Assembly: GCF_040215725.1 (NCBI RefSeq)
Contig: NZ_CP157967.1
Coordinates: forward strand, 3,566,501-3,630,500
Reading direction: 5' to 3'
DNA from: Rhizobium sp. ZPR4
GTDB taxonomy: Bacteria; Pseudomonadota; Alphaproteobacteria; Rhizobiales; Rhizobiaceae
Length of the DNA stretch: 64,000 nt
Each line of letters starts with the position of its first letter. The first letter of the stretch is position 1. The notes beneath the pieces are model-generated. The model worked only from the letters and a program-made list of their open reading frames with translations. It did not search any database and was not told the DNA's origin. Position numbers and translations under genes: made by a program. Positions 1 through 64,000 of this stretch are shown here, one piece after another.

Positions 1-456
1 GGCCTCCTGTCTGCCTGCCAGGTTCGGCCGCTCTATGCCGTCAGCACCGGTGTCACGCAGAAGCTGTCGGAAGTCTCCTTCTCCGACGTCGGCACGCGCG
101 TCGGCCTGCAGGTGCGCAATCAGCTGATCTTCATTGCGGGTCGGGGTGCCGGCGAAACGAAGACACCGAAGTACACCGTCGATCTCAGTGTCACCAGCGG
201 AACAGGGGGCGTTCTCTATCTGCCATCGTCCAGCACGTCAGCAGCCGGTCGCACCACGGTGACTGCGTCCTTTACGCTGAAGGAAGCCGGCACGGGAAAA
301 GTTATCAAATCCGGCGGCCGCTCGGTAACATCGCTTGTCGACTTCCCGACGCAGGAATTCGCCAAGCAGCGCGCTATCCGCGATTCGGAAGACCGGGCTG
401 CCCGGGAAGTTGCCGAGATGGTGTCTGTCGACATCGCAGCTGCGCTCAGCCGCTGA
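1..456 (+). CDS. lptE: LPS-assembly lipoprotein LptE family (5' end missing)
   Basis: The reading frame is open from the first base, so the gene begins upstream of the window. The first codons read GLLSACQVRPLY, which contains a lipobox (LSAC) and implies an outer-membrane lipoprotein cleaved before Cys. The rest is a small beta-rich domain with a segment near residues 75-100 about covalent features typical of LptE/RlpB-like proteins (VSFSDVGTRVGLQVRNQL). LptE plugs the LptD barrel and helps place lipopolysaccharide in the outer membrane. It is followed 13 bases later by holA, as in other Rhizobiales, where leuS-lptE-holA-parB is a common order. The identification rests on the lipobox plus context; sequence conservation in this family is low. 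Confidence 0.75.
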   Translation, partial: GLLSACQVRPLYAVSTGVTQKLSEVSFSDVGTRVGLQVRNQLIFIAGRGAGETKTPKYTVDLSVTSGTGGVLYLPSSSTSAAGRTTVTASFTLKEAGTGKVIKSGGRSVTSLVDFPTQEFAKQRAIRDSEDRAAREVAEMVSVDIAAALSR

Positions 457-469
457 TAGAGAGCGCGGC

Positions 470-1507
470 ATGGCGGAAATCAAGTCTCACGAATTTGATG
501 GATTCCTGCAAAATGCCGCGCGCAATTATCGGGTCTTCGTGATCTATGGCCCGGATCGCGGCCTCGTTTCCGAACGTGCCGCTCAGATCGCCGCCAAAAC
601 CGGCGTCGATCTCAACGATGCCTTCTCGCTCATCAAGCTTGATGTCAGCGACCTGCAGAATGATGCAGGACGCCTGCTGGACGAAGTCAACGCCATCGGT
701 CTGTTCGGCGGCGAAAAGCTCGTCTGGATTCGCGGCGCCGCCAATGAAAAAGCATTGGTCGATTCATTGCAGACCATTGCTGAAAACCCGCCGGAGGCGA
801 GTTTCGTCATCGTCGAAGCCGGCGATCTGAAGAAGGGCGCCGGTCTGCGCAAGGTGGCGGAACCGGCACGCTCCATCGCGACCATTCCCTGCTATGCCGA
901 CGATGCCAGAGCACTGAATGCTCTGATCGATACGGAACTGGCAAATGAGGGGTTGCGCATCGCGCCTGCAGCCCGTCAAGCATTGCTCGAGCTTCTGGGT
1001 GGCGACCGAATCGCCTCACGCAATGAAGTACGCAAGCTGGCGCTTTACTGCCGCGGGCAGGGCACGATCGAAGAAAACCATGTCATGGAGATCATCGGCG
1101 ATGCCAGTGCGATTTCCACGGACGATGCCGTCGACGCCATCTTGAAGGGGGACTCCGAGGCCTTTCTGCATGCCATGCAGAAGATCGCCTCCTCCAAGAC
1201 CCCGATGTTTCTCGTGCTGCAGGGTTGCCTGCGGCAGTTTCAGATGCTCGATACGATGCGGGCCGAGATGGATGAAAAGCGGATCGCGCCGGCCCAGGTC
1301 ATGCAGACGCATGGGCGTCATCTGCATTTCAGGCGCAAGCCGATCATAGAACAGGCTCTCAAAACCTGGTCCGCTCCTGCCATCGCCCGGGAGATGAACA
1401 GGCTGCAATCCGCCATTCTCCAGACGCGCCAGCGCGCGAGCCTCGAAGACACGATCGCAACGCAGACCCTGCTTGCGACCACATTGCAGTCGGCACGCAG
1501 AGGCTGA
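470..1507 (+). CDS. holA: DNA polymerase III subunit delta
   Basis: A 345-residue protein, the usual size for HolA, starting at ATG 470 (MAEIKSHEF). The frame is open further upstream, but that part overlaps lptE. The delta subunit opens the beta clamp within the clamp-loader complex. Visible family features are the N-terminal FVIYGPDRGLVSERA segment, corresponding to the degenerate AAA+ P-loop, and the LFGGEKLVWIRG strand followed by the delta lid region. The C-terminal helical domain includes FLVLQGCLRQFQ. The gene ends directly at a parS-like site. It lies convergent to parB, with 185 bases between the stop codons. Confidence 0.9.
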   Translation: MAEIKSHEFDGFLQNAARNYRVFVIYGPDRGLVSERAAQIAAKTGVDLNDAFSLIKLDVSDLQNDAGRLLDEVNAIGLFGGEKLVWIRGAANEKALVDSLQTIAENPPEASFVIVEAGDLKKGAGLRKVAEPARSIATIPCYADDARALNALIDTELANEGLRIAPAARQALLELLGGDRIASRNEVRKLALYCRGQGTIEENHVMEIIGDASAISTDDAVDAILKGDSEAFLHAMQKIASSKTPMFLVLQGCLRQFQMLDTMRAEMDEKRIAPAQVMQTHGRHLHFRRKPIIEQALKTWSAPAIAREMNRLQSAILQTRQRASLEDTIATQTLLATTLQSARRG

Positions 1508-1523
1508 TGTTTCACGGGAAACG
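1508..1523. promoter_or_regulatory. parS-like ParB binding site (one mismatch)
   Basis: TGTTTCACGGGAAACG lies immediately after the holA stop codon. It matches the near-universal parS palindrome TGTTTCACGTGAAACA except for the G in the central CACGTG and a G at the last position. It is the parS-like site nearest parB. Because the central CG step is intact but one half is imperfect, it may bind more weakly than the perfect site at 4015. Confidence 0.65.
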
Positions 1524-1589
1524 GCTTGGATGGGCCGGACGCGGAGCGAAGCCGAAACCACCCATCTCTTTGTTTTTACAGCATTATTG

Positions 1590-1655
1590 AGTTATCGAGC
1601 AATTCCGGAGAAAACGCGCAGCGGCCTTCCGTCGGGTATAGCGAGTAGCAAGCGA
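1590..1655. repeat. degenerate copy of the AGCGG hairpin repeat
   Basis: The stretch around AATTCCGGAGAAAACGCGCA followed by GCGGCCTTCCGTCGGG resembles the intergenic repeat seen better preserved near 28.35, 49.28 and 57.14 kb (GAAAA, GTG, AGCGG, TTTTC). Here the stem is broken. It lies in the holA-parB intergenic region, which otherwise shows no gene. Confidence 0.3.
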
Positions 1656-1692
1656 CCAGACCGATGACGTTCCCGTGAGAGGCTGAACCGTT

Positions 1693-2577
1693 CTAGCGGC
1701 GCTCCAGAAGCCGGCAGATTTCCTCAAGCTGCTCCAGCGTCTTGTAGCTGATCTTCACCTGGCCGCCATTGCCGCGGTGATTGATGGAAACATCCAGCCC
1801 GAGCGTGTCCGACAGGGTGCGCTCGAGCGCCAGCGTATCGGAATCCTTCTCATCCCTGCGCGCGCCAGCCGGGCGAGGATCGTTCTGCGCTTTGATGTCG
1901 TTCTGTGCGAGACGCTCGGCATCGCGAACCGACATGCCTTTTGAGACGACGGTCCGCGCCAGTCCCGTCGGATCGGAGGTCGAAACAAGCGCGCGGGCAT
2001 GGCCGGCGGAAAGCGAGCCGGCAGCAAGCATGTCGCGCACCGGATCGGGAAGCTTCAGCAGTCGCAAAGAATTGGCGACATGGCTACGGCTCTTGCCGAT
2101 GATTTCGCCGAGATCATTCTGCGTATAGCCATGTTCGGCGATCAGCTGCTCGTAACCCAATGCCTCTTCCAATGGATTGAGGTCTGCGCGCTGGACGTTC
2201 TCGACAATAGCGATCTCAAGCGCGGTCTTGTCGTCAACATCGCGTACGATCACTGGAATTTCGATCAGGCCGGCAAGCTGAGCTGCGCGCCAGCGTCTTT
2301 CACCGGCAATGATTTCAAAGCGATCGCTAGAAACCGTGCGGACCACGACCGGCTGGACGATGCCATGCTGGCGGATAGAGCTGGCAAGATCATGCAGCTC
2401 GGTTTCGTCGAAATAGCGGCGCGGATTGCGCGGATTGCGGCTGATGAACTCGATCGGCACCAGGCGATCGGGATTGACGGCCGGTCTGCCGGCATCCACA
2501 GGCGTCGGCTGATCCATCTCCCCGATAAGGGCCGCCAGTCCGCGCCCGAGACGCCGCTTCGAAAGATCATCATTCAT
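1693..2577 (-). CDS. parB: chromosome partitioning protein ParB
   Basis: A 294-residue ParB/Spo0J protein that binds parS and spreads as a CTP-dependent clamp to segregate the origin. The N-terminal ParB/Srx domain (about residues 38-130) contains the CTP-binding GERRWRAAQLAG motif. The central helix-turn-helix (about residues 150-180) includes NDLGEIIGKSRSHVANSLRL, the parS reader. The C-terminal dimerisation leucine-rich segment ends LEQLEEICRLLERR. It lies 36 bases downstream of parA on the same strand. Five parS-like sites occur within 12 kb, consistent with a chromosomal, origin-proximal parABS system rather than a plasmid repABC system. Confidence 0.97.
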   Translation of the reverse strand: MNDDLSKRRLGRGLAALIGEMDQPTPVDAGRPAVNPDRLVPIEFISRNPRNPRRYFDETELHDLASSIRQHGIVQPVVVRTVSSDRFEIIAGERRWRAAQLAGLIEIPVIVRDVDDKTALEIAIVENVQRADLNPLEEALGYEQLIAEHGYTQNDLGEIIGKSRSHVANSLRLLKLPDPVRDMLAAGSLSAGHARALVSTSDPTGLARTVVSKGMSVRDAERLAQNDIKAQNDPRPAGARRDEKDSDTLALERTLSDTLGLDVSINHRGNGGQVKISYKTLEQLEEICRLLERR

Positions 2578-2613
2578 CGCCGATACTCACTCTTGAACAA
2601 ATACTAGGTCATA

Positions 2614-3420
2614 TCAGGCGGCAGCTTTCCGCTGCCGCTCTCTTTGAATCACTTCCGAAGCCAGTTGCAGATAGGCCTGGCTGCCTGCACACTTCAGATC
2701 GTAAAGAATGGCGGGCTTGCCGTAGGATGGTGCTTCGGACACGCGAACGTTGCGCGGAATCAACGTGTGGTAGACTTTCTCGCCAAGATGAGTCCGTACA
2801 TCGGTGACAACCTGCTGCGCCAGATTGTTGCGAGAATCAAACATGGTCAAGACGATTCCCTGAATATCGAGGGACGGATTGACCGTGCGCCGCACCTGAT
2901 CGACGGTTTCCAGTAGCTGGCTTAGGCCTTCCAGTGCGAAAAATTCGCACTGTAACGGCACCAAAACGGAATGTGCCGCCGCCATGGCATTCATCGTCAG
3001 AAGATTGAACGAGGGTGGGCAATCCACCAGAATATAGGAGAAGGCGAGGGCGTCGGAGGCGTTCAGCGCTCGCCGCAGCTTGAAAACGCGATCCGGCTGC
3101 TGCGCGATCTCCATCTCGACGCCGAGCAGATCCATCGTTGATGGCACGATGAAGAGATTCGGAACGGCCGTTTCCTGAACCGTATCCATGATCCCATGGC
3201 TGCCTACCAACAGATCATAGGACGACAACTTGCGATCACGTCGCTCGATACCCAAGCCGGTACTGGCATTGCCCTGCGGATCGAGATCCACGATCAGGAC
3301 GCGCTCACCGATGGCCGCAAGAGCCGTCGCCAGGTTGATGGCGGTCGTCGTCTTCCCAACGCCGCCCTTTTGATTTGCGATTGTAATAATCCGGTTTCGC
3401 TCGCCGATCATCTGCCGCAT
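2614..3420 (-). CDS. parA: chromosome partitioning ATPase ParA
   Basis: A Walker-type ATPase of the ParA/MinD superfamily that drives origin segregation with ParB. The deviant Walker A KGGVGKTTTAINLA lies near the N-terminus, the Walker A' DLDPQGNAS near residue 45, and Walker B ILVDCPPSFNLLTMNA further on. It is about 268 residues and lacks the N-terminal DNA-binding extension of plasmid ParA, as expected of a chromosomal form. ATG at 3420 is taken as the start. A TTG at 3426 and an ATG at 3411 are in frame; no strong Shine-Dalgarno sequence decides between them. It follows rsmG by about 12 bases, so the two are probably co-transcribed. Confidence 0.96.
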   Translation of the reverse strand: MRQMIGERNRIITIANQKGGVGKTTTAINLATALAAIGERVLIVDLDPQGNASTGLGIERRDRKLSSYDLLVGSHGIMDTVQETAVPNLFIVPSTMDLLGVEMEIAQQPDRVFKLRRALNASDALAFSYILVDCPPSFNLLTMNAMAAAHSVLVPLQCEFFALEGLSQLLETVDQVRRTVNPSLDIQGIVLTMFDSRNNLAQQVVTDVRTHLGEKVYHTLIPRNVRVSEAPSYGKPAILYDLKCAGSQAYLQLASEVIQRERQRKAAA

Positions 3421-3432
3421 ATCCAATTATGG

Positions 3433-4050
3433 TTAAATCAGGCGTCGAAGGCGACTTAGCTCCAGAATGACGGAATCTCGCTCGACGACACTCTGATGTT
3501 TTACCAGATCGAATTCCCAACGACTACGGGCTTTCTGTAGCTCGCGCTCGTAATCCCGGCCTTTATGCAGAAAGAGACGCATATTTTCATTGCGATCGAG
3601 CCAAGGAGCCGCGTAGTCCAGCAGCATCTCAAGCTCGGCAAGCGCTCGCGCGGAAATTACGTCACAATTTCGGATAGCCGAAGGCGCTTCTTCGATACGA
3701 ATGGCATGAACCGCGCCGCGAGCTGCGCATTCCCGCAGACAGACACGCAAAAACGCAGCCTTTTTCTGATTGCTTTCGACCAGATCGACGTGCCCGGCAC
3801 CCTTTTCCGCCAGCAGAATTGCCGTTATCACACCCGGAAATCCACCACCACTCCCCAGATCAACCCAATGATCTGTTGCCGGATGCAGCTGAAATATCTG
3901 CGCGCTATCCGCGATATGGCGGCGCCAAAGATCGTCGATCGTAGAAGGCGCGACAAGATTGATGGTCTTCGCCCATTTCTGAAAAAGCTGCGCAAAATGC
4001 TGCAGCCGCTCCTGTGTTTCACGTGAAACACGCACACCGTTCAATTCCAT
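3433..4050 (-). CDS. rsmG: 16S rRNA (guanine527-N7) methyltransferase RsmG
   Basis: A 205-residue class I SAM-dependent methyltransferase (GidB) that makes m7G527 in 16S rRNA; loss gives low-level streptomycin resistance in other bacteria. The SAM-binding motif I is [16 protein letters not shown], and the family motif HIADSAQ precedes it. Codons 8-12 (VSRET) are written by a perfect parS sequence at 4015-4030, so the N-terminus is partly shaped by a ParB site. It lies 30 bases after mnmG and just before parA, the classical gidA-gidB-parA-parB order. Confidence 0.95.
4015..4030. promoter_or_regulatory. parS: parS site, perfect palindrome, inside rsmG
   Basis: TGTTTCACGTGAAACA is a perfect 16-base palindrome matching the parS consensus. 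It lies within the rsmG coding sequence, where the minus strand reads it as Val-Ser-Arg-Glu-Thr. As the only perfect palindrome of the cluster it is the strongest candidate ParB nucleation site. Confidence 0.9.
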
Positions 4051-4080
4051 ACTATTGGACTCTCTAACCTTGTAGTGGCG

Positions 4081-5961
4081 TCAGGAAACGAGCTTCTGCT
4101 CTTCAGGCGCGCTCATCTTCCTCAAATAAGCCAATAGCAAAGAGATAGCCGCCGGCGTCATTCCGTCAATGCGCGAGGCCTGGGCGATATTCTTGGGCCG
4201 AGCAACCCCCAGCTTCTGCTTCAGCTCATTGGACAATCCTGAAAGAACGGAGAAATCAAACTCCGCCGGAATAACACGCTCTTCTTCCCTGCGGGCTTGA
4301 ACGATATCAGCTGTCTGGCGATCCATATAGACGGCATAGGCCGCCTCGATCTCGATCGCCTCAGCCACGTTGCGCTCAATGGACCCCAATTCCGGCCAGA
4401 GCCGCGACAGGTTTTCCACCGACTGACCTGGATGAGACAGAAGCTCATAGGCGGAACGTCGCTGACCGTCCTTGTTAAGATGCATACCGGCCTTCTCGGC
4501 CTCGTTCGGCGTCACAGTCAAGCTTCTCAGCTGATCGCGCGTCTGCTCGAGCTTCTTCATATACCGGCCGAAACGCGCCGCACGACCGAAACCAACGCAG
4601 CCCAAAGCAAGCCCGACCGGAGTAAGGCGAACATCGGCATTGTCAGCGCGGAGCGACAGACGATACTCCGCGCGCGAGGTGAACATACGATAAGGCTCTG
4701 CTACGCCGCGCGAGGTCAAATCGTCGATCATCACACCGATATAGGATTCTGTTCTGCTGAACTCGATGGCTTTGCCGCCGCCGGCTAAACGCGCGGCATT
4801 CAGCCCCGCGACGAGCCCCTGGGCGCCAGCTTCTTCATATCCCGTCGTACCGTTGATTTGACCAGCCAAGAAAAGTCCGGGAATTTTTTCCACTTCAAGG
4901 GATAGTTTCAATTCACGCGGATCGACATGATCATACTCAATGGCATAGGCATGCTGAAGAATGCGCACTCGTTCCAGACCCGGAATGGTCTTGATGAACT
5001 CATTCTGGACATCCTCAGGCAGCGAGGTCGATATGCCGTTTGGATAGACGGTATTGTCGTCCAAACCCTCCGGCTCCAGGAAGATTTGATGACCGTCGCG
5101 TTCACCGAATTTGACGATCTTGTCTTCGATCGATGGGCAATAGCGCGGTCCCACGCCTTCAATCTGGCCGGAATACATCGCCGAACGCTTCAGGTTTTCG
5201 GCAATGATCCTGTGAGTCTCAGGCGTCGTTCTGGTTACGCCGCATTCAATTTGTGGATTCACGATGGAATCGGTCATGAAAGAGAAGGGCGTCGGATCTT
5301 CATCCGCTCCCTGCCGTCCAACAGAATCCCAATCGATGCTCGTACCATCAAGCCGGGCAGGGGTTCCGGTTTTCAACCGCCCCAAGGCAAGGCCATGTCG
5401 TAGCAGCGTAGCGGAAAGCCCGAGAGATGGCTCCTCGCCAACGCGACCAGCCGGTATCTTCTTGTCGCCAATATGAATGAGGCCGCGAAGGAAGGTACCA
5501 GTGGTCAGAACAACGGCGCCGCAGCGAATGCTGCGCCCGTCTTTCAAGATCACCGCAGACACCCGGCCGTGCTCAAAGCCGAGATCGAAAGCGTCACCCT
5601 CTATGATCTCGAGATTGTCGATTGCGGCGATCTCTGCCTGCATGGCCAAACGATAGAGCTTGCGGTCTGCCTGGGTACGTGGGCCGCGCACGGCAGGGCC
5701 CTTCTTGCGATTGAGCATGCGAAACTGGATACCAGCCGCATCCGCAACGCGACCCATCAAGCCATCAAGAGCATCAATTTCCCGAACCAGATGACCTTTG
5801 CCAAGACCGCCAATTGCGGGGTTACAGGACATGACGCCGATCGTATCGCGCTTATGCGTTACGAGTGCCGTACGCGCACCCAGGCGCGCGGCTGCGGCTG
5901 CGGCTTCGCTGCCTGCATGCCCACCACCCACAACAATCACATCATACATTGTATCGAACAT
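4081..5961 (-). CDS. mnmG: tRNA uridine-5-carboxymethylaminomethyl modification enzyme MnmG (GidA)
   Basis: A FAD-dependent enzyme that, with MnmE, installs the cmnm5/nm5 group on wobble U34 of tRNAs. The start is taken at ATG 5961 ([17 protein letters not shown]); another ATG precedes it at 5964, and the frame stays open to 6000. The dinucleotide-binding [10 protein letters not shown] is at the N-terminus, [14 protein letters not shown] follows near residue 50, and the second conserved motif [17 protein letters not shown] lies near residue 360. The C-terminal helical domain contacts MnmE and tRNA. The length of about 626 residues is normal. It lies between mnmE and rsmG in the origin-proximal cluster. 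Confidence 0.96.
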
Positions 5962-6016
5962 CATCCAGTCCTCGGTCGTGCCGCTTGTTTGGCACACCAA
6001 TTTAAGGAGTCAAGAA

Positions 6017-6032
6017 GGTTTCACGTGAAACG
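6017..6032. promoter_or_regulatory. parS: parS site in the mnmE-mnmG gap
   Basis: GGTTTCACGTGAAACG contains the 14-base perfect palindrome GTTTCACGTGAAAC. It sits between the mnmE stop and mnmG start, 27 bases from the next parS-like site. Confidence 0.85.
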
Positions 6033-6058
6033 TCAATCAGGGACGTAAGGCGCAACCC

Positions 6059-6074
6059 TGTTTCACGTGAATCA
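6059..6074. promoter_or_regulatory. parS: parS-like site at the mnmE stop codon
   Basis: TGTTTCACGTGAATCA differs from the parS palindrome at one position of the right arm. The last three bases are the mnmE stop codon read on the minus strand, so the deviation (ATC rather than AAC) may reflect the need for TGA. It forms a close pair with the site at 6017; the centres are 42 bases apart. Confidence 0.75.
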
Positions 6075-7382
6075 TTTTCCTATGCAGAATTCCGAGAAGA
6101 TCACATCCAGCAAATCTTCCACATCGACCCGTCCGGTAATGCGTCCAAGGCTGGTTGCCGCCTGCCTTAAATATTCTGCCCTGATATCGAGACCGCGATC
6201 CTCTGACGCAAGCGCCGCCTCGACGGCACGAAGGCTCTCGCCAAGCAATGTGCGATGACGCAGCCGACTCGGCAAAGCCAACGACAGCATCCCGGAACGC
6301 GCCTGCAGATCCTGCCGCAGAAGCTCATGCAACTCCGCCAAACCAGAACCGGTAGCCGAGGAAATCAACAAATCATACTGATTGGTTTGCCCAGGGTGGA
6401 TATCAGCTTTCGTACCGATAGTCAGGACCTTACCAGTAAAACCAGGAAAATTCCGTTGTGCTTCACTGCCGATTTCGGCAAGAGACAGAACAAGATCCGC
6501 ATCAGCAACCGTGCGCAGCGCGCGCCGAATGCCCTCCCGCTCGACGAGCTCATCGGTTTCCCGCAGTCCGGCCGTATCATAGAGCTTGACGGCATATCCC
6601 TCGATATTGAGATCGATATGCAGAACATCGCGCGTGGTGCCGGCAATATCAGTAACGATTGCCACTTCACGCTTTGCCAGCGCATTCATGAGACTGGATT
6701 TGCCGGCATTAGGCACGCCTGCGATCACCACCTTCAAGCCATCCCGAATGATCTCGCCGAGATCGGCACCAGCGAGATGATCGGAAATTTCCAGGCGCAG
6801 CCGCGTCATATCGGCCCATACCATATCGGAGACGGAGCCAGGCACGTCGTCCTCGTCGGCAAAATCCAGTTCCGCCTCGATCAGAGCGCGTGCCCGTGTC
6901 AATCTGTCGGCCCAAGCGTTATAGAGACCCGATAGCCCGCCAGCCGTATGCTCGAGCGCAAGCCGACGCTGCATCTCCGTTTCAGCACTGATGAGATCGG
7001 CAAGGCCTTCCACCTCCACCAGATCCATCTTTCCATTCTCGAGGGCACGCCGCGAAAACTCACCGTGCTCCGCCAGACGGCAATGCTCGAAGGTCGAAAG
7101 CTCCTGCAGAAGCGCATTCACCACCGCTTTGCCGCCATGAACATGAATCTCGACACAATCTTCTCCGGTAAAGGAGGCTGGGCCGGGGAAAATCAGCACT
7201 AGGCCGCGATCGATGACTAGACCGTTACGAGTCCGAATCGTTTTCAGCCCGGCTTGCCGAGGAGCCGGCAGCGCGCCGGCAAGGGACCCAGCAATAGGGA
7301 ACGCCAGATTCCCGCTGATACGAATGACGGCAACGCCGGCCGGCAGACCACCGCTGGACAAAGCATAGATCGTCTCGTTCAT
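6072..7382 (-). CDS. mnmE: tRNA uridine-5-carboxymethylaminomethyl modification GTPase MnmE
   Basis: MnmE (TrmE) is the GTPase partner of MnmG in U34 tRNA modification. ATG 7382 ([12 protein letters not shown]) gives 436 residues, normal for the family; the longer open frame to 7478 runs into the rho terminator and is not used here. The N-terminal formyl-THF-binding domain ends near residue 115. The inserted Ras-like G domain has G1 [13 protein letters not shown]2 TTRD, G3 DTAG and G4 TKAD. The C-terminal motif is FCIGK with the conserved catalytic Cys. Several alternative ATGs exist upstream, but none aligns with the family start. Confidence 0.95.
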
Positions 7383-7450
7383 GGTCACCATCAAATTGAT
7401 CCGCATCCGAATCGATTGCCGGGCGGGCGACATCCGATCCAACAAACAAA

Positions 7451-7475
7451 ATCGGGCTGCAAAATGCAGCCCGAT
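7451..7475 (-). terminator. rho-gene terminator hairpin
   Basis: ATCGGGCTGC, a five-base loop (AAAAT) and GCAGCCCGAT form a perfect 10-base stem. On the minus strand it is followed by TTTGTTTGTT. It lies after the rho stop codon and before mnmE, so it probably ends rho transcription by intrinsic termination. Confidence 0.8.
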
Positions 7476-7530
7476 CATAACACCATATAAGCACTGCCAA
7501 AGCAGCGGATTCTATGAATCCGGCTAAGGA

Positions 7531-8796
7531 TTACGTGTTCATCGAATCGAAGAAGTCCGGGTTGTTCTTCGTCTGCTTGAGCTTGTCGATGAGGAATTCG
7601 ATTGCATCGGTCGTACCCATCGGGGCAAGAATTCGACGCAGAACGAAGATCTTCTGCAGATCCTGGCGCGGCACAAGCAAGTCTTCCTTACGCGTACCGG
7701 ACTTGAGAATATCCATCGCCGGGAAGATGCGCTTGTCGGCGACCTTGCGGTCGAGCACGATTTCTGAGTTACCGGTACCCTTGAATTCTTCGAAGATCAC
7801 TTCGTCCATGCGGCTGCCGGTATCGATCAGAGCCGTCGCGATGATCGTCAGCGAACCGCCTTCTTCGATATTACGCGCGGCACCGAAGAAGCGCTTCGGG
7901 CGCTGCAGAGCGTTGGCGTCGACACCACCGGTCAGAACCTTGCCCGAAGAGGGGACGACGGTGTTATAGGCGCGGCCGAGGCGGGTGATGGAATCGAGCA
8001 GGATGACGACGTCGCGGCCGTGTTCGACAAGGCGCTTGGCCTTCTCAATGACCATTTCGGCAACCTGCACGTGACGCACGGCCGGCTCGTCGAAGGTCGA
8101 CGAGATGACTTCACCACGCACGGAGCGCTGCATATCGGTCACTTCTTCCGGACGCTCGTCGATCAAGAGAACGATCAGATAGCAGTCGGGATGATTGGCG
8201 GTGATGGAATGGGCGATGTTCTGCAGGAGAACGGTTTTACCGGTACGCGGCGGCGCGACGATCAGGCCGCGCTGGCCCTTGCCGAGCGGTGCCACAAGAT
8301 CGATGACACGCGGTGACAGATCCTTCGACGTGGGAACGTCGAGTTCCATACGGAAACGCTCGTTTGGATAGAGCGGCGTCAGATTGTCGAAGTGAACCTT
8401 GTGACGGATCTTTTCCGGATCGTCGAAATTGATGGTGTTGACCTTGAGCAGCGCGAAATAACGTTCGCCTTCCTTCGGTCCGCGGATCGGTCCCTCGACC
8501 GTATCGCCCGTCTTCAAAGAGAAACGGCGGATCTGCGAGGGGGAGATATAGATGTCGTCCGGACCGGGAAGATAGTTTGCGTTAGCGGAACGCAAGAAAC
8601 CGAAGCCATCCTGCAGAACCTCGACGACGCCCTCGCCGATGATTTCTACGTCCTGGCTCGCCAGCACCTTGAGAATTGCAAACATCAATTCCTGTTTGCG
8701 CATCGTGCTGGCGTTTTCCACCTCGAGCGATTCGGCAAAGGCCAGGAGATCGGTCGGGGATTTATTTTTCAGTTCCTGAAGCTTCATTTCAGCCAT
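7531..8796 (-). CDS. rho: transcription termination factor Rho
   Basis: A hexameric RNA-dependent ATPase/helicase that ends transcription. The 421-residue length is normal. The N-terminal helical domain begins [20 protein letters not shown]. The cold-shock-like RNA-binding domain carries GFGFLRS. The RecA-like ATPase has Walker [17 protein letters not shown] and Walker [18 protein letters not shown]. The Q-loop/R-loop region [20 protein letters not shown] is intact. There is no large N-terminal insertion of the actinobacterial type. It has its own leader of about 200 bases upstream and an intrinsic terminator downstream, so it is probably monocistronic. Confidence 0.98.
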
Positions 8797-8993
8797 GAAG
8801 GGAATTACTCATTTTTAGGAGGGGAAAGGCAATGTTGCTCGTATTCAGAACCGCGATAGGGGCGCTCGCGGGCGACAGAATGGATACATGCCACGAAGAG
8901 AAGATGGCGGGAAAATAGCGACTCACTTTCTGAACCGCAAGGGGGGCACGCAAAATGAAAGAAATTTAACGTCGCCCCTAATACAGCCACGCC

Positions 8994-9539
8994 TCACGCA
9001 AAGGGCTTGACGACCACGAGAATGACGATCCCGATCATCAACAGCGTCGGCGCCTCGTTCATCAGGCGCCAGTACCGCGCCGAATGCTTATTTTCGTCTC
9101 GGGCGAAGGCGCGCACCGCGCTGCTGAAATGACCGTGAACGGCCGATAGCAGCACAACGAGCCCGATCTTGGCGTGCAGCCAGCCACCCTGGAAATCATA
9201 GACGGACCAGGCGAGGTAGAGCCCGAAAATCCAGGTCAGAATCATCGCCGGCGTGATGATGTAACGCAGCAGCCGCTGCTCCATCACCTTGAAGGTCTCG
9301 GATTGCTGCGAACCCGGTTCCGCATCGATATGATAGACGAAAAGACGCGGCAGATAGAACATGCCGGCCATCCACGAGATGACGGCAATGATGTGCAGCG
9401 CCTTGATCCAGAGATAGAGATCGGCGGGATGCCAGGCGAAGAGGCCGATCGCCAGAACCGCAAAAATCAGGATCATGAAATAGGCGCGCCGTCCGGCTCT
9501 TTGGCCCGGAGCGGAATCCGTCTGCTTTTCCATCGTCAT
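8994..9539 (-). CDS. hemJ: protoporphyrinogen oxidase HemJ
   Basis: A small integral-membrane protein that oxidises protoporphyrinogen IX to protoporphyrin IX in bacteria lacking HemY or HemG. There are about four to five hydrophobic segments (MILIFAVLAIGLFAW, LHIIAVISWMAGMFYL, ITPAMILTWIFGLYLAW, PTLLMIGIVILVVVKP). The conserved WIKALHIIAVISWMAG and PRLFVYH segments carry the family His residues. ATG 9539 shares its A with the hemE stop codon (TGATG), implying translational coupling. An in-frame upstream start at 9551 would overlap hemE. Being paired with hemE supports a haem-pathway role. Confidence 0.92.
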   Translation of the reverse strand: MTMEKQTDSAPGQRAGRRAYFMILIFAVLAIGLFAWHPADLYLWIKALHIIAVISWMAGMFYLPRLFVYHIDAEPGSQQSETFKVMEQRLLRYIITPAMILTWIFGLYLAWSVYDFQGGWLHAKIGLVVLLSAVHGHFSSAVRAFARDENKHSARYWRLMNEAPTLLMIGIVILVVVKPFA

Positions 9540-10573
9540 CAGTTCCTCCATCCCCGCACGCGTTCGACAAGCCTCGCAACATTGGCGGGGTCCGCCTGCG
9601 GGGTGATACCGTGCCCGAGGTTGAAAATCAGCGGGCCGTTCCCCAGCTGCTGCAAGACGTCGTCGATCCCGTCGTCCAGAGCCTTGCCGCCAGCGACGAC
9701 ACGCATGGGGTCAAGATTTCCCTGCACCGGCCCGTCCTTCTGCAGTTCGCGAGCAAAGGCCAATGGCACCGACCAATCGAGACCGATCGCATCGGCACCC
9801 GTCTTCTGACGATAGGTTTTTAAGAGATAGCCCGCACCCTTGGCGAAAGCGATCACCCGAGCCTGCGGCCGCCGCGCCTTGATCGACGCGATCATTTTTG
9901 CGACCGGCTTGATGGCAAAAGCCTCGAATTCCTTCTCGCCGAGCACGCCGGCCCAGGAATCGAAAATCTGCACGGCATCCGCACCCGCATCGATCTGCGC
10001 GACGAGATAATCGGCGGAGATGTCTGCAAGCAGCATCAGCAGATGTTCGAAGGCCTTCGGATAGCGGTAGGCAAAGAGCCGGGCAGGGGCCTGGTCCGGT
10101 GTGCCGTGTCCAGCGATCATATAGGTCGCAACGGTCCAGGGAGCCCCACAGAAGCCAAGAAGCGTTGTCTCTGTGGGCAAGTCCCGCCGCAGCCGCCGCA
10201 CCGTCTCCATGACCGGCTCCAGGTAGGCTACGACCCCCTCAGGTTTCAAAGCCAGGATGCCCGCCTCGTCGATCGGATCCATCTCCGGACCATGACCCTC
10301 GGTGTAGCGGACATTGCGCTTCAACGCATCGGGAATGACCAGAATATCGGAAAACAGGATTGCGGCATCGAAGCCATAACGCCGGATCGGCTGCATCGTC
10401 ACCTCGACGGCATGGTCAGGCGTATAACAGAGATCAAGGAAGCTTCCAGCCTTCGCACGCGTTTCACGATACTCGGGTAGATAACGCCCTGCCTGTCTCA
10501 TCAGCCAGAGCGGGGGAGGGCTGAGCGTTTCTCCGCTCAAGACCCGCATGATCTTCCGGCGTTCATCGGTCAC
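9539..10573 (-). CDS. hemE: uroporphyrinogen decarboxylase HemE
   Basis: Decarboxylates uroporphyrinogen III to coproporphyrinogen III in haem synthesis. The signature [17 protein letters not shown] is near the N-terminus, and [13 protein letters not shown] marks the second conserved region. GTG 10573 is chosen because AGGA lies about ten bases upstream (344 residues); a TTG at 10597 is also in frame but has no ribosome binding site. It is the classical origin-flanking gene in alphaproteobacteria (the Caulobacter origin is next to hemE). The region upstream of its start here contains the DnaA-box-like cluster. Confidence 0.96.
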
Positions 10574-10597
10574 AGACGTCGTCCTATATAAAACCAA

Positions 10598-10962
10598 ACA
10601 TATATTGAAAGGTTTCTATTTCTTAGAGTCGGTGAGTAGCAAGGATTAAAGTTCATCCCTTGCCTATCCATTTTGTCGCGCCTCGCGCACGAATTTGCAG
10701 AGATTTCGAAGTCATAAGCCGGCATGTGGAAAAGAAAGGAAATTTTTCAATCTTTTGAGGAAGTTGAAGAGAAATTTGGCTCTTCTCCCTCTGGGGACAA
10801 GTCGTGGATGAGTAAGGCATCGTCGATCTTGTCCACATTGCCCACAGCCACTGCGAAAGCCGTCTCTCGAAAATTCCAAATGTGGAAAACTCGGCCGTTT
10901 TCCACTTGCCCATGACGCCCCCCTTCCCGTACCTCTCTTTTCTCCCGAGATATCAACAGGTG
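10598..10962. other. oriC: candidate chromosomal replication origin (oriC)
   Basis: A gene-free stretch of about 365 bases between divergent hemE and ppsR, visibly more AT-rich than its surroundings. DnaA-box-like 9-mers are TGTGGAAAA at 10725-10733 and 10881-10889, TTGTCCACA at 10829-10837 (one mismatch to TTATCCACA), and TTTTCCACT at 10898-10906. CGTGGAAAA at 10974-10982 lies just inside ppsR. Known biology: the origins of Caulobacter and Sinorhizobium lie beside hemE. An adjacent parABS cluster supports the assignment. No perfect TTATCCACA box and no paired CtrA site (TTAA-N7-TTAAC) was seen, so this is an inference from context plus weak boxes. Confidence 0.65.
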
Positions 10963-11796
10963 ATGGAAAGTAGCGTGGAAAACCGAACGAGCTTCTTTCA
11001 TCTGCACCTGATTTCTGACTCAACGGGTGAGACTCTCATCTCCGCCGGCCGTGCTGCATCAGTTCAATTCCATGCCAGCCAGCCGATCGAGCACGTCTAT
11101 CCGTTGATTCGAAACCGCAAGCAGCTTCTGCCTGTCCTGGAGGCAATCGATCACAGCCCCGGTATCGTTCTCTATACGATCGTCGATCGCGAGCTTGCCG
11201 ATTTCATCGCCGAGCGCTGCCGCGAGATGGGTGTACCCTGCGTCAATGTTCTCGAGCCGGTTATGAATGTTTTCCAGACCTATCTTGGCACGGCATCTCG
11301 CCGACGTGTCGGGGCGCAGCATGTGATGAATGCGGATTATTTCGCGCGCATCGAAGCGCTGAACTTCACCATGGATCATGATGACGGCCAGATGCCCGAC
11401 GATTACGATGACGCCGATGTCGTCATCATCGGTATCAGCCGCACCTCGAAAACGCCGACGAGCATCTATCTGGCGAACCGCGGCATCAAGACGGCCAACA
11501 TTCCGATTGTCCATGGTGTGCCGTTGCCGGAAAGCCTTGCCAGGGCAACAAAGCCGCTGATCGTTGGACTGGTCGCGACAACAGACCGGATTTCGCAGGT
11601 CCGTGAAAATCGCATTCTCGGGGCAACGCCGGGCTTCGATCGCGGTGGCTATACGGATCGAGCGGCCATCTCCGAGGAGCTGAAATATGCTCGCTCTCTC
11701 TGCGCGCGGCACAATTGGCCGATCATCGATGTCACGCGCCGCTCGATCGAAGAGACCGCGGCTGCCATTGTTGCCCTGCGACCGAAGCTGCGCTAA
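10963..11796 (+). CDS. ppsR: pyruvate, phosphate dikinase / PEP synthase regulatory protein (bifunctional kinase/phosphorylase)
   Basis: A DUF299 protein that uses ADP to phosphorylate and inactivate pyruvate phosphate dikinase or PEP synthase, and Pi to reverse this. It starts with the family signature [13 protein letters not shown]. The nucleotide-binding loop [18 protein letters not shown] lies near residue 150, followed by the conserved [18 protein letters not shown] 10963 is given as start. GTG 10975, preceded by GGAAAG, matches family length (273 residues) better and may be the true start. It is the first gene of a plus-strand run with maf and aroE, beside the candidate origin. Its kinase target is not in the window. 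Confidence 0.92.
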
Positions 11797-11829
11797 GCGC
11801 TGCGGATGATTTTCTCGGAGGCAGCCATC

Positions 11830-12429
11830 ATGACCTCGCCCCTTATTCTTGCATCCTCCAGCCCGTTTCGACGAATGCTGATGGAAAATGCCGGATTGCA
11901 TTTTCAGGCCATCGCCGCGGATATCGATGAGCGTGCGATCGAAGCACCGCTGGAACAAGGCGGTGCCAGCCCGGATGCAGTCGCGCTCGTGTTGGCAAAG
12001 GCGAAGGCGAAGGAAGTGAGCGATCGCTTCCCCGGTTCGCTCGTTATAGGCTCGGATCAAACCATGTCGCTCGGTGCCCAGGTCTTTCACAAACCGACGA
12101 CCATGGCGGATGCGGAAAATCATTTGCGGGCCCTGTCGGGAAAGACCCATCGGCTGAACAGCGCTGTCGCCCTTGCACGCAACGGCGATATTATCTGGGA
12201 GCATGTGTCCCACGCCCATCTGACCATGCGGGAGCTGCCGGCCGATTTCATTCACCGGTATCTGAACCGCGTCGGCGAGAAGGCGTTGTCGAGCGTCGGC
12301 GCCTACCAGCTCGAAGGCGAAGGTATCCAGCTTTTCTCGAAAATCGACGGTGACTATTTCACCATCGTCGGATTACCGATGCTGCCGCTCCTGGAAAAAC
12401 TGCGAGAGTTGGGGACGATCGATGGATGA
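11830..12429 (+). CDS. maf: Maf family nucleoside triphosphate pyrophosphatase
   Basis: Maf-like protein that hydrolyses non-canonical or modified nucleotides to monophosphates (house-cleaning). The N-terminal [14 protein letters not shown] is the family motif, and GSDQTMSL holds the conserved catalytic Asp. The YPQ-type lid motif is represented by [29 protein letters not shown], split here only by description. ATG 11830 is preceded by GGAGG at a suitable distance, so it is preferred over ATG 11806. The 3' end overlaps aroE by eight bases. Confidence 0.92.
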
Positions 12430-13279
12430 TTCACGTGAAACACAGAGCGTAAACGCTTTCGTAACGGGTTATCCGATCAAGCATTCGCGCTCGCCGCTGA
12501 TCCATGGTTACTGGCTGAAGCAGCTCGGTCTGGCCGGCAGCTATCGTGCCCATGAAGTGTCTGTCGAGGATTTTGCTGCCTTCATCTCATCCCTGAAGGA
12601 TGGTACCAGCGGCTTCGTCGGCGGCAACGTCACCATCCCCCATAAAGAAGCAGCCTTCAAACTCGCCGATCGGCCAGACGAGCTTTCGCAGGAGCTGGGT
12701 GCTTCCAACACCCTGTGGCTTCAGGACGGCGAGCTCCATGCGACGAATACCGATGGCCGCGGCTTCACGGCAAACCTCGACGAGCGTCATCCCGGCTGGG
12801 CCCGCAGCGATCGCGCGGTGATCCTCGGGGCAGGCGGTGCCAGCCGCGCCATCATACAGGCCGTGCGCGATCGCGGCTTCAAGGAAATCCACGTCGTCAA
12901 CCGTACGGTCGAGCGCGCGCAGGAATTGGCGGATCGGTTCGGCGAAAGGGTTCATGCCCATCCGATGGCAGCGCTCGGCGAGGTCATGCAGGGCGTCGGT
13001 CTCTTTGTCAATACGACGTCGCTCGGCATGGATGGCGAAGCGGCGCTCCGCATCGATTTTTCGCCTCTTGCACAAGGGGCTGTCGTTACCGACATTGTCT
13101 ATATACCGCTGAAGACGCCGCTTCTCGCCGAGGCCGAAGAGCAGGGTTTTGCCATCGTTGACGGCCTTGGCATGCTTCTGCATCAAGCCGTACCCGGTTT
13201 CGAAAAATGGTTCGGGAAGCGTCCGGCGGTCGATGAAACCTTGAGAGCATTGATCATCGCGGACATGGAAAAGCATTGA
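12422..13279 (+). CDS. aroE: shikimate dehydrogenase (NADP+)
   Basis: Reduces 3-dehydroshikimate to shikimate in chorismate synthesis. ATG 12422 overlaps the end of maf; the open frame continues upstream within maf and is not used. The substrate-binding [16 protein letters not shown] is at the N-terminus, and [14 protein letters not shown] contains the catalytic Lys. The NADP-binding [13 protein letters not shown] and NRTVERA follow. The length of 285 residues is typical. A parS-like motif covers codons 3-7. The stop codon is followed one base later by coaE. Confidence 0.95.
12427..12442. promoter_or_regulatory. parS: parS-like site inside aroE
   Basis: TGATTCACGTGAAACA differs from the parS palindrome at one base of the left arm. 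It overlaps the maf stop codon and encodes Asp-Ser-Arg-Glu-Thr near the AroE N-terminus. It is about 1.5 kb beyond the candidate origin, on the other side from parAB. Confidence 0.7.
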
Positions 13280-13280
13280 T

Positions 13281-13880
13281 ATGATTAGGATCGGGCTCAC
13301 CGGATCGATCGGCATGGGAAAGTCGACCTCGGCGAAACTTTTCGCCCAAGCCGGAATCCCGGTGAATGATTCCGATGCGATTGTGCACGATCTCTATAGT
13401 GGCGAGGCGGTGCCTCTGGTGGAGACTGCTTTCCCCGGCACAACAGCGGACGGTAAGGTCGACCGGCAGGAGCTCAGCCGAAAGCTGGCAGGCGATCCCT
13501 CCGGCTTCAAGCGTCTCGAAGCGATTGTCCATCCGCTTGTGCGTGAGCGTGAACGCCGGTTTCTGGAACGTCATCGCAAGGCCGGTGCCGATATGGTGGT
13601 GCTGGATATCCCGCTTCTCTTTGAAACCGGTGCCGACAAGAGAGTGGACAAGATCGCCGTCGTCAGCTGCGATCCACAGATTCAGCGACAGAGGGTGCTT
13701 GCCCGGCCGGGCATGACGGAGGAAAAATTCAATATGATTCTCTCCCGCCAGACGCCGGATGCGGAAAAGCGGGCGCGCGCCGATTATGTCATCGATACGG
13801 GCGGAAGCATCGAGGCGGCTGGCGAGCAGGTCAGAGAGATCATTGCGGATGTGCGGCGCAAGCTGCCGATCGAGAAATAG
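13281..13880 (+). CDS. coaE: dephospho-CoA kinase
   Basis: Catalyses the last step of coenzyme A synthesis, phosphorylating the 3'-hydroxyl of dephospho-CoA. The P-loop GSIGMGKST lies at residues 8-16. NDSDAIVHDLY carries the conserved Asp, and VVLDIPLLFETGADKRVD is the family lid/core segment. The 199-residue length is standard. It starts one base after the aroE stop codon and is followed 17 bases later by dnaQ, so aroE-coaE-dnaQ are probably one operon. Confidence 0.95.
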   Translation: MIRIGLTGSIGMGKSTSAKLFAQAGIPVNDSDAIVHDLYSGEAVPLVETAFPGTTADGKVDRQELSRKLAGDPSGFKRLEAIVHPLVRERERRFLERHRKAGADMVVLDIPLLFETGADKRVDKIAVVSCDPQIQRQRVLARPGMTEEKFNMILSRQTPDAEKRARADYVIDTGGSIEAAGEQVREIIADVRRKLPIEK

Positions 13881-13897
13881 GAAAGCGGAGTCCCGAC

Positions 13898-14614
13898 ATG
13901 CGCGAAATCATTTTCGATACGGAAACCACGGGCCTTGACAATAGGGCTGACCGGATCATCGAAATTGGCGGCATCGAGCTCATCAACCATTTCCCGACCG
14001 GCAAGACATTGCATCTCTACATCAATCCGGGTGATCGCAAGGTTCATCCGGATGCGCTTGCCGTGCACGGGATCACCGATGAATCGCTGAAGGACAAGCC
14101 GCCCTTCGAAGAGGTCGCCGACAAGATTCTAGAATTCTTCGAAGGTGCCAAGTGGATCGCGCACAACGCCACCTTCGACATGGGCTTCGTCAATGCTGAA
14201 TTTGCACGACTCAACCGGCCGCCGATCCTTCCCGACATGGTGATCGATACGCTGGCAATGGCGCGTCGCAAACATCCCATGGGGCCGAATTCGCTCGATG
14301 CGCTTTGCCGTCGCTACGGCATCGACAATTCTCACCGCACGAAACACGGCGCGCTGCTCGACTCCGAACTGCTGGCCGAAGTCTATATCGAGATGATCGG
14401 TGGCCGTCAGACCGCACTTGGCCTTGGCAGCACCAATGGTTCGTCGTCGCGCTCGCGACAGAGTGATGATGCGGAGGAGGTAGTCGCCGATATCTTTACG
14501 CGACCCAATCCATTGTCGAGCCGGCTGAGCGAGGAAGAACTTTCGGCTCATGCTGCGCTGGTTGCCAAGCTCGGCGCGAAGGGCATCTGGTCCAAATACC
14601 GCACGTCCGAATAA
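13898..14614 (+). CDS. dnaQ: DNA polymerase III subunit epsilon (3'-5' exonuclease)
   Basis: The proofreading exonuclease of the replicase. Exo I is IIFDTETTGLDN (catalytic Asp and Glu), Exo II is HNATFDMGFVNAEF, and Exo III-epsilon is HGALLDSELLAEVYIEM. The C-terminal region after residue 180 is less conserved and would contain the alpha-binding segment. ATG 13898 is preceded by GGAG. The gene ends at a strong bidirectional terminator shared with convergent secB. Confidence 0.96.
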   Translation: MREIIFDTETTGLDNRADRIIEIGGIELINHFPTGKTLHLYINPGDRKVHPDALAVHGITDESLKDKPPFEEVADKILEFFEGAKWIAHNATFDMGFVNAEFARLNRPPILPDMVIDTLAMARRKHPMGPNSLDALCRRYGIDNSHRTKHGALLDSELLAEVYIEMIGGRQTALGLGSTNGSSSRSRQSDDAEEVVADIFTRPNPLSSRLSEEELSAHAALVAKLGAKGIWSKYRTSE

Positions 14615-14640
14615 GCTGTCATCTCAGGCAACCGCCAAAA

Positions 14641-14672
14641 GAAAATGCCCGGACGTCGATCCGGGCATTTTC
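14641..14672. terminator. bidirectional terminator between dnaQ and secB
   Basis: GAAAATGCCCGGA and TCCGGGCATTTTC form a perfect 13-base stem around a six-base loop, with T-rich sequence on both outward sides. It sits between two convergent genes, so it can serve both. Confidence 0.9.
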
Positions 14673-14697
14673 TTTTCTAGAATGAAGATATTCAAGC

Positions 14698-15180
14698 TTA
14701 GTTCGGAACGGCCGAAACCTGAGCGCGAGCCTGTTCTTCGGCCATGCGCTGCGTGAACATCTGCGCGAAATCGATTGGATCGATCATCAGCGGCGGGAAG
14801 CCGCCATTGCGCGTAACGTCGGCGATGATCTGGCGTGCGAAGGGGAACAGCAGGCGCGGGCACTCGATGAAGAGCAGCGGCAGCATGTGTTCCTGCGGGA
14901 AACCGGTGACGCGGAAGACACCGCCATAGACCAGCTCGGTGTGGAAGAGAACGCGCTCGCCATCCTTGGCTTCGGCGCTCAGCGTCAGCACGACGTCGAA
15001 ATCGGAGTCCGACAGCGGGTTGGCGTTGACGTTCACGTTGATATTGATGTCCGGAGCATTTTCCCGGGCCTGGAGCGAGCGCGGAGCACCCGGATTTTCG
15101 AAGGAAAGATCCTTGGTGTACTGAGCAAGGATGCTGAGGCTCGGGGTGGCTGCGCCGTTGCCGTTGGTCTCGTTGGCCAT
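14698..15180 (-). CDS. secB: protein-export chaperone SecB
   Basis: A 160-residue cytosolic tetrameric chaperone that keeps preproteins unfolded and delivers them to SecA. The family core is visible as [39 protein letters not shown] and [20 protein letters not shown], followed by [17 protein letters not shown]. The N-terminal ten or so residues ([11 protein letters not shown]) are low complexity, as is usual. It lies convergent to dnaQ and downstream of the FxsA-like gene. Confidence 0.96.
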
Positions 15181-15275
15181 GGGGGTGTCCTCTCACGTCT
15201 CGATGGGTGTCGCCATCTAGCATTTAGAAAAGGGGCTTACAACCCTTATGGCGCCGGGGCTCCCGCAGCCGCTCT

Positions 15276-15794
15276 CTAGTCTTCCAGACGCTTTTGATCA
15301 GACCAGGGCGAGTTGCGGTTCGGCTCGCGATGAAAATCGCCTTCATCGAGATCGACGACGTTTCCGGGTTTGTTCGGTCGACCTTGTGGCCCGGCACCCG
15401 GACCTTGTCCACGGCGGAACGCCCGCGAATTGCCGACAACGACGATACGCTTGCGCAAGACCTGCCAGGCGAGGTCGCGTACGGCCGGGATGAAAAGCAG
15501 CAGGCCGATGATGTCGGAGATGAAGCCGGGCAGCATCAGGAAGACGGCGGCAACGACGATCATGGCGCCATGCACCATCTCGCGGCCGGGATCGCCGCCA
15601 TTGCGGCTTTCGGCCGAGATGCGCTGAAGAATACCGATGCCCTGGATCCTCAGAAGAGCGGCACCGAGCAGCACGCTGAGAATGACGAGCCCCAGCGTCG
15701 CCCAGACGCCGATCATCTTTCCAACCACGATGAATCCGGCAATCTCAGCCAGAGGCATCAGAAAAACGAAGATAGGAAGAAGTGATAGGCGCAT
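15276..15794 (-). CDS. fxsA: FxsA family membrane protein
   Basis: A 172-residue protein with an N-terminal hydrophobic hairpin (LLPIFVFLMPLAEIAGFIVVG and WATLGLVILSVLLGAALL) and a third hydrophobic segment (MIVVAAVFLMLPGFISDIIGLLLFI, about residues 77-101). The conserved motif LPGFISDIIGLLL is the FxsA signature. The C-terminal tail (from about residue 130) is Gly/Pro/Arg-rich and hydrophilic. In E. coli FxsA suppresses F-plasmid exclusion of phage T7; its cellular role is otherwise unknown. It is divergent from the Tim44-like gene. Together with secB nearby, a link to membrane processes is plausible but unproven. Confidence 0.88.
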   Translation of the reverse strand: MRLSLLPIFVFLMPLAEIAGFIVVGKMIGVWATLGLVILSVLLGAALLRIQGIGILQRISAESRNGGDPGREMVHGAMIVVAAVFLMLPGFISDIIGLLLFIPAVRDLAWQVLRKRIVVVGNSRAFRRGQGPGAGPQGRPNKPGNVVDLDEGDFHREPNRNSPWSDQKRLED

Positions 15795-15815
15795 GTTACG
15801 GTGGTCCTGAGAGCG

Positions 15816-15848
15816 GGTTTCTTCGCGTAAGCGTTGGTTTCTCGCGTA
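15816..15848. repeat. tandem imperfect repeat GGTTTCT(T)CGCGTA in a divergent promoter region
   Basis: GGTTTCTTCGCGTA at 15816-15829 and GGTTTCTCGCGTA at 15836-15848 repeat with a 20-base period, about two helical turns. An inverted GAAACTGG follows at about 15856. They lie between the divergent FxsA-like and Tim44-like genes, where an operator could act on either. Confidence 0.45.
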
Positions 15849-15940
15849 TAATAAAGAAACTGGTCCGCTATTTGAATGATAGATCGATGCGGACTATATG
15901 GGGATTGATCTTTTAATTTTAACGGTGGTTCCGATACGAG

Positions 15941-16642
15941 ATGGGTGCAAACGACTTTGTGACGATCTTTTTCCTGGTGGCGGCGGTGCTGATTTTCTTT
16001 CAGTTGCGCAGCGTCCTTGGCCGCCGCACGGGGAATGAGAAGCCGCCGCGCGATCTCTACGGTTCTGCTGATCCGGCCAATGGCACGACTGCACCGGACG
16101 CCGGCAAGGTGGTCACCCTGCCGCGTCGTGACGGGACCGAAGAGGAAGACCGTTTTGCTGCCATCGATGCCTTCACCCCGGCCGGCACACCACTCAATGA
16201 TTCGCTGCGCGAGGTGAGCAAAGTTGATCCTTCCTTCAACCCGAAGGAATTCGTCAATGGCGCGCGCATGGCCTATGAGATGATCGTCATGGCCTTTGCC
16301 GATGGTGATCGCAAGTCTCTGAAGGGGCTGCTGTCGCGCGAGGTCTACGAAGGCTTCGATGCCGCCATCGCCGATCGCGAAGCCAAGGGCGAAAAGGTCA
16401 AATCGACCTTCGTCGGCATCGACAAGGCCGATATCGTCACTGCCGAGGTGAAGGGAACGGATGCCCTGATCACCATGCGCATCGTCAGCCAGATGATTTC
16501 CGCCACCTACGACAAGGCGGATAAGCTGATCGATGGCGATGCCGAAGCCGTGGCTGAGGTCAGTGATCTCTGGACTTTCGCCCGCGACACGCGCTCGCGC
16601 GATCCGAACTGGAAACTCGTGGCGACCGAATCGGAACAATGA
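15941..16642 (+). CDS. Tim44/TimA family membrane-associated protein
   Basis: A 233-residue protein with one N-terminal transmembrane segment (FVTIFFLVAAVLIFFQL, about residues 6-22). A charged linker follows, then a C-terminal Tim44-like domain (about residues 95-233) containing FVNGARMAYEMIVMAFADGD and SEVSDLWTFARDTRSRDPNW-like text. In mitochondria Tim44 tethers Hsp70 to the import channel; alphaproteobacterial homologues are inner-membrane proteins of uncertain role. The stop codon overlaps the mltA start (ATGA), so it is co-translated with mltA, smr and the HTH gene. Confidence 0.88.
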   Translation: MGANDFVTIFFLVAAVLIFFQLRSVLGRRTGNEKPPRDLYGSADPANGTTAPDAGKVVTLPRRDGTEEEDRFAAIDAFTPAGTPLNDSLREVSKVDPSFNPKEFVNGARMAYEMIVMAFADGDRKSLKGLLSREVYEGFDAAIADREAKGEKVKSTFVGIDKADIVTAEVKGTDALITMRIVSQMISATYDKADKLIDGDAEAVAEVSDLWTFARDTRSRDPNWKLVATESEQ

Positions 16643-17757
16643 CGAGCCCATCGCAGGAATTCAGGCTGGAGCCGGCAACCTTCGCCGATTTGAAGGGCTG
16701 GGAGGAGGACGATCCTTCCAGCCTTTTTCGCGCGATGAAGGACTGTCGGAGCCATATCCGCGATGTGAAGCCCTATCGCACCGGCGCTGCTGGGCTGACA
16801 GCCGATGATCTCCTGGCGCTTCTCGATGCGGCAGAAGGGAAAGAACCTGGCGATGCAGCCGAAGCCAGAGCCTTCTTCGAGGAGCACTGCCAGCCCTTCT
16901 TCATTCGCCGCGATGGCGGCGCGACCGGTTTCGTGACCGCCTTCTTTGAGCCGGAAATCGAAGTGTCGGCCGAGCCAAGCGAAACCTACCGCTATCCTTT
17001 TTATCGTCGGCCGGATGATCTGATCGATCTCGACGACAGCAATCGGCCGGAGGATATCGATCCTTCCTACATGTTCGGCAGGCGTCAGGCTGGTTCGATT
17101 TCCACCTATCCTGATCGTGGCGAAATCGATCGCGGCTATCTCGATGGCAAAGAGCTGGAGATCGCCTGGGCGAAATCCAAGGTCGACGTCTTCTTCGTAC
17201 ATGTGCAGGGAGCGGCGCGTCTGCGCTATCCAGATGGGCGTCTCGGCCGTATCACCTATGCTGCCAAGGCCGGTCATCCCTTCTCGGCCGTCGGGCGCCT
17301 GCTCATAGACCGCGGCCTGCTGGACCGCGCGACGATCTCCATGCAGACGATCCGTGACTGGCTCTACGCCCACCCGGATCAGGTCGATGAAATTCTCTCG
17401 CACAATCGATCCTATATCTTCTTCCGCGAGGCCGAAGTCAGCGATCCCGCTCTCGGACCGATCGCGGCAGCCAAGGTGCCGCTGCTGGCGGGCCGTTCCC
17501 TTGCGGTCGATCGGCTGATCCATACCTTCGGTTTTCCCTTCTTCATCCGTTCGGAAAGCCTGACGCATCTCGATGCCGGCAAGCCTTTCGCGCGGCTGAT
17601 GCTGGCGCTCGATACGGGCTCGGCGATCGTCGGGCCGGCACGTGGCGATATCTTTACCGGCTCCGGCTACGATGCAGGCGAGCTCGCCGGTACCGTGCGC
17701 AACGACGCCGATTTTTATATACTCATTCCGAAGGCGGCGGCGCAGAGGTTCGGCTGA
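16639..17757 (+). CDS. mltA: membrane-bound lytic murein transglycosylase A
   Basis: Cleaves peptidoglycan glycan strands with formation of 1,6-anhydro-MurNAc. The MltA domain is seen in GFVTAFFEPEIEVSAEPSET and in FVHVQGAARLRYPDGR. The C-terminal 3D domain carries MLALDTGSAIVGPARGDIF and GSGYDAGELAG with conserved Asp residues. No clear signal peptide or lipobox is present at this start (TSPSQEFRLEPATFADL), which is odd for an enzyme that should reach the periplasm. It overlaps its neighbours on both sides by one to four bases. Confidence 0.92.
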   Translation: MTSPSQEFRLEPATFADLKGWEEDDPSSLFRAMKDCRSHIRDVKPYRTGAAGLTADDLLALLDAAEGKEPGDAAEARAFFEEHCQPFFIRRDGGATGFVTAFFEPEIEVSAEPSETYRYPFYRRPDDLIDLDDSNRPEDIDPSYMFGRRQAGSISTYPDRGEIDRGYLDGKELEIAWAKSKVDVFFVHVQGAARLRYPDGRLGRITYAAKAGHPFSAVGRLLIDRGLLDRATISMQTIRDWLYAHPDQVDEILSHNRSYIFFREAEVSDPALGPIAAAKVPLLAGRSLAVDRLIHTFGFPFFIRSESLTHLDAGKPFARLMLALDTGSAIVGPARGDIFTGSGYDAGELAGTVRNDADFYILIPKAAAQRFG

Positions 17758-18341
17758 TGGCCCCGGAACGGAAGGACAAGGAACGAAAGCTCAGCGCGGA
17801 GGACCGTATCCTTTGGGGTAAGGTCGCCAAGAGCACGCGTCCCATGCCGGGCCGCATGGCCGACATCGAGGCTTTCGAGGCGGCCTTGCAAGCCGAAGCC
17901 GAAAGCGAGGAAACTGCCCGCGCCGCAAAGGCAAAGCCGGCGCCTGTATCTACAGAAGCGCCGGAAGTTTCAACGCCCATAAAGCAGCCCGGCGGCCGCC
18001 ATCATCCGCTCGAGCGTCCCGTCAAGCGCAAGATCGCGAGGGGTCATCTGGCGCTCGAAGCCCGGATCGACCTTCACGGCCTGATCCAGAGCGAGGCCCA
18101 CGGTATGCTCCTGGATTTCCTGCTGCGTGCCCATAGCCGCGGTCTGCGCCATGTGCTCGTCATTACCGGCAAGGGCAGCTCGATGGGCAGCGAGGGGGCG
18201 CTGAAGCGGGCCGTGCCGCTCTGGTTCTCCAAGCCGGAATTCCGTTTTCTGATTTCCTCCTATGAGACTGCGGCGCAGCATCACGGCGGTGAGGGCGCTC
18301 TCTATATCCGCCTGTCGCGCCTGAAGGGGGAGAGGCTTTGA
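17757..18341 (+). CDS. Smr/MutS2-C-terminal domain protein
   Basis: A 194-residue stand-alone Smr protein. The first half is charged and probably flexible; the Smr domain (about residues 100-190) has the ARIDLHGLIQSEAH motif (LDLHG type) and VLVITGKGSS (TGxG type). Smr domains nick or cleave nucleic acid, with recent evidence for mRNA cleavage at collided ribosomes in other bacteria. The start overlaps the mltA stop (TGATG) and its stop overlaps the TTG start of the next gene. Confidence 0.88.
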   Translation: MAPERKDKERKLSAEDRILWGKVAKSTRPMPGRMADIEAFEAALQAEAESEETARAAKAKPAPVSTEAPEVSTPIKQPGGRHHPLERPVKRKIARGHLALEARIDLHGLIQSEAHGMLLDFLLRAHSRGLRHVLVITGKGSSMGSEGALKRAVPLWFSKPEFRFLISSYETAAQHHGGEGALYIRLSRLKGERL

Positions 18342-18703
18342 CCCCGTTCGGCGAAGCGGTGCGAAAGTTGAGGTTGCGCAAGGGCGTCTCGCAAAAGCAG
18401 ATGGCCGCCGCGCTCAATGTGACTCCGGCTTATTTATCCGCCTTAGAACACGGAAAGCGTGGCCTTCCGACTTTCGATCTCTTGCAGCGCATCGCCGGCT
18501 ATTTCAACATCATCTGGGACGAAGCCGAGGAATTGTTCCTGCTGGCGCGGTTTTCCGACCCGCGCGTCGTCGTTGATACCTCCGGGCTTTCGCCTGAATA
18601 TACGGCCTTCGTCAACCACTTGGCCGGCAAGATCCGCAGCCTTGACGCGGCGACGATCCGTGAACTGTCAAAGGTTCTGGAAAATGCCGGAAAAACCGGC
18701 TGA
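18338..18703 (+). CDS. XRE-family helix-turn-helix regulator
   Basis: A 121-residue protein with an N-terminal Cro/CI-type helix-turn-helix (about residues 5-60), including GVSQKQMAAALNVTPAYLSALEHGKRG. The C-terminal half (EEAEELFLLARFSDPRVVVDTSG) is typical of the short rhizobial XRE regulators that accompany smr-mltA. It uses a TTG start, placed by overlap with the Smr stop codon and a purine-rich GGGGGAGAGG upstream. The ligand and targets are unknown. Confidence 0.85.
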   Translation: MTPFGEAVRKLRLRKGVSQKQMAAALNVTPAYLSALEHGKRGLPTFDLLQRIAGYFNIIWDEAEELFLLARFSDPRVVVDTSGLSPEYTAFVNHLAGKIRSLDAATIRELSKVLENAGKTG

Positions 18704-18809
18704 AAAGCGCCTTAATCCCCTGTTTTATACCTGATTTCGGGGCCTTCCGTTTGGAACTTCAGGGTGAAACATCCTATATTCAGGCTAGGAAAAACCGCTG
18801 ATTCGTTAG

Positions 18810-21281
<2,472 letters not shown>

Positions 21282-21300
21282 TCGCCTGCTTCAGACACAA

Positions 21301-21334
21301 AAAAGCCCGCCGCGAACATTCTGGCGGGCTTTTT
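21301..21334. terminator. gyrB terminator
   Basis: AAAAGCCCGCC and GGCGGGCTTTT form a perfect 11-base stem around an 11-base loop, followed by a T-run. It lies between convergent gyrB and the nitroreductase gene and can act in both directions. Confidence 0.9.
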
Positions 21335-21346
21335 CTTTTCTATCAA

Positions 21347-21946
21347 TTACTTGGCGATGAAGGTGCCGTTGAAGGCAAGCCCGGAAAGCGGATTGCGCTG
21401 GCTCGGCACCTCGCGCTCGCGCAACTTTTCCGGCAGCTGGTTCTTGTCGCCGATCTTGCCGATCGCGACAGCCGCCTCGACGCGGAAGCCTTCGGGAATA
21501 CCGAGAACCTCATAAGATTTTTCGACATGGAAGCCGGTCATCCCATGCGCTTCATAGCCGGCTAGATGTGCCTGGATTGCCAGAAAGCCCCAGGCCGTAC
21601 CCGCGTCGAAGGAGTGGCTGTAGCTGGGCTTCTGTTCGGCCGAGCCGAGCTCGCCACTGTGGGTACGGGAAATGACGAAAAGCAGCGCGGCAGCGGATTT
21701 CACCCAGCCCTGATTGAACTCCACGAGGACGCTCAGGAACCGGTCCCAATGCTCCGAGCCACGCAGAGTGTAGAGGAAGCGCCAGGGCTGCAGGTTCGAG
21801 GCGGAAGGCGCCCAATGCGCCGCTTCCAGAATGGTCAGCAGGTCTTGTTCCGGCATGGTCTCGTTGGAAAAGGCACGCGGCGACCAGCGGTCGAGAAAGA
21901 GCTTGTCGATCGGATATTGGGATTCGCGGCTGTTGCTTGATGTCAT
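21347..21946 (-). CDS. nitroreductase family protein
   Basis: An FMN-dependent NAD(P)H oxidoreductase of the nitroreductase superfamily, 199 residues from ATG 21946 (MTSSNSRESQ); another ATG at 21970 is possible. The FMN-binding FLDRWSPRAFSNETM is near the N-terminus, and AAHWAPSASNLQPWRFLYT is the second signature. GTAWGFLAIQAHLAGYEAHGM and VAIGKIGDKNQLPEKLRERE follow. The physiological substrate cannot be told from sequence. It is convergent with gyrB and followed upstream, on the same strand, by the DUF2218 gene. Confidence 0.9.
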   Translation of the reverse strand: MTSSNSRESQYPIDKLFLDRWSPRAFSNETMPEQDLLTILEAAHWAPSASNLQPWRFLYTLRGSEHWDRFLSVLVEFNQGWVKSAAALLFVISRTHSGELGSAEQKPSYSHSFDAGTAWGFLAIQAHLAGYEAHGMTGFHVEKSYEVLGIPEGFRVEAAVAIGKIGDKNQLPEKLREREVPSQRNPLSGLAFNGTFIAK

Positions 21947-22025
21947 GAGGGCTTCTTTCTTAGAGAGCATCTGCCGCGGGCGGTCGAAACTGGCCGTTGG
22001 CTGGTTATAAATAGAGGATGAGAAC

Positions 22026-22316
22026 TTAAACTCGAGCCGCCCAGCTCACGTCGAGCTCCTCGCGGAAGGCGAAGCGCTTGAGGTGGTCGGCAACGACGTT
22101 CTGCATGCGCTCGAGGTCTTCGGGCTTCTCGACCGTCAGCGTCATGACGAGGTTGCCGCGTTCGGCTGCCAGGTCGAGGACGTTTTCCGGGCTGAACGGC
22201 ACTTTGCCCGCAGCCGCATCGAATTCCACGCTGAAGCGATGGCTCCAGTGCTTGCAGAGCTGCTGGAGATAGCGGCTGGCATGCTCGGTTCTGACGTTGG
22301 AAACGGATGTCGCCAT
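22026..22316 (-). CDS. DUF2218 domain-containing protein
   Basis: A 96-residue protein of the DUF2218 family. Features are an N-terminal region (TEHASRYLQQLCKHWSHRF), a core FSPENVLDLAAERGNLVMTL, and a C-terminal VADHLKRFAFREELDVSW. Members are small, soluble and often found beside siderophore or oxidoreductase genes. No function is established for this one. It is about 80 bases upstream of the nitroreductase on the same strand. Confidence 0.85.
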   Translation of the reverse strand: MATSVSNVRTEHASRYLQQLCKHWSHRFSVEFDAAAGKVPFSPENVLDLAAERGNLVMTLTVEKPEDLERMQNVVADHLKRFAFREELDVSWAARV

Positions 22317-22478
22317 GGGATTTCTCCAATAAACCTGATCGCAAAACGCACGATTTCATACATAGAGCCATCCGCATTCGCCAGGTAGACAGTCTGTTTC
22401 AAGTTTGCGTTATTCCAGTGAAATTCTGTTCCGCTATGCTGAGGGTCGATAGGAACGCGTGCGAGCGGAGACAAAGCC

Positions 22479-23432
22479 TTGCTGGTAAATGGAAAATGGA
22501 CTGAGGAGTGGCAGCCGGTCCAGGCCAAGGATGAAAAGGGCGGTTTCGTTCGCCAGGTTTCAAGCTTCCGCAACTGGGTGACGCCGGACGGGAAGCCGGG
22601 GCCGACGGGCGAGGGCGGTTTCGCGGCGGAAGCCGGCCGCTATCATCTCTACGTCGCGCTGATCTGCCCCTGGGCATCGCGCACCCTGATCGGCCGGAAG
22701 CTGAAGCGCCTCGAGGATGTCATTTCCGTTTCCGTTGTCGAACCCATGCTCTCCAAGCAGGGCTGGCAGTTTGGCGAATATCCGGGCGCCACGAACGATC
22801 CGATAAACGGCGCCGTCTACATGCACGAGATCTATACGAAGGCCGATCCGGCCTTCACCGGCCGCGCCACGGTTCCGGTCCTTTGGGACAAGCGCACCGG
22901 CACGATCGTCAACAACGAGTCATCCGATATCCTGCGCATGCTGAATGGCGGCTTCGGTGATCTCGCCCGCAATGACATCGATCTTTATCCGGCCGGCAAG
23001 CGGGAAGAGATCGAAGCTTTCAATGCCCGGATCTACCCGGCCCTCAACAATGGCGTCTATCGCACCGGCTTCGCCACGACGCAGATTGCCTATGAAGAGG
23101 CCTTCAGCGAGGTGTTCGACTGCCTCGATCAGATCGAGACCGAGCTGGAGGGCAGAGACTTCCTTTTCGCCGATCATCCCACAGAAAGCGACATCAGGCT
23201 GTTCGTCACCCTTGTCCGTTTCGATGTCGCCTATCACGGCCTCTTCAAATGCAATCTGCGTCGGCTGTCCGACTATGCCAATCTCCAGTCCTTCTGCCGC
23301 CGAATGCTCGATTGGCCCGGTGTTGCCGAAACCGTGAACTTCGATCATATCAAGCGCGGTTACTACTCGATCGCATCTCTCAATCCGAGCGGGATCGTGC
23401 CACTCGGGCCGGCGTTGGACGAGCTGTTCTGA
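22479..23432 (+). CDS. glutathionyl-hydroquinone reductase (Xi-class GST)
   Basis: A 317-residue Xi-class glutathione transferase, which reduces glutathionyl-(hydro)quinones. The N-terminal thioredoxin-like domain carries ALICPWASRTLIGRKLK with the catalytic Cys of the CPWA motif. The C-terminal helical domain has YPALNNGVYRTGFATTQIAYEEAF and FVTLVRFDVAYHGLFKCN, both characteristic of YqjG/PcpF-type enzymes. A TTG start at 22479 (LLVNGKWTEEW) agrees with family N-termini; the ribosome binding site is weak (GCGGAG). It is transcribed divergently from the DUF2218 gene. Confidence 0.92.
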   Translation: MLVNGKWTEEWQPVQAKDEKGGFVRQVSSFRNWVTPDGKPGPTGEGGFAAEAGRYHLYVALICPWASRTLIGRKLKRLEDVISVSVVEPMLSKQGWQFGEYPGATNDPINGAVYMHEIYTKADPAFTGRATVPVLWDKRTGTIVNNESSDILRMLNGGFGDLARNDIDLYPAGKREEIEAFNARIYPALNNGVYRTGFATTQIAYEEAFSEVFDCLDQIETELEGRDFLFADHPTESDIRLFVTLVRFDVAYHGLFKCNLRRLSDYANLQSFCRRMLDWPGVAETVNFDHIKRGYYSIASLNPSGIVPLGPALDELF

Positions 23433-23496
23433 TACTCGACCGCCTTCGAAAAGCGGTCTAAGGTCCGCCCCGTTCGATGGATCAGGGAGGACCGTC

Positions 23497-24915
23497 ATGA
23501 ATTGGGAAGAGTTCCGGCAGTGGTCGGAGAAGGCGGCGCATTGGGGCGCGGATTATCGCGCGTCGCTTCGTGACAGGCCGGTCCGGGCGAAGATGGCGCC
23601 GGGTGAGATATCAGCACATATCGCCGATTCCCCGCCGGTAACAGGCGAAGCGATGGAGGATATCTTCAGGGATTTTGAGGATATCCTCGTTCCCGGCATG
23701 ACGCACTGGCAACATCCGCGCTTCTTTGCCTATTTCCCCGCCAATGCCGCCCCGGTCTCGGTCGTGGCCGAATATCTGGTCAGCGCCATCGCTGCGCAAT
23801 GCATGCTCTGGCAGACTTCGCCCTCCGCCACCGAGCTTGAAACGAAGGTCGTCGACTGGCTGCGCCAGGCACTCGGCCTGCCGGAAACCTTCACCGGCGT
23901 CATTCAGGATTCCGCGTCGACCGCGACTCTCGCCGCCGTTCTTGTCATGCGCGAGAGAGCGCTGAACTGGCAGGGCAACAGGAGCGGGCTCGCCGGCAAC
24001 AAGGCGGTGCGCATCTACTCCACCGATCAGGTTCACACGTCGATCGACCGCGCCATCTGGATTGCCGGCGTCGGCGAAGAAAATCTGGTGCGCATACCCT
24101 CTGGCGGTCCCAACAAAGCCATGGATCCGAAGGCTCTAGCCGCGGCGATCGAGCGCGATCTTGCTGCCGGGCTGCTGCCGGCCGGCGTCATTGCCTGCGT
24201 CGGCGGTACCAGCGTCGGCGCCTGCGACGATATCGCCGCCGTCGTCGAAGTGGCGCATGCGCACGGGCTCTATGTGCATGTCGATGCCGCTTGGGCGGGT
24301 TCGGCAATGATTTGCCCCGAATTCCGCACCCTGTGGCACGGCGTCGAGCAGGCCGATTCCATTGTCTTCAACCCCCATAAGTGGCTTGGCGCGCAATTCG
24401 ATTGTTCCGTCCAGTTCGTGCGCGAGCCGGAGACGCTGGTCCGCACGCTGGCGATACAGCCGGAATATCTGCGCACCCACGGCCATGACGGCATCATCAA
24501 CTATTCGGAATGGTCGGTGCCGCTCGGCCGTCGCTTCCGCGCGCTGAAACTCTGGTTCCTGCTGCGCTATCACGGCCTGGAAGGTTTGCGCACGATGATC
24601 CGCAACCATGTTTCCTGGTCACAGAATCTGGCCAGGCGTCTTGCGGCGGAGCCGGATTTTGAAATCGTCACCGAGCCGTTCCTGTCGCTGTTTTCCTTCG
24701 ATCACAAGGCGCCCGAGGGCGTCAATCAGGAAAGCCACACGCAGCGCCTGTTGAACGCAATCAACAATGACGGGCGCATCTACCTGACGCAGACCCGCGT
24801 TTCCGGTCGGCTGGTCATTCGCTTTCAGGCCGGCCAGTTCGAGGCAACAGCTGACGATATCGATACGGCTTTCGACGTCATCGTCGAAATCGCGAGATCA
24901 TTATCCCCGGCTTAG
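23497..24915 (+). CDS. pyridoxal-phosphate-dependent decarboxylase (group II, aromatic amino acid type)
   Basis: A 472-residue group II PLP decarboxylase related to aromatic-L-amino-acid, tyrosine and glutamate decarboxylases. The substrate-channel motif HPRFFAYFPANAAPVSVVA near residue 75 is of the aromatic type. The PLP-binding Asp lies in HVDAAWAGSA, and the Schiff-base Lys in FNPHKWLGAQFD. The C-terminal part is complete. The substrate cannot be assigned safely; tryptophan, phenylalanine or DOPA-like compounds are plausible. AGGGAGG precedes ATG 23497. Confidence 0.92.
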   Translation: MNWEEFRQWSEKAAHWGADYRASLRDRPVRAKMAPGEISAHIADSPPVTGEAMEDIFRDFEDILVPGMTHWQHPRFFAYFPANAAPVSVVAEYLVSAIAAQCMLWQTSPSATELETKVVDWLRQALGLPETFTGVIQDSASTATLAAVLVMRERALNWQGNRSGLAGNKAVRIYSTDQVHTSIDRAIWIAGVGEENLVRIPSGGPNKAMDPKALAAAIERDLAAGLLPAGVIACVGGTSVGACDDIAAVVEVAHAHGLYVHVDAAWAGSAMICPEFRTLWHGVEQADSIVFNPHKWLGAQFDCSVQFVREPETLVRTLAIQPEYLRTHGHDGIINYSEWSVPLGRRFRALKLWFLLRYHGLEGLRTMIRNHVSWSQNLARRLAAEPDFEIVTEPFLSLFSFDHKAPEGVNQESHTQRLLNAINNDGRIYLTQTRVSGRLVIRFQAGQFEATADDIDTAFDVIVEIARSLSPA

Positions 24916-25064
24916 AAAAGCTGTTTTTCCAGCACGGAGGGCCAAGCCATGCTAGGCTCTCCAAAATCGATTGGTGACACTGGTGAATAATTCGTTCATA
25001 TATGGTGTCAGCAATTTTGTCCTAGAAGCAATCTCCTCTTTGAAAATGCAGGGAAGGAAAATCC

Positions 25065-25907
25065 ATGAAACTGTTGCGTGTTGGCGAAGTCGGCAAGGAA
25101 AAGCCGGCGCTTTTGGATAGCGACGGCAAGATCCGCGATCTCTCCGCCCACGTTGCCGATATCGGCGGCGAAGCCATTTCGCCCGCGGGTCTGGCAAAGA
25201 TCGCAGCACTCGATCCGAAGAGCCTGCCCGAGCTGGCGGAAGGCCGCCTCGGCGCCTGCGTTGCCGGCACGGGCAAATTCATCTGCATCGGCCTGAATTT
25301 CTCCGACCACGCCGCTGAAACCGGCGCGACCGTACCGCCGGAGCCGATCATCTTCATGAAGGCAAGCTCGGCCATCGTTGGCCCGAACGACAATGTGCTG
25401 ATCCCGCGCGGCTCTGAAAAGACCGATTGGGAAGTCGAACTCGGCGTCGTCATCGGCAAGACGGCGAAATATGTCAGCGAAGCAGACGCTCTCGACTATG
25501 TGGCGGGTTACTGCGTCTCCCACGATGTCTCCGAACGCGCCTTCCAGACCGAACGTTCGGGACAGTGGACCAAGGGCAAGTCCTGCGACACCTTCGGCCC
25601 GATCGGCCCCTGGCTCGTCACCAAGGACGAGATCGCCGATCCGCAGAACCTCGGCATGTGGCTCAAGGTCAACGGCAAGATGATGCAGAACGGCTCGACC
25701 AAGACCATGGTCTATGGCGTCGCTTATCTCGTCTCCTATCTCAGCCAGTTCATGTCGCTGCATCCGGGTGACGTTATCTCCACCGGCACGCCTCCGGGTG
25801 TCGGCATGGGCATGAAGCCGCCGCAGTACCTGAAGCCGGGCGATGTCGTCGAGCTCGGCATGGAAGGCCTGGGCACCCAGAAGCAGACCTTCTTGGCTGA
25901 CGCGTAA
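25065..25907 (+). CDS. fumarylacetoacetate hydrolase family protein
   Basis: A 280-residue FAH-superfamily enzyme, similar to ureidoglycolate lyase and 2-keto-4-pentenoate hydratase/acylpyruvase proteins. The metal-binding residues lie in DWEVELGVVIGKTAKY. KSCDTFGPIGPWLVTKDEI and DVISTGTPPGVGMGMKPP are the family substrate and end motifs. An N-terminal YisK-like segment (MKLLRVGEVGKEKPAL) is present. The exact substrate is uncertain. GGAAGGAAAA stands before ATG 25065, and an intrinsic terminator follows at 25954. Confidence 0.9.
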   Translation: MKLLRVGEVGKEKPALLDSDGKIRDLSAHVADIGGEAISPAGLAKIAALDPKSLPELAEGRLGACVAGTGKFICIGLNFSDHAAETGATVPPEPIIFMKASSAIVGPNDNVLIPRGSEKTDWEVELGVVIGKTAKYVSEADALDYVAGYCVSHDVSERAFQTERSGQWTKGKSCDTFGPIGPWLVTKDEIADPQNLGMWLKVNGKMMQNGSTKTMVYGVAYLVSYLSQFMSLHPGDVISTGTPPGVGMGMKPPQYLKPGDVVELGMEGLGTQKQTFLADA

Positions 25908-25953
25908 GGCGTGCGAAGCTCAGAAACTTTAACTTTTTGAGATCATTGTTGAT

Positions 25954-25981
25954 GCCGGAGAAGCGATTCTCCGGCGTTTTT
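25954..25981 (+). terminator. terminator of the FAH-family gene
   Basis: GCCGGAGAA, loop GCGA and TTCTCCGGC form a nine-base stem followed by GTTTTTTAT, an intrinsic terminator. Confidence 0.88.
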
Positions 25982-26205
25982 TATAGGAAGAATCGGCAGT
26001 CGTTATGTTGCTCTGCAACAAAAGCTGCTAGGCTGAATAGTAAGACTTAAAGGATGAAGCGCACAGAGGAGCCGCGATCATCCTGCTGCATGGCGCGACT
26101 GGAGAAGTGCTGCAGCGAAGGCAAGCGACACGCAAGGCGCGTGCGTTTCAATGATTTAGGTGATCTGCGTGGTCTCATGCCCGCATCACAAGAGGTAAAG
26201 CCCCC

Positions 26206-27483
26206 ATGTTTTATCAGTTTTACGAACTTAATCATGCCGCTCTCGCCCCCTTTCGCGCTGCGGCAGACATGATGCGCCTGGCCTATGCCAATCCGCTTAA
26301 TCCCCTCTCGCATACCGTGTTTGGCCGTACCTTGACGGCAAGTCTCGAAGTTTTCGAGCGCACGACCAGACGCTATGGCAAGCCGGAATTCGGCCTTCAT
26401 CAGACGCAGATCGAGGGCAAGACGGTCTCGGTGCATGAAAAGATCGTCTGGAAGAAGCCCTTCTGCAATCTCATCCATTTCGAGCGCAGCCTGCCCGCCG
26501 GCCATGGCGCCGATCCGTGTATCCTCATCGTCGCGCCGATGTCGGGTCACTATGCGACGCTGCTGCGCGGCACGGTGGAAGCCCTGCTGCCGGGCGCCGA
26601 CGTCTACATCACCGACTGGATCGATGCCCGCATGGTGCCGATGACCGAGGGTACCTTCGATCTGGAAGATTATATCGATTACGTCATCGAGATGCTGCAT
26701 CATCTCGGCCCGGATACGCATGTTGTTGCCGTCTGTCAGCCCTCGGTGCCGGTTCTGGCCGCAGCTGCCGTGATGGAAGCGGCGGGGGATCGCCTGGCGC
26801 CCTCGTCGATGACGCTGATGGGCGGTCCGATCGACACCCGCATCAATCCGACGGCAGTCAACCAGCTTGCCAAGGACAAGCCGCTGGAATGGTTTGCCGA
26901 CAATGTCGTCATGAACGTGCCTTGGCCGCAGCCGGGCTTCATGCGTCCGGTCTATCCCGGCTTCCTGCAGCTTTCCGGCTTCATGTCGATGAACCTCGAT
27001 CGCCACATGATCGCTCACAAGGATTTCTTCGTGCATCTCGTCAAGAATGACGGCGAGCCGGCCGAAAAGCACCGTGATTTCTACGACGAATATCTGGCCG
27101 TCATGGATCTGACGGCGGAATTCTATCTGCAGACCGTCGACCAGGTCTTCATCAAGCATGCCTTGCCCAAGGGCGAGCTCATGCATCGCGGTGAGCGCGT
27201 TGATCCCTCGGCCATCCGCAACATCGCGCTTTTGACCGTCGAAGGTGAGAACGACGATATCTCCGGGGTCGGCCAGACGCATGCGGCGCAGACCATTTGC
27301 ACCAATATTCCCGACCATATGCGCATGCACTATCTGCAGCCGGATGTCGGCCATTACGGCGTCTTCAACGGCTCGCGCTTCCGCCGCGAGATCGCGCCGC
27401 GCATCCTGGCCTTCACGCGCGAACATGCCCGTACCGGTCGCTCTGTCGTCAAGCGGGTCATCAAGGGCGGCAAGTCCGCGTAA
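26206..27483 (+). CDS. phaZ: intracellular polyhydroxyalkanoate depolymerase
   Basis: A 425-residue intracellular PHB depolymerase that mobilises granule polymer in the cytoplasm. The alpha/beta-hydrolase nucleophile elbow is VVAVCQPSVPVLAAA, with Cys as nucleophile, the feature of the native-granule depolymerases. The N-terminus MFYQFYELNHAALAPFRAAADMM and HYATLLRGTVEALLPGADVYITDW are strongly typical. The late His is in DVGHYGVFNGSRFR. There is no signal peptide. About 300 bases upstream hold a terminator for the previous gene and no other convincing coding sequence. Confidence 0.95.
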   Translation: MFYQFYELNHAALAPFRAAADMMRLAYANPLNPLSHTVFGRTLTASLEVFERTTRRYGKPEFGLHQTQIEGKTVSVHEKIVWKKPFCNLIHFERSLPAGHGADPCILIVAPMSGHYATLLRGTVEALLPGADVYITDWIDARMVPMTEGTFDLEDYIDYVIEMLHHLGPDTHVVAVCQPSVPVLAAAAVMEAAGDRLAPSSMTLMGGPIDTRINPTAVNQLAKDKPLEWFADNVVMNVPWPQPGFMRPVYPGFLQLSGFMSMNLDRHMIAHKDFFVHLVKNDGEPAEKHRDFYDEYLAVMDLTAEFYLQTVDQVFIKHALPKGELMHRGERVDPSAIRNIALLTVEGENDDISGVGQTHAAQTICTNIPDHMRMHYLQPDVGHYGVFNGSRFRREIAPRILAFTREHARTGRSVVKRVIKGGKSA

Positions 27484-27818
27484 GGCCATTCAAAAGACCA
27501 GAAGCAAGGGCATGATGGCGGTCAAAGCCCCCATCGTGCCTGCGCAAGCCAAATTCCCGCCAGCGCAAACTATTAGCTTTTGTTGAATTATTCGCGCAGA
27601 TTCAAATACTTGTCCGATTCAGTCTGCCGGGACCATTGAAGCCTCACGAAGAGGTTACCATCTCGATTCCAGCGGTACCGCAAAGATCGGGCCGTTTACC
27701 GCGCCGCGCGCCCTTGGAACGCGCTGAGATGCAGGTAGAGCTTTAAAAACCGCGCAGAAGCCTTTCCATCGATCGCTATCGGTCGATGGGCCGATGCGCC
27801 GTGCGAGGATACCTGACA
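27484..27818. other. gene-free stretch between phaZ and the DUF2852 gene
   Basis: About 335 bases without a convincing gene. It includes an AT-richer section around 27570-27620 that could hold the promoter of the downstream gene. I see no clear hairpin terminator, repeat or operator in it. Confidence 0.5.
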
Positions 27819-28259
27819 ATGAACCAATCTGCATTGCTTCGCCCGGATTGGACTCCGGCTACTATTGCCCTCATGGTGCTTGGCTTCGTGGTCTTCTGGC
27901 CGCTCGGCTTTGCCATGCTCGCCTATATTCTCTTCGGAGAACGTCTGCGGGATTTCAAACGGGATGTAAACGAAAGGACCGACGGCATGTTTGCTGGCTG
28001 CGGACGCCATCGCAATCGTCATCGCCATTCCTATTCCTCCACCGGCAATGTCGCCTTCGACGACTGGCGCCGGGCAGAGCTTGAGCGCCTTGAGCAGGAA
28101 CGCCGCAAGCTGGACGAAATGCGCGCCGAGTTCGACGCCTATGCCCGCGAGCTTCGCCGTGCCAAGGATCAAGAAGAGTTCGACCGCTTCATGCGCGAGC
28201 GCAACAGCGTCAAGCGCAATGACAATGGCGGCTCGCCGACCGAATTCCAGACTCCGTGA
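27819..28259 (+). CDS. DUF2852 domain-containing membrane protein
   Basis: A 146-residue protein from ATG 27819 (MNQSALLRPDW). A single N-terminal transmembrane helix (TIALMVLGFVVFWPLGFAMLAYILF, about residues 13-37) is followed by a cytoplasmic His/Arg-rich stretch. A long charged, probably coiled-coil segment follows (RRAELERLEQERRKLDEMRAEF, about residues 88-130). DUF2852 proteins are largely restricted to alphaproteobacteria and have no assigned function. The open frame upstream to 27786 is not supported. Confidence 0.85.
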   Translation: MNQSALLRPDWTPATIALMVLGFVVFWPLGFAMLAYILFGERLRDFKRDVNERTDGMFAGCGRHRNRHRHSYSSTGNVAFDDWRRAELERLEQERRKLDEMRAEFDAYARELRRAKDQEEFDRFMRERNSVKRNDNGGSPTEFQTP

Positions 28260-28290
28260 TGGGCTGTGAGAACAACCGCATCATATAGTC

Positions 28291-28318
28291 AAAACCGGCA
28301 TCGGATGATGCCGGTTTT
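28291..28318 (+). terminator. terminator after the DUF2852 gene
   Basis: AAAACCGGCATC, loop GGAT and GATGCCGGTTTT form a perfect 12-base stem. It is followed by CCTTTG rather than a long T-run, but the stem ends in four A-T pairs. Confidence 0.85.
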
Positions 28319-28335
28319 CCTTTGCCAGAATCCGC

Positions 28336-28385
28336 AAAGCAAGTCGCGCAAAAGTGCGCAGCGGTTTTGCGATAACGACATGCGA
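28336..28385. repeat. AGCGG hairpin repeat, copy 2
   Basis: CGCAAAA at 28347-28353 and TTTTGCG at 28365-28371 flank GTGCGCAGCGG. An outer near-inverted pair, CAAGTCG and CGACATG, surrounds it. It matches the copies at 49.28 and 57.14 kb in layout, with a different stem sequence. Confidence 0.6.
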
Positions 28386-28461
28386 AAATCGAGGACCAAA
28401 GCGCAAGGAGCAAATCTGAAAGATTGCGACGCGCTTTGGCGAATCATATAAAACTGCCTTC

Positions 28462-29223
28462 ATGTTTCCGCTGCTCTCCAGATCCCGCAAACCGCAGGCC
28501 AAGTTGGCCGCGCCGGAAACGCGCACCCTCGATGTCGCCGGCCGGCTGATGCCGCTGACGATCCGCCAGCACGAGCGCGCGACCCGTATTACGCTCAGGA
28601 TCGAGCCCGGCGGACGATCGCTGAAGATGACCATTCCGCGCGGCCTTGCCGCCCGCGAGGTCAATGCCTTTCTCGACCGGCACCAGGGCTGGCTTCTGAC
28701 CAAGCTCGCGAAATTCACGGCCGACAACAGCCTGCGCGGCGGCAGCGAAATTCTCCTGCGCGGCGTGCGGCACCGCATCGAGCATACCGGCACCCTGCGC
28801 GGCCTTACCGAAGCGATTGTGATCGAAGGCCTGCCGGTGCTACGCGTGAGCGGTATGCCGGAGCATGCCGGTCGCCGCATCGCGACCTTCCTCAAGAAGG
28901 AGGCCCGCGCCGATCTGGAAAAACTCGTGGCGGTGCATGCCAAGTCCATCCGCGCCACTGTGACTTCCATCACCATGAAGGATACCCGCAGCCGCTGGGG
29001 CTCCTGTTCCTCGCAAGGGAACTTGAGTTTTTCCTGGCGCATCGTCATGGCGCCGCCACTGGTCATCGACTACCTCGCCGCCCACGAAGTCGCGCATTTG
29101 CGCGAAATGAACCACGGCCCGCGCTTCTGGGCGCTCTGTCGCAAGCTCTGCCCCGACATGGACGAGGCCAAGGCCTGGCTGAAGCGCCACGGCAGCCAAC
29201 TGCATGCGATCGACTTCGATTGA
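28462..29223 (+). CDS. YgjP-like (DUF45, M48-related) zinc metalloprotease
   Basis: A 253-residue protein with a C-terminal YgjP/WLM-type metallopeptidase domain. The zinc motif is AAHEVAHLREMNHGPRFW (HEVAH), with the third ligand in MNHGPRFW. SRWGSCSSQGNLSFSWR is the family motif preceding it. The N-terminal half contains TLRIEPGGRSLKMTIPRGL, also typical. These proteins are cytoplasmic and their substrates are unknown. ATG 28462 is the first sensible start. Confidence 0.9.
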   Translation: MFPLLSRSRKPQAKLAAPETRTLDVAGRLMPLTIRQHERATRITLRIEPGGRSLKMTIPRGLAAREVNAFLDRHQGWLLTKLAKFTADNSLRGGSEILLRGVRHRIEHTGTLRGLTEAIVIEGLPVLRVSGMPEHAGRRIATFLKKEARADLEKLVAVHAKSIRATVTSITMKDTRSRWGSCSSQGNLSFSWRIVMAPPLVIDYLAAHEVAHLREMNHGPRFWALCRKLCPDMDEAKAWLKRHGSQLHAIDFD

Positions 29224-29330
29224 GCAGGCTGTTTGGATCGACGACGGTATTTGAAAGTCGTTTCGGATATTCCGCCGTTCGGTAACCGACCGCAGCTTTC
29301 CGCCAAGTGTGGCTACTATCTAACGGGCAG

Positions 29331-29762
29331 TCATTCCGGTGCGACGATGCGGATCGGACGTGTTCCGATGAGAGCACCGGTCGCGCGGTCGATTGTGACG
29401 GCATCGATCTCGGTTCCAGTTTCGGCGTCAAAGAAACGGGTTACACCGTCCGCGTTGCGGTGCTTTCGCCCCCACGCACCGATCGCGAACAACACGGGCA
29501 GGAAGTCCCGGCCAGCTTCCGTCAGCACGTATTCATCGCGCGGAGGCCGCTCCGAGTAGCGTCGCTTCTCCAGCAAGCCATCTTCCGTAAGCGCAGCCAG
29601 CCGTGCCGTCAGCATCGTCGGCGCGATGCCAAGACTCTTGCGAAAATCGTCGAAGCGAGTGAGCCCCGCGTGGGCGTCCCGCATGATCAGCATGCTCCAC
29701 GCATCGCCCACCAATGCGAGGCTACGGGCGATCAGGCACGGCTGGTTTGAAAGATTCTTCAT
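29331..29762 (-). CDS. HxlR-family winged-helix regulator
   Basis: A 143-residue regulator. The N-terminal CLIARSLALVGDAWSMLIMRDA has the conserved Cys and WSMLIMRDA segment of HxlR proteins. The winged helix continues with FDDFRKSLGIAPTMLTARL and EYVLTEAGRDFLPVL. It is divergent from an SDR oxidoreductase, with an 89-base gap containing TTGATAGT repeats, so it probably controls that SDR-MDR pair and itself. HxlR proteins often respond to electrophiles or quinones, which would fit adjacent oxidoreductases, but no effector is proven here. Confidence 0.9.
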   Translation of the reverse strand: MKNLSNQPCLIARSLALVGDAWSMLIMRDAHAGLTRFDDFRKSLGIAPTMLTARLAALTEDGLLEKRRYSERPPRDEYVLTEAGRDFLPVLFAIGAWGRKHRNADGVTRFFDAETGTEIDAVTIDRATGALIGTRPIRIVAPE

Positions 29763-29774
29763 GTCGATATCTTT

Positions 29775-29804
29775 TTGATAGTGACTTACTATTGATTTGA
29801 TAGT
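29775..29804. promoter_or_regulatory. candidate HxlR operator with TTGATAGT repeats
   Basis: TTGATAGT at 29775-29782 and again at 29797-29804 are direct repeats 22 bases apart. ACTATTGA at 29788-29795 forms a near-palindrome with the first one (TTGATAGT, GACTT, ACTATTGA). It lies directly before the regulator start and upstream of the SDR gene, the expected place for autoregulation and control of the divergent pair. Confidence 0.6.
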
Positions 29805-29851
29805 AACAGAATGCTCATCGATGTTCTATGCCAAAGTGAAAGCTGAAACCG

Positions 29852-30667
29852 ATGAGCAAGACAGAACGCGGCGTCGCCCTGGTCACGGGCGCCTCTTCCG
29901 GTATTGGGCTGGCGACTGCGCAGGCGTTGCGGCGCGATGGATATAGGGTGTTTGGAACCAGCCGGAAGCCGATGGTTGCCGCACCGGACGGCGTGACGAT
30001 GCTAGTCTGCGACGTCACCGACGAAAAATCCGTGCAGACGGCGGTCGATGACATACTGGTCCAGGCTGGACGGATCGATCTGCTCGTCAACAATGCAGGG
30101 ATTGGATTGCTTGGCGGCGCGGAGGAGTCCTCCCCATTGCAGGCAAAGGCTCTCTTCGATGTGAATGTCTTTGGAGTCCTGCGTATGACGAATGCAATCC
30201 TGCCTGTGATGAGACGGCAGCGGAAGGGCAGAATTATCAATATGAGCTCCATTCTCGGGCTGATTCCCGCTCCCTTCAATGCCCTCTACGCATCGACCAA
30301 GCATGCGATTGAAGGCTATTCCGAATCCCTTGACCACGAAGTCCGCACGCAGGGCATCCGCGTCGTTCTCATTGAACCGGGTGTCACCCGTACGTCCTTC
30401 GAAGAGAATATCACGCGGCCGGATCGACCGCTCCCGCCGTACGACGCAGCGCGCGCCGATGCCGAGAAGCTGATGCGTGAGATTGTCGAGACGGGGGACG
30501 CGCCGGAGGTGGTGGCCGACATAGTGGTCAAAGCCGCCAACGCTGTTTCGCCCAAGAGGCGCTATACTGCAGGCAAGGCGGCAAGACAGGTTCGCTTCCT
30601 GCGCCGGTTCCTGCCGGAGTCATTCGTCGACAAGAGCCTCCGCAAATTCAGCAGGCTTCCCGCTTGA
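29852..30667 (+). CDS. SDR family NAD(P)-dependent oxidoreductase
   Basis: A 271-residue classical short-chain dehydrogenase. The cofactor motif is ALVTGASSGIGLATAQAL, then NNAG in DLLVNNAGIGLLGG. The catalytic Ser is in INMSSILG, and Tyr and Lys are in YASTKHAIEGYSESL. The substrate is unknown. It is followed 41 bases later by an MDR oxidoreductase and lies opposite the HxlR regulator. Confidence 0.92.
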   Translation: MSKTERGVALVTGASSGIGLATAQALRRDGYRVFGTSRKPMVAAPDGVTMLVCDVTDEKSVQTAVDDILVQAGRIDLLVNNAGIGLLGGAEESSPLQAKALFDVNVFGVLRMTNAILPVMRRQRKGRIINMSSILGLIPAPFNALYASTKHAIEGYSESLDHEVRTQGIRVVLIEPGVTRTSFEENITRPDRPLPPYDAARADAEKLMREIVETGDAPEVVADIVVKAANAVSPKRRYTAGKAARQVRFLRRFLPESFVDKSLRKFSRLPA

Positions 30668-30707
30668 CCTCCGCCACTGCAACTTCAAAGGAAGAAAGTC
30701 ACGACTC

Positions 30708-31709
30708 ATGAAGGCATTCCTGATCGATCGCTATGCAAAAGGCGGTACTCTACAACTTGGCGAAGTACCCGAGCCGGAATTGCGTGAACATGATGTCCTG
30801 GTCCAGATTCATGCCACAAGCGTGAATCCGCTGGACGCCAAGATCAGAGACGGTGAGTTCAAGCTTATCCTGCCATATCGCCTCCCGCTCATTCTCGGCA
30901 ACGATGTAGCCGGCGTCGTGGTCCGGGTCGGGTCCAAGGTTCGTCGCTTCAAGCCAGGTGACGAAGTCTATGCACGTCCGGCGCAGGATCGTATCGGAAC
31001 CTTCGCGGAGTTCATTGCAATGAACGAGGCCGACGTGGCGATGAAGCCTAAGAATCTGACGATGGAAGAGGCGGCGTCACTGCCGCTGGTCGCGTTGACT
31101 GCCTGGCAGGCGCTTGTCGAACGAGCGAAATTGAAGAAGGGACAGAAGGTTCTTATCCACGCCGGCTCCGGCGGTGTCGGTGCAATTGCCATCCAGCTCG
31201 CCAAGCATATGGGGGCATACGTGGCGACGACGACGAGCACAGCCAATATCAATCTCGTCAGAAGTCTCGGAGCCGATGTCGTCGTAGACTACAAGAAGGA
31301 CGACTTCGAAAACACCCTAAAGGGATATGATGTCGTGCTGAACAGTCTAGGCAAGGAAACGCTGGAGAAATCGCTTCGCGTCCTGAAGCCGGGTGGGAAG
31401 CTCATCTCGATCTCCGGTCCGCCGGATGCTGCATTTGCCAGGCAGAACGGTTCGGGATGGTTGTTTCAGCAGCTCATGGCCCTGCTGAGCTCCGGTATCC
31501 GGAGAAAGTCAAAACGCCACGGCGTCAGCTATTCGTTCCTCTTCATGACCGCGAACGGCGGACAACTCGGCGAGATCACCTCGTTGATAGAGGCAGGAGC
31601 CATAAGAGCGGTCGTTGATCGGGTCTTCCCGTTCCAGAACACGAATGAGGCGCTGGCTTATGTCGAGACCGGCCGCGCCAAGGGCAAGGTCGTGATTGCC
31701 GTGAAGTAA
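30708..31709 (+). CDS. zinc-type alcohol dehydrogenase-like MDR (quinone oxidoreductase family)
   Basis: A 333-residue medium-chain dehydrogenase/reductase. The N-terminal GroES-like domain has HATSVNPLDAKIRDGEF and PLILGNDVAGVVVRVGSKV. The nucleotide loop is LIHAGSGGVGAIAIQLAKHMGA, then VVVDYKKDDF. Zinc-ligand Cys residues of true alcohol dehydrogenases are absent, pointing to the NADPH:quinone reductase group. GGAAGAAAG precedes ATG 30708. Reducing quinones or enones would match an HxlR-controlled pair. Confidence 0.9.
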   Translation: MKAFLIDRYAKGGTLQLGEVPEPELREHDVLVQIHATSVNPLDAKIRDGEFKLILPYRLPLILGNDVAGVVVRVGSKVRRFKPGDEVYARPAQDRIGTFAEFIAMNEADVAMKPKNLTMEEAASLPLVALTAWQALVERAKLKKGQKVLIHAGSGGVGAIAIQLAKHMGAYVATTTSTANINLVRSLGADVVVDYKKDDFENTLKGYDVVLNSLGKETLEKSLRVLKPGGKLISISGPPDAAFARQNGSGWLFQQLMALLSSGIRRKSKRHGVSYSFLFMTANGGQLGEITSLIEAGAIRAVVDRVFPFQNTNEALAYVETGRAKGKVVIAVK

Positions 31710-31820
31710 AGAGCGAACCATTGTTTCAAAGGGTCGTTGGGTGGGCCACAGGCCTAAAAAGCGCGCTCGATCGTCGCCTTTAGGCTCGACTCTTTCGAAA
31801 TTTCGTGTCACTCCGCTGCC

Positions 31821-32495
31821 ATGAACCCCGATGTCAAAATTTGTGGTCTGAAGACGCCGGAAGCGGTGGATCGTGCTCTTGAGCGCGGCGCCACCCATAT
31901 CGGCTTTATCTTCTTTGAAAAAAGCCCGCGCTATATCGAGCCGGATCTCGCCGGCGAACTCGCCGAGCGCGCCCGCGGCAAGGCGAAGATCGTTGCCGTC
32001 ACGGTCAATCCCACCAATGACGATCTCGATGAGATCATGTCGCTGGTGAAGCCGGATATGCTGCAGCTCCATGGCAACGAAAGCCCGGAGCGTGTGCTCA
32101 CCATCAAAGCGGTCTATAATGTCCCCGTCATGAAGGCCATGTCGGTGCGCGAGGCCGATGACCTGAAGCGGGTGGAATCCTATATCGGCATTGCCGACCG
32201 CTTCCTCTTCGATGCCAAGCCGCCCGCCGGTTCTGTGCTGCCGGGCGGAAACGGCGTATCCTTCGATTGGAGCCTGATGAGCTGGCTCGACGATAGCGTG
32301 GATTACATGCTGTCGGGCGGCGTCAACAAGGACAATGTCGCCGAGGCGCTGGCTTCCACCAAGGCCAGCGGTATCGATCTTTCCTCCGCGCTTGAAAGTG
32401 CACCCGGTGTGAAGGATCTCGGCAAGATCGACCAGTTTTTCGACGCTTTTGCAGATGCATGTCTGCCGGAACCGGCAGCAGGGAGTAGAAAGTGA
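31821..32495 (+). CDS. trpF: phosphoribosylanthranilate isomerase
   Basis: Third step of tryptophan synthesis, isomerising PRA to CdRP. The N-terminal [16 protein letters not shown] contains the catalytic Cys, and [19 protein letters not shown] follows. [18 protein letters not shown] is the phosphate-binding end. At 224 residues it is normal. It overlaps trpB by four bases (GTGA). The upstream 111 bases show no clear leader peptide or attenuator. Confidence 0.95.
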
Positions 32496-33706
32496 ACCAG
32501 ACGCCTAAACCCAATTCCTTCCGCTCCGGCCCCGATGAGGACGGCCGTTTCGGCATTTACGGCGGTCGTTTCGTTGCCGAAACGCTCATGCCGCTGATCC
32601 TGGACCTGCAGGAGGAATGGGCGAAGGCGAAGGACGATCCGGCCTTCCAGGCGGAGCTGAAGTCTCTCGGCACGCATTATATCGGCCGCCCAAGCCCGCT
32701 TTATTTCGCCGAGCGCCTCACGGCCGAGCTTGGCGGCGCGAAGATCTATTTCAAGCGCGAAGAGCTGAACCACACCGGCTCGCACAAAATCAACAATTGC
32801 ATTGGCCAGATCCTGCTCGCCAAGCGCATGGGCAAGACCCGCATCATCGCTGAAACCGGTGCCGGCCAGCATGGCGTCGCCTCTGCGACCGTCGCCGCCC
32901 GCTTCGGCCTTCCCTGCGTCGTCTACATGGGTGCGACCGATGTCGAGCGCCAGGCGCCGAACGTCTTCCGCATGAAGCTGCTGGGCGCAGAGGTCATCCC
33001 GGTGACGGCCGGCAGCGGCACGCTGAAGGATGCCATGAACGAAGCGCTGCGCGACTGGGTTACCAATGTCGACGACACCTATTACCTGATCGGCACGGCT
33101 GCCGGTCCGCATCCCTATCCGGAAATGGTCCGCGATTTTCAGGCCGTGATCGGCACCGAAGCCCGCGCGCAGATCCTGGAGGCCGAAGGCCGCCTGCCGG
33201 ATCTCGTCGTTGCGGCCGTCGGCGGCGGCTCGAACGCCATTGGCATCTTCCATCCCTTCCTCGATGACGAGGGCGTCAAGATCGTCGGCGTCGAAGCTGG
33301 CGGCAAGGGTCTGCAAGGTGACGAGCATTGCGCCTCCATCACTGCCGGTTCGCCCGGCGTGCTGCATGGCAATCGCACCTACCTGCTGCAGGACGGCGAC
33401 GGCCAGATCAAGGAAGGTCATTCCATTTCGGCCGGCCTCGACTATCCCGGCATCGGTCCGGAACATTCCTGGCTGAACGATATCGGCCGCGCCGAATATG
33501 TTCCGATCATGGACCACGAGGCTCTGGAAGCCTTCCAGACGTTGACGCGCCTCGAAGGCATCATTCCGGCGCTCGAGCCGAGCCATGCGCTCGCCGAGGT
33601 GATCAAGCGCGCCCCGAAGATGGGCAAGGACGAGATCATCCTGATGAACCTCTCCGGCCGTGGTGACAAGGACATCTTCACCGTCGGCAAGATTCTGGGA
33701 ATGTGA
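32492..33706 (+). CDS. trpB: tryptophan synthase beta subunit
   Basis: Condenses indole with serine using PLP. The Schiff-base Lys is in [15 protein letters not shown], and the phosphate loop is [14 protein letters not shown]. The N-terminus [15 protein letters not shown] and [14 protein letters not shown] are typical of the TrpB1 class. It uses a GTG start overlapping the trpF stop codon (GTGA) and is 404 residues long. It precedes trpA by ten bases. Confidence 0.97.
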
Positions 33707-33716
33707 GTTAGACGCC

Positions 33717-34556
33717 ATGACCGCACGTATGGACAAACGCTTCGCCGCTCTGAAGGCTGAAGGCCGCCCGGCACTCGTCACCTATTTCATGGGTGGCGAT
33801 CCCGATTACGAGACTTCGCTCGGCATCATGAAGGCGCTACCGGAAGCCGGCGCCGACGTCATCGAACTCGGCATGCCCTTTTCCGATCCGATGGCCGACG
33901 GCCCGGCGATCCAGCTTGCCGGCCAGCGCGCCCTGAAGGCCGGCCAGACGCTGAAGAAGACGCTGCAGCTCGCAGCCGATTTCCGTAAAGTCGATGCGGA
34001 TACGCCGATCGTCATGATGGGCTATTACAATCCGATCTACATCTACGGCGTCGAAAAGTTCCTGGACGATGCGATCGCCGCCGGCATCGACGGCCTCATT
34101 GTCGTCGACCTGCCGCCGGAAATGGACGACGAGCTTTGCATTCCGGCCATCCGCAAGGGCATCAACTTCATCCGTCTGGCAACGCCGACCACCGACGACA
34201 AGCGTCTGCCGACGGTTCTGAAGAACACGACCGGCTTCGTCTATTACGTCTCGATGAACGGCATCACCGGTTCGGCGCTGCCGGATCCATCGCTGGTTTC
34301 GGGCGCCGTCAAGCGCATCAAGCAGCATACCGAACTGCCGGTTTGCGTCGGTTTCGGCGTCAAGACGGCCGAGCATGCCAAGCTGATCGGCGCTGCGGCC
34401 GATGGCGTTGTCGTCGGCACTGCCATCGTCAACCAGATCGCGACCAGCCTCAGCAAGGATGGCAAGGCGACGCCAGACACCATCCAGGCGGTTGCGACCC
34501 TGGTGCGCGGCCTGTCGACAGGCACCCGTTCCGCCCGCCTTGTTGCCGCCGAATAG
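33717..34556 (+). CDS. trpA: tryptophan synthase alpha subunit
   Basis: Cleaves indole-3-glycerol phosphate to indole and G3P, channelling indole to TrpB. ATG 33717 ([20 protein letters not shown]) gives 279 residues. The catalytic Glu lies in [19 protein letters not shown], with Asp in [10 protein letters not shown]. The phosphate-binding [14 protein letters not shown] is near the C-terminus. The upstream extension overlaps trpB and is not used. It is followed by accD after 107 bases, as in other rhizobia. Confidence 0.96.
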
Positions 34557-34663
34557 TTTACCCATATAGGCCAGCAATCAATCCTCTGCGGATTGAGGAA
34601 AAGGCCTATGGGCATTTGGTGGCGACTGGGTTATCGATACATTCGTCGATTAGGAGTTTCGAA

Positions 34664-35575
34664 TTGAACTGGATCACGAACTACGTCCGCCCGCGGATCA
34701 ATTCCATGCTGGGCCGTCGCGAGGTTCCGGAGAATCTCTGGATCAAGTGCCCGGAAACGGGCGAGATGGTCTTCCACAAGGATCTGGAAGGCAACAAGTG
34801 GGTCATCCCCGCTTCCGGTTTCCATATGAAGATGCCGGCCAAGGCTCGCCTTGCTGATCTTTTCGACAACGGCGAATATGAAGCCTTGCCGCAGCCGAAG
34901 GTCGCGCAGGATCCGTTGAAATTTCGCGATTCGAAGAAATACATCGATCGCCTCAAGGACAGCCGCATCAAGACCGAGCAGGAAGACACGATCCTTTCCG
35001 GCATCGGCAAGGTTCGCGGGTTGAAGCTCGTCGCCGTCGTGCATGAGTTCAACTTCATCGGCGGCTCGCTCGGCATGGCCGCCGGCGAAGCCATCGTGAA
35101 GGCCTTCGAGCGTGCCATCGCCGAGAAATGTCCGCTGGTCATGTTCCCGGCCTCGGGCGGCGCCCGCATGCAGGAAGGTATCCTGTCGCTGATGCAGCTG
35201 CCGCGCACGACCGTTGCCGTCGACATGCTGAAGGAAGCAGGCCAGCCCTACGTCGTGGTTCTGACCAACCCGACCACAGGCGGCGTCACGGCCTCCTATG
35301 CCATGCTGGGTGACATTCATCTGGCCGAACCCGGCGCTGAAATCGGCTTTGCCGGCAAACGCGTGATCGAGCAGACGCTGCGCGAAAAGCTTCCCGAGGG
35401 CTTCCAGACCTCGGAATATCTGCTGGAGCACGGCATGGTGGACATGGTCGTCAAGCGTCACGACATTCCGGACACCCTGGCGACGCTTCTGAAGATCCTG
35501 ACCAAGGCGCCGGCAAACGATGTGTCGGCCAAGAGCAAGAATGGCGCTGCACTGCCGGTGGCAGCGAGCGCCTGA
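34664..35575 (+). CDS. accD: acetyl-CoA carboxylase carboxyltransferase subunit beta
   Basis: Part of the carboxyltransferase that makes malonyl-CoA. A TTG start at 34664 ([11 protein letters not shown]) is chosen because AGGAG lies seven bases upstream and the product matches family N-termini; ORFs extending into trpA are spurious. The crotonase-like core has [37 protein letters not shown] and [18 protein letters not shown]. The N-terminal zinc ribbon is degenerate: Cys29 remains ([10 protein letters not shown]), but the three other cysteines found in E. coli are Thr, Ile and Ser. The C-terminal tail of about 20 residues is low complexity. Confidence 0.95.
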
Positions 35576-35607
35576 CATTATAGATTGCCGATGGGCGGAG
35601 GTGCGGG

Positions 35608-36960
35608 ATGACGTCTATGGACCAGTCCGCAATGAGCGAGGCAGCACGCGAGATCGAGAAGCTCATGGGGTTGCACCCCAAGGGCTTCGATCTTTCTCTG
35701 GAGAGAATAACCCGGCTGCTCGACGTCCTCGGCAATCCTCATCAGAAATTGCCGCCGGTGATCCATGTCGCCGGCACCAATGGCAAGGGCTCAGTCACGG
35801 CCTTCTGCCGCGCGCTGCTCGAAGCCGGCGGCTACAGCGTACATGTCCACACCTCGCCACACCTCGTCAATTGGCATGAGCGCTATCGCATCGGCGTCAA
35901 GGGCGGTCGCGGCAAGCTCGTCGACGATGCCGTGTTTGCCGATGTGCTGAGGCGCATCGCCAAGGCCAATGACGGACAGAAGATCACCGTCTTTGAAATT
36001 TTGACGGCCGCGACCTTCCTTCTCTTTGCCGAGCATCCGGCCGATATTGCCGTGATCGAGGTCGGCCTTGGCGGTCGCTTCGACGCCACCAACGTCCTTT
36101 CCGATCCGGCCGCATCGGTCATCATGCCGATTTCGCTCGATCATCAGCCCTATCTCGGCGATCGCGTCGAACTGATCGCGGCCGAAAAGGCCGGCATCAT
36201 GAAGCCGGGCCATCCGGTCGTCATCGGCCATCAGGAATATGATGCAGCACTTGACGTGCTGATCTCGACGGCCGAGCGGCTCCGTTGCCCGACCGCCGTC
36301 TTTGGTCAGGATTTTTCGGCCCATGAGGAATATGGCAAGCTGGTCTATCAGGACGAGTTTGGTCTTGCCGACCTGCCGCTGCCGCGCCTGCCGGGTCGCC
36401 ACCAATATGGCAATGCCGCCGCCGCCATCCGTGCGGTCAAGGCCGCCGGTTTTGTCGTCACCGAAACGATGATGGAAAAGGCGATGACCTCGGTCGAATG
36501 GCCGGGGCGCCTGCAGCGGCTGACAGAAGGCGAGCTGATGCAGCATGCGCCCGAGCGCGCCGAGATCTGGGTCGATGGCGGTCATAATCCCGGCGCCGGC
36601 GAAGTCATCGCCGAGGCCATGGCCAATTTCGAGGAGCGACAGCCGCGGTCTCTGTTCCTGATCATCGGCATGATCAACACCAAGGACCCTGTGGGATATT
36701 TCCAGGCCTTTGCCGGTCTTGCAGAGAAGGTCTATTGCGTGCCGATCCGCGGCAGCGATGCCATGACCGATCCGGTCATTCTGGCGAATGCCGCCTATGA
36801 TGCCGGCCTCATCGCCGAGCCGATGTCCAGCGTTGCTGAGGCTTTGGATGCGATCAAGGCTCAAGCGGTGCCGAATGTGCCGGCCCCACGCATTCTGATC
36901 GGCGGTTCGCTTTATCTCGTGGGCGATGTTCTTGCCGACAATGGCACACCGCCGCGGTAA
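35608..36960 (+). CDS. folC: bifunctional folylpolyglutamate synthase / dihydrofolate synthase
   Basis: Adds glutamate to dihydropteroate and to folates. The P-loop is VIHVAGTNGKGSVTAFC. VHTSPHLVNWHERYRI and VIEVGLGGRFDATNVL are Mur-ligase-type signatures, and WVDGGHNPGAGEVIAEAM lies in the C-terminal domain. The 450-residue length is normal. ATG 35608 was kept; ATG 35617 and ATG 35632 are alternatives. accD-folC adjacency is widespread in proteobacteria. Confidence 0.95.
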   Translation: MTSMDQSAMSEAAREIEKLMGLHPKGFDLSLERITRLLDVLGNPHQKLPPVIHVAGTNGKGSVTAFCRALLEAGGYSVHVHTSPHLVNWHERYRIGVKGGRGKLVDDAVFADVLRRIAKANDGQKITVFEILTAATFLLFAEHPADIAVIEVGLGGRFDATNVLSDPAASVIMPISLDHQPYLGDRVELIAAEKAGIMKPGHPVVIGHQEYDAALDVLISTAERLRCPTAVFGQDFSAHEEYGKLVYQDEFGLADLPLPRLPGRHQYGNAAAAIRAVKAAGFVVTETMMEKAMTSVEWPGRLQRLTEGELMQHAPERAEIWVDGGHNPGAGEVIAEAMANFEERQPRSLFLIIGMINTKDPVGYFQAFAGLAEKVYCVPIRGSDAMTDPVILANAAYDAGLIAEPMSSVAEALDAIKAQAVPNVPAPRILIGGSLYLVGDVLADNGTPPR

Positions 36961-37037
36961 GTCGCTGTTCACCACCCGCCCTCGTGGTTCGAGACGGCCC
37001 TGCGGGCTATTCCCTTATCTGGCGCGCAACTTGCTCC

Positions 37038-37066
37038 GCCCTCATCCTGAGCCCGTCGAAGGATCG
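37038..37066. repeat. rhizobial palindromic intergenic repeat fragment
   Basis: The stretch around TCATCCTGAGCCCGTCGAAG, ending GGATCGGGG, folds through ATCC and GGAT. It shares TCCTGAGC-NN-GTCGAAG with 57.9 kb in this window, so it belongs to a dispersed palindromic family similar to rhizobial RIME elements. It lies in the folC-trxA gap. Confidence 0.5.
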
Positions 37067-37154
37067 GGGTGGCCCATCTGGCAAGCGCAAACACGACACG
37101 GTTGCTGGGGTGAGAAGCCTTGAAGGGCGAGGATGACCGTGCTCTCCAACCAAC

Positions 37155-37184
37155 AAAAAAGCCCCGCCGAAGCGGGGCTTTTTT
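37155..37184. terminator. bidirectional terminator between folC and trxA
   Basis: AAAAAAGCCCCGC, loop CGAA and GCGGGGCTTTTTT form a perfect 13-base stem with A- and T-tracts on both sides. It lies between convergent folC and trxA. Confidence 0.93.
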
Positions 37185-37205
37185 GTTTCATGCGATCGAT
37201 ACCGA

Positions 37206-37526
37206 TCAGGCTGCGCTGGAAATCCAGTTCTGCAGGGCCGTCTTGGGGGCGGCACCGACCTTGATGTCAGCGACTTCGCCGGCCTTGAACATGGCAAGCG
37301 TCGGGATCGAGCGAACGCCGAACTGGGCGGCCAGTTCCGGATTTTCGTCGATATTGAGCTTGGCGACCTTGACCTTGCCTTCGAACTGCACGGCGAGCTC
37401 TTCCAGAGCCGGGGCGATCATCTTGCACGGACCGCACCATTCGGCCCAGAAATCAACGACGACAGGCTCTGCAGACTGCAGCACTTCGGTGGCGAAGTTG
37501 GAGGTATCGACTTTAACGGTAGCCAT
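37206..37526 (-). CDS. trxA: thioredoxin
   Basis: A 106-residue thioredoxin with the redox motif [18 protein letters not shown] and the cis-Pro segment [14 protein letters not shown]. It supplies electrons to reductases such as ribonucleotide reductase and methionine sulfoxide reductase. GGAG lies upstream of ATG 37526. It follows addA by 75 bases on the same strand and ends at a bidirectional terminator, so it is probably the last gene of the divL-amgK-murU-addBA run or has its own promoter. Confidence 0.97.
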
Positions 37527-37601
37527 AGGCTGCTCCTTACCAGAATTTGCGGGTTGCTAGATATGTGATGGTGCGGTGCCCATATTTCAATATTTGGTAT
37601 T

Positions 37602-40600
37602 TCACTTTGTCTCGAGCTCTGCAAGCGACAATGCAAGAGCCCTGTCCGACAGCGTGTAGATCGAAGCATTTTCGGTATAGACCAGCATACAGTCGACGCG
37701 CTTTCCCGGATAGAGCGGCGAAAGGATCTCGCGATAGATCGCAAGCTGGGCTTTGTGCGCGAAGGGAATGCTGTTTTCCTCACCGGGCGGCACGCGGTTC
37801 GTCTTGTAGTCGAGAATGACGACACGGTCGTCCAGCACAGCCAGCCGATCGATACGGCCGGAGACGGCGTAGGACTGGTTGCCGAGCTTCAGCGTGCCCA
37901 TGATCGAGACTTCCGCCTGTGCATGGGTGCTGAACGTGCCCTGCAGATCCGGATGCGACAGCAGCGCCATGACGGAATTGATCAGTGCATCCCGTTCGGC
38001 CTGCGGCCAAAAGCGCGCGGCGCGCTCGGCATAGCGTCGGGCGGCATCGGCGCGCTCCTCCGGTGCGATCTCGGGCAAGGTCTGCAGCATCCGGTGGATG
38101 AAGCGGCCCTTTTGCAGGGCGCGATCCGACTTGGCTTTCTCGCCGAAAAGCGCCGAAGTCACCAGCAGATCGTCGGCTTCCTCGTCGATGACGGTGCCGA
38201 CGCCGGATGGGCTGAGCGGCCGCGGCAAGCTTTTTTGCGGCGGCAGCGGCCGATGGAGACTGTCAGGCAGACCAACGCGCTCGGAACGCTTTTCATGCTC
38301 CCTAGCGGTCTCGAATTCGAGCTGAACCTGGGCAACCCGCCAGCTCAACCCCTCCCAGTCGCCGTCAGGTCCGGTGAAGGTCTTCTGTGCGCAGTGCAGC
38401 TCATCCCCACGCAACGCTGCGGAAATCATGGCGTGCCAGGTATCGGCATTTTCGCGGATGCCGCGATAGCCGCAGATGATCAGCCTATCGGCGGCGCGCG
38501 TCATGCCGACATAGAGCAGGCGGCGATATTCTTCCTCCGCTAGCGCCTGCAGTCGCGCGGTATCGGCCTGCGTCAGCGAATTGGCAAGGGCCGAGACCGG
38601 AACCCAGACCGGCAGCGGGATCTCATCTCCTCTGGTTTCGATCAGCCGCATCTTCGGCAGGTGCGTATGGGTGAAGGCCTTGCCGCCGCCATCGACGAGG
38701 AAGACGATCGGCGCCTCCAGCCCCTTCGAGGCATGCACCGTCATGATCCGCACTTCGTTGCGGCCCTTGTCCTGCTCGCGCTTGATCGTCGGCGCTTCCA
38801 GTTCCAGCGTCGAGATGAAGGATTGCAGGCCGGGCAGGCCGCTCGTCTCGTGATCGAGCGTGAAGGTCAGGAATTCGTCGAGGATATCGCTGACTTCGGT
38901 GCCGAGCCGCGCCAGAAACTGCCGTCTGCCGCCGAAGCTGCCGAGCACGCGCGCATAGAAATCATGGACCGGAAGGCTCTTCGACATAGCAAGGAAGGTT
39001 CTCAGGCGTTCGACCACCTGGCTTAAGCGCTCATGGCCATCCTTTGCAAAGGCCTGCAGGTGGCTCCAGACGCTTTCCTCGTCGCTGCGATAGGCCGCAA
39101 CGGCAAAGACATCCTCTTCGCTCAGGTCGAACAAGGGGCTCTTCAGCAGGGCACAAAGCGAAAGATCGTCCTCCGGCAGCAGCAGGAAGCGGCCGAGCGC
39201 CAGAAGATCCTGAATGGCGATATGGCTGGTCAGCACCAATCTGTCGGCGCCGGCGACGGGAATGTTACCGCGTCGCTTCAGGGCGCGGGTCAGCGCGTTG
39301 ACGAAGCTATCGCGCTTGCGCACCAGCACGAGAATGTCGCCGGCCTCGATGAAACGGGCCTTGCCCTTCTCGATGATCTTTTCCCGGCCGACAAGATTGC
39401 CGATCGTGTGCGCCATCCGCCGCGCCAGAATGGCGGCGGGCGCACTTTCCGGCGTCGAGTCGAAGGGTGCCGTCCAGTCTTCTTCCCTGGCCGCCGGCTC
39501 CGGCGCGATCATCTCCCAGAGATCGACGGCGCCGGGATGGCCGATGCGGCTGGAGCGATGCACCACGGGTTCGTTGACGGCGCTGAGGCCCCGGGCATTC
39601 TCCGGGCTGGTGAAGACGTGGTCGACCGCGCCGAGCACATCGGCTGTCGAGCGGAAGGAGAGGGGCAGCCGGATCGACGAGAATTGCTGGCCGCTCGCCG
39701 CCACGCGGCGCCGGGTGCGGTCGCTCTCCTCGGAAAACCGTTCGGGACGGGCGCCCTGGAACGAATAGATCGATTGCTTCTCGTCGCCGACGGCAAAGAT
39801 GGTTCTGAGCGTCGGCCGGGCGCTGTCGCCGGAGAAGAAATCCTCCGCCAGTGACTGTATGACGCTCCACTGGATCGGGCTGGTATCCTGCGCCTCGTCC
39901 ACCAGGATGTGGTCGATGCCCTGATCCAGCTTGTAGTGAATCCACGGCCCGACATCCTTCTTGGTCAGAAGATCGGCCGTGCGGGTGATGAGGTCCTCAA
40001 AATCGAGCTGGCTGCGCCGCTTTTTCAGCTCCTCATAGTCACGGTTCAGGCGATCGGCGAGAATTAGGGCTGCGTGAGTGGCGCGATACATCCGCATCAG
40101 CTTCAGCCGATCGCGGCAGGCAACAACATGGGCGCGTGCCTCAGCCACGGCATCGGCCAGTGCCGGTGCATCCGCGAGCATCGCCTTGACGAAGAACTGG
40201 CTGTCCGACTTCGGTTCGCCCTTGGCGGTCAGCACGGCTTTTTCGAGGATTTCGGCGCGCGCGATCGGATCTGTCTCGCGCTTGGCAAGGCGCAGTGCGT
40301 AGGCCACTTCCTGGGCCTTGGCGCCGCCCTTATCGTCGGCGAGTCTGAGGTAAAGCTCCAGCGTCGCGCCGGAGAGGCCCGGCAGCGGCCAGTATTGCTC
40401 CGCAATGCTCGTTTCCGTCTCGCCGGGCGAAAGGCCAAGACGAGCAAGCAACGCGGCCTCGATGCCGCCCTTGCGCTCGGCGCCTTCGGTAAAACGCCTG
40501 ATAGCATTGCGATTGGCGACGATATCGCCGAGCAGCGTCTCAAGCCCGGATTCATCACCGAGGTCGAGCACAAAGTCGAAGGCCCGCGCCAGTTCGGCAT

Positions 40601-41168
40601 CGCCATGGGGCGTCGTCGAGGTCAGCAGCGCACGGCGTGCATCGTCGAGCAGGACTTCGGCCGCCCGATCGTCGAGAACGGAGAAATGCCCGGCAACGTT
40701 GGCCTCGAGCGGGAATTGATGCAGCAGGGCTTCACAGAAGGCATGGATGGTCTGGATCTTCAGCCCGCCCGGCGTTTCCAACGCCTTGGCAAAGAGCCGG
40801 CGCGCCTCGGCAAGCTTGAAGAGATCCGGCTCCCTACCTTCGATATCGGCAATGCGCGTCTTCAGCTCTTCGTCCGGCATCGTCGCCCAGGCCGCCAGCC
40901 GGTCGAAGACGCGGTTGGACATTTCGGACGCTGCCGCCTTGGTATAGGTGAGGCAAAGGATGGCCGAGGGCCGCGCGCCTGCCAGAAGCAGGCGGATGAC
41001 GCGTTGCGTCAGCACATGCGTCTTGCCGGAGCCGGCATTGGCCGAGACCCAGGCCGAGCGTTCGGGGTCGGAGGCGATCGATTGCTGGATGGTCGTCCAG
41101 CTGATCCAGACGCCGGGATCGTCGCTTTCCGGCAGGGTGGCGATGTCGTCGGCGGAAAAATCACTCAT
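37602..41168 (-). CDS. addA: double-strand break repair helicase/nuclease AddA (alphaproteobacterial type)
   Basis: The UvrD-like helicase-nuclease subunit of AddAB, which resects double-strand breaks for RecA loading. ATG 41168 overlaps the addB stop (ATGAGTGA) and gives 1188 residues. Helicase motif I is ANAGSGKTHVLTQRV, motif Ia CLTYTKAAASEMSNRV, motif II ILVDEAQDTSPIQW, and motif VI LLYVGMTRAADRLIICGYR. The C-terminal RecB-type nuclease is SGRIDRLAVLDDRVVILDYKTNR, written here as GRIDR and LDYKTNR. The longer frame upstream (to 41243) overlaps addB. Confidence 0.95.
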   Translation of the reverse strand: MSDFSADDIATLPESDDPGVWISWTTIQQSIASDPERSAWVSANAGSGKTHVLTQRVIRLLLAGARPSAILCLTYTKAAASEMSNRVFDRLAAWATMPDEELKTRIADIEGREPDLFKLAEARRLFAKALETPGGLKIQTIHAFCEALLHQFPLEANVAGHFSVLDDRAAEVLLDDARRALLTSTTPHGDAELARAFDFVLDLGDESGLETLLGDIVANRNAIRRFTEGAERKGGIEAALLARLGLSPGETETSIAEQYWPLPGLSGATLELYLRLADDKGGAKAQEVAYALRLAKRETDPIARAEILEKAVLTAKGEPKSDSQFFVKAMLADAPALADAVAEARAHVVACRDRLKLMRMYRATHAALILADRLNRDYEELKKRRSQLDFEDLITRTADLLTKKDVGPWIHYKLDQGIDHILVDEAQDTSPIQWSVIQSLAEDFFSGDSARPTLRTIFAVGDEKQSIYSFQGARPERFSEESDRTRRRVAASGQQFSSIRLPLSFRSTADVLGAVDHVFTSPENARGLSAVNEPVVHRSSRIGHPGAVDLWEMIAPEPAAREEDWTAPFDSTPESAPAAILARRMAHTIGNLVGREKIIEKGKARFIEAGDILVLVRKRDSFVNALTRALKRRGNIPVAGADRLVLTSHIAIQDLLALGRFLLLPEDDLSLCALLKSPLFDLSEEDVFAVAAYRSDEESVWSHLQAFAKDGHERLSQVVERLRTFLAMSKSLPVHDFYARVLGSFGGRRQFLARLGTEVSDILDEFLTFTLDHETSGLPGLQSFISTLELEAPTIKREQDKGRNEVRIMTVHASKGLEAPIVFLVDGGGKAFTHTHLPKMRLIETRGDEIPLPVWVPVSALANSLTQADTARLQALAEEEYRRLLYVGMTRAADRLIICGYRGIRENADTWHAMISAALRGDELHCAQKTFTGPDGDWEGLSWRVAQVQLEFETAREHEKRSERVGLPDSLHRPLPPQKSLPRPLSPSGVGTVIDEEADDLLVTSALFGEKAKSDRALQKGRFIHRMLQTLPEIAPEERADAARRYAERAARFWPQAERDALINSVMALLSHPDLQGTFSTHAQAEVSIMGTLKLGNQSYAVSGRIDRLAVLDDRVVILDYKTNRVPPGEENSIPFAHKAQLAIYREILSPLYPGKRVDCMLVYTENASIYTLSDRALALSLAELETK

Positions 41169-44100
41169 CGCCGCCGCCTTCCTGTTCGTTTTCAGCCGTC
41201 GACCATTCCGAGACGCGGGCGAGATGATCGTAGTCTCCGCCATATTCGAACTGCTGCGCCGGGATCAGCCGCGAGGAAAAACCCTTCTCGCCCGATTGCA
41301 GCAGCGAGACGAATTTTACCAGCTGGTCCATCGATTCCTGCGCGAGATCCATAGCCGACTTCGTTTCCGTCTTGCCGCCGCGGCTGGAGTGTTCGTTGTT
41401 GACCTGGTCGACCTTGAAGCGGTCGCCGGGCCGCAACCGCACATAAAGCAGGTTTTCCGGCACCAGCGCGCCAATATTGCGGAAGGCACCCGCTTTCAGC
41501 GCATAGGCTTCCAGCGCTAGCTGCGGATCGAGCAGGGCGCGCGCCTGTGGCGGCGAGGGATTGTAGCCGGTCTTGTAATCGATGAGGTCGGCGCCCTTGT
41601 CACTCTTGATGTCGATGCGGTCGGCAACGCCTGTGAGGCGGATGCCGATCGGCTCGATCTCGACGCCGGCCGGCACTTCAGTTGCCGTTTTGCGCACTTC
41701 GGCTCGCCGCTCCGCTTCCCAGGCAAGGAAAGCCCGCGCCACTTCGCGGAACCGCGGCCGCCAGACGCTGTCGATATGCACGGGCAGCCGCTCCGCATCG
41801 AAGAGATCGGCAATGATCCGATCCATGGCCAGCGCCGCATCCGGCGTGCCGGCCCTATGCCCCTCGCGGACGAAGCGATCGATGATCTTGTGGTAGAGCG
41901 TGCCGCGCTCGGCCGGGCCGGGATCGCGGTTGAACGGGTCGACCGGATCGAGCCGCAGCACGCGCCGGGCGTAGATTGAATAGGGATCGCGCCGCAGCCG
42001 GCCCACTTCGCTGAAGGAGTAGCTCTTCGGCTGCAATTCCACGGGTGGCTTCGGGGCGGGGCGCAGCGCCGGCGCCTGGTTTTCACCCTCGTCGATCATT
42101 GCGGCCCAATGGCGATACTGGTCGCCGCGGAGCTTCATGGCGTCCTCCAGCGCCTCGCCGCCGAGGGCGATCAGGCGCTGCAGCCAGCGCGAGGCGACCG
42201 TTGGCGTCGAGCCCTGGCGCAGGGCGCGGGAATAAATCAGGTCGCGCGTGCCGTTCGCCATCTCGAAGTCGTGTGCGAGCTGGCCGATGCGGCGCTCCGG
42301 CGGCTCCAGGCCGATCTCCGTCTTCATGCTGCGGGAAATGAAGGGGTTGTTCGCCGTCTGCCCCGGCCATGAGCCTTCGTTCAAGCCGCCGAGGATCAGC
42401 GTATCGACACTCTGCAGGCGGGCCTCCAGCGTGCCGAAGATGAAGAGGCGGGGATGGCTGAGTGCCCGCGGTTTCACCGCCTGGCCCACGCAGAGCGCCG
42501 CCATGATATCGATCCACTGCACGCCATCGGCTTCAAGCTGGCCGTCGGTCTCGATGACATCTCGGAGCAGGCTGGCAAGCGTATCCCCGGCCTCGCCCGA
42601 CCAGAGGCCCGCGAGGCTGCCACGTTCGTCGACGGCCGCGGCTTCCAGCGCACGGCCCGTACGCTCGGCCCAGTCCGAAAGGGTCAGCAGCCCCTCTGAA
42701 GTCGGCAGGGAAAGTGCCGATACCAGCGGCTCGCATGCTGCGGTCACGCGCCGGGCCAGGGCGCGTGCATGCTCGATCGCCTCAGGCGGCAGCGCTTTGC
42801 GCCACTGCGGCGCATGGCGGTCATTGGCCTGCTCGGCCACGCGCTCATCGAGCAGAGCTTCCAGCCCGCCAATATCGACATTGGCGACGCCGCCCCTGAG
42901 CGCCAGGATCTCCAGCGCATCGACGCCCGGCCGGTGGGTTTCCGCGGGCAGGCCGAACGAGGCGAGGGGGTGTTTCAGCAGCGCCACGACGGCAACGGGA
43001 TCGCCGGGGCGAAGGGACGCCTCCAGCAGCAATTGCAGCAGCGTGCCTTGCGGCGTGGCGTTGAGCGGCGTGCCGGCCGAATCGTCGGCGGTGATGCCGA
43101 AGCGGGCAAGCTCGGCAGTCACGCGCCGGGCGAGATTGCGATCGGGCGTGATCAGGGCCGCTTGGCTTTCGCCACCGTTGCGGGCGGGCTTCTCCAGCGC
43201 CAGCCGTAGGGCGATGGCGATCGCCGTTGCCTCTTCGCGCTCGTTGGCTGCTTCGATCAGCGCTACATCGGCGAATGCGTCCGTGATTGCATCGGGAGCG
43301 AGCGTCTTGCGCCAGCTTCCCCAACCGCTCGTCGCCTTGGCCGGTGCCAGCGCGCGCGACAGGATCTGCGCCCGCATCTGCATGACTTCAGCCGCATCCG
43401 CGATGGGCTCGACATCGCGCCGCGTGACGCGCAACCGCTTCAGGAGCAGCGAAAGACCATATTGCGGATGGCTGCGCGTGGTCGGGTCTGCTCTTTCGCC
43501 GATGGATGTCTCCGGCGCCACGAGCTGCCAATCCTCCTCCGGCATAGCAAGATCGAGACCGGGCAGCACGATCACGCCCTGCGGCAGGGCGGCAACGGCG
43601 GCGATCAGCTCTGCCGTCGCGGGCACGGAACCGGTCGAGCCGGCAATGATGACGGGCCCCGGATGCCGCATGGTCGATATCCGCTGCACTTCGGCGCGCA
43701 GGACGGCGTTGCGGTTACGGGCGGGCGAGGATTTGCCGAGCTCTTCGAGGCGCGCCGGCCAGAAGCTGCTGGCAATGCGCAGAAATTCCGCAGTCAGCTG
43801 CCACCAGAGCGCATGGTCTTCAGCGCTGAGATTGGCAAGCTCGCTCCACTCGCGATCCTCGGTTTCAAGGGAATCGATGAGTTCGGCGAGATTGCGCGCG
43901 AGCCAAATGGCATCCGCCGGGCTTGCAGGCGCCACCAGCGGCGAATCGGAATGGATGTCGCGCACGATCTGCGGCAGTTTGTTGCGCCAGGCGAGGATCA
44001 GTCGCGCCAGTTCCAGGAGACGGGCGGTATTGGCAAGCGGCTGCGCCAGATCGGCTGTTTCGGGCAAGGCTTCCTCGAAATAGCCGCTATCGTCATCGGT

Positions 44101-44352
44101 CTCGCCGAGCGGACGAATGACCGGCAGGATGGCGGAGCGGCCGCCAAGCAACTCGACGAATTCCGAGCGCAGCACGCGGGCGGCACGCCGCGTCGGCAGG
44201 AAGATGCTGACCTTGGCGAGCGACAGCGGATCATCCGGATCGTGGCGGAAATGCTCGGTCAGCCGCCCGTCGCAGAGCGCTGCCGCCAAGGTCTTCAGGA
44301 AGGGCAGGCCCGCCGGAATCGTCAGGATGCGCTGCCGGTGCCCGCCTGCCAT
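41161..44352 (-). CDS. addB: double-strand break repair protein AddB (alphaproteobacterial type)
   Basis: Partner of AddA with an inactivated helicase fold and a second nuclease domain. ATG 44352 is used (1063 residues); a TTG at 44364 would overlap the murU-like stop. FLPTRRAARVLRSEFVELLGG lies near the N-terminus. The C-terminal nuclease shows RGTLYHKIIDRF, TGVADRIDIKSDKG and ADLIDYKTGYNPS. Cysteines that hold the Fe-S cluster in the Bacillus protein are not seen around these motifs, as in other alphaproteobacterial AddB proteins. It overlaps addA by eight bases. Confidence 0.94.
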   Translation of the reverse strand: MAGGHRQRILTIPAGLPFLKTLAAALCDGRLTEHFRHDPDDPLSLAKVSIFLPTRRAARVLRSEFVELLGGRSAILPVIRPLGETDDDSGYFEEALPETADLAQPLANTARLLELARLILAWRNKLPQIVRDIHSDSPLVAPASPADAIWLARNLAELIDSLETEDREWSELANLSAEDHALWWQLTAEFLRIASSFWPARLEELGKSSPARNRNAVLRAEVQRISTMRHPGPVIIAGSTGSVPATAELIAAVAALPQGVIVLPGLDLAMPEEDWQLVAPETSIGERADPTTRSHPQYGLSLLLKRLRVTRRDVEPIADAAEVMQMRAQILSRALAPAKATSGWGSWRKTLAPDAITDAFADVALIEAANEREEATAIAIALRLALEKPARNGGESQAALITPDRNLARRVTAELARFGITADDSAGTPLNATPQGTLLQLLLEASLRPGDPVAVVALLKHPLASFGLPAETHRPGVDALEILALRGGVANVDIGGLEALLDERVAEQANDRHAPQWRKALPPEAIEHARALARRVTAACEPLVSALSLPTSEGLLTLSDWAERTGRALEAAAVDERGSLAGLWSGEAGDTLASLLRDVIETDGQLEADGVQWIDIMAALCVGQAVKPRALSHPRLFIFGTLEARLQSVDTLILGGLNEGSWPGQTANNPFISRSMKTEIGLEPPERRIGQLAHDFEMANGTRDLIYSRALRQGSTPTVASRWLQRLIALGGEALEDAMKLRGDQYRHWAAMIDEGENQAPALRPAPKPPVELQPKSYSFSEVGRLRRDPYSIYARRVLRLDPVDPFNRDPGPAERGTLYHKIIDRFVREGHRAGTPDAALAMDRIIADLFDAERLPVHIDSVWRPRFREVARAFLAWEAERRAEVRKTATEVPAGVEIEPIGIRLTGVADRIDIKSDKGADLIDYKTGYNPSPPQARALLDPQLALEAYALKAGAFRNIGALVPENLLYVRLRPGDRFKVDQVNNEHSSRGGKTETKSAMDLAQESMDQLVKFVSLLQSGEKGFSSRLIPAQQFEYGGDYDHLARVSEWSTAENEQEGGGDE

Positions 44353-44356
44353 AGGC

Positions 44357-45088
44357 TCACGCAAACGCCCGGAAGTTCCGGATCGTTTCCTCCGCCTCGC
44401 CGACAGCCTCCGGTGTTCCCACCGTCAGCCAGTGGCCGTCGAGCATGGTGCCGTAGAGTCGGCCGCGCGCGATCGCCTTGTCGTAATAGGTGTTGATGTT
44501 GAAAGCGTCACCGGGTGCGTCATCGAGAAACGAAGGATTGATGACCAGCGTGCCGGCGTAAACCACGCCGTTGCCCGTAACGGCGCTGTAACGCGAGAGA
44601 CGGCCATCTTCAGCCATGCTGAAATCATTCTTGCCGTTGTGGCCCGTCGTCTTGTCCAAATCGACGCAGAGCATGCCGAAGTCCATGCGGCCCGCGTCGA
44701 AGAATCCGGCTAAGCGCTCTAGATTGGTCGGTTGACCTTCTTTCTCACCGATCCAGAAGAGATCCGAATTCATGACGAAAACGGGATCACGGTCAAGCAA
44801 CTTCAATCCCTTGGCCAGCCCGCCGCCATTGTTCATCAGCGCATCGCGCTCGTCGGAGACCAGGATTTCAAGGCCGCGATAGCCGCGCAGGTGCGCCTCC
44901 ATCTGGTCGGCATGGTGATGGACATTCACGACAGCCCGCTCGACACCTGCCTGCACCAACGCATCCAGTACATAATCGATCATCGGCTTGCCGGCGATCT
45001 TCACCAGCGGCTTCGGTATGGTGTCGGTGATCGGCCGCATGCGGGTTCCAAGCCCCGCGGCCAATACCATGGCTTGCTTGATGGTCAT
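44357..45088 (-). CDS. murU: nucleotidyltransferase, MurU-like (N-acetylmuramate-1-phosphate uridylyltransferase)
   Basis: A 243-residue sugar-1-phosphate nucleotidyltransferase from ATG 45088 (MTIKQAMVLAAGLGTRM). The signature AAGLGTRMRPITDTIPKPLVKIAGKP is the nucleotide-binding loop. Asp residues in VMNSDLFW and the KNDFSMAEDGRLSRY region complete the site. In Pseudomonas MurU turns MurNAc-1-P into UDP-MurNAc, bypassing de novo synthesis, and AmgK supplies the substrate. Here the upstream gene has an AmgK domain, which favours MurU over mannose-1-phosphate guanylyltransferase, the other annotation for such proteins. addB starts at its 3' end. Confidence 0.82.
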   Translation of the reverse strand: MTIKQAMVLAAGLGTRMRPITDTIPKPLVKIAGKPMIDYVLDALVQAGVERAVVNVHHHADQMEAHLRGYRGLEILVSDERDALMNNGGGLAKGLKLLDRDPVFVMNSDLFWIGEKEGQPTNLERLAGFFDAGRMDFGMLCVDLDKTTGHNGKNDFSMAEDGRLSRYSAVTGNGVVYAGTLVINPSFLDDAPGDAFNINTYYDKAIARGRLYGTMLDGHWLTVGTPEAVGEAEETIRNFRAFA

Positions 45089-45163
45089 TTCGTCTCGAAC
45101 TTTCGATTCGCTCTCTGATTTCCATAGCACAGGGCCGGAAAGCCGTCGCGGGGTCTCCGGCTG

Positions 45164-46675
45164 TTATGCCCGACCGATCCCGGCCTTCTCGCACCATTCG
45201 CGTAAGGGGGCGAGCGCTTCGTGTTCGAAGGCGATGGCGAGATAGGCGAGCGTGCGCGGCATGTGCTTCAGATATCCCGGCTTGCCGTCGCGTTGCAGCA
45301 GCCGCACCCAGAGGCCGGCAAGCTTGCAATTGCGCTGCGCCGACATGATCGCCCAGCTTTTCAGGAACTTGGCCTCGTCGAAGCCACCCTGGGCACGGCG
45401 CAGTGCGAGATAGTCTGACATCAACTGGTCATGCAGATCGCGCTCGATCGTCACCCGGGCATCCTGCACCAGCGAGGCGACGTCATAGGAGGTCGGTCCG
45501 ATCATCGCGTCCTGAAAGTCGATGATGCCGACGCGCTTTATGCCCTTTTGATGCGCCCGCCAGATGATATTCGGCGAATGCATGTCGCGCAGCAGCAGGT
45601 TCTTTTCCGCGTCTTCGAGCTGATCGATGAGCTTGTCCCAGATCGCCAGATAGTCGGCGCGTTCCTCTTCGCTTGCCGGCGTGCCGCGCTTCCAGGGCAG
45701 ATGCCAGTCGAGAAGCAGCCGCGCCTCCATCTTCATCGCGGTCCGGTCGAAATCCGGAATGTGATGGACGTGGTCCGGCGTGACCGGAATGTCATGAGGA
45801 ATGGAAAGACCGTGCAGATGTGCGAGGCAGGCGACGCTTTCGCGATAGCGCTCGGCAATCGGCTTTCCCTCCGCGTCGAGCACGCCGTCGGTGCCGAGAT
45901 CCTCGATCAGGAGGATGCCCTTGTCATAGTTGGCGGCAAGGATTTCCGGAGCGGCGAAACCGTTCTCTCTGAGGATATTGGCGATCGCCACGAAGGGATA
46001 GGTGTCCCAGGCAAGATGCGCGACCTTAGGATAGGGCTTGCCGTCAAGCACGGGCGGCCCTTCCGGCAAGCCCGGCCAATCCATCAGGATCACGCGGCGT
46101 CCTCCATCCTTCGGATAGACGGATTCGTAAGCCCGCAGCGAAGCATCGCCGGTCAGGAATCGCCTGACAGCGCCGCGATAGCCGTGCGCATCGAGAAAGG
46201 CGCGGATAGCAAGCACGCGCTCGATGCGCGCCATCTGCTTGGCCGGTGCCGTGATCATAACCCGCCGCCCGTCACCCTCATGCGTGAGCTTTAGGTCGAT
46301 GCGTTCCTTCGGCAGCTCGCCTTCGGCCATTTCGGGCCATTCGACGAGGCAGATGCCGGTCTGCAGGGCCTCGTCGAAGCCGAGCTCCGCCAGTTCGCTG
46401 GGATCACCGAGGCGATAGAGATCGAAATGCGAGACGGGAATGCGCAGCTCGTAGGATTGCACGAGCGTGAAGGTCGGGCTCGGTACGTCCAGTTCGGCGT
46501 CGTCGGCCATGGCCCGTAGCAGCGCGCGCGCCAGCGATGATTTGCCTGCGCCGAGATCGCCTGACAGTGCCAGACAATCGCCAGCCTTCAAGGCCAGCGC
46601 CAGATCCTCGCCGAGCTCGGCCGTGGCGGCGTCATCTGCAAGAAAGAGGGAAATGCTGTTGTCTGAGGCTGTCAT
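45164..46675 (-). CDS. TsaE-AmgK fusion: tRNA t6A ATPase plus anomeric amino-sugar kinase
   Basis: A 503-residue two-domain protein. Residues about 1-155 are TsaE (YjeE), the ATPase needed for t6A37 tRNA modification, with P-loop GDLGAGKSS (Lys45) and the conserved SPTFTLVQSYE. Residues about 165-503 form an aminoglycoside phosphotransferase-like kinase of the AmgK type, with GDASLRAYESVY, catalytic LRDMHSPNI (Asp364, Asn369) and GIIDFQDAMIGPTSYD (Asp386). AmgK phosphorylates the anomeric position of MurNAc/GlcNAc for MurU. ATG overlaps the upstream kinase stop (ATGA). The fusion is known in Rhizobiales; whether the halves cooperate is not. Confidence 0.92.
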   Translation of the reverse strand: MTASDNSISLFLADDAATAELGEDLALALKAGDCLALSGDLGAGKSSLARALLRAMADDAELDVPSPTFTLVQSYELRIPVSHFDLYRLGDPSELAELGFDEALQTGICLVEWPEMAEGELPKERIDLKLTHEGDGRRVMITAPAKQMARIERVLAIRAFLDAHGYRGAVRRFLTGDASLRAYESVYPKDGGRRVILMDWPGLPEGPPVLDGKPYPKVAHLAWDTYPFVAIANILRENGFAAPEILAANYDKGILLIEDLGTDGVLDAEGKPIAERYRESVACLAHLHGLSIPHDIPVTPDHVHHIPDFDRTAMKMEARLLLDWHLPWKRGTPASEEERADYLAIWDKLIDQLEDAEKNLLLRDMHSPNIIWRAHQKGIKRVGIIDFQDAMIGPTSYDVASLVQDARVTIERDLHDQLMSDYLALRRAQGGFDEAKFLKSWAIMSAQRNCKLAGLWVRLLQRDGKPGYLKHMPRTLAYLAIAFEHEALAPLREWCEKAGIGRA

Positions 46676-49251
46676 TCTGCTGCGACGGAATGGGGCAGGT
46701 CGGCCGAGGGGATTCGGCAGGTGACCGTCGTTCCCTTGCCGGGCTGGCTTTCGATCGAAACCTCGCCCTCATGCAGGCTGACGAAGCTTTCGACGATGGA
46801 AAGGCCGAGGCCCGCGCCGCTGCGCTTGCCGCCTTTGCCGCCGGAGGCGAAGCGGTTGAAGACCGTGTTGATCAAATCCTCGGGTATGCCTGGACCCTTG
46901 TCGACAACCGAGAAGACGAAATCCGCACCTTCGCGTCCGCATTTCAGCAAAATCGTCGATCCCTCGGGCGCGAAATTGGCGGCATTGGTCAGAAGTTTCA
47001 GCAGGATCTGCTTCAGCCGCTGTTGATCGGCAACGATGGAGCCAAGATGGGCGGGGACGGTGATTTCGAGCGTCACGCCGCTTTCCTGCAGCCGGTCGGC
47101 GATTTGTATCGACACTTCGTCGAGCAGGTCGGAGAGCAATATCTCGGAATAATTCAGCCGCATGATGCCGGCATCGAGCGTCGCCAGGTCGAGAATATCG
47201 TTGACCAGCGTCAGCAGCACCGAAGACGAAGTCGAGATATGGTCGATATATTCGGCCTGCCGCTCGTTCAGAGAGCCGATGCCCGGCGTCTTCAGGAGAT
47301 CGGTGAAGCCGATGATGTTGGTCAGCGGCGAGCGCAGCTCGTAGGAGACGTGCTGGACGAAATCGTTCTTCAGCTCGTCCGCCTTCAGCAGCGCGTCGTT
47401 CTTTTCCGTCAATGCCCGTTCGGCGCGTACGCTATCGGTCTTGTTGACGAAGGTCAGCATGGTCTGGGCGTTCGGCAGCGGAATGACGGCGTAGTCGAGC
47501 ACCAGATTGGAATAGAGCTCCAGCGTCCCTTGCGAGGATGGCCGCTCGTCGTCGAAACTGGTGATCTGTTCGGCAAAGCGCTTCCAGCCATCTGGCCGGT
47601 CATAGGAGGGAGCGCAGGCTTCGGCCAATGCCTGGATATGCGTATCCGGCTTCGCCTGCGCTTCGGTGATGTTCCAGAGGATGCGGAAGGCCGGGTTCGA
47701 CAGGCGGATGCGGCCATCCGGACCGAAAACGGCAACGCCTTCGGAAAGATGGTCGATGGTTTCGCCCTGGACCTTGACCAGCGTATTGTAACGCGTTTCG
47801 AGATCGACCTGCTCGGTCAGGTTCTCGAATACCCAGGTGGCGCCGCCCTGCGGATGCGCCGTCGCGAAAACCCGGAGGATCTGGCCATTGGGCAGGTGCC
47901 AGAGATCCGTCTGCGTGTCGAGTGCGCGGTAGACCGAAAGGACGCCGTCCTTCCATGTCTTCCAGCTCAACTGTTCGGGCAGCTTCTTGGCGCTGCGCAG
48001 CCTGTCCAGAAGCTCGCTATTGTCGGGCCGCTTTTCCAGAAAGGCGATGTCGAGTTCCCAGAGCTGGACGAAAGCCTGATTGTAGAATTGCAGCCGCCTG
48101 TCGCCATCGAAGATCGCAACCGGGGTCGCCAGATGATCGAGCGTTTCAGCATGGCTTTTCAGCGTGCGTGCGAGTTCCGCGCGGACGGATTCCGCTTCGG
48201 ACACGTCGATGGCGATCCCGGCCGAGCCGTTCGGGGCTTTGACGTCGACGACGTCGAAGAAGGTGCGGTTGCCATGGACGACCGTCGAGATCTTGTCGTG
48301 GAACGGCGATTCCGGCGTGGTGGCGGCGCGAATGCGCTCGCGGGTCACGGTCGTCAGGAATTCCCTTCCTTCTCGCACGGCCTCATCGGTCGAAACTGCT
48401 TCCACCGCTTCGCCATAAGCCTGGTTGACCCAGGTGAGCGTGCCTTCCGCATCGCGCTGCCAGACCGGCAGGTCGATGGCATCAAGCAGGTTCTGGAAGG
48501 TGGAGATCGATGTCATCAGCCGGTCGCGCTCGATCTTCAGCTCGGCGAGTTCCGCGCGCAGATTGTTGAGCGCGATGAAGCGGACGAAGGCACGCCCGCC
48601 GGAAATGCGGCCCTGCGCTTCCAGAATTTCGTCGCGGTTGGTTTCGACCACCATGTCGAAGCTCTGGCCGCTGCCGCGCAGCTTGTCGATCGCCTTGTCG
48701 AGTTCGCCGGCCGACCATGATTTCAGCCAGCGGCCGAAGGCGAGGAATTCGTTGTCTTGTGGCGCGCCCGTCTCGACCGGAAGCTGGCCGAGCAGTTCCG
48801 GCCGCGCATTCTGGCCGTCCCAGATGACGATGCGGCGGTTCTTGTCGGCGATCAGCGCCTGATATTGCGAAATGCGCTGATTGGCATCGGAGAGTGCTGT
48901 GCGGATCTCGCGGCTTTCATTCTCCATATTGCCGCGCTGGCGGACCATCCACATGGTCGAGAGGAGTGCAGCGGAGATGACGCCGATGATGACGGAGAAG
49001 ACGGCCATTTCCGAGGAGGTGAAGAGGCGCATGCTCGTCTGCGCGGCATCATTGCTCTGCGCGAAAACGGGACCCGCCAAGCCGGTCACGAGACCGCCGA
49101 AAACGCTGAGCCGCAACAGACGGCTAAAGGAGGCCAGCCGGCCTTTGCCGCGCTTCGCTCCCGCCGAAAGCCGATCTGCACGGCCCCGCAGCAACTGCGC
49201 CGCCGCTTGGCGTAGCGCTGGTCGATGCAGGTTGTCTTCCCCTTCAAACAT
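46672..49251 (-). CDS. divL: PAS-domain sensor kinase with Tyr in the H-box, DivL-like
   Basis: An 859-residue membrane-anchored sensor kinase homologue. Hydrophobic segments lie at about residues 43-64 (the first could be a signal peptide ending FAQS) and 82-103. Two to four PAS-like modules follow (for example LLDAIDLPVWQRDAEGTLTW and TPVAIFDGDRRLQFYNQAFV). The dimerisation helix reads FVQHVSYELRSPLTNIIGF, with Tyr637 where the phospho-accepting His should be. The ATPase domain is complete (LLKLLTNAANFAPEG, DKGPGIPE, GAGLGLSIVES). A Tyr at this site is the hallmark of DivL, the CckA-CtrA pathway regulator of Caulobacter and relatives. The stop overlaps the tsaE-amgK start. Confidence 0.85.
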   Translation of the reverse strand: MFEGEDNLHRPALRQAAAQLLRGRADRLSAGAKRGKGRLASFSRLLRLSVFGGLVTGLAGPVFAQSNDAAQTSMRLFTSSEMAVFSVIIGVISAALLSTMWMVRQRGNMENESREIRTALSDANQRISQYQALIADKNRRIVIWDGQNARPELLGQLPVETGAPQDNEFLAFGRWLKSWSAGELDKAIDKLRGSGQSFDMVVETNRDEILEAQGRISGGRAFVRFIALNNLRAELAELKIERDRLMTSISTFQNLLDAIDLPVWQRDAEGTLTWVNQAYGEAVEAVSTDEAVREGREFLTTVTRERIRAATTPESPFHDKISTVVHGNRTFFDVVDVKAPNGSAGIAIDVSEAESVRAELARTLKSHAETLDHLATPVAIFDGDRRLQFYNQAFVQLWELDIAFLEKRPDNSELLDRLRSAKKLPEQLSWKTWKDGVLSVYRALDTQTDLWHLPNGQILRVFATAHPQGGATWVFENLTEQVDLETRYNTLVKVQGETIDHLSEGVAVFGPDGRIRLSNPAFRILWNITEAQAKPDTHIQALAEACAPSYDRPDGWKRFAEQITSFDDERPSSQGTLELYSNLVLDYAVIPLPNAQTMLTFVNKTDSVRAERALTEKNDALLKADELKNDFVQHVSYELRSPLTNIIGFTDLLKTPGIGSLNERQAEYIDHISTSSSVLLTLVNDILDLATLDAGIMRLNYSEILLSDLLDEVSIQIADRLQESGVTLEITVPAHLGSIVADQQRLKQILLKLLTNAANFAPEGSTILLKCGREGADFVFSVVDKGPGIPEDLINTVFNRFASGGKGGKRSGAGLGLSIVESFVSLHEGEVSIESQPGKGTTVTCRIPSADLPHSVAAE

Positions 49252-49273
49252 AAGAGGTCTGTCTCCGTCTTTC

Positions 49274-49323
49274 AGAGCATGAAGCCGAAAAGTGTAAGCG
49301 GTTTTCGGATGACATCATGCTCT
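49274..49323. repeat. AGCGG hairpin repeat, copy 3 (best preserved)
   Basis: Outer arms AGAGCATGA (49274-49282) and TCATGCTCT (49315-49323) are perfect inverted repeats. Inner arms CCGAAAA (49285-49291) and TTTTCGG (49302-49308) flank GTGTAAGCGG. The layout matches copies near 28.35 and 57.14 kb. Confidence 0.75.
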
Positions 49324-49349
49324 ACTTATTTGATTGTAGATCGGATTCA

Positions 49350-49376
49350 GATTTTAGGCCGAACAGACCTAAAATC
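49350..49376. repeat. GATTTTAGG/CCTAAAATC palindrome
   Basis: GATTTTAGG, a nine-base loop (CCGAACAGA) and CCTAAAATC form a perfect nine-base stem in the same gap as the preceding repeat. It could be a second module of the same mosaic element. It lacks a T-run and is not a clear terminator. Confidence 0.55.
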
Positions 49377-49512
49377 ATCCGGCTCTACTGTGCCGCATCC
49401 TGACAAGACATCCCATTTTCATGGCTCCAGGCACGCCCGGTTCGTCACGAATCAAGTGTAAAAACAATACTGCCTAAGGGAATCTGCGGGAAGGGAGCTG
49501 GCTAAAAAATAA

Positions 49513-49538
49513 GCCCCGGCATTTGTCAATGCCAGGGC
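49513..49538 (-). terminator. ahcY terminator
   Basis: GCCCCGGCATT, loop TGTC and AATGCCAGGGC pair with one mismatch in eleven. On the minus strand it is followed by TTATTTTTTAG, so it should terminate ahcY transcription. Confidence 0.85.
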
Positions 49539-49568
49539 CACAAGATGTTGTGGATACTGTTTTTGTAA

Positions 49569-50969
49569 TCAGTATCTGTAGTGGTCGGACTTGAACGGAC
49601 CCTTCGGCGTCACGCCGATATACGAAGCCTGCTCTTCGGAAAGCTCCGTCAGCTTCACGCCGAGCTTGGCGAGATGCAGGCGAGCGACCTTCTCGTCGAG
49701 GTGCTTCGGCAGCACGTAGACTTCGTTCTTGTAGTGGCCGGGCTTGGTGAAAAGCTCGATCTGGGCCAGCGTCTGGTTGGTGAAGGAAGCCGACATCACG
49801 AAGGATGGATGGCCGGTGGCGTTGCCGAGGTTGAGAAGGCGGCCTTCCGACAGAAGAATGATGCGGTTGCCCTTGGCGAACTCGACCATGTCGACCTGCG
49901 GCTTGATGTTCGTCCACTTCAGGTTCCGCAGAGCGGCAACCTGGATCTCGTTGTCGAAGTGGCCGATGTTGCCGACGATCGCCATGTCCTTCATCGCACG
50001 CATGTGATCGATGCGGATGACGTCCTTGTTGCCGGTCGTGGTGATGAAGATGTCGGCCGAGGAAACGACGTCCTCGAGCTGAACGACTTCGTAACCGTCC
50101 ATGGCGGCCTGCAATGCGCAGATCGGGTCGACTTCCGTGACCTTGACGCGGGCGCCGGCGCCGGAGAGCGAAGCGGCAGAACCCTTGCCGACGTCGCCGT
50201 AACCGCAGACGACCGCAACCTTGCCGGCCATCATGACGTCGGTGGCGCGGCGGATACCGTCAACCAGCGATTCCTTGCAGCCATACTTGTTGTCGAACTT
50301 CGACTTGGTGACCGAGTCGTTGACGTTGATGGCCGGGAAGGGCAGCAGGCCCTTCTGGCTGAGCTGGTACAGGCGGTTGACGCCCGTGGTGGTTTCTTCG
50401 GTCACGCCCTTGATGGCGTCGCGCTGCTTGGTAAACCAGCCCGGCGAAGCCTGAAGGCGCTTCTTGATCTGTGCGAAGAGGATCTCTTCTTCTTCCGAAT
50501 GCGGGTTGGAGAGCACGTCCTCACCGGCTTCGGTGCGGGCGCCGAGCAGGATGTACATCGTGGCGTCGCCGCCATCATCGAGGATCATGTTGGAAACGCC
50601 GCCATCGGTCCACTGGAAGATCTTGTCCGTGTAGGTCCAGTAGTCTTCGAGGCTTTCACCCTTGATGGCGAAGACCGGAACGCCGGAAGCGGCGATCGCG
50701 GCAGCGGCATGATCCTGCGTCGAGAAGATGTTGCAGGATGCCCAGCGCACTTGAGCGCCGAGTGCGACCAGCGTCTCGATGAGAACGGCCGTCTGGATCG
50801 TCATGTGCAGCGAGCCGGTGATGCGTGCACCCTTCAGCGGCTGCGCTTCGCCGAATTCGGCGCGGCAGGCCATCAGGCCCGGCATCTCGGTTTCGGCGAT
50901 CGTGATTTCCTTGCGGCCGAAGTCGGCAAGGCCGATATCCGCGACGATGTAGTCCTTTTCAGTGCTCAT
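49569..50969 (-). CDS. ahcY: adenosylhomocysteinase
   Basis: Hydrolyses S-adenosylhomocysteine to adenosine and homocysteine, removing the inhibitory product of methylation. ATG 50969 ([18 protein letters not shown]) has GGAGA upstream and gives 466 residues; the longer frame to 51092 includes the untranslated leader. NAD-binding is shown by [18 protein letters not shown]. The active site includes [13 protein letters not shown] and [17 protein letters not shown] text ([19 protein letters not shown]). It has the 40-residue insertion of plant/proteobacterial enzymes. A strong ATAAAGA palindrome precedes the gene. Confidence 0.97.
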
Positions 50970-51096
50970 GAAGGTCTCCAGCCTGAACGATGCAGTCGCG
51001 CCGCGGGCAGACGCCTCGGCCGAATGCAACAAGAATTGCACGCTGACAGCGTGTGGATGATGCCGTGTAGCAGGCTTCAGGGTGGAAATCAATAAT

Positions 51097-51126
51097 GATA
51101 TAAAGAAGTCTTTATGTCTTTATATC
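51097..51126 (-). promoter_or_regulatory. palindromic operator upstream of ahcY
   Basis: GATATAAAGA (51097-51106) and TCTTTATATC (51117-51126) are exact inverted repeats. Inside them ATAAAGA-AG-TCTTTAT (51100-51115) is a tighter 16-base palindrome, and a third TCTTTAT half-site follows at 51117. It lies between the HPr gene and ahcY, about 130 bases before the ahcY start. SahR, an ArsR-family regulator of the SAM cycle, is a candidate, but no regulator gene is in the window. Confidence 0.6.
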
Positions 51127-51150
51127 CAGCTGGCAATCGCAGGCAAACGC

Positions 51151-51426
51151 CTAAATTTCCTCGCCGAACTTGTTGGCGACCAGCTGGTCGAGCGCCTCGA
51201 GCGCTTCGGCGGCCTGGTTGCCGCTTGCCGTTACCATTACACTGCAGCCGGGGCTGGCCGCCAGCATCATCAGGCCCATGATCGACGTGCCGCCGACCGT
51301 GGTGCCATCCTTCGAAACGGTGATCGCGGCGTCGTAGGCTTCGACGGTCTGCACGAATTTCGCCGAAGCACGGGCATGCAAACCCCGCTTGTTGATAATC
51401 AGGAGTTCCCGGGAAAGCTCGGTCAT
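51151..51426 (-). CDS. ptsH: HPr family phosphocarrier protein
   Basis: A small PTS phosphocarrier. ATG 51426 (MTELSRELLIINKRGLHARAS) gives 91 residues; a GTG at 51465 would add 13 residues and overlap the EIIA gene. The phospho-accepting His17 is in KRGLHARASAKF. The regulatory Ser48 is in GGTSIMGLMMLAA, the HPr kinase target motif, so both phosphorylation sites are kept. No EIIB or EIIC transporter is nearby, so it is probably a regulatory (PTS-Ntr-like) HPr. It acts with the adjacent EIIA and HprK. Confidence 0.94.
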   Translation of the reverse strand: MTELSRELLIINKRGLHARASAKFVQTVEAYDAAITVSKDGTTVGGTSIMGLMMLAASPGCSVMVTASGNQAAEALEALDQLVANKFGEEI

Positions 51427-51445
51427 GGGGGCGGTGTTTGCCTCG

Positions 51446-51847
51446 TTATTTGCCACTGAGCACACGGCTGGCCACGTTGATATATTTGCGCCCGGCCTCC
51501 GATGCTTCCACCAAAGCCCTTTCCATATTGTTGTCGCCGCGCACGCCTGCGAGCTTGATCAGCATCGGCAGGTTGACGCCGGCGATGACCTCGGTGTGGC
51601 CGCTATTCATGACGGAGATTGCGAGATTGGAAGGAGTACCGCCGAACATGTCGGTGAGGATGATGACACCGTGCCCGTCGTCGGCACCGGCAACAGCCTG
51701 CAGGATATCCTGCCGCCGCTTGTCCATGTCGTCTTCGGGACCAATGCATACCGTTTCTATGAACTTCTGCGGACCAACGACATGCTCGACAGCATGCCGA
51801 AACTCTTCAGCCAGCTTGCCATGAGTGACAAGCACAAGTCCAATCAT
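51446..51847 (-). CDS. manX: PTS EIIA component, mannose family (ManX-like)
   Basis: A 133-residue EIIA(Man)-type protein from ATG 51847 (MIGLVLVTHGKLAEEF), with active-site His9. VIILTDMFGGTPSNLAISVMN is the family core motif. It accepts phosphate from HPr. In rhizobia this protein is regulatory, linked to succinate-mediated catabolite repression, not to sugar transport, because permease components are lacking. The upstream in-frame extension to 51913 is not used. It lies between hprK and the HPr gene. Confidence 0.92.
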   Translation of the reverse strand: MIGLVLVTHGKLAEEFRHAVEHVVGPQKFIETVCIGPEDDMDKRRQDILQAVAGADDGHGVIILTDMFGGTPSNLAISVMNSGHTEVIAGVNLPMLIKLAGVRGDNNMERALVEASEAGRKYINVASRVLSGK

Positions 51848-51987
51848 GATATTACTGCTCCCATCGCATACGCAAACAGGTGGCCCATATCGCAATGCAG
51901 CAATGTCGTCCACCAGTGGGGGGACATCTTGGCGATGAAAAGACGAAGTGCAAGCTTAAAATACAGGATTTGCGCGCCTGTGCGGGC

Positions 51988-52464
51988 CTAAATGGCCGAT
52001 TCATCGAAACTCGCGCCGATTTTCGCCATTATTATGGCGAGCGGATTCGCAGAGGTTGCAGCCAATCGGATGAGCGGCAACCGGGCAGATGCGGTAATAT
52101 CGATCCGCTCGCCTTCGGGTGGCATCCGTTCCGCCGTAGCCGGGTCGACAGGGCGGATGGCGAAGCGCATTTCGCCCTCGGAAATATAAGGCATGCGAAC
52201 GATGCCGGTATAGCGGATTTCCATAAGCCCCGCGATCGAGGGCGGACATTTCGCAATAATGGAGCCGTTCTGTTCGCTAATCAGCACCCGGTCGTCCGCA
52301 ATCAGGCTTGCCGCCAGTCCGAGCGGTTTGGCGGCGGCAAGGCAGGAGAAGGCAAGGGCGGATTTGCCGCTGCCCGAGGGGCCGAGGAACAGCAGCCCCG
52401 TTCTGCCGATGACGATCGCCGTTGCATGGATATTGGTCGTTTCGCCGGTCATGCGGCTGCTCAT
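51988..52464 (-). CDS. hprK: HPr kinase/phosphorylase, short alphaproteobacterial form
   Basis: Phosphorylates HPr on its regulatory serine. It has only the catalytic C-terminal domain: 158 residues against about 310 in Firmicutes. The P-loop is FLGPSGSGKSALAF (Lys near residue 34), and AGLMEIRYTGIV corresponds to the HprK signature. ATG overlaps the chvG stop (ATGA). In Sinorhizobium this kinase controls succinate-mediated repression and is tied to ChvG-ChvI. An ATG at 52452 is an alternative start. Confidence 0.94.
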   Translation of the reverse strand: MSSRMTGETTNIHATAIVIGRTGLLFLGPSGSGKSALAFSCLAAAKPLGLAASLIADDRVLISEQNGSIIAKCPPSIAGLMEIRYTGIVRMPYISEGEMRFAIRPVDPATAERMPPEGERIDITASARLPLIRLAATSANPLAIIMAKIGASFDESAI

Positions 52465-54299
52465 GCCGTCGTCTGGGCCGGCAGCGACAGGATGAAGCGG
52501 GCTCCGAGCAGCGTCGCGCCATCGCTATCGACGATATTTTCGGCGCGCAGCGACCCACCATGCGCCTCGGCAATTTGCCGGCTGATCGAAAGGCCGAGGC
52601 CGGAATTCTGTCCGAATCCTTCGGATTCAGGCCGGTCGGTATAAAAACGTTCGAAGATGCGGTCGATGTTCTCGGCCTGGATGCCGGGGCCGTTATCCTC
52701 GATATAGATGACGCAGCGCGTCCGCGTCCGCGTCAGCCGGACGGTGATCTTGCCGGTTTCCATCGGGACGAAGGAACGTGCGTTTTCGATGAGATTGGTC
52801 ACGATCTGGCCGATGCGAAGATCGTGGCCGTCGATCGTGAACTTCGCCTTGTTGCCTGGCTTGCGGTCGACGACGTATTCGATCTCGACAGCTTTCTTGC
52901 TGTGTCCGACCTGCCTTGAAATCTCGATCATGTCGCGCAGCAGCACTTCCATATCGAGCGATCTCGCATCCGAACGGGCGAGCTCGGCATCGAGGCGCGA
53001 TGCGTCGGAGATATCGCTGATCAGGCGGTCGAGGCGGCGCACGTCGTGCTGGATCACATCCATCAGCCGCTTCTTGGAATCGTCGCTCTTGGCAAGCGGC
53101 AGCGTTTCGACGGCGCTGCGCAGCGAGGTCAGCGGGTTCTTCAGCTCGTGGCTGACGTCGGCGGCAAAACTCTCGATCGCATCGATGCGGTCGTAGAGCG
53201 CTGAGGTCATGTCGCGCAGCGCAATCGACAGATTGCCGATTTCGTCCTGGCGAGCGGAAAAGTCCGGGATTTCCTCGCGTTCCTTCGCCCCGCCGCGGCG
53301 CACGCGGATGGCGGCGGCAGAAAGCCGGCGCAGCGGATTGGCGATGGTCGAGGATAAAAGCAGCGACAGCACGACGTTGACCAGCGTCGCAACGCCGAAG
53401 ACACGCATGATCGCGAGACGTTCGGCATGGACGATCTTGTCGATGTCGCCGGCCTGGGTAGAGAGCAGCAAGACACCGAGAACGGCGCGGAAACGCTGGA
53501 TCGGAACGGCGACCGAAACGATCAGCTCGCCTTTCTCCGTGGTGCGGACCACTGCGCCGCGCACGCCGGTGAGCGCGTTCATGACTTCCGGATAGATGGA
53601 GCCGTCGCCGCCGGGCGCTTCTTTATAGACAGGCAGGTTGCCCGGCTGCAGCATCTTGTTGAGCAGGCCGCTGAACCAGTCGGACCAGCTCTGCTTCTCG
53701 TCTTCGACGGGCGGCAGATCGTAGCGCAGCACCTGGCCGCGCGAATAAAGATGGCGGCTGTCGAGCAAGAGGTTCGCATCGGCATCGAAGATGCGGGCGC
53801 GGGTGCGTGTCGGCGAGATCAGCCGCGTCAGCACCGGCGCCACCTTTTCCGGATCGATCGGGAATTCCAGATCCTCGTCGTTCGGAACGGGCGTGATGCT
53901 CTGGCCGGCCTGCAGTTCCAGCAGCTTCTGCGGATCGATGGTGATGGAGTTGGTGTCGACCGATGCCGAAGCCGAGACGGCACCGGCGATGATCTCGCCC
54001 TGCGTCAGCAGGCTTTCGACGCGGGCGTCGATCAGGCCCTCGCGGAATTGGTTGAGGTAGAGAATGCCACCGACAAGCACGACGAGGGCGGCCAGATTGA
54101 AGAACAGGATGCGCCGCGTCAGGCTTGAGAACACGGCATTGCCGAAGATGCGGCGGATCAGAACGAACGGATGAGTCCAGCGACGGCGCGCGGGCCGAGC
54201 GCCGCTCGGGCTTTCCGAGTCGTCTATGTCTCTGTCCTGCACCAGCTGTGCCAAGCCTACGGCCCTTTCGAAGAACGGGATCGGCGATCCCGTCCGCAT
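52461..54299 (-). CDS. chvG: sensor histidine kinase ChvG (ExoS)
   Basis: A 612-residue transmembrane sensor that responds to acid and envelope conditions, controlling exopolysaccharide, motility and virulence or symbiosis in rhizobia. A cytoplasmic N-terminus is followed by TM1 (ILFFNLAALVVLVGGILYL), a periplasmic sensor domain to about residue 300, TM2 (IMRVFGVATLVNVVLSLLLSS) and a HAMP region. The phospho-accepting His384 lies in AADVSHELKNPLTSLRS. The ATPase motifs NLIENARSF, EDNGPGI and GLGLSISRQIAE are intact. It overlaps hprK by four bases and follows chvI by 39. Confidence 0.96.
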   Translation of the reverse strand: MRTGSPIPFFERAVGLAQLVQDRDIDDSESPSGARPARRRWTHPFVLIRRIFGNAVFSSLTRRILFFNLAALVVLVGGILYLNQFREGLIDARVESLLTQGEIIAGAVSASASVDTNSITIDPQKLLELQAGQSITPVPNDEDLEFPIDPEKVAPVLTRLISPTRTRARIFDADANLLLDSRHLYSRGQVLRYDLPPVEDEKQSWSDWFSGLLNKMLQPGNLPVYKEAPGGDGSIYPEVMNALTGVRGAVVRTTEKGELIVSVAVPIQRFRAVLGVLLLSTQAGDIDKIVHAERLAIMRVFGVATLVNVVLSLLLSSTIANPLRRLSAAAIRVRRGGAKEREEIPDFSARQDEIGNLSIALRDMTSALYDRIDAIESFAADVSHELKNPLTSLRSAVETLPLAKSDDSKKRLMDVIQHDVRRLDRLISDISDASRLDAELARSDARSLDMEVLLRDMIEISRQVGHSKKAVEIEYVVDRKPGNKAKFTIDGHDLRIGQIVTNLIENARSFVPMETGKITVRLTRTRTRCVIYIEDNGPGIQAENIDRIFERFYTDRPESEGFGQNSGLGLSISRQIAEAHGGSLRAENIVDSDGATLLGARFILSLPAQTTA

Positions 54300-54338
54300 G
54301 CTCTTATTCCATTGGGTGCCGTATGGTCCAGTTAACTA

Positions 54339-55070
54339 TCAGGCAGCTTCGCGGAAGCGATAGCCCACGCCATACAGCGTCTCGATCATATCAAAATCGA
54401 GGTCGACCATCTTGAATTTCTTGCGCAGGCGCTTGATGTGGCTGTCGATCGTGCGGTCGTCGACATAGACCTGCTCGTCGTAAGCCGCATCCATCAGGGC
54501 GTCGCGGCTCTTGACCACGCCGGGGCGCTGCGCCAGCGAATGCAGGATGAGGAACTCGGTGACGGTCAGCGTGACCGGCTCGCCCTTCCAGGTGCAGGTA
54601 TGGCGTTCCTGGTCCATGACGAGCTGTCCGCGTTCCAGCGAACGGGCTTGCTGCGTAGCGCCCGGCTTGGCGGCGGTTGCGCCACCGGCAGCATTCGCGG
54701 CTTCGCGTGCGGAGGCACGGCGGAGCACCGCCTTGACGCGTTCGACCAGCAGACGCTGCGAGAATGGCTTGGTGATGAAGTCGTCGGCGCCCATCTTCAA
54801 GCCGAAGAGTTCGTCGATCTCTTCATCCTTCGAGGTGAGGAAGATCACGGGCAGGTCGGATTTCTGGCGCAGGCGGCGCAGCAGTTCCATGCCATCCATG
54901 CGTGGCATCTTGATATCGAAGATCGCCAGTTGCGGCGGCCGGGCCAGCAGGCCGTCCAGCGCCGAGGCTCCGTCCGTATAGGTCTCTACCTTATATCCCT
55001 CTGCTTCCAAGGCAATCGATACGGAAGTCAGGATATTGCGGTCGTCGTCAACGAGCGCGATTGTCAACAT
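54339..55070 (-). CDS. chvI: response regulator ChvI
   Basis: OmpR/PhoB-type response regulator paired with ChvG. ATG 55070 ([12 protein letters not shown]) has GGAG about nine bases upstream; ATG 55088 is possible. The phospho-accepting Asp52 is in [15 protein letters not shown], with FLTSKDEE and [10 protein letters not shown] completing the receiver domain. A low-complexity Ala/Gly linker ([14 protein letters not shown]) leads to the winged helix ending [30 protein letters not shown]. It is divergent from pckA across a 333-base, AT-rich region. Confidence 0.97.
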
Positions 55071-55088
55071 GGTGTTCGTCTCCGTCAT

Positions 55089-55421
55089 CAGTGCGCGTCT
55101 CCCGGATTTGGAATCCAGCCCAGGCGGTCTGCCAGCTCGATCGGCGGTAACCTGGCGCGCTTATGGGGATAAAGGTGGAACAAATTGTGGCAAAGATAAA
55201 GGGGAGGATTGTTGCCGAGAAAAACCCTTGCGCATTAGTTGTGCGACGAAACGTCCCGCCGCCCCTTATTCAAACGATTTAAAATTATCGAAATTTATTT
55301 AAATCGATTAAATAACTGATATCATTAAACATTTCTTGCTTCTGGCTCTTGTGCTTTTAAAAAGAGCCCTCTACGCTTTAGGCAATTCTAACGGCCAAGC
55401 CCCTTTGTAGAGGAAAAAGTG
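55089..55421. promoter_or_regulatory. divergent chvI-pckA promoter region
   Basis: A gene-free stretch of about 333 bases. The half near pckA (55270-55340) is strongly AT-rich, unlike the flanking genes. TTTAAATCGATTAAAT at 55298-55313 is a palindromic element with a central CG, as used by LacI-family regulators. A similar AAACGATTTAAAATTATCG precedes it. In rhizobia pckA is controlled by the LacI-type regulator PckR, so these are candidate PckR sites. This is inference from motif type. Confidence 0.5.
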
Positions 55422-57032
55422 ATGGAGCAATTCGGCGTCCGCAATCCCGCGACTGAACTGGGATCGATCGGCCTGGGAGCCGCCGCCAGTGTGCACTATA
55501 ACCTGATGGCAGCCCATCTTTACGAGGAGGCGATTCGCCGTCGTGAGGCCGATCTGACCGCCGATGGTGCGCTGAGAGCGATCACCGGACAGCACACCGG
55601 CCGTTCCCCGAAGGACAAGTTCGTGGTGCGTAACGCCACCACCGAAGACCAGATCTGGTGGGATAACAACAAGCCGATGTCGCCGGAGCATTTCGAGCTG
55701 CTGCACGAAGACATGCTGGCACACGCTCGCGGCAAGGACCTGTTCGTGCAGGATCTGATCGGCGGCGCCGATGTCGAATATGCTCTGCCGACGCGCGTCG
55801 TCACCGAATTTGCCTGGCATTCGCTGTTCATCCGCAATCTGCTGATCCGCCCCGATCGCGCAGCGCTCGAAAGCTTCGTACCGCAGCTGACGATCATCGA
55901 CCTGCCGAGCTTCCGCGCCGATCCCGAGCGCCATGGCTGCCGTACGGAAACGGTGATCGCCTGCGATCTCGTCAACGGCATCGTCCTCATCGGCGGCACC
56001 TCTTATGCCGGCGAAATGAAGAAATCGGTCTTCACCGTCCTGAACTACCTGCTTCCGGAACGTGGCGTCATGCCGATGCATTGCTCGGCCAATGTCGGCC
56101 CGGAAGGCGATGCGGCGATCTTCTTCGGCCTGTCCGGCACGGGCAAGACGACACTCTCGGCCGATCCGACCCGCACGCTCATCGGCGACGACGAGCATGG
56201 CTGGGGCGAGAACGGCATCTTCAACTTCGAAGGCGGCTGCTACGCTAAAACCATCCGTCTGTCGGCCGAAGCCGAGCCGGAAATCTACGCCACGACGCGC
56301 CGTTTCGGCACCGTGCTGGAAAACGTCGTGCTCGACGAGCACGGCCGCCCGGATCTCGACGATGGCTCGCTGACGGAAAACACCCGCAGTGCCTACCCGC
56401 TGCATTTCATCCCGAATGCCTCGGAATCCGGCATCACCGGCCATCCCGAGACGATCATCATGCTGACGGCAGACGCTTTCGGCGTCATGCCGCCGATCGC
56501 CAAGCTGACGCCGGATCAGGCGATGTACCACTTCCTGTCCGGCTACACCGCCAAGGTCGCCGGCACGGAAAAGGGCGTCGTCGAGCCGGAAGCCACCTTC
56601 TCGACCTGCTTCGGCGCCCCCTTCATGCCGCGCCATCCGGCCGAATATGGTAACCTGCTCAAGGAACTGATCGCCCGCCATGGCGCTCGCTGCTGGCTGG
56701 TCAACACCGGCTGGACCGGTGGCGCCTATGGCAAGGGAAGCCGCATGCCGATCAAGGCGACGCGCGCATTGCTCGCCGCAGCCCTGAAGGGTGACCTCGA
56801 CAATGTCGAATTCCGCACGGATGCGAATTTCGGCTTTGCGGTTCCGGTCGCTGTCGAAGGCGTCGAGAGCGCCATCCTCGACCCGCGCTCCACCTGGGCC
56901 GATGGCGAGGCCTATGATGCGCAGGCCAGGAAGCTGGTGCAGATGTTCGTCACCAACTTCGCGAAGTTCGAGGACCATGTGGACGGCAATGTCCGCGATG
57001 CGGCCCCGGGAATGCCGGTCGCTGCGGAGTAG
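55422..57032 (+). CDS. pckA: phosphoenolpyruvate carboxykinase (ATP)
   Basis: Converts oxaloacetate to PEP for gluconeogenesis, essential for growth on succinate and other dicarboxylates. ATG 55422 has AGGAAAA upstream and gives 536 residues; a GTG directly precedes it. The P-loop (kinase-1a) is [16 protein letters not shown], kinase-2 is [20 protein letters not shown], and [16 protein letters not shown] is near the N-terminus. It is divergent from chvI. Its product PEP feeds the PTS proteins encoded close by. Confidence 0.97.
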
Positions 57033-57060
57033 ATTTTTCGCAACAGCAATGACTCACGTG

Positions 57061-57087
57061 AAACCCGGCGGCCGATCCGCCGGGTTT
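57061..57087 (+). terminator. pckA terminator
   Basis: AAACCCGGCGG, loop CCGAT and CCGCCGGGTTT form a perfect 11-base stem followed by TTTCG. A weak parS-like TCACGTGAAAC overlaps its left edge. Confidence 0.88.
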
Positions 57088-57111
57088 TTCGTTTCACTGG
57101 ATGTTTTCAAG

Positions 57112-57177
57112 CGCAATGCAATGTGGAATAGAGCGATTTCAGGAAAAGTGCTCAGCGGTTTTCCGCTTGGAATTGCG
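57112..57177. repeat. AGCGG hairpin repeat, copy 4
   Basis: Inner arms GGAAAA (57142-57147) and TTTTCC (57159-57164) flank GTGCTCAGCGG. Outer arms CGCAAT (57112-57117) and ATTGCG (57172-57177) are also inverted. It lies just after the pckA terminator. Confidence 0.65.
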
Positions 57178-57248
57178 TAGACTGACGATAGAGCGGCGAC
57201 GCGGCTTCAGCCGGATGTTCGCCGACCTCGGCAGGCGCGGAGAAGATC

Positions 57249-57683
57249 ATGGCCAGCGAAGCGCTTTACATCAACGACCGGATCACGATCGCCGGCTGGG
57301 AGCTGACGGAACAATTCGTTCTGGCAGGCGGTCCCGGCGGCCAGAACGTCAACAAGGTCGCAACTGCAGTCCAGCTTTTCTTCAATGTCCAGAATTCTCC
57401 GTCGCTGACGGACCGCGTGAAGGCGAATGCGATCAGACTTGCCGGCCGTCGCGTGTCCAAGGAAGGCGTTCTGATGATCGAGGCCAGCCGCTTCCGCAGC
57501 CAGGACCGCAACCGAGAGGATGCGCGCGAGCGCCTGAAGGAGCTGATTCTCGAAGCCGCCGCCCCGCCGCCGCCGCCGCGCCGGAAGACCAAGCCTACAA
57601 AGGGCTCGATCGAGCGCCGACTGAAGGAGAAATCCGGGCGATCGGAAGTGAAGAAGATGCGCGGCAAGGTCGGTGGCGACTAG
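57249..57683 (+). CDS. arfB: alternative ribosome-rescue factor ArfB (YaeJ)
   Basis: A 144-residue codon-independent peptidyl-tRNA hydrolase that rescues ribosomes stalled on non-stop mRNA. The catalytic GGQ is in AGGPGGQNVNKVATAVQL. The C-terminal tail from about residue 105 is rich in Lys, Arg and Pro (KTKPTKGSIERRLKEKSG), fitting the part that enters the empty mRNA channel. ATG 57249 has GGAGAAG upstream. The gene downstream is separated by a repeat-rich gap of about 314 bases. Confidence 0.93.
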   Translation: MASEALYINDRITIAGWELTEQFVLAGGPGGQNVNKVATAVQLFFNVQNSPSLTDRVKANAIRLAGRRVSKEGVLMIEASRFRSQDRNREDARERLKELILEAAAPPPPPRRKTKPTKGSIERRLKEKSGRSEVKKMRGKVGGD

Positions 57684-57780
57684 GCTTGGTTTTCGGGCTG
57701 CGGTTTTGGTTTGGTTGGGTCAAGATAGTCAAAAAACAGATCGTCAGGTGAGGCCGAATTCGTTGCAGCTATGTGCCTGG

Positions 57781-57935
57781 CCCCTCATCCTAATCTTCTC
57801 CCCGCTGAGCGGGGAGAAGGGACAACAGCGTGAAACAACAGACTCTCGTTGAAGCGACTAATTTGAGGCAAGAAGAGCTCCCTCGCCCCGTCCTGAGCTT
57901 GTCGAAGAGGGCGGGGAGAGGGCTGGGGTGAGGGG
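57781..57935. repeat. RIME-like palindromic mosaic element
   Basis: The arfB-alkB gap is filled with palindromes. CCCCTCA (57781-57787) and TGAGGGG (57929-57935) bound the element. Within it, CTTCTCCCCGC (57795-57805) and GCGGGGAGAAG (57809-57819) form a perfect 11-base stem. A third block near 57890-57918 holds TCCTGAGCTTGTCGAAG, shared with 37.04 kb. The organisation resembles the Rhizobium-specific intergenic mosaic elements. Confidence 0.7.
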
Positions 57936-57997
57936 CCATGCGCGAGGATGCGGCAATGGCGCGCTGACCTGACCAGCAATGCTCAAAGGAAATATCG

Positions 57998-58606
57998 ATG
58001 CAGCTCCCGAATGGAATTCGCCATCTGCCCGGATATCTCGATCGCCCCGCCCAGGAAGTGCTGGTCGAGGCTATCCGCGCCGTCGTGGCGGAGGCGCCGC
58101 TGTACACGCCCGTCATGCCCGGCACCGGCAAGGAAATGTCGGTGCGCATGACCAATTGCGGCTCGCTCGGCTGGGTGACGGACAAGCAGCGCGGCTATCG
58201 TTATCAGCCGACCCATCCGGTCACCGGTCGCCCCTGGCCGGTCATACCACCGCAACTGCTCGATTTCTGGCGCGATATAGCAGGCTATGAAAAGCCGCCC
58301 GAGGCCTGCCTGGTCAATTTCTACGGCGACGATGCCCGCATGGGCCTGCATCAGGATCGCGATGAGCGGGATCTCAAGGCACCTGTCCTGTCGATCTCCC
58401 TCGGAAACACCTGCCTGTTCCGCGTCGGCGGCCTTAACCGCAATGATCGCACGCTATCCTTCAAGCTTTCGAGCGGCGATATCGTCGTTCTCGGCGGCGA
58501 GGGGAGGCTGTGCTTCCATGGTGTCGACCGCATCTATCCGGCGACGTCGACATTGCTGAAGAATGGCGGGCGGATCAACCTGACTTTAAGGCGAGTGCAG
58601 CCCTGA
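57998..58606 (+). CDS. alkB: alpha-ketoglutarate-dependent DNA repair dioxygenase AlkB
   Basis: A 202-residue Fe(II)/2-oxoglutarate oxygenase that reverses 1-methyladenine and 3-methylcytosine. The iron ligands lie in MGLHQDRDE (His and Asp) and CFHGVDRI (His). The 2-oxoglutarate-binding GGRINLTLRR carries the RxNxTxR pattern, and NFYGDDARMG is the substrate loop. The stop codon is only three bases from that of convergent coaA, with no terminator between them. Confidence 0.95.
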   Translation: MQLPNGIRHLPGYLDRPAQEVLVEAIRAVVAEAPLYTPVMPGTGKEMSVRMTNCGSLGWVTDKQRGYRYQPTHPVTGRPWPVIPPQLLDFWRDIAGYEKPPEACLVNFYGDDARMGLHQDRDERDLKAPVLSISLGNTCLFRVGGLNRNDRTLSFKLSSGDIVVLGGEGRLCFHGVDRIYPATSTLLKNGGRINLTLRRVQP

Positions 58607-58609
58607 CCA

Positions 58610-59605
58610 TCAGAGCTTCCGCAGCGCCACCTGTTCGATCAGATGATTCTTGCCCTTCTGCAGGATAAGGTCGGCGCGCGGCCGCGTCGGCAGGATGTTC
58701 TGGCGCAGGTTCTTCAGGTTGATGTTCTTCCAGAGCCCCTCGGCGATCGCCAGCGCCTCTTCCTCGCTGATCGAGGCGTAGCGATGGAAGAAGGAATTGG
58801 GGTCACGGAAGGCCGTCTCGCGCAGCCGCATGAAGCGGGCGACGTACCAGTTATGGATCAGTTCCTCGTCGGCATCGATATAGATCGAAAAGTCGAAGAA
58901 ATCCGAGACCATCGGCACGATCTTGCCGTCGGCCGGCAGATGCCGCGACTGCAGCACGTTGATGCCCTCGAAGATCAGGATATCGGGGCGGTCGACCGTC
59001 TTGAACTCGTTCGGCAGCACGTCATAGACGAGGTGCGAATAGGAGGGCGCCTGCACATTCGGCTGGCCGGCCTTGATCGCCGAGAGGAAGCGCAACAGTG
59101 CGGCCGTATCGTAGCTCTCCGGAAAGCCCTTGCGCTGCATCAGGTTGCGGCGCTGCAATTCGGCATTCGGAAAGAGAAAGCCGTCCGTGGTGACGAGATC
59201 GACCTTCGGGCTCGACGGCCAGCGGCCCAACAACTCCTTCAGGATACGGGCTGTCGTGGATTTGCCGACCGCGACCGAGCCGGCAATGCCGATGACGAAA
59301 GGCGTCTTGGCGACATTGGAAAGGCTTAGGAAGCGATTGCGCTGCTCGAACAGAATCTGCGAGGATTCCACATGCGATGAGAGCAGTCGCGACAGCGACA
59401 GATAGATGCGCCTGACTTCGTCGAGATCGATCGGGTCGCCCATCGAGCGCAGCCGCTTCACTTCGTCTGATGTCAGCGTCAGCGGTGTGTCCGCCCGGAA
59501 TTTCGCCCATTCTTCCGAAGAGAAGAAATAATAGGGCGAATAGGCTTTCGCCTCAAAAATATCGAGTGTTTCGGGCGCTGGCTCGCTCTTGGTCGCTATC
59601 GTCAT
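58610..59605 (-). CDS. coaA: type I pantothenate kinase
   Basis: First and rate-limiting step of coenzyme A synthesis. ATG 59605 ([14 protein letters not shown]) gives 331 residues; the longer frame overlaps hisE. The P-loop is [34 protein letters not shown] lies near the N-terminus, and [11 protein letters not shown] and [20 protein letters not shown] are PanK I motifs. It lies eight bases after hisE, the last gene of the his operon. coaE, the final CoA step, is at 13.3 kb. Confidence 0.95.
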
Positions 59606-59612
59606 CGCGTTC

Positions 59613-59927
59613 TTACCGGCTGGCCTTTTCTTGAAGGCCGGATTGTGAGGTGCGCCTTTCGAGCTCACCCATGACATTCTCTAACGGAATGCCGGCAATC
59701 TTCAATACGACTAAAAGATGATATAGCAGATCGGCGGCCTCATAAGTGAGGTTGTCGCGATCGTTGGCAACAGCTGCCATCACGGCTTCGATCGCTTCTT
59801 CGCCGAGTTTCTTGGCGGCTTTCGGCTGCCCGCCGGCAAAAAGTTTCGCCGTCCAGGATTGGTCCGGCGAAGCCTTGGAGCGCTCCTCGACGATACGTTC
59901 GAGGTCTGAAAGGGTAAATCCGCTCAT
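59613..59927 (-). CDS. hisE: phosphoribosyl-ATP pyrophosphatase
   Basis: Second step of histidine synthesis, a stand-alone HisE of 104 residues from ATG 59927 ([17 protein letters not shown]). The MazG-like core [15 protein letters not shown] and [19 protein letters not shown] carries the metal-binding acidic residues. HisI is not fused and is not in the window. The longer frame upstream overlaps hisF. It is followed closely by coaA. Confidence 0.95.
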
Positions 59928-59940
59928 CGCTCGCTGTCTC

Positions 59941-60729
59941 CTAATCCAGCCGCATGGGAATGCCGCGCTCAGCCATGTAGCGCTTTGCCTCGCCCACTGA
60001 GTAGGTGCCGAAGTGGAAGATCGAAGCGGCAAGCACCGCCGTCGCATGGCCCTCCTTGACGCCAGCAACGAGATCGTCGAGATCGCCGACGCCGCCCGAC
60101 GCGATGACGGGCACGCGCACCGCATCGGCAATCGCCCGCGTCAGCTCCAGATCGTAGCCGACCTTGGTGCCGTCGCGATCCATGGAGGTGACGAGCAGCT
60201 CGCCGGCGCCGCGCTCGACCATCTTGCGGGCAAAATCGACGGCATCGATGCCGGTCGCGTTGCGGCCGCCGTGGGTGTAGATCTCCCAGGCGCTCATATT
60301 GTCGCCATCGAGCGCCTCGGTCCGGCGGCGCTTGGCGTCGATCGAAACGACGATGCACTGGTTGCCGAACTTGTCGGCCGCTTCGGCAACGAAATCCGGA
60401 TTGTTGACCGCCGCCGAATTGATCGAAACCTTGTCGGCGCCACAAAGCAGCAGCTTGCGGATGTCGGCGATGGTGCGCACGCCGCCGCCGACGGTAACGG
60501 GCATGAAGCATTGTTCCGCCGTGCGGGCCACCACGTCGAAGATGGTGTCGCGATTGTCCGAGGAGGCGGTGATGTCGAGGAAGCAGAGTTCGTCTGCACC
60601 GGCAGCGTCATAGGCTTTGGCGGCCTCGACCGGATCGCCGGCATCGACGAGATTGAGAAAGTTGACGCCCTTGACGACGCGGCCGTCCTTGACGTCGAGG
60701 CAGGGGATGACGCGGGCTTTCAGGGTCAT
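59941..60729 (-). CDS. hisF: imidazole glycerol phosphate synthase subunit HisF
   Basis: The cyclase subunit of IGP synthase, a TIM barrel. The N-terminal [19 protein letters not shown] contains catalytic Asp11. The second catalytic Asp is in [19 protein letters not shown], and [16 protein letters not shown] binds phosphate. The length of 262 residues is normal. It overlaps hisA by four bases (ATGA). Confidence 0.97.
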
Positions 60730-61469
60730 TGCACTGCCTCCTTGGCCTGCTTGATCAGGGCCAGTGCCTCTTTCGGATCGATCCGGCCATCATAGAGCGC
60801 GCGGCCGGAAATCGCACCTTCCAGTTTGCGGGCATCCGGCTGTGTCATGCGACGGATATCGTCCATCGAGGCCAGCCCGCCGGAGGCGATGACCGGAATG
60901 GAAACGGCCTCGGCCAGCTCCAGTGTCGAGTCCCAGTTAATGCCTGTCAGAATGCCGTCGCGGTCGATATCGGTATAGATGATTGCCGCAACGCCGGCGC
61001 CCTCGAATTTCCTGGCGAGTTCGATGACGCCAAGCTCGGAAGCTTCGGCCCAGCCTTCGACCGCCACCTTGCCACCCTTGGCGTCGATGCCGACGGCGAT
61101 ATGACCCGGGAAATGGCGGCAGGCTTCCACGACAAGCGCTGGATCGCGCACCGCCACCGTGCCGAGGATGACGCGGGCAAGGCCGCGTGACAGCCAGTTT
61201 TCCATGTGCTCGAGCGTGCGGATACCGCCGCCGAGCTGCACCGGGTTCTTGGTTGCCTTGAGAATGGCGTCGACGGCAGCGCCGTTCACGGTCTCGCCGG
61301 CGAAAGCGCCGTTGAGATCGACGACATGCAGCCATTCGAAGCCCTGGTCTTCAAAGGCTTTCGCCTGCGCGCCGGGATCGGGGTTGTAGACGGTCGCCTG
61401 CTCCATGTCGCCGAGCTTGAGGCGCACGCATTGCCCGTCCTTGAGGTCGATTGCGGGAAAGAGAATCAT
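60726..61469 (-). CDS. hisA: ProFAR isomerase HisA
   Basis: Isomerises the aminoimidazole carboxamide ribotide intermediate (ProFAR to PRFAR). A TIM barrel of 247 residues starting [17 protein letters not shown], with Asp8 in AIDLKDG. The second catalytic Asp is in [14 protein letters not shown], and [13 protein letters not shown] binds phosphate. It sits between hisH and hisF. Confidence 0.97.
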
Positions 61470-61493
61470 GTTTTTGTCCTTTTAGCGCGAGCC

Positions 61494-62144
61494 TTACGGC
61501 TTCCAGCGCAGGAAATTGGCGATCAGGGCAAGGCCGAGCTTCTGGCTCTTTTCCGGATGGAATTGCGCGCCGGCGATATTGTCGCGGCCGACAAAGGCGG
61601 TCATCGGCCCGCCATAGCTCGTCGTCGCGATGACATCGTCGCCGTGGTCCGCTGCCAGATGGTAGGAATGGACGAAATAAGCATGCAAACCGTCCGGCCC
61701 GGTCTCGATGCCTTCAAAGAGCGGGTGCGGATGCCGGATATCCAGCGTGTTCCAGCCGATCTGCGGGATCTTCAGGCTGGGGTCGCTTGGCGTCATCTCC
61801 TTGACGTCGCCCTTGATCCAGCCGAATCCCTGCGTGATCGTCTTTTCCAGCCCGCGCGATGACATCAGCTGCATGCCGACGCAGATGCCGAGGAAGGGGC
61901 GGGCCTTGTGTTCCACGACGTCGATGACCGCTTCCGTCATGCCGGGCACGGCATAGAGGCCGCGGCGGCAATCGGCATAAGCGCCGACGCCGGGAAGCAC
62001 GATGCGATCTGCCGTGGCGACGCGCTCAGCGTCATCGGTCAGGTCGATGTGAGCGTCTATGCCTGCCTCGCGGGCGGCCCGCTCGAAAGCTTTGGTGGCC
62101 GAGCGCAGATTGCCGGAACCATAGTCGATAATCGCGACCCGCAT
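61494..62144 (-). CDS. hisH: imidazole glycerol phosphate synthase glutaminase HisH
   Basis: Class I glutamine amidotransferase that supplies ammonia to His[18 protein letters not shown] is the N-terminus. The catalytic Cys is in [16 protein letters not shown], and the His-Glu pair is in [12 protein letters not shown]. At 216 residues it is normal. It lies two bases after the DUF2628 gene. Confidence 0.97.
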
Positions 62145-62146
62145 GG

Positions 62147-62644
62147 TCAGCGTCCTCCGTCATAGCCGGGAAGGCCGAAGCTCGGGCCTGGGCGGCTGGT
62201 ATTGGTGTTTTGGGCCGGAATATCCCAATTTTTCGGATGGATATCCAGGTTTGGTTCCTGCTCGAGCTGGGAAAAGTGGATTTCCTCCGCAGTCGCCAGA
62301 TCATGCGCCGAGACGAGATTGCTTACCTTCCAGCCGCGACCGACAAGGCGATTGCCGAGCGCATGCGGGCCTTCGAGGGCGGCGAGAATATGCACGCCGA
62401 GCAGAAGTGCCGCGCCCGCGGCAAAGAAGCCAGGCTGGCGCATCAGTTCCAGCGCAATACCCTGCAACAGAAAGGTCGCGATCGCATAGAGCCAAAGCCG
62501 ATGGAAGAGCATCCAGAGCGTTGGAAACAGGAATGCCTTCCACGAAAAGCCGTCACGGATGAAGCGCGTTTCGTCGCGATACCGATCCGATACTTTGGGT
62601 CGGCTCGACGCTCTGGGCGGAGTCAAAATCAGATAGCTTGCCAT
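62147..62644 (-). CDS. DUF2628 membrane protein in the his operon
   Basis: A 165-residue protein of the DUF2628 family. After a hydrophilic N-terminus (about 35 residues) come hydrophobic segments [29 protein letters not shown] and [19 protein letters not shown], then [19 protein letters not shown]. The tail is Pro/Asn-rich. No enzymatic motif is seen. It is inserted between hisB and hisH, with two bases to hisH, so it is co-expressed with histidine genes. Its role is unknown. Confidence 0.85.
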
Positions 62645-62668
62645 TTCCTCAATTCCCCAGTTCGGGGC

Positions 62669-63277
62669 TTAGGCGAGCGTGCCTTTCGTCGAGGGCACCC
62701 GGCCTGCCTGCCGTGGATCGATCTCGGTTGCGGTGCGCAATGCGCGCGCAACGGCCTTGAAGCATGTCTCGGCTATATGGTGATTGTTGGCGCCATAATG
62801 GTTGAGGATATGCAGCGTGATGCCGGCATTCTGTGCGAGCGCCTGGAAAAACTCGCGCACCAGCTCGGTATCGAAGGTGCCGATCTTCGGCGCACTGAAC
62901 GAAACGTTCCAGACGAGGAACGGCCGGCCGGACAGATCGACGGCCGCTTTCGTCATCGTCTCGTCCATGGCGAGATCGATCGAGGCGTAGCGGGTGATGC
63001 CGCGCCGGTCGCTTAGCGCCTTGGCAATGGCTTGGCCGATGGCGATGCCGGTATCCTCGACGGCATGATGGTCGTCGACGTGCAGGTCGCCCTTGGTGTC
63101 GATCTCCATGTCGATCAGCGAATGTCGCGACAGCTGTTCCAGCATATGGTCGAAGAAGCCGACACCGGTCGAAATCGTCGATTTGCCGCTGCCGTCGATG
63201 TTAACGGAAACGGAGACCGAGGTCTCGTTGGTCTTGCGGGAAATGCTTGCCGTGCGGCTCGCTGCGGTCTCTGCCAT
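62669..63277 (-). CDS. hisB: imidazoleglycerol-phosphate dehydratase
   Basis: Dehydrates IGP to imidazole acetol phosphate. A monofunctional HisB of 202 residues from ATG 63277, which has GGAG upstream; ATG 63289 is less likely. [36 protein letters not shown] and [18 protein letters not shown] carry the metal-binding His-rich motifs. There is no N-terminal phosphatase domain. It is the first gene of the his run and is divergent from hslV. Confidence 0.96.
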
Positions 63278-63289
63278 GGGCTGCTCCAT

Positions 63290-63490
63290 CGGAATACGGC
63301 CGTTCCTTATCAGGCGTATCGGGAAATATCCAGAAGTTACGCGCGGGGCTCACGCGTTTAGCCGGCTTGCCGCCATCATTCGGGCGCAGCCGCCATTTGC
63401 AATCACAAAAACCCCTCTTACATAGGTGCTGACGGGGCCGATACGCGGCCCGGCAGAAAGCCCGCCGAAACGGGGGCAAACAGGTGTTAA
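63290..63490. promoter_or_regulatory. divergent hisB-hslV promoter region
   Basis: A gene-free stretch of about 200 bases between the two divergent starts. I see no clear sigma-32-type or palindromic operator motif, although hslV is a heat-shock gene in many bacteria. Confidence 0.4.
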
Positions 63491-64000
63491 ATGACGACAA
63501 TCGTGACTATTCGCAAGGACGGCAAGGTCGTGATGGCTGGTGATGGCCAGGTGAGCCTTGGCCAGACCGTGATGAAGGGCAACGCGCGCAAGGTTCGTCG
63601 CATCGGCAAGGGCGATGTCATCGCCGGTTTCGCCGGCGCGACCGCCGATGCCTTCACCCTGCTCGAACGTCTTGAAAAGAAGCTCGAACAATATCCCGGC
63701 CAGTTGATGCGCGCCGCCGTCGAGCTCGCCAAGGACTGGCGCACAGACAAATATCTGCGCAATCTCGAAGCCATGATGCTGGTTGCCGACAAGAACATAA
63801 CGCTCGCCATCACCGGCAACGGCGATGTGCTTGAGCCCGAGCATGGTGCGCTCGCGATCGGTTCCGGCGGCAATTATGCGCTCGCCGCCGCGCGGGCCCT
63901 CATGGATAGCGACAAATCGGCAGAAGACGTCGCCCGCCGCGCCCTCGACATCGCTGCCGACATCTGCGTCTACACCAACCACAATGTGGTTGTCGAAACG
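63491..64000 (+). CDS. hslV: ATP-dependent protease subunit HslV (3' end beyond window)
   Basis: The proteolytic subunit of the HslUV (ClpYQ) protease. It begins [20 protein letters not shown]; after Met removal the N-terminal Thr is the nucleophile, and the start is consistent with this. [19 protein letters not shown] and [20 protein letters not shown] follow. 170 codons are visible, with the frame open to the edge, so only about the last 10-15 residues are missing relative to the usual length. hslU is expected to lie just downstream. Confidence 0.95.

Follow-up and report, generated by a model that had tools for sequence, protein, structure and literature searches.

What protein does a Rhizobium sensor kinase gene encode when tyrosine stands where the phospho-accepting histidine belongs, and do the wall-sugar recycling and break repair genes beside it tell us anything of its function? 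We addressed these questions in a stretch of 64,000 nucleotides from Rhizobium sp. ZPR4 (hereafter the window), in which the initial annotation had read the gene as a DivL-type pseudokinase, that is, an 859-residue PAS kinase with a complete ATPase domain and Tyr637 in the His place. That description is accurate: the codon at 47341–47343 is TAC and the residue number is exact, Pfam recognizes HisKA, HATPase_c and PAS_7, and the ATPase box residues that we checked are canonical (Table 1). Within the reading frame Tyr637 lies in the context ...NDFVQHVSYELRSPLTN..., and the H-box reads FVQHVSYELRSPL; with Tyr637 in this position, the protein lacks the phospho-accepting His of an active HisKA sensor kinase. 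PAS_7 is matched twice ahead of the kinase core, together with weaker PAS matches, and, as regards an N-terminal membrane anchor, residues ~50–64 and ~85–105 form stretches that are hydrophobic as judged by eye.

Table 1. Positions in the window of divL, its domains and its neighbourhood
Feature	Position	Strand	Basis
divL CDS, 859 aa (859 codons)	46672..49251	-	ORF list with ATG start at 49251; Pfam/NCBIfam; PDB match
Tyr637 codon TAC, phospho-acceptor position	47341..47343	-	Sequence, alignments, PDB match
PAS_7 domain, residues 371-483, best stretch	47803..48141	-	Pfam PF12860
HisKA / DHp domain, residues 628-695	47167..47370	-	Pfam PF00512
HATPase_c domain, residues 742-849, N/G1/F/G2 box residues canonical	46705..47028	-	Pfam PF02518 and box check
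Dispersed palindromic repeat, divL 5' region	49285..49308	-	8 genome copies with <=1 mismatch
Terminator-like hairpin after ahcY, T tail	49512..49539	-	Scan; 78/79 labelled loci
ahcY, conserved upstream neighbour of divL	49569..51092	-	TIGR00936
HPr-family phosphocarrier, in conserved upstream block	51151..51465	-	Pfam, NCBIfam, synteny
EIIA-man family PTS protein	51446..51913	-	Pfam, NCBIfam, synteny
ATGA overlap, divL stop / first ATG of tsaE-amgK	46672..46675	-	Sequence
tsaE-amgK fusion, 503 aa	45164..46675	-	TsaE PF02367, TIGR00150 over cut-off; AmgK NF045698 below
murU-like nucleotidyltransferase	44357..45130	-	NF045697, 218.9 bits (cut-off 370)
addB	41161..44364	-	TIGR02786, 1226 bits
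addA	37602..41243	-	TIGR02784, 1500 bits
trxA thioredoxin	37206..37526	-	TIGR01068

The identity of the protein as DivL is borne out by its sequence, by its match to a solved structure, by phylogeny and by synteny. Its best match in the PDB is Caulobacter DivL (4q20, E 5.2e-43), the next being a histidine kinase (7z8n, E 1.7e-26), and in the alignment with 4q20 Tyr falls on Tyr, Tyr637 corresponding to the H-box residue that is Tyr550 in the numbering of PMC4211667. In a tree of the kinase core, 164 DivL sequences split from 27 other kinases of the same genome with a support of 0.987, as rechecked on the tree without rerooting, and a second tree method separates 30 DivL sequences from the same 27 kinases with a support of 100/99. 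The initial annotation had named a grouping with ordinary kinases as grounds for giving up the identification; the window protein groups with DivL, apart from them. These kinases come from a search of the window genome that gave 40 matches, with loci for 30 (divL, or L001, and 29 kinases); 27 of the 29 entered the tree after two fragments below 180 aa had been dropped, and the 26 that cover the phospho-acceptor site all carry His. The trees were built without a mixture model, support is weak deep in the class trees, and in the second-method tree one long sequence (HK_L015) and one long-branch join among the kinases were flagged.

No DivL model figures among the 25 listed of the 77 NCBIfam families that match the protein, each of these 25 matches lying far under its own cut-off. 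The window genome (7.74 Mb, 7 contigs) contains a single DivL-grade match (E 0), followed by one at 9.5e-38 that covers the core only, and the 146 genomes with a match among 150 searched from the order Rhizobiales have one each at E ≤ 1e-60. This differs from a 2021 paper that reports two divL homologues for many Rhizobiales (PMC8116508), where we find one at that threshold. Some genomes of the class show two to three matches at E ≤ 1e-42. By its labelled relatives the window belongs in Rhizobium, close to a strain that bears the label R. rhizogenes 17-2069-2c (99%) and to R. multihospitium (97%). Mean identity to the window protein is 0.38 for CA, 0.44 for PAS-b and 0.58 for DHp over 52 loci of the order Rhizobiales, and 0.35, 0.37 and 0.48, respectively, over 106 loci of the class. 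As judged from sequence, the window gene is the DivL orthologue of Rhizobium; both the protein and its gene neighbourhood are known, and the finding of a DivL with Tyr637 is in itself already known biology.

The partners expected from the CtrA circuit are encoded in the same genome. NCBIfam models identify CckA (NF046020, 1490 bits against a cut-off of 1000, 872 aa), ChpT (NF046018, 297 bits, cut-off 240), CtrA (NF045991, 426 bits, cut-off 350), encoded ~700 bases from chpT, and PleD (NF007135, 695 bits, cut-off 474), which comes after the gene of DivK, itself recognized by its PDB match to DivK (1m5t, E 3.7e-59). Caulobacter crescentus likewise has DivK, CckA, ChpT and CtrA as partners, and its DivL shares with the window protein the H-box Tyr, the PAS-rich input region and the intact ATPase boxes (4q20; PMC4211667). 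Closer to Rhizobium, DivL has been named as such in A. tumefaciens (Atu0027; PMC3577659) and in S. meliloti, where divL alleles are reported to suppress a cbrA mutant in a manner that fits lower CtrA activity (PMC11500502); we compare these two by description.

Caulobacter DivL is reported to be without kinase and phosphatase activity, and its essential functions to need no phosphorylated DHp (Childers et al., PMC4211667). A docking surface and the PAS domains are described as binding DivK~P, and free DivL as activating CckA (PMC4211667; PMC7200025). The mechanism that we infer for the window protein is carried over from this work. By analogy, a membrane-anchored DivL unable to autophosphorylate would sense the phosphorylation state of DivK through its dimerization domain and PAS domains; when free it would drive CckA to the kinase mode, with phosphate passing via ChpT to CtrA, and binding of DivK~P would remove this push on CckA. 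We consider it very probable that the window holds a Rhizobium DivL with Caulobacter-type DivK/CckA control, probably transcribed as its own unit, with the neighbouring genes riding along. For the window itself, the result confirms that Rhizobium has this standard element of the CtrA cell-cycle circuit, and it does away with the notion of a strain-specific operon.

The initial annotation had described a run of overlapping genes led by divL, whose co-translation it called unusual and suggestive of shared timing. Overlaps are present between divL and tsaE (ATGA, 46672–46675), murU and addB (44357/44364) and addB and addA (41161/41243), the last two being taken from longest ORFs and dependent on the true start codons, but not between tsaE-amgK, which ends at 45164, and murU, whose longest ORF starts at 45130. 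The divL reading frame ends in ATGA in all 80 of the loci labelled Rhizobium, Rhizobiales or Rhizobiaceae, and divL and tsaE-amgK are probably translationally coupled. The AmgK half of the fusion scores 204 bits against the 500 required by the NCBIfam equivalog model NF045698; since both AmgK and MurU fall under curated cut-offs, "-like" is the right wording for them. In Caulobacter, amgK and murU are reported as CCNA_03649-03650 (PMC13046382). The AmgK half of the window fusion may work as AmgK does; the genome also has AnmK, which belongs to that recycling route.

Far from being unusual, the neighbourhood is widely conserved. The nearest searched genes are ahcY upstream and tsaE downstream in 79/80 labelled loci, in 40/56 loci of the order Rhizobiales and in 44/84 other loci of the class, where nearest means among eleven searched genes within ~8 kb flanks, so that unsearched genes may intervene; as many contigs end inside these flanks, the counts are lower bounds. 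By this measure the order ahcY-divL-tsaE/amgK-murU-addB-addA is widely shared. In Brucella abortus a 16-gene operon (bvrR...divL...addA...trx) was reported in 2022 to be co-transcribed, as found by RT-PCR, and was called ancestral (PMC9491525). Its gene order of hprK, EIIA, HPr, ahcY, divL, tsaE, nucleotidyltransferase, addB, addA and trx is that of the window. The murU-like gene appears in that paper as mannose-1-phosphate guanylyltransferase, and only TsaE is given where the window has a tsaE-amgK fusion (PMC9491525).

Where transcription of divL begins may nevertheless differ between the two genera: Brucella makes one transcript by RT-PCR (PMC9491525), whereas a conserved hairpin behind ahcY predicts a separate divL unit in Rhizobium. 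This terminator-like hairpin lies thirty bases past the ahcY stop and is found in 78 of the 79 labelled loci with ahcY, as compared with 0/240 composition shuffles. Its stem pairs occur in 36 spellings, several of them altered on both arms and some differing in length only or by one base. In ahcY-divL gaps of the order Rhizobiales such a hairpin is present in 17/39 (shuffles 0/117), and in those of the rest of the class in 12/56 (shuffles 3/168). A scan of 49150–49650 yields two terminator-like sites against 0.5 expected; it is conservation that makes the case for an ahcY terminator. The single sigma-70-like site in the same interval lies on the plus strand, at a frequency close to chance (1 against 0.4 expected). 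On the strength of the conserved hairpin, Rhizobium divL probably heads a transcription unit of its own, beginning behind the post-ahcY terminator, with read-through possible. To this extent the earlier placing of divL at the start of the gene run is supported.

Of shared timing we see no sign: exact CtrA sites (TTAA-N7-TTAA) are absent from all 80 ahcY-divL gaps (79 labelled loci and the window). If the genes formed a functional operon that keeps wall-sugar recycling and break repair in step with the cell cycle, this would account for the conserved gene order, for the ATGA junction in 80/80 labelled loci and for the co-transcription in Brucella (PMC9491525), but we judge such an operon unlikely, as the block also includes ahcY, PTS genes and tsaE and has no theme that unites its genes, and as 40 of the 84 class loci outside the order lack ahcY, tsaE or both as nearest searched neighbours, in part because of contig ends. 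Besides the missing CtrA site, loss of AmgK in Caulobacter is reported to cause no significant morphological defect (PMC13046382). In the gene order itself we see no sign of a functional link of cell-cycle control with repair or wall recycling, and tsaE-amgK, murU, addB and addA would merely accompany divL in an old and common arrangement.

Returning to the phospho-acceptor site, conservation among close relatives is complete: Tyr is present in 80/80 labelled loci (the best 80 of 487), encoded by TAC in 52 and TAT in 28. The codon changes silently but the residue does not, and Tyr637 is thus not a matter of chance. Across 160 orthologous loci, one per genome, 140 carry Tyr. The 20 others comprise 8 His, 3 Phe, 2 Thr and one each of Val, Cys, Ser, Arg, Gly, Gln and Lys, so that the residue held to define DivL varies over ten others, in some cases in decayed, hard-to-align rows (such as L285, L296 and L299) where the aligned residue is uncertain. 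Of these loci, 53 were taken from the search of the order Rhizobiales and 107 from a class search in which 160 of 289 genomes matched at E ≤ 1e-42; the 164-row alignment also holds the window and three labelled Rhizobium sequences, all four with Tyr. Because the loci were chosen as listed best matches, in the order Rhizobiales mostly one per family, the census is a non-random draw in which the most diverged loci are under-represented, and it takes one match per genome, though some genomes show two or three.

The statement that the Tyr swap defines DivL therefore holds as a rule, but not strictly, as orthologues with His exist in the conserved locus. The initial annotation had counted His-bearing orthologues against its own reading; they occur in a few lineages, and the window protein is no less a DivL for it. 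The census likewise qualifies the published claim that Tyr is conserved throughout alphaproteobacterial DivL with the exception of Ala in Magnetospirillum magneticum (Childers et al., PMC4211667). By these alignments Tyr does not strictly define DivL, which goes beyond what we found in print, and given the orthologues with His, Phe, Thr, Val, Cys, Ser, Gly, Gln, Lys or Arg, it would seem dispensable for some DivL proteins. All seven scored ATPase box residues are kept in 121/144 Tyr-type rows and in 9/20 non-Tyr loci (4 His, 2 Phe, Val, Cys and Gly). As sorted by these boxes, there are two kinds of Tyr loss, drift accompanied by a decayed ATPase and exchange with the ATPase intact.

In 1999 Caulobacter DivL was reportedly proposed to be a tyrosine kinase. 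Applied here, Tyr637 would autophosphorylate and hand the phosphate on, for which the intact boxes of the window protein and of the 121 Tyr-type rows might be taken to speak; however, the full set of seven box residues is also found in orthologues with Phe, Val, Cys or Gly, which indicates that the boxes can be kept without a hydroxyl that could be phosphorylated. Together with the published account in which DivL has neither kinase nor phosphatase activity and fulfils its essential functions without a phosphorylated DHp (PMC4211667), this makes a tyrosine kinase very improbable. That an ordinary histidine kinase recently lost its His in this strain, by gene breakage or sequencing error, would take a single base change (CAC to TAC), but is already refuted by the presence of Tyr in 80/80 labelled and 140/160 other loci and by the full-length open frame.

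Among the exchanges with intact ATPase, those of the Sneathiellaceae stand out. A search of this family found the protein in 24 of 25 genomes at E ≤ 1e-100; in one (L323) it stops short of the site, and the other 23 all carry His, as ASVSHELRTPL or ANVSHELRTPL. The orthologues from the family (L263, L272 and L298; P0003, P0015, P0027 and P0059) have the DivL architecture of the window protein. Like it, L263 and L272 have the conserved hprK-to-addA surroundings, and the third locus of their genus, L298, was taken without flanks. These three differ from the window protein in bearing His at the phospho-acceptor (HELRTPL), and keep all scored ATPase residues. Their nearest named database proteins come from Sneathiella glossodoripedis, S. 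aquimaris, S. chinensis, S. marina, S. chungangensis and Oceanibacterium hippocampi, Sneathiella and Oceanibacterium being genera of the Sneathiellaceae. Within the best 120 of 2179 proteins there are 60 His and 60 Tyr, a split that tracks relatedness, as P0001–P0059 and the 67%-identical fragment P0068 have His and the others Tyr.

In a 45-row tree computed without the site column, nine Sneathiellaceae rows form one clade (99/94), which adjoins five Tyr rows (100/98 for the 14). In this subset tree three switches to or from His are required, each of them imposed by starred branches, and the unrooted 164-row tree requires at least six changes between His and other residues. Such counts alone cannot tell gain from loss; we read the changes as gains because the kinase-rooted core tree has Tyr at the base, with one His to Tyr change at the root of DivL and several returns to His under parsimony, its deep branches being weak. 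In DivL, His seems to have come back on more than one occasion, and in all sampled Sneathiellaceae that cover the site; this offers a natural experiment on why a kinase fold is kept without kinase activity. As the ATPase is intact and His is clade-wide in the sample, it looks to be maintained by selection in this family.

We considered whether the His state is tied to loss of DivK, and rejected this for the Sneathiellaceae, since all six tested genomes have a DivK match (75–78% identity). All six also have a CckA match (E 1e-149 to 1e-156). We also asked whether absence of PleC/DivJ might explain the His; the listed matches of Sneathiellaceae genomes to a PleC/DivJ-like query from the window genome were partial, mostly in the kinase core, and cannot tell orthologues from paralogues. 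We hypothesize that Sneathiellaceae DivL is an active kinase, a state that requires His and intact boxes but does not follow from them. The fuller proposal, in which Tyr changed to His with the ATPase intact in Sneathiellaceae and separately in a few other lineages, and Sneathiellaceae DivL acts on DivK as a kinase/phosphatase where other DivL proteins passively sense DivK~P, is put forward tentatively, as possible and somewhat doubtful. In Caulobacter, Y550H is reported not to restore autonomous activity but to permit autokinase activity stimulated by DivK~P (PMC4211667). An active His-bearing DivL would be the natural counterpart of this laboratory allele, and would mean that the pseudokinase state is reversible. 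A literature search by title or abstract opening, with subscription journals mostly uncovered, found no natural His-bearing DivL, and DivL combined with Sneathiella gave 0 results.

Tyr and His occur side by side in two other genera. Fourteen proteins of genus g9 have 8 Tyr, 2 His, 2 Asp, 1 Cys and 1 Ser, with a DivK match at E ≤ 1e-25 in one of four tested genomes, a sample too small for a claim. In genus g277 one locus has Tyr (L164) and another His (L212), and most ATPase box residues are gone in both.

His occupies the phospho-acceptor site in the DivL orthologues of family f43, our label for Sneathiellaceae-like genomes (loci L263, L272, L298 and L300–L322), and the named proteins nearest to them come from Sneathiellaceae (for example, database proteins P0003, P0015, P0027 and P0059). 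The ATPase boxes are intact in the His-type proteins of L263, L272 and L298, and in L263 and L272 the gene lies within the conserved locus. Another match, P0068, is a fragment of a His-type DivL whose database source is given as the brown alga Discosporangium mesarthrocarpum; it probably originates from a bacterium associated with that alga.

The site also varies inside single genera, being Tyr, His, Cys, Asp or Ser in genus g9 (L324–L337), where one of four tested genomes has a DivK match, and both Tyr and His in genus g277 (L164, L212).

Each of the 146 matching genomes of the order has a single divL match (E <= 1e-60); a 2021 paper (PMC8116508) attributes two divL homologues to many Rhizobiales. 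Across the wider class, the number of matches (E <= 1e-42) rises to two or three in some genomes.

The terminator-like hairpin 3' of ahcY is kept in Rhizobium, with changes in both stem arms, and predicts divL to form a transcription unit of its own, whereas in Brucella divL lies inside an operon. For that operon, the published account (PMC9491525) names TsaE only for the gene whose counterpart here is a tsaE-amgK fusion, and describes the murU-like gene as a mannose-1-phosphate guanylyltransferase.

The palindromic repeat has eight genome copies at <=1 mismatch, against 0 for the control.

Features around divL in the window
Feature	Position	Strand	Location
Terminator-like hairpin	49512-49539	-	30 nt 3' of ahcY
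Palindromic repeat CCGAAAACCGCTTACACTTTTCGG	49285-49308		immediately upstream of divL
tsaE-amgK fusion and murU-like gene	44357-46675
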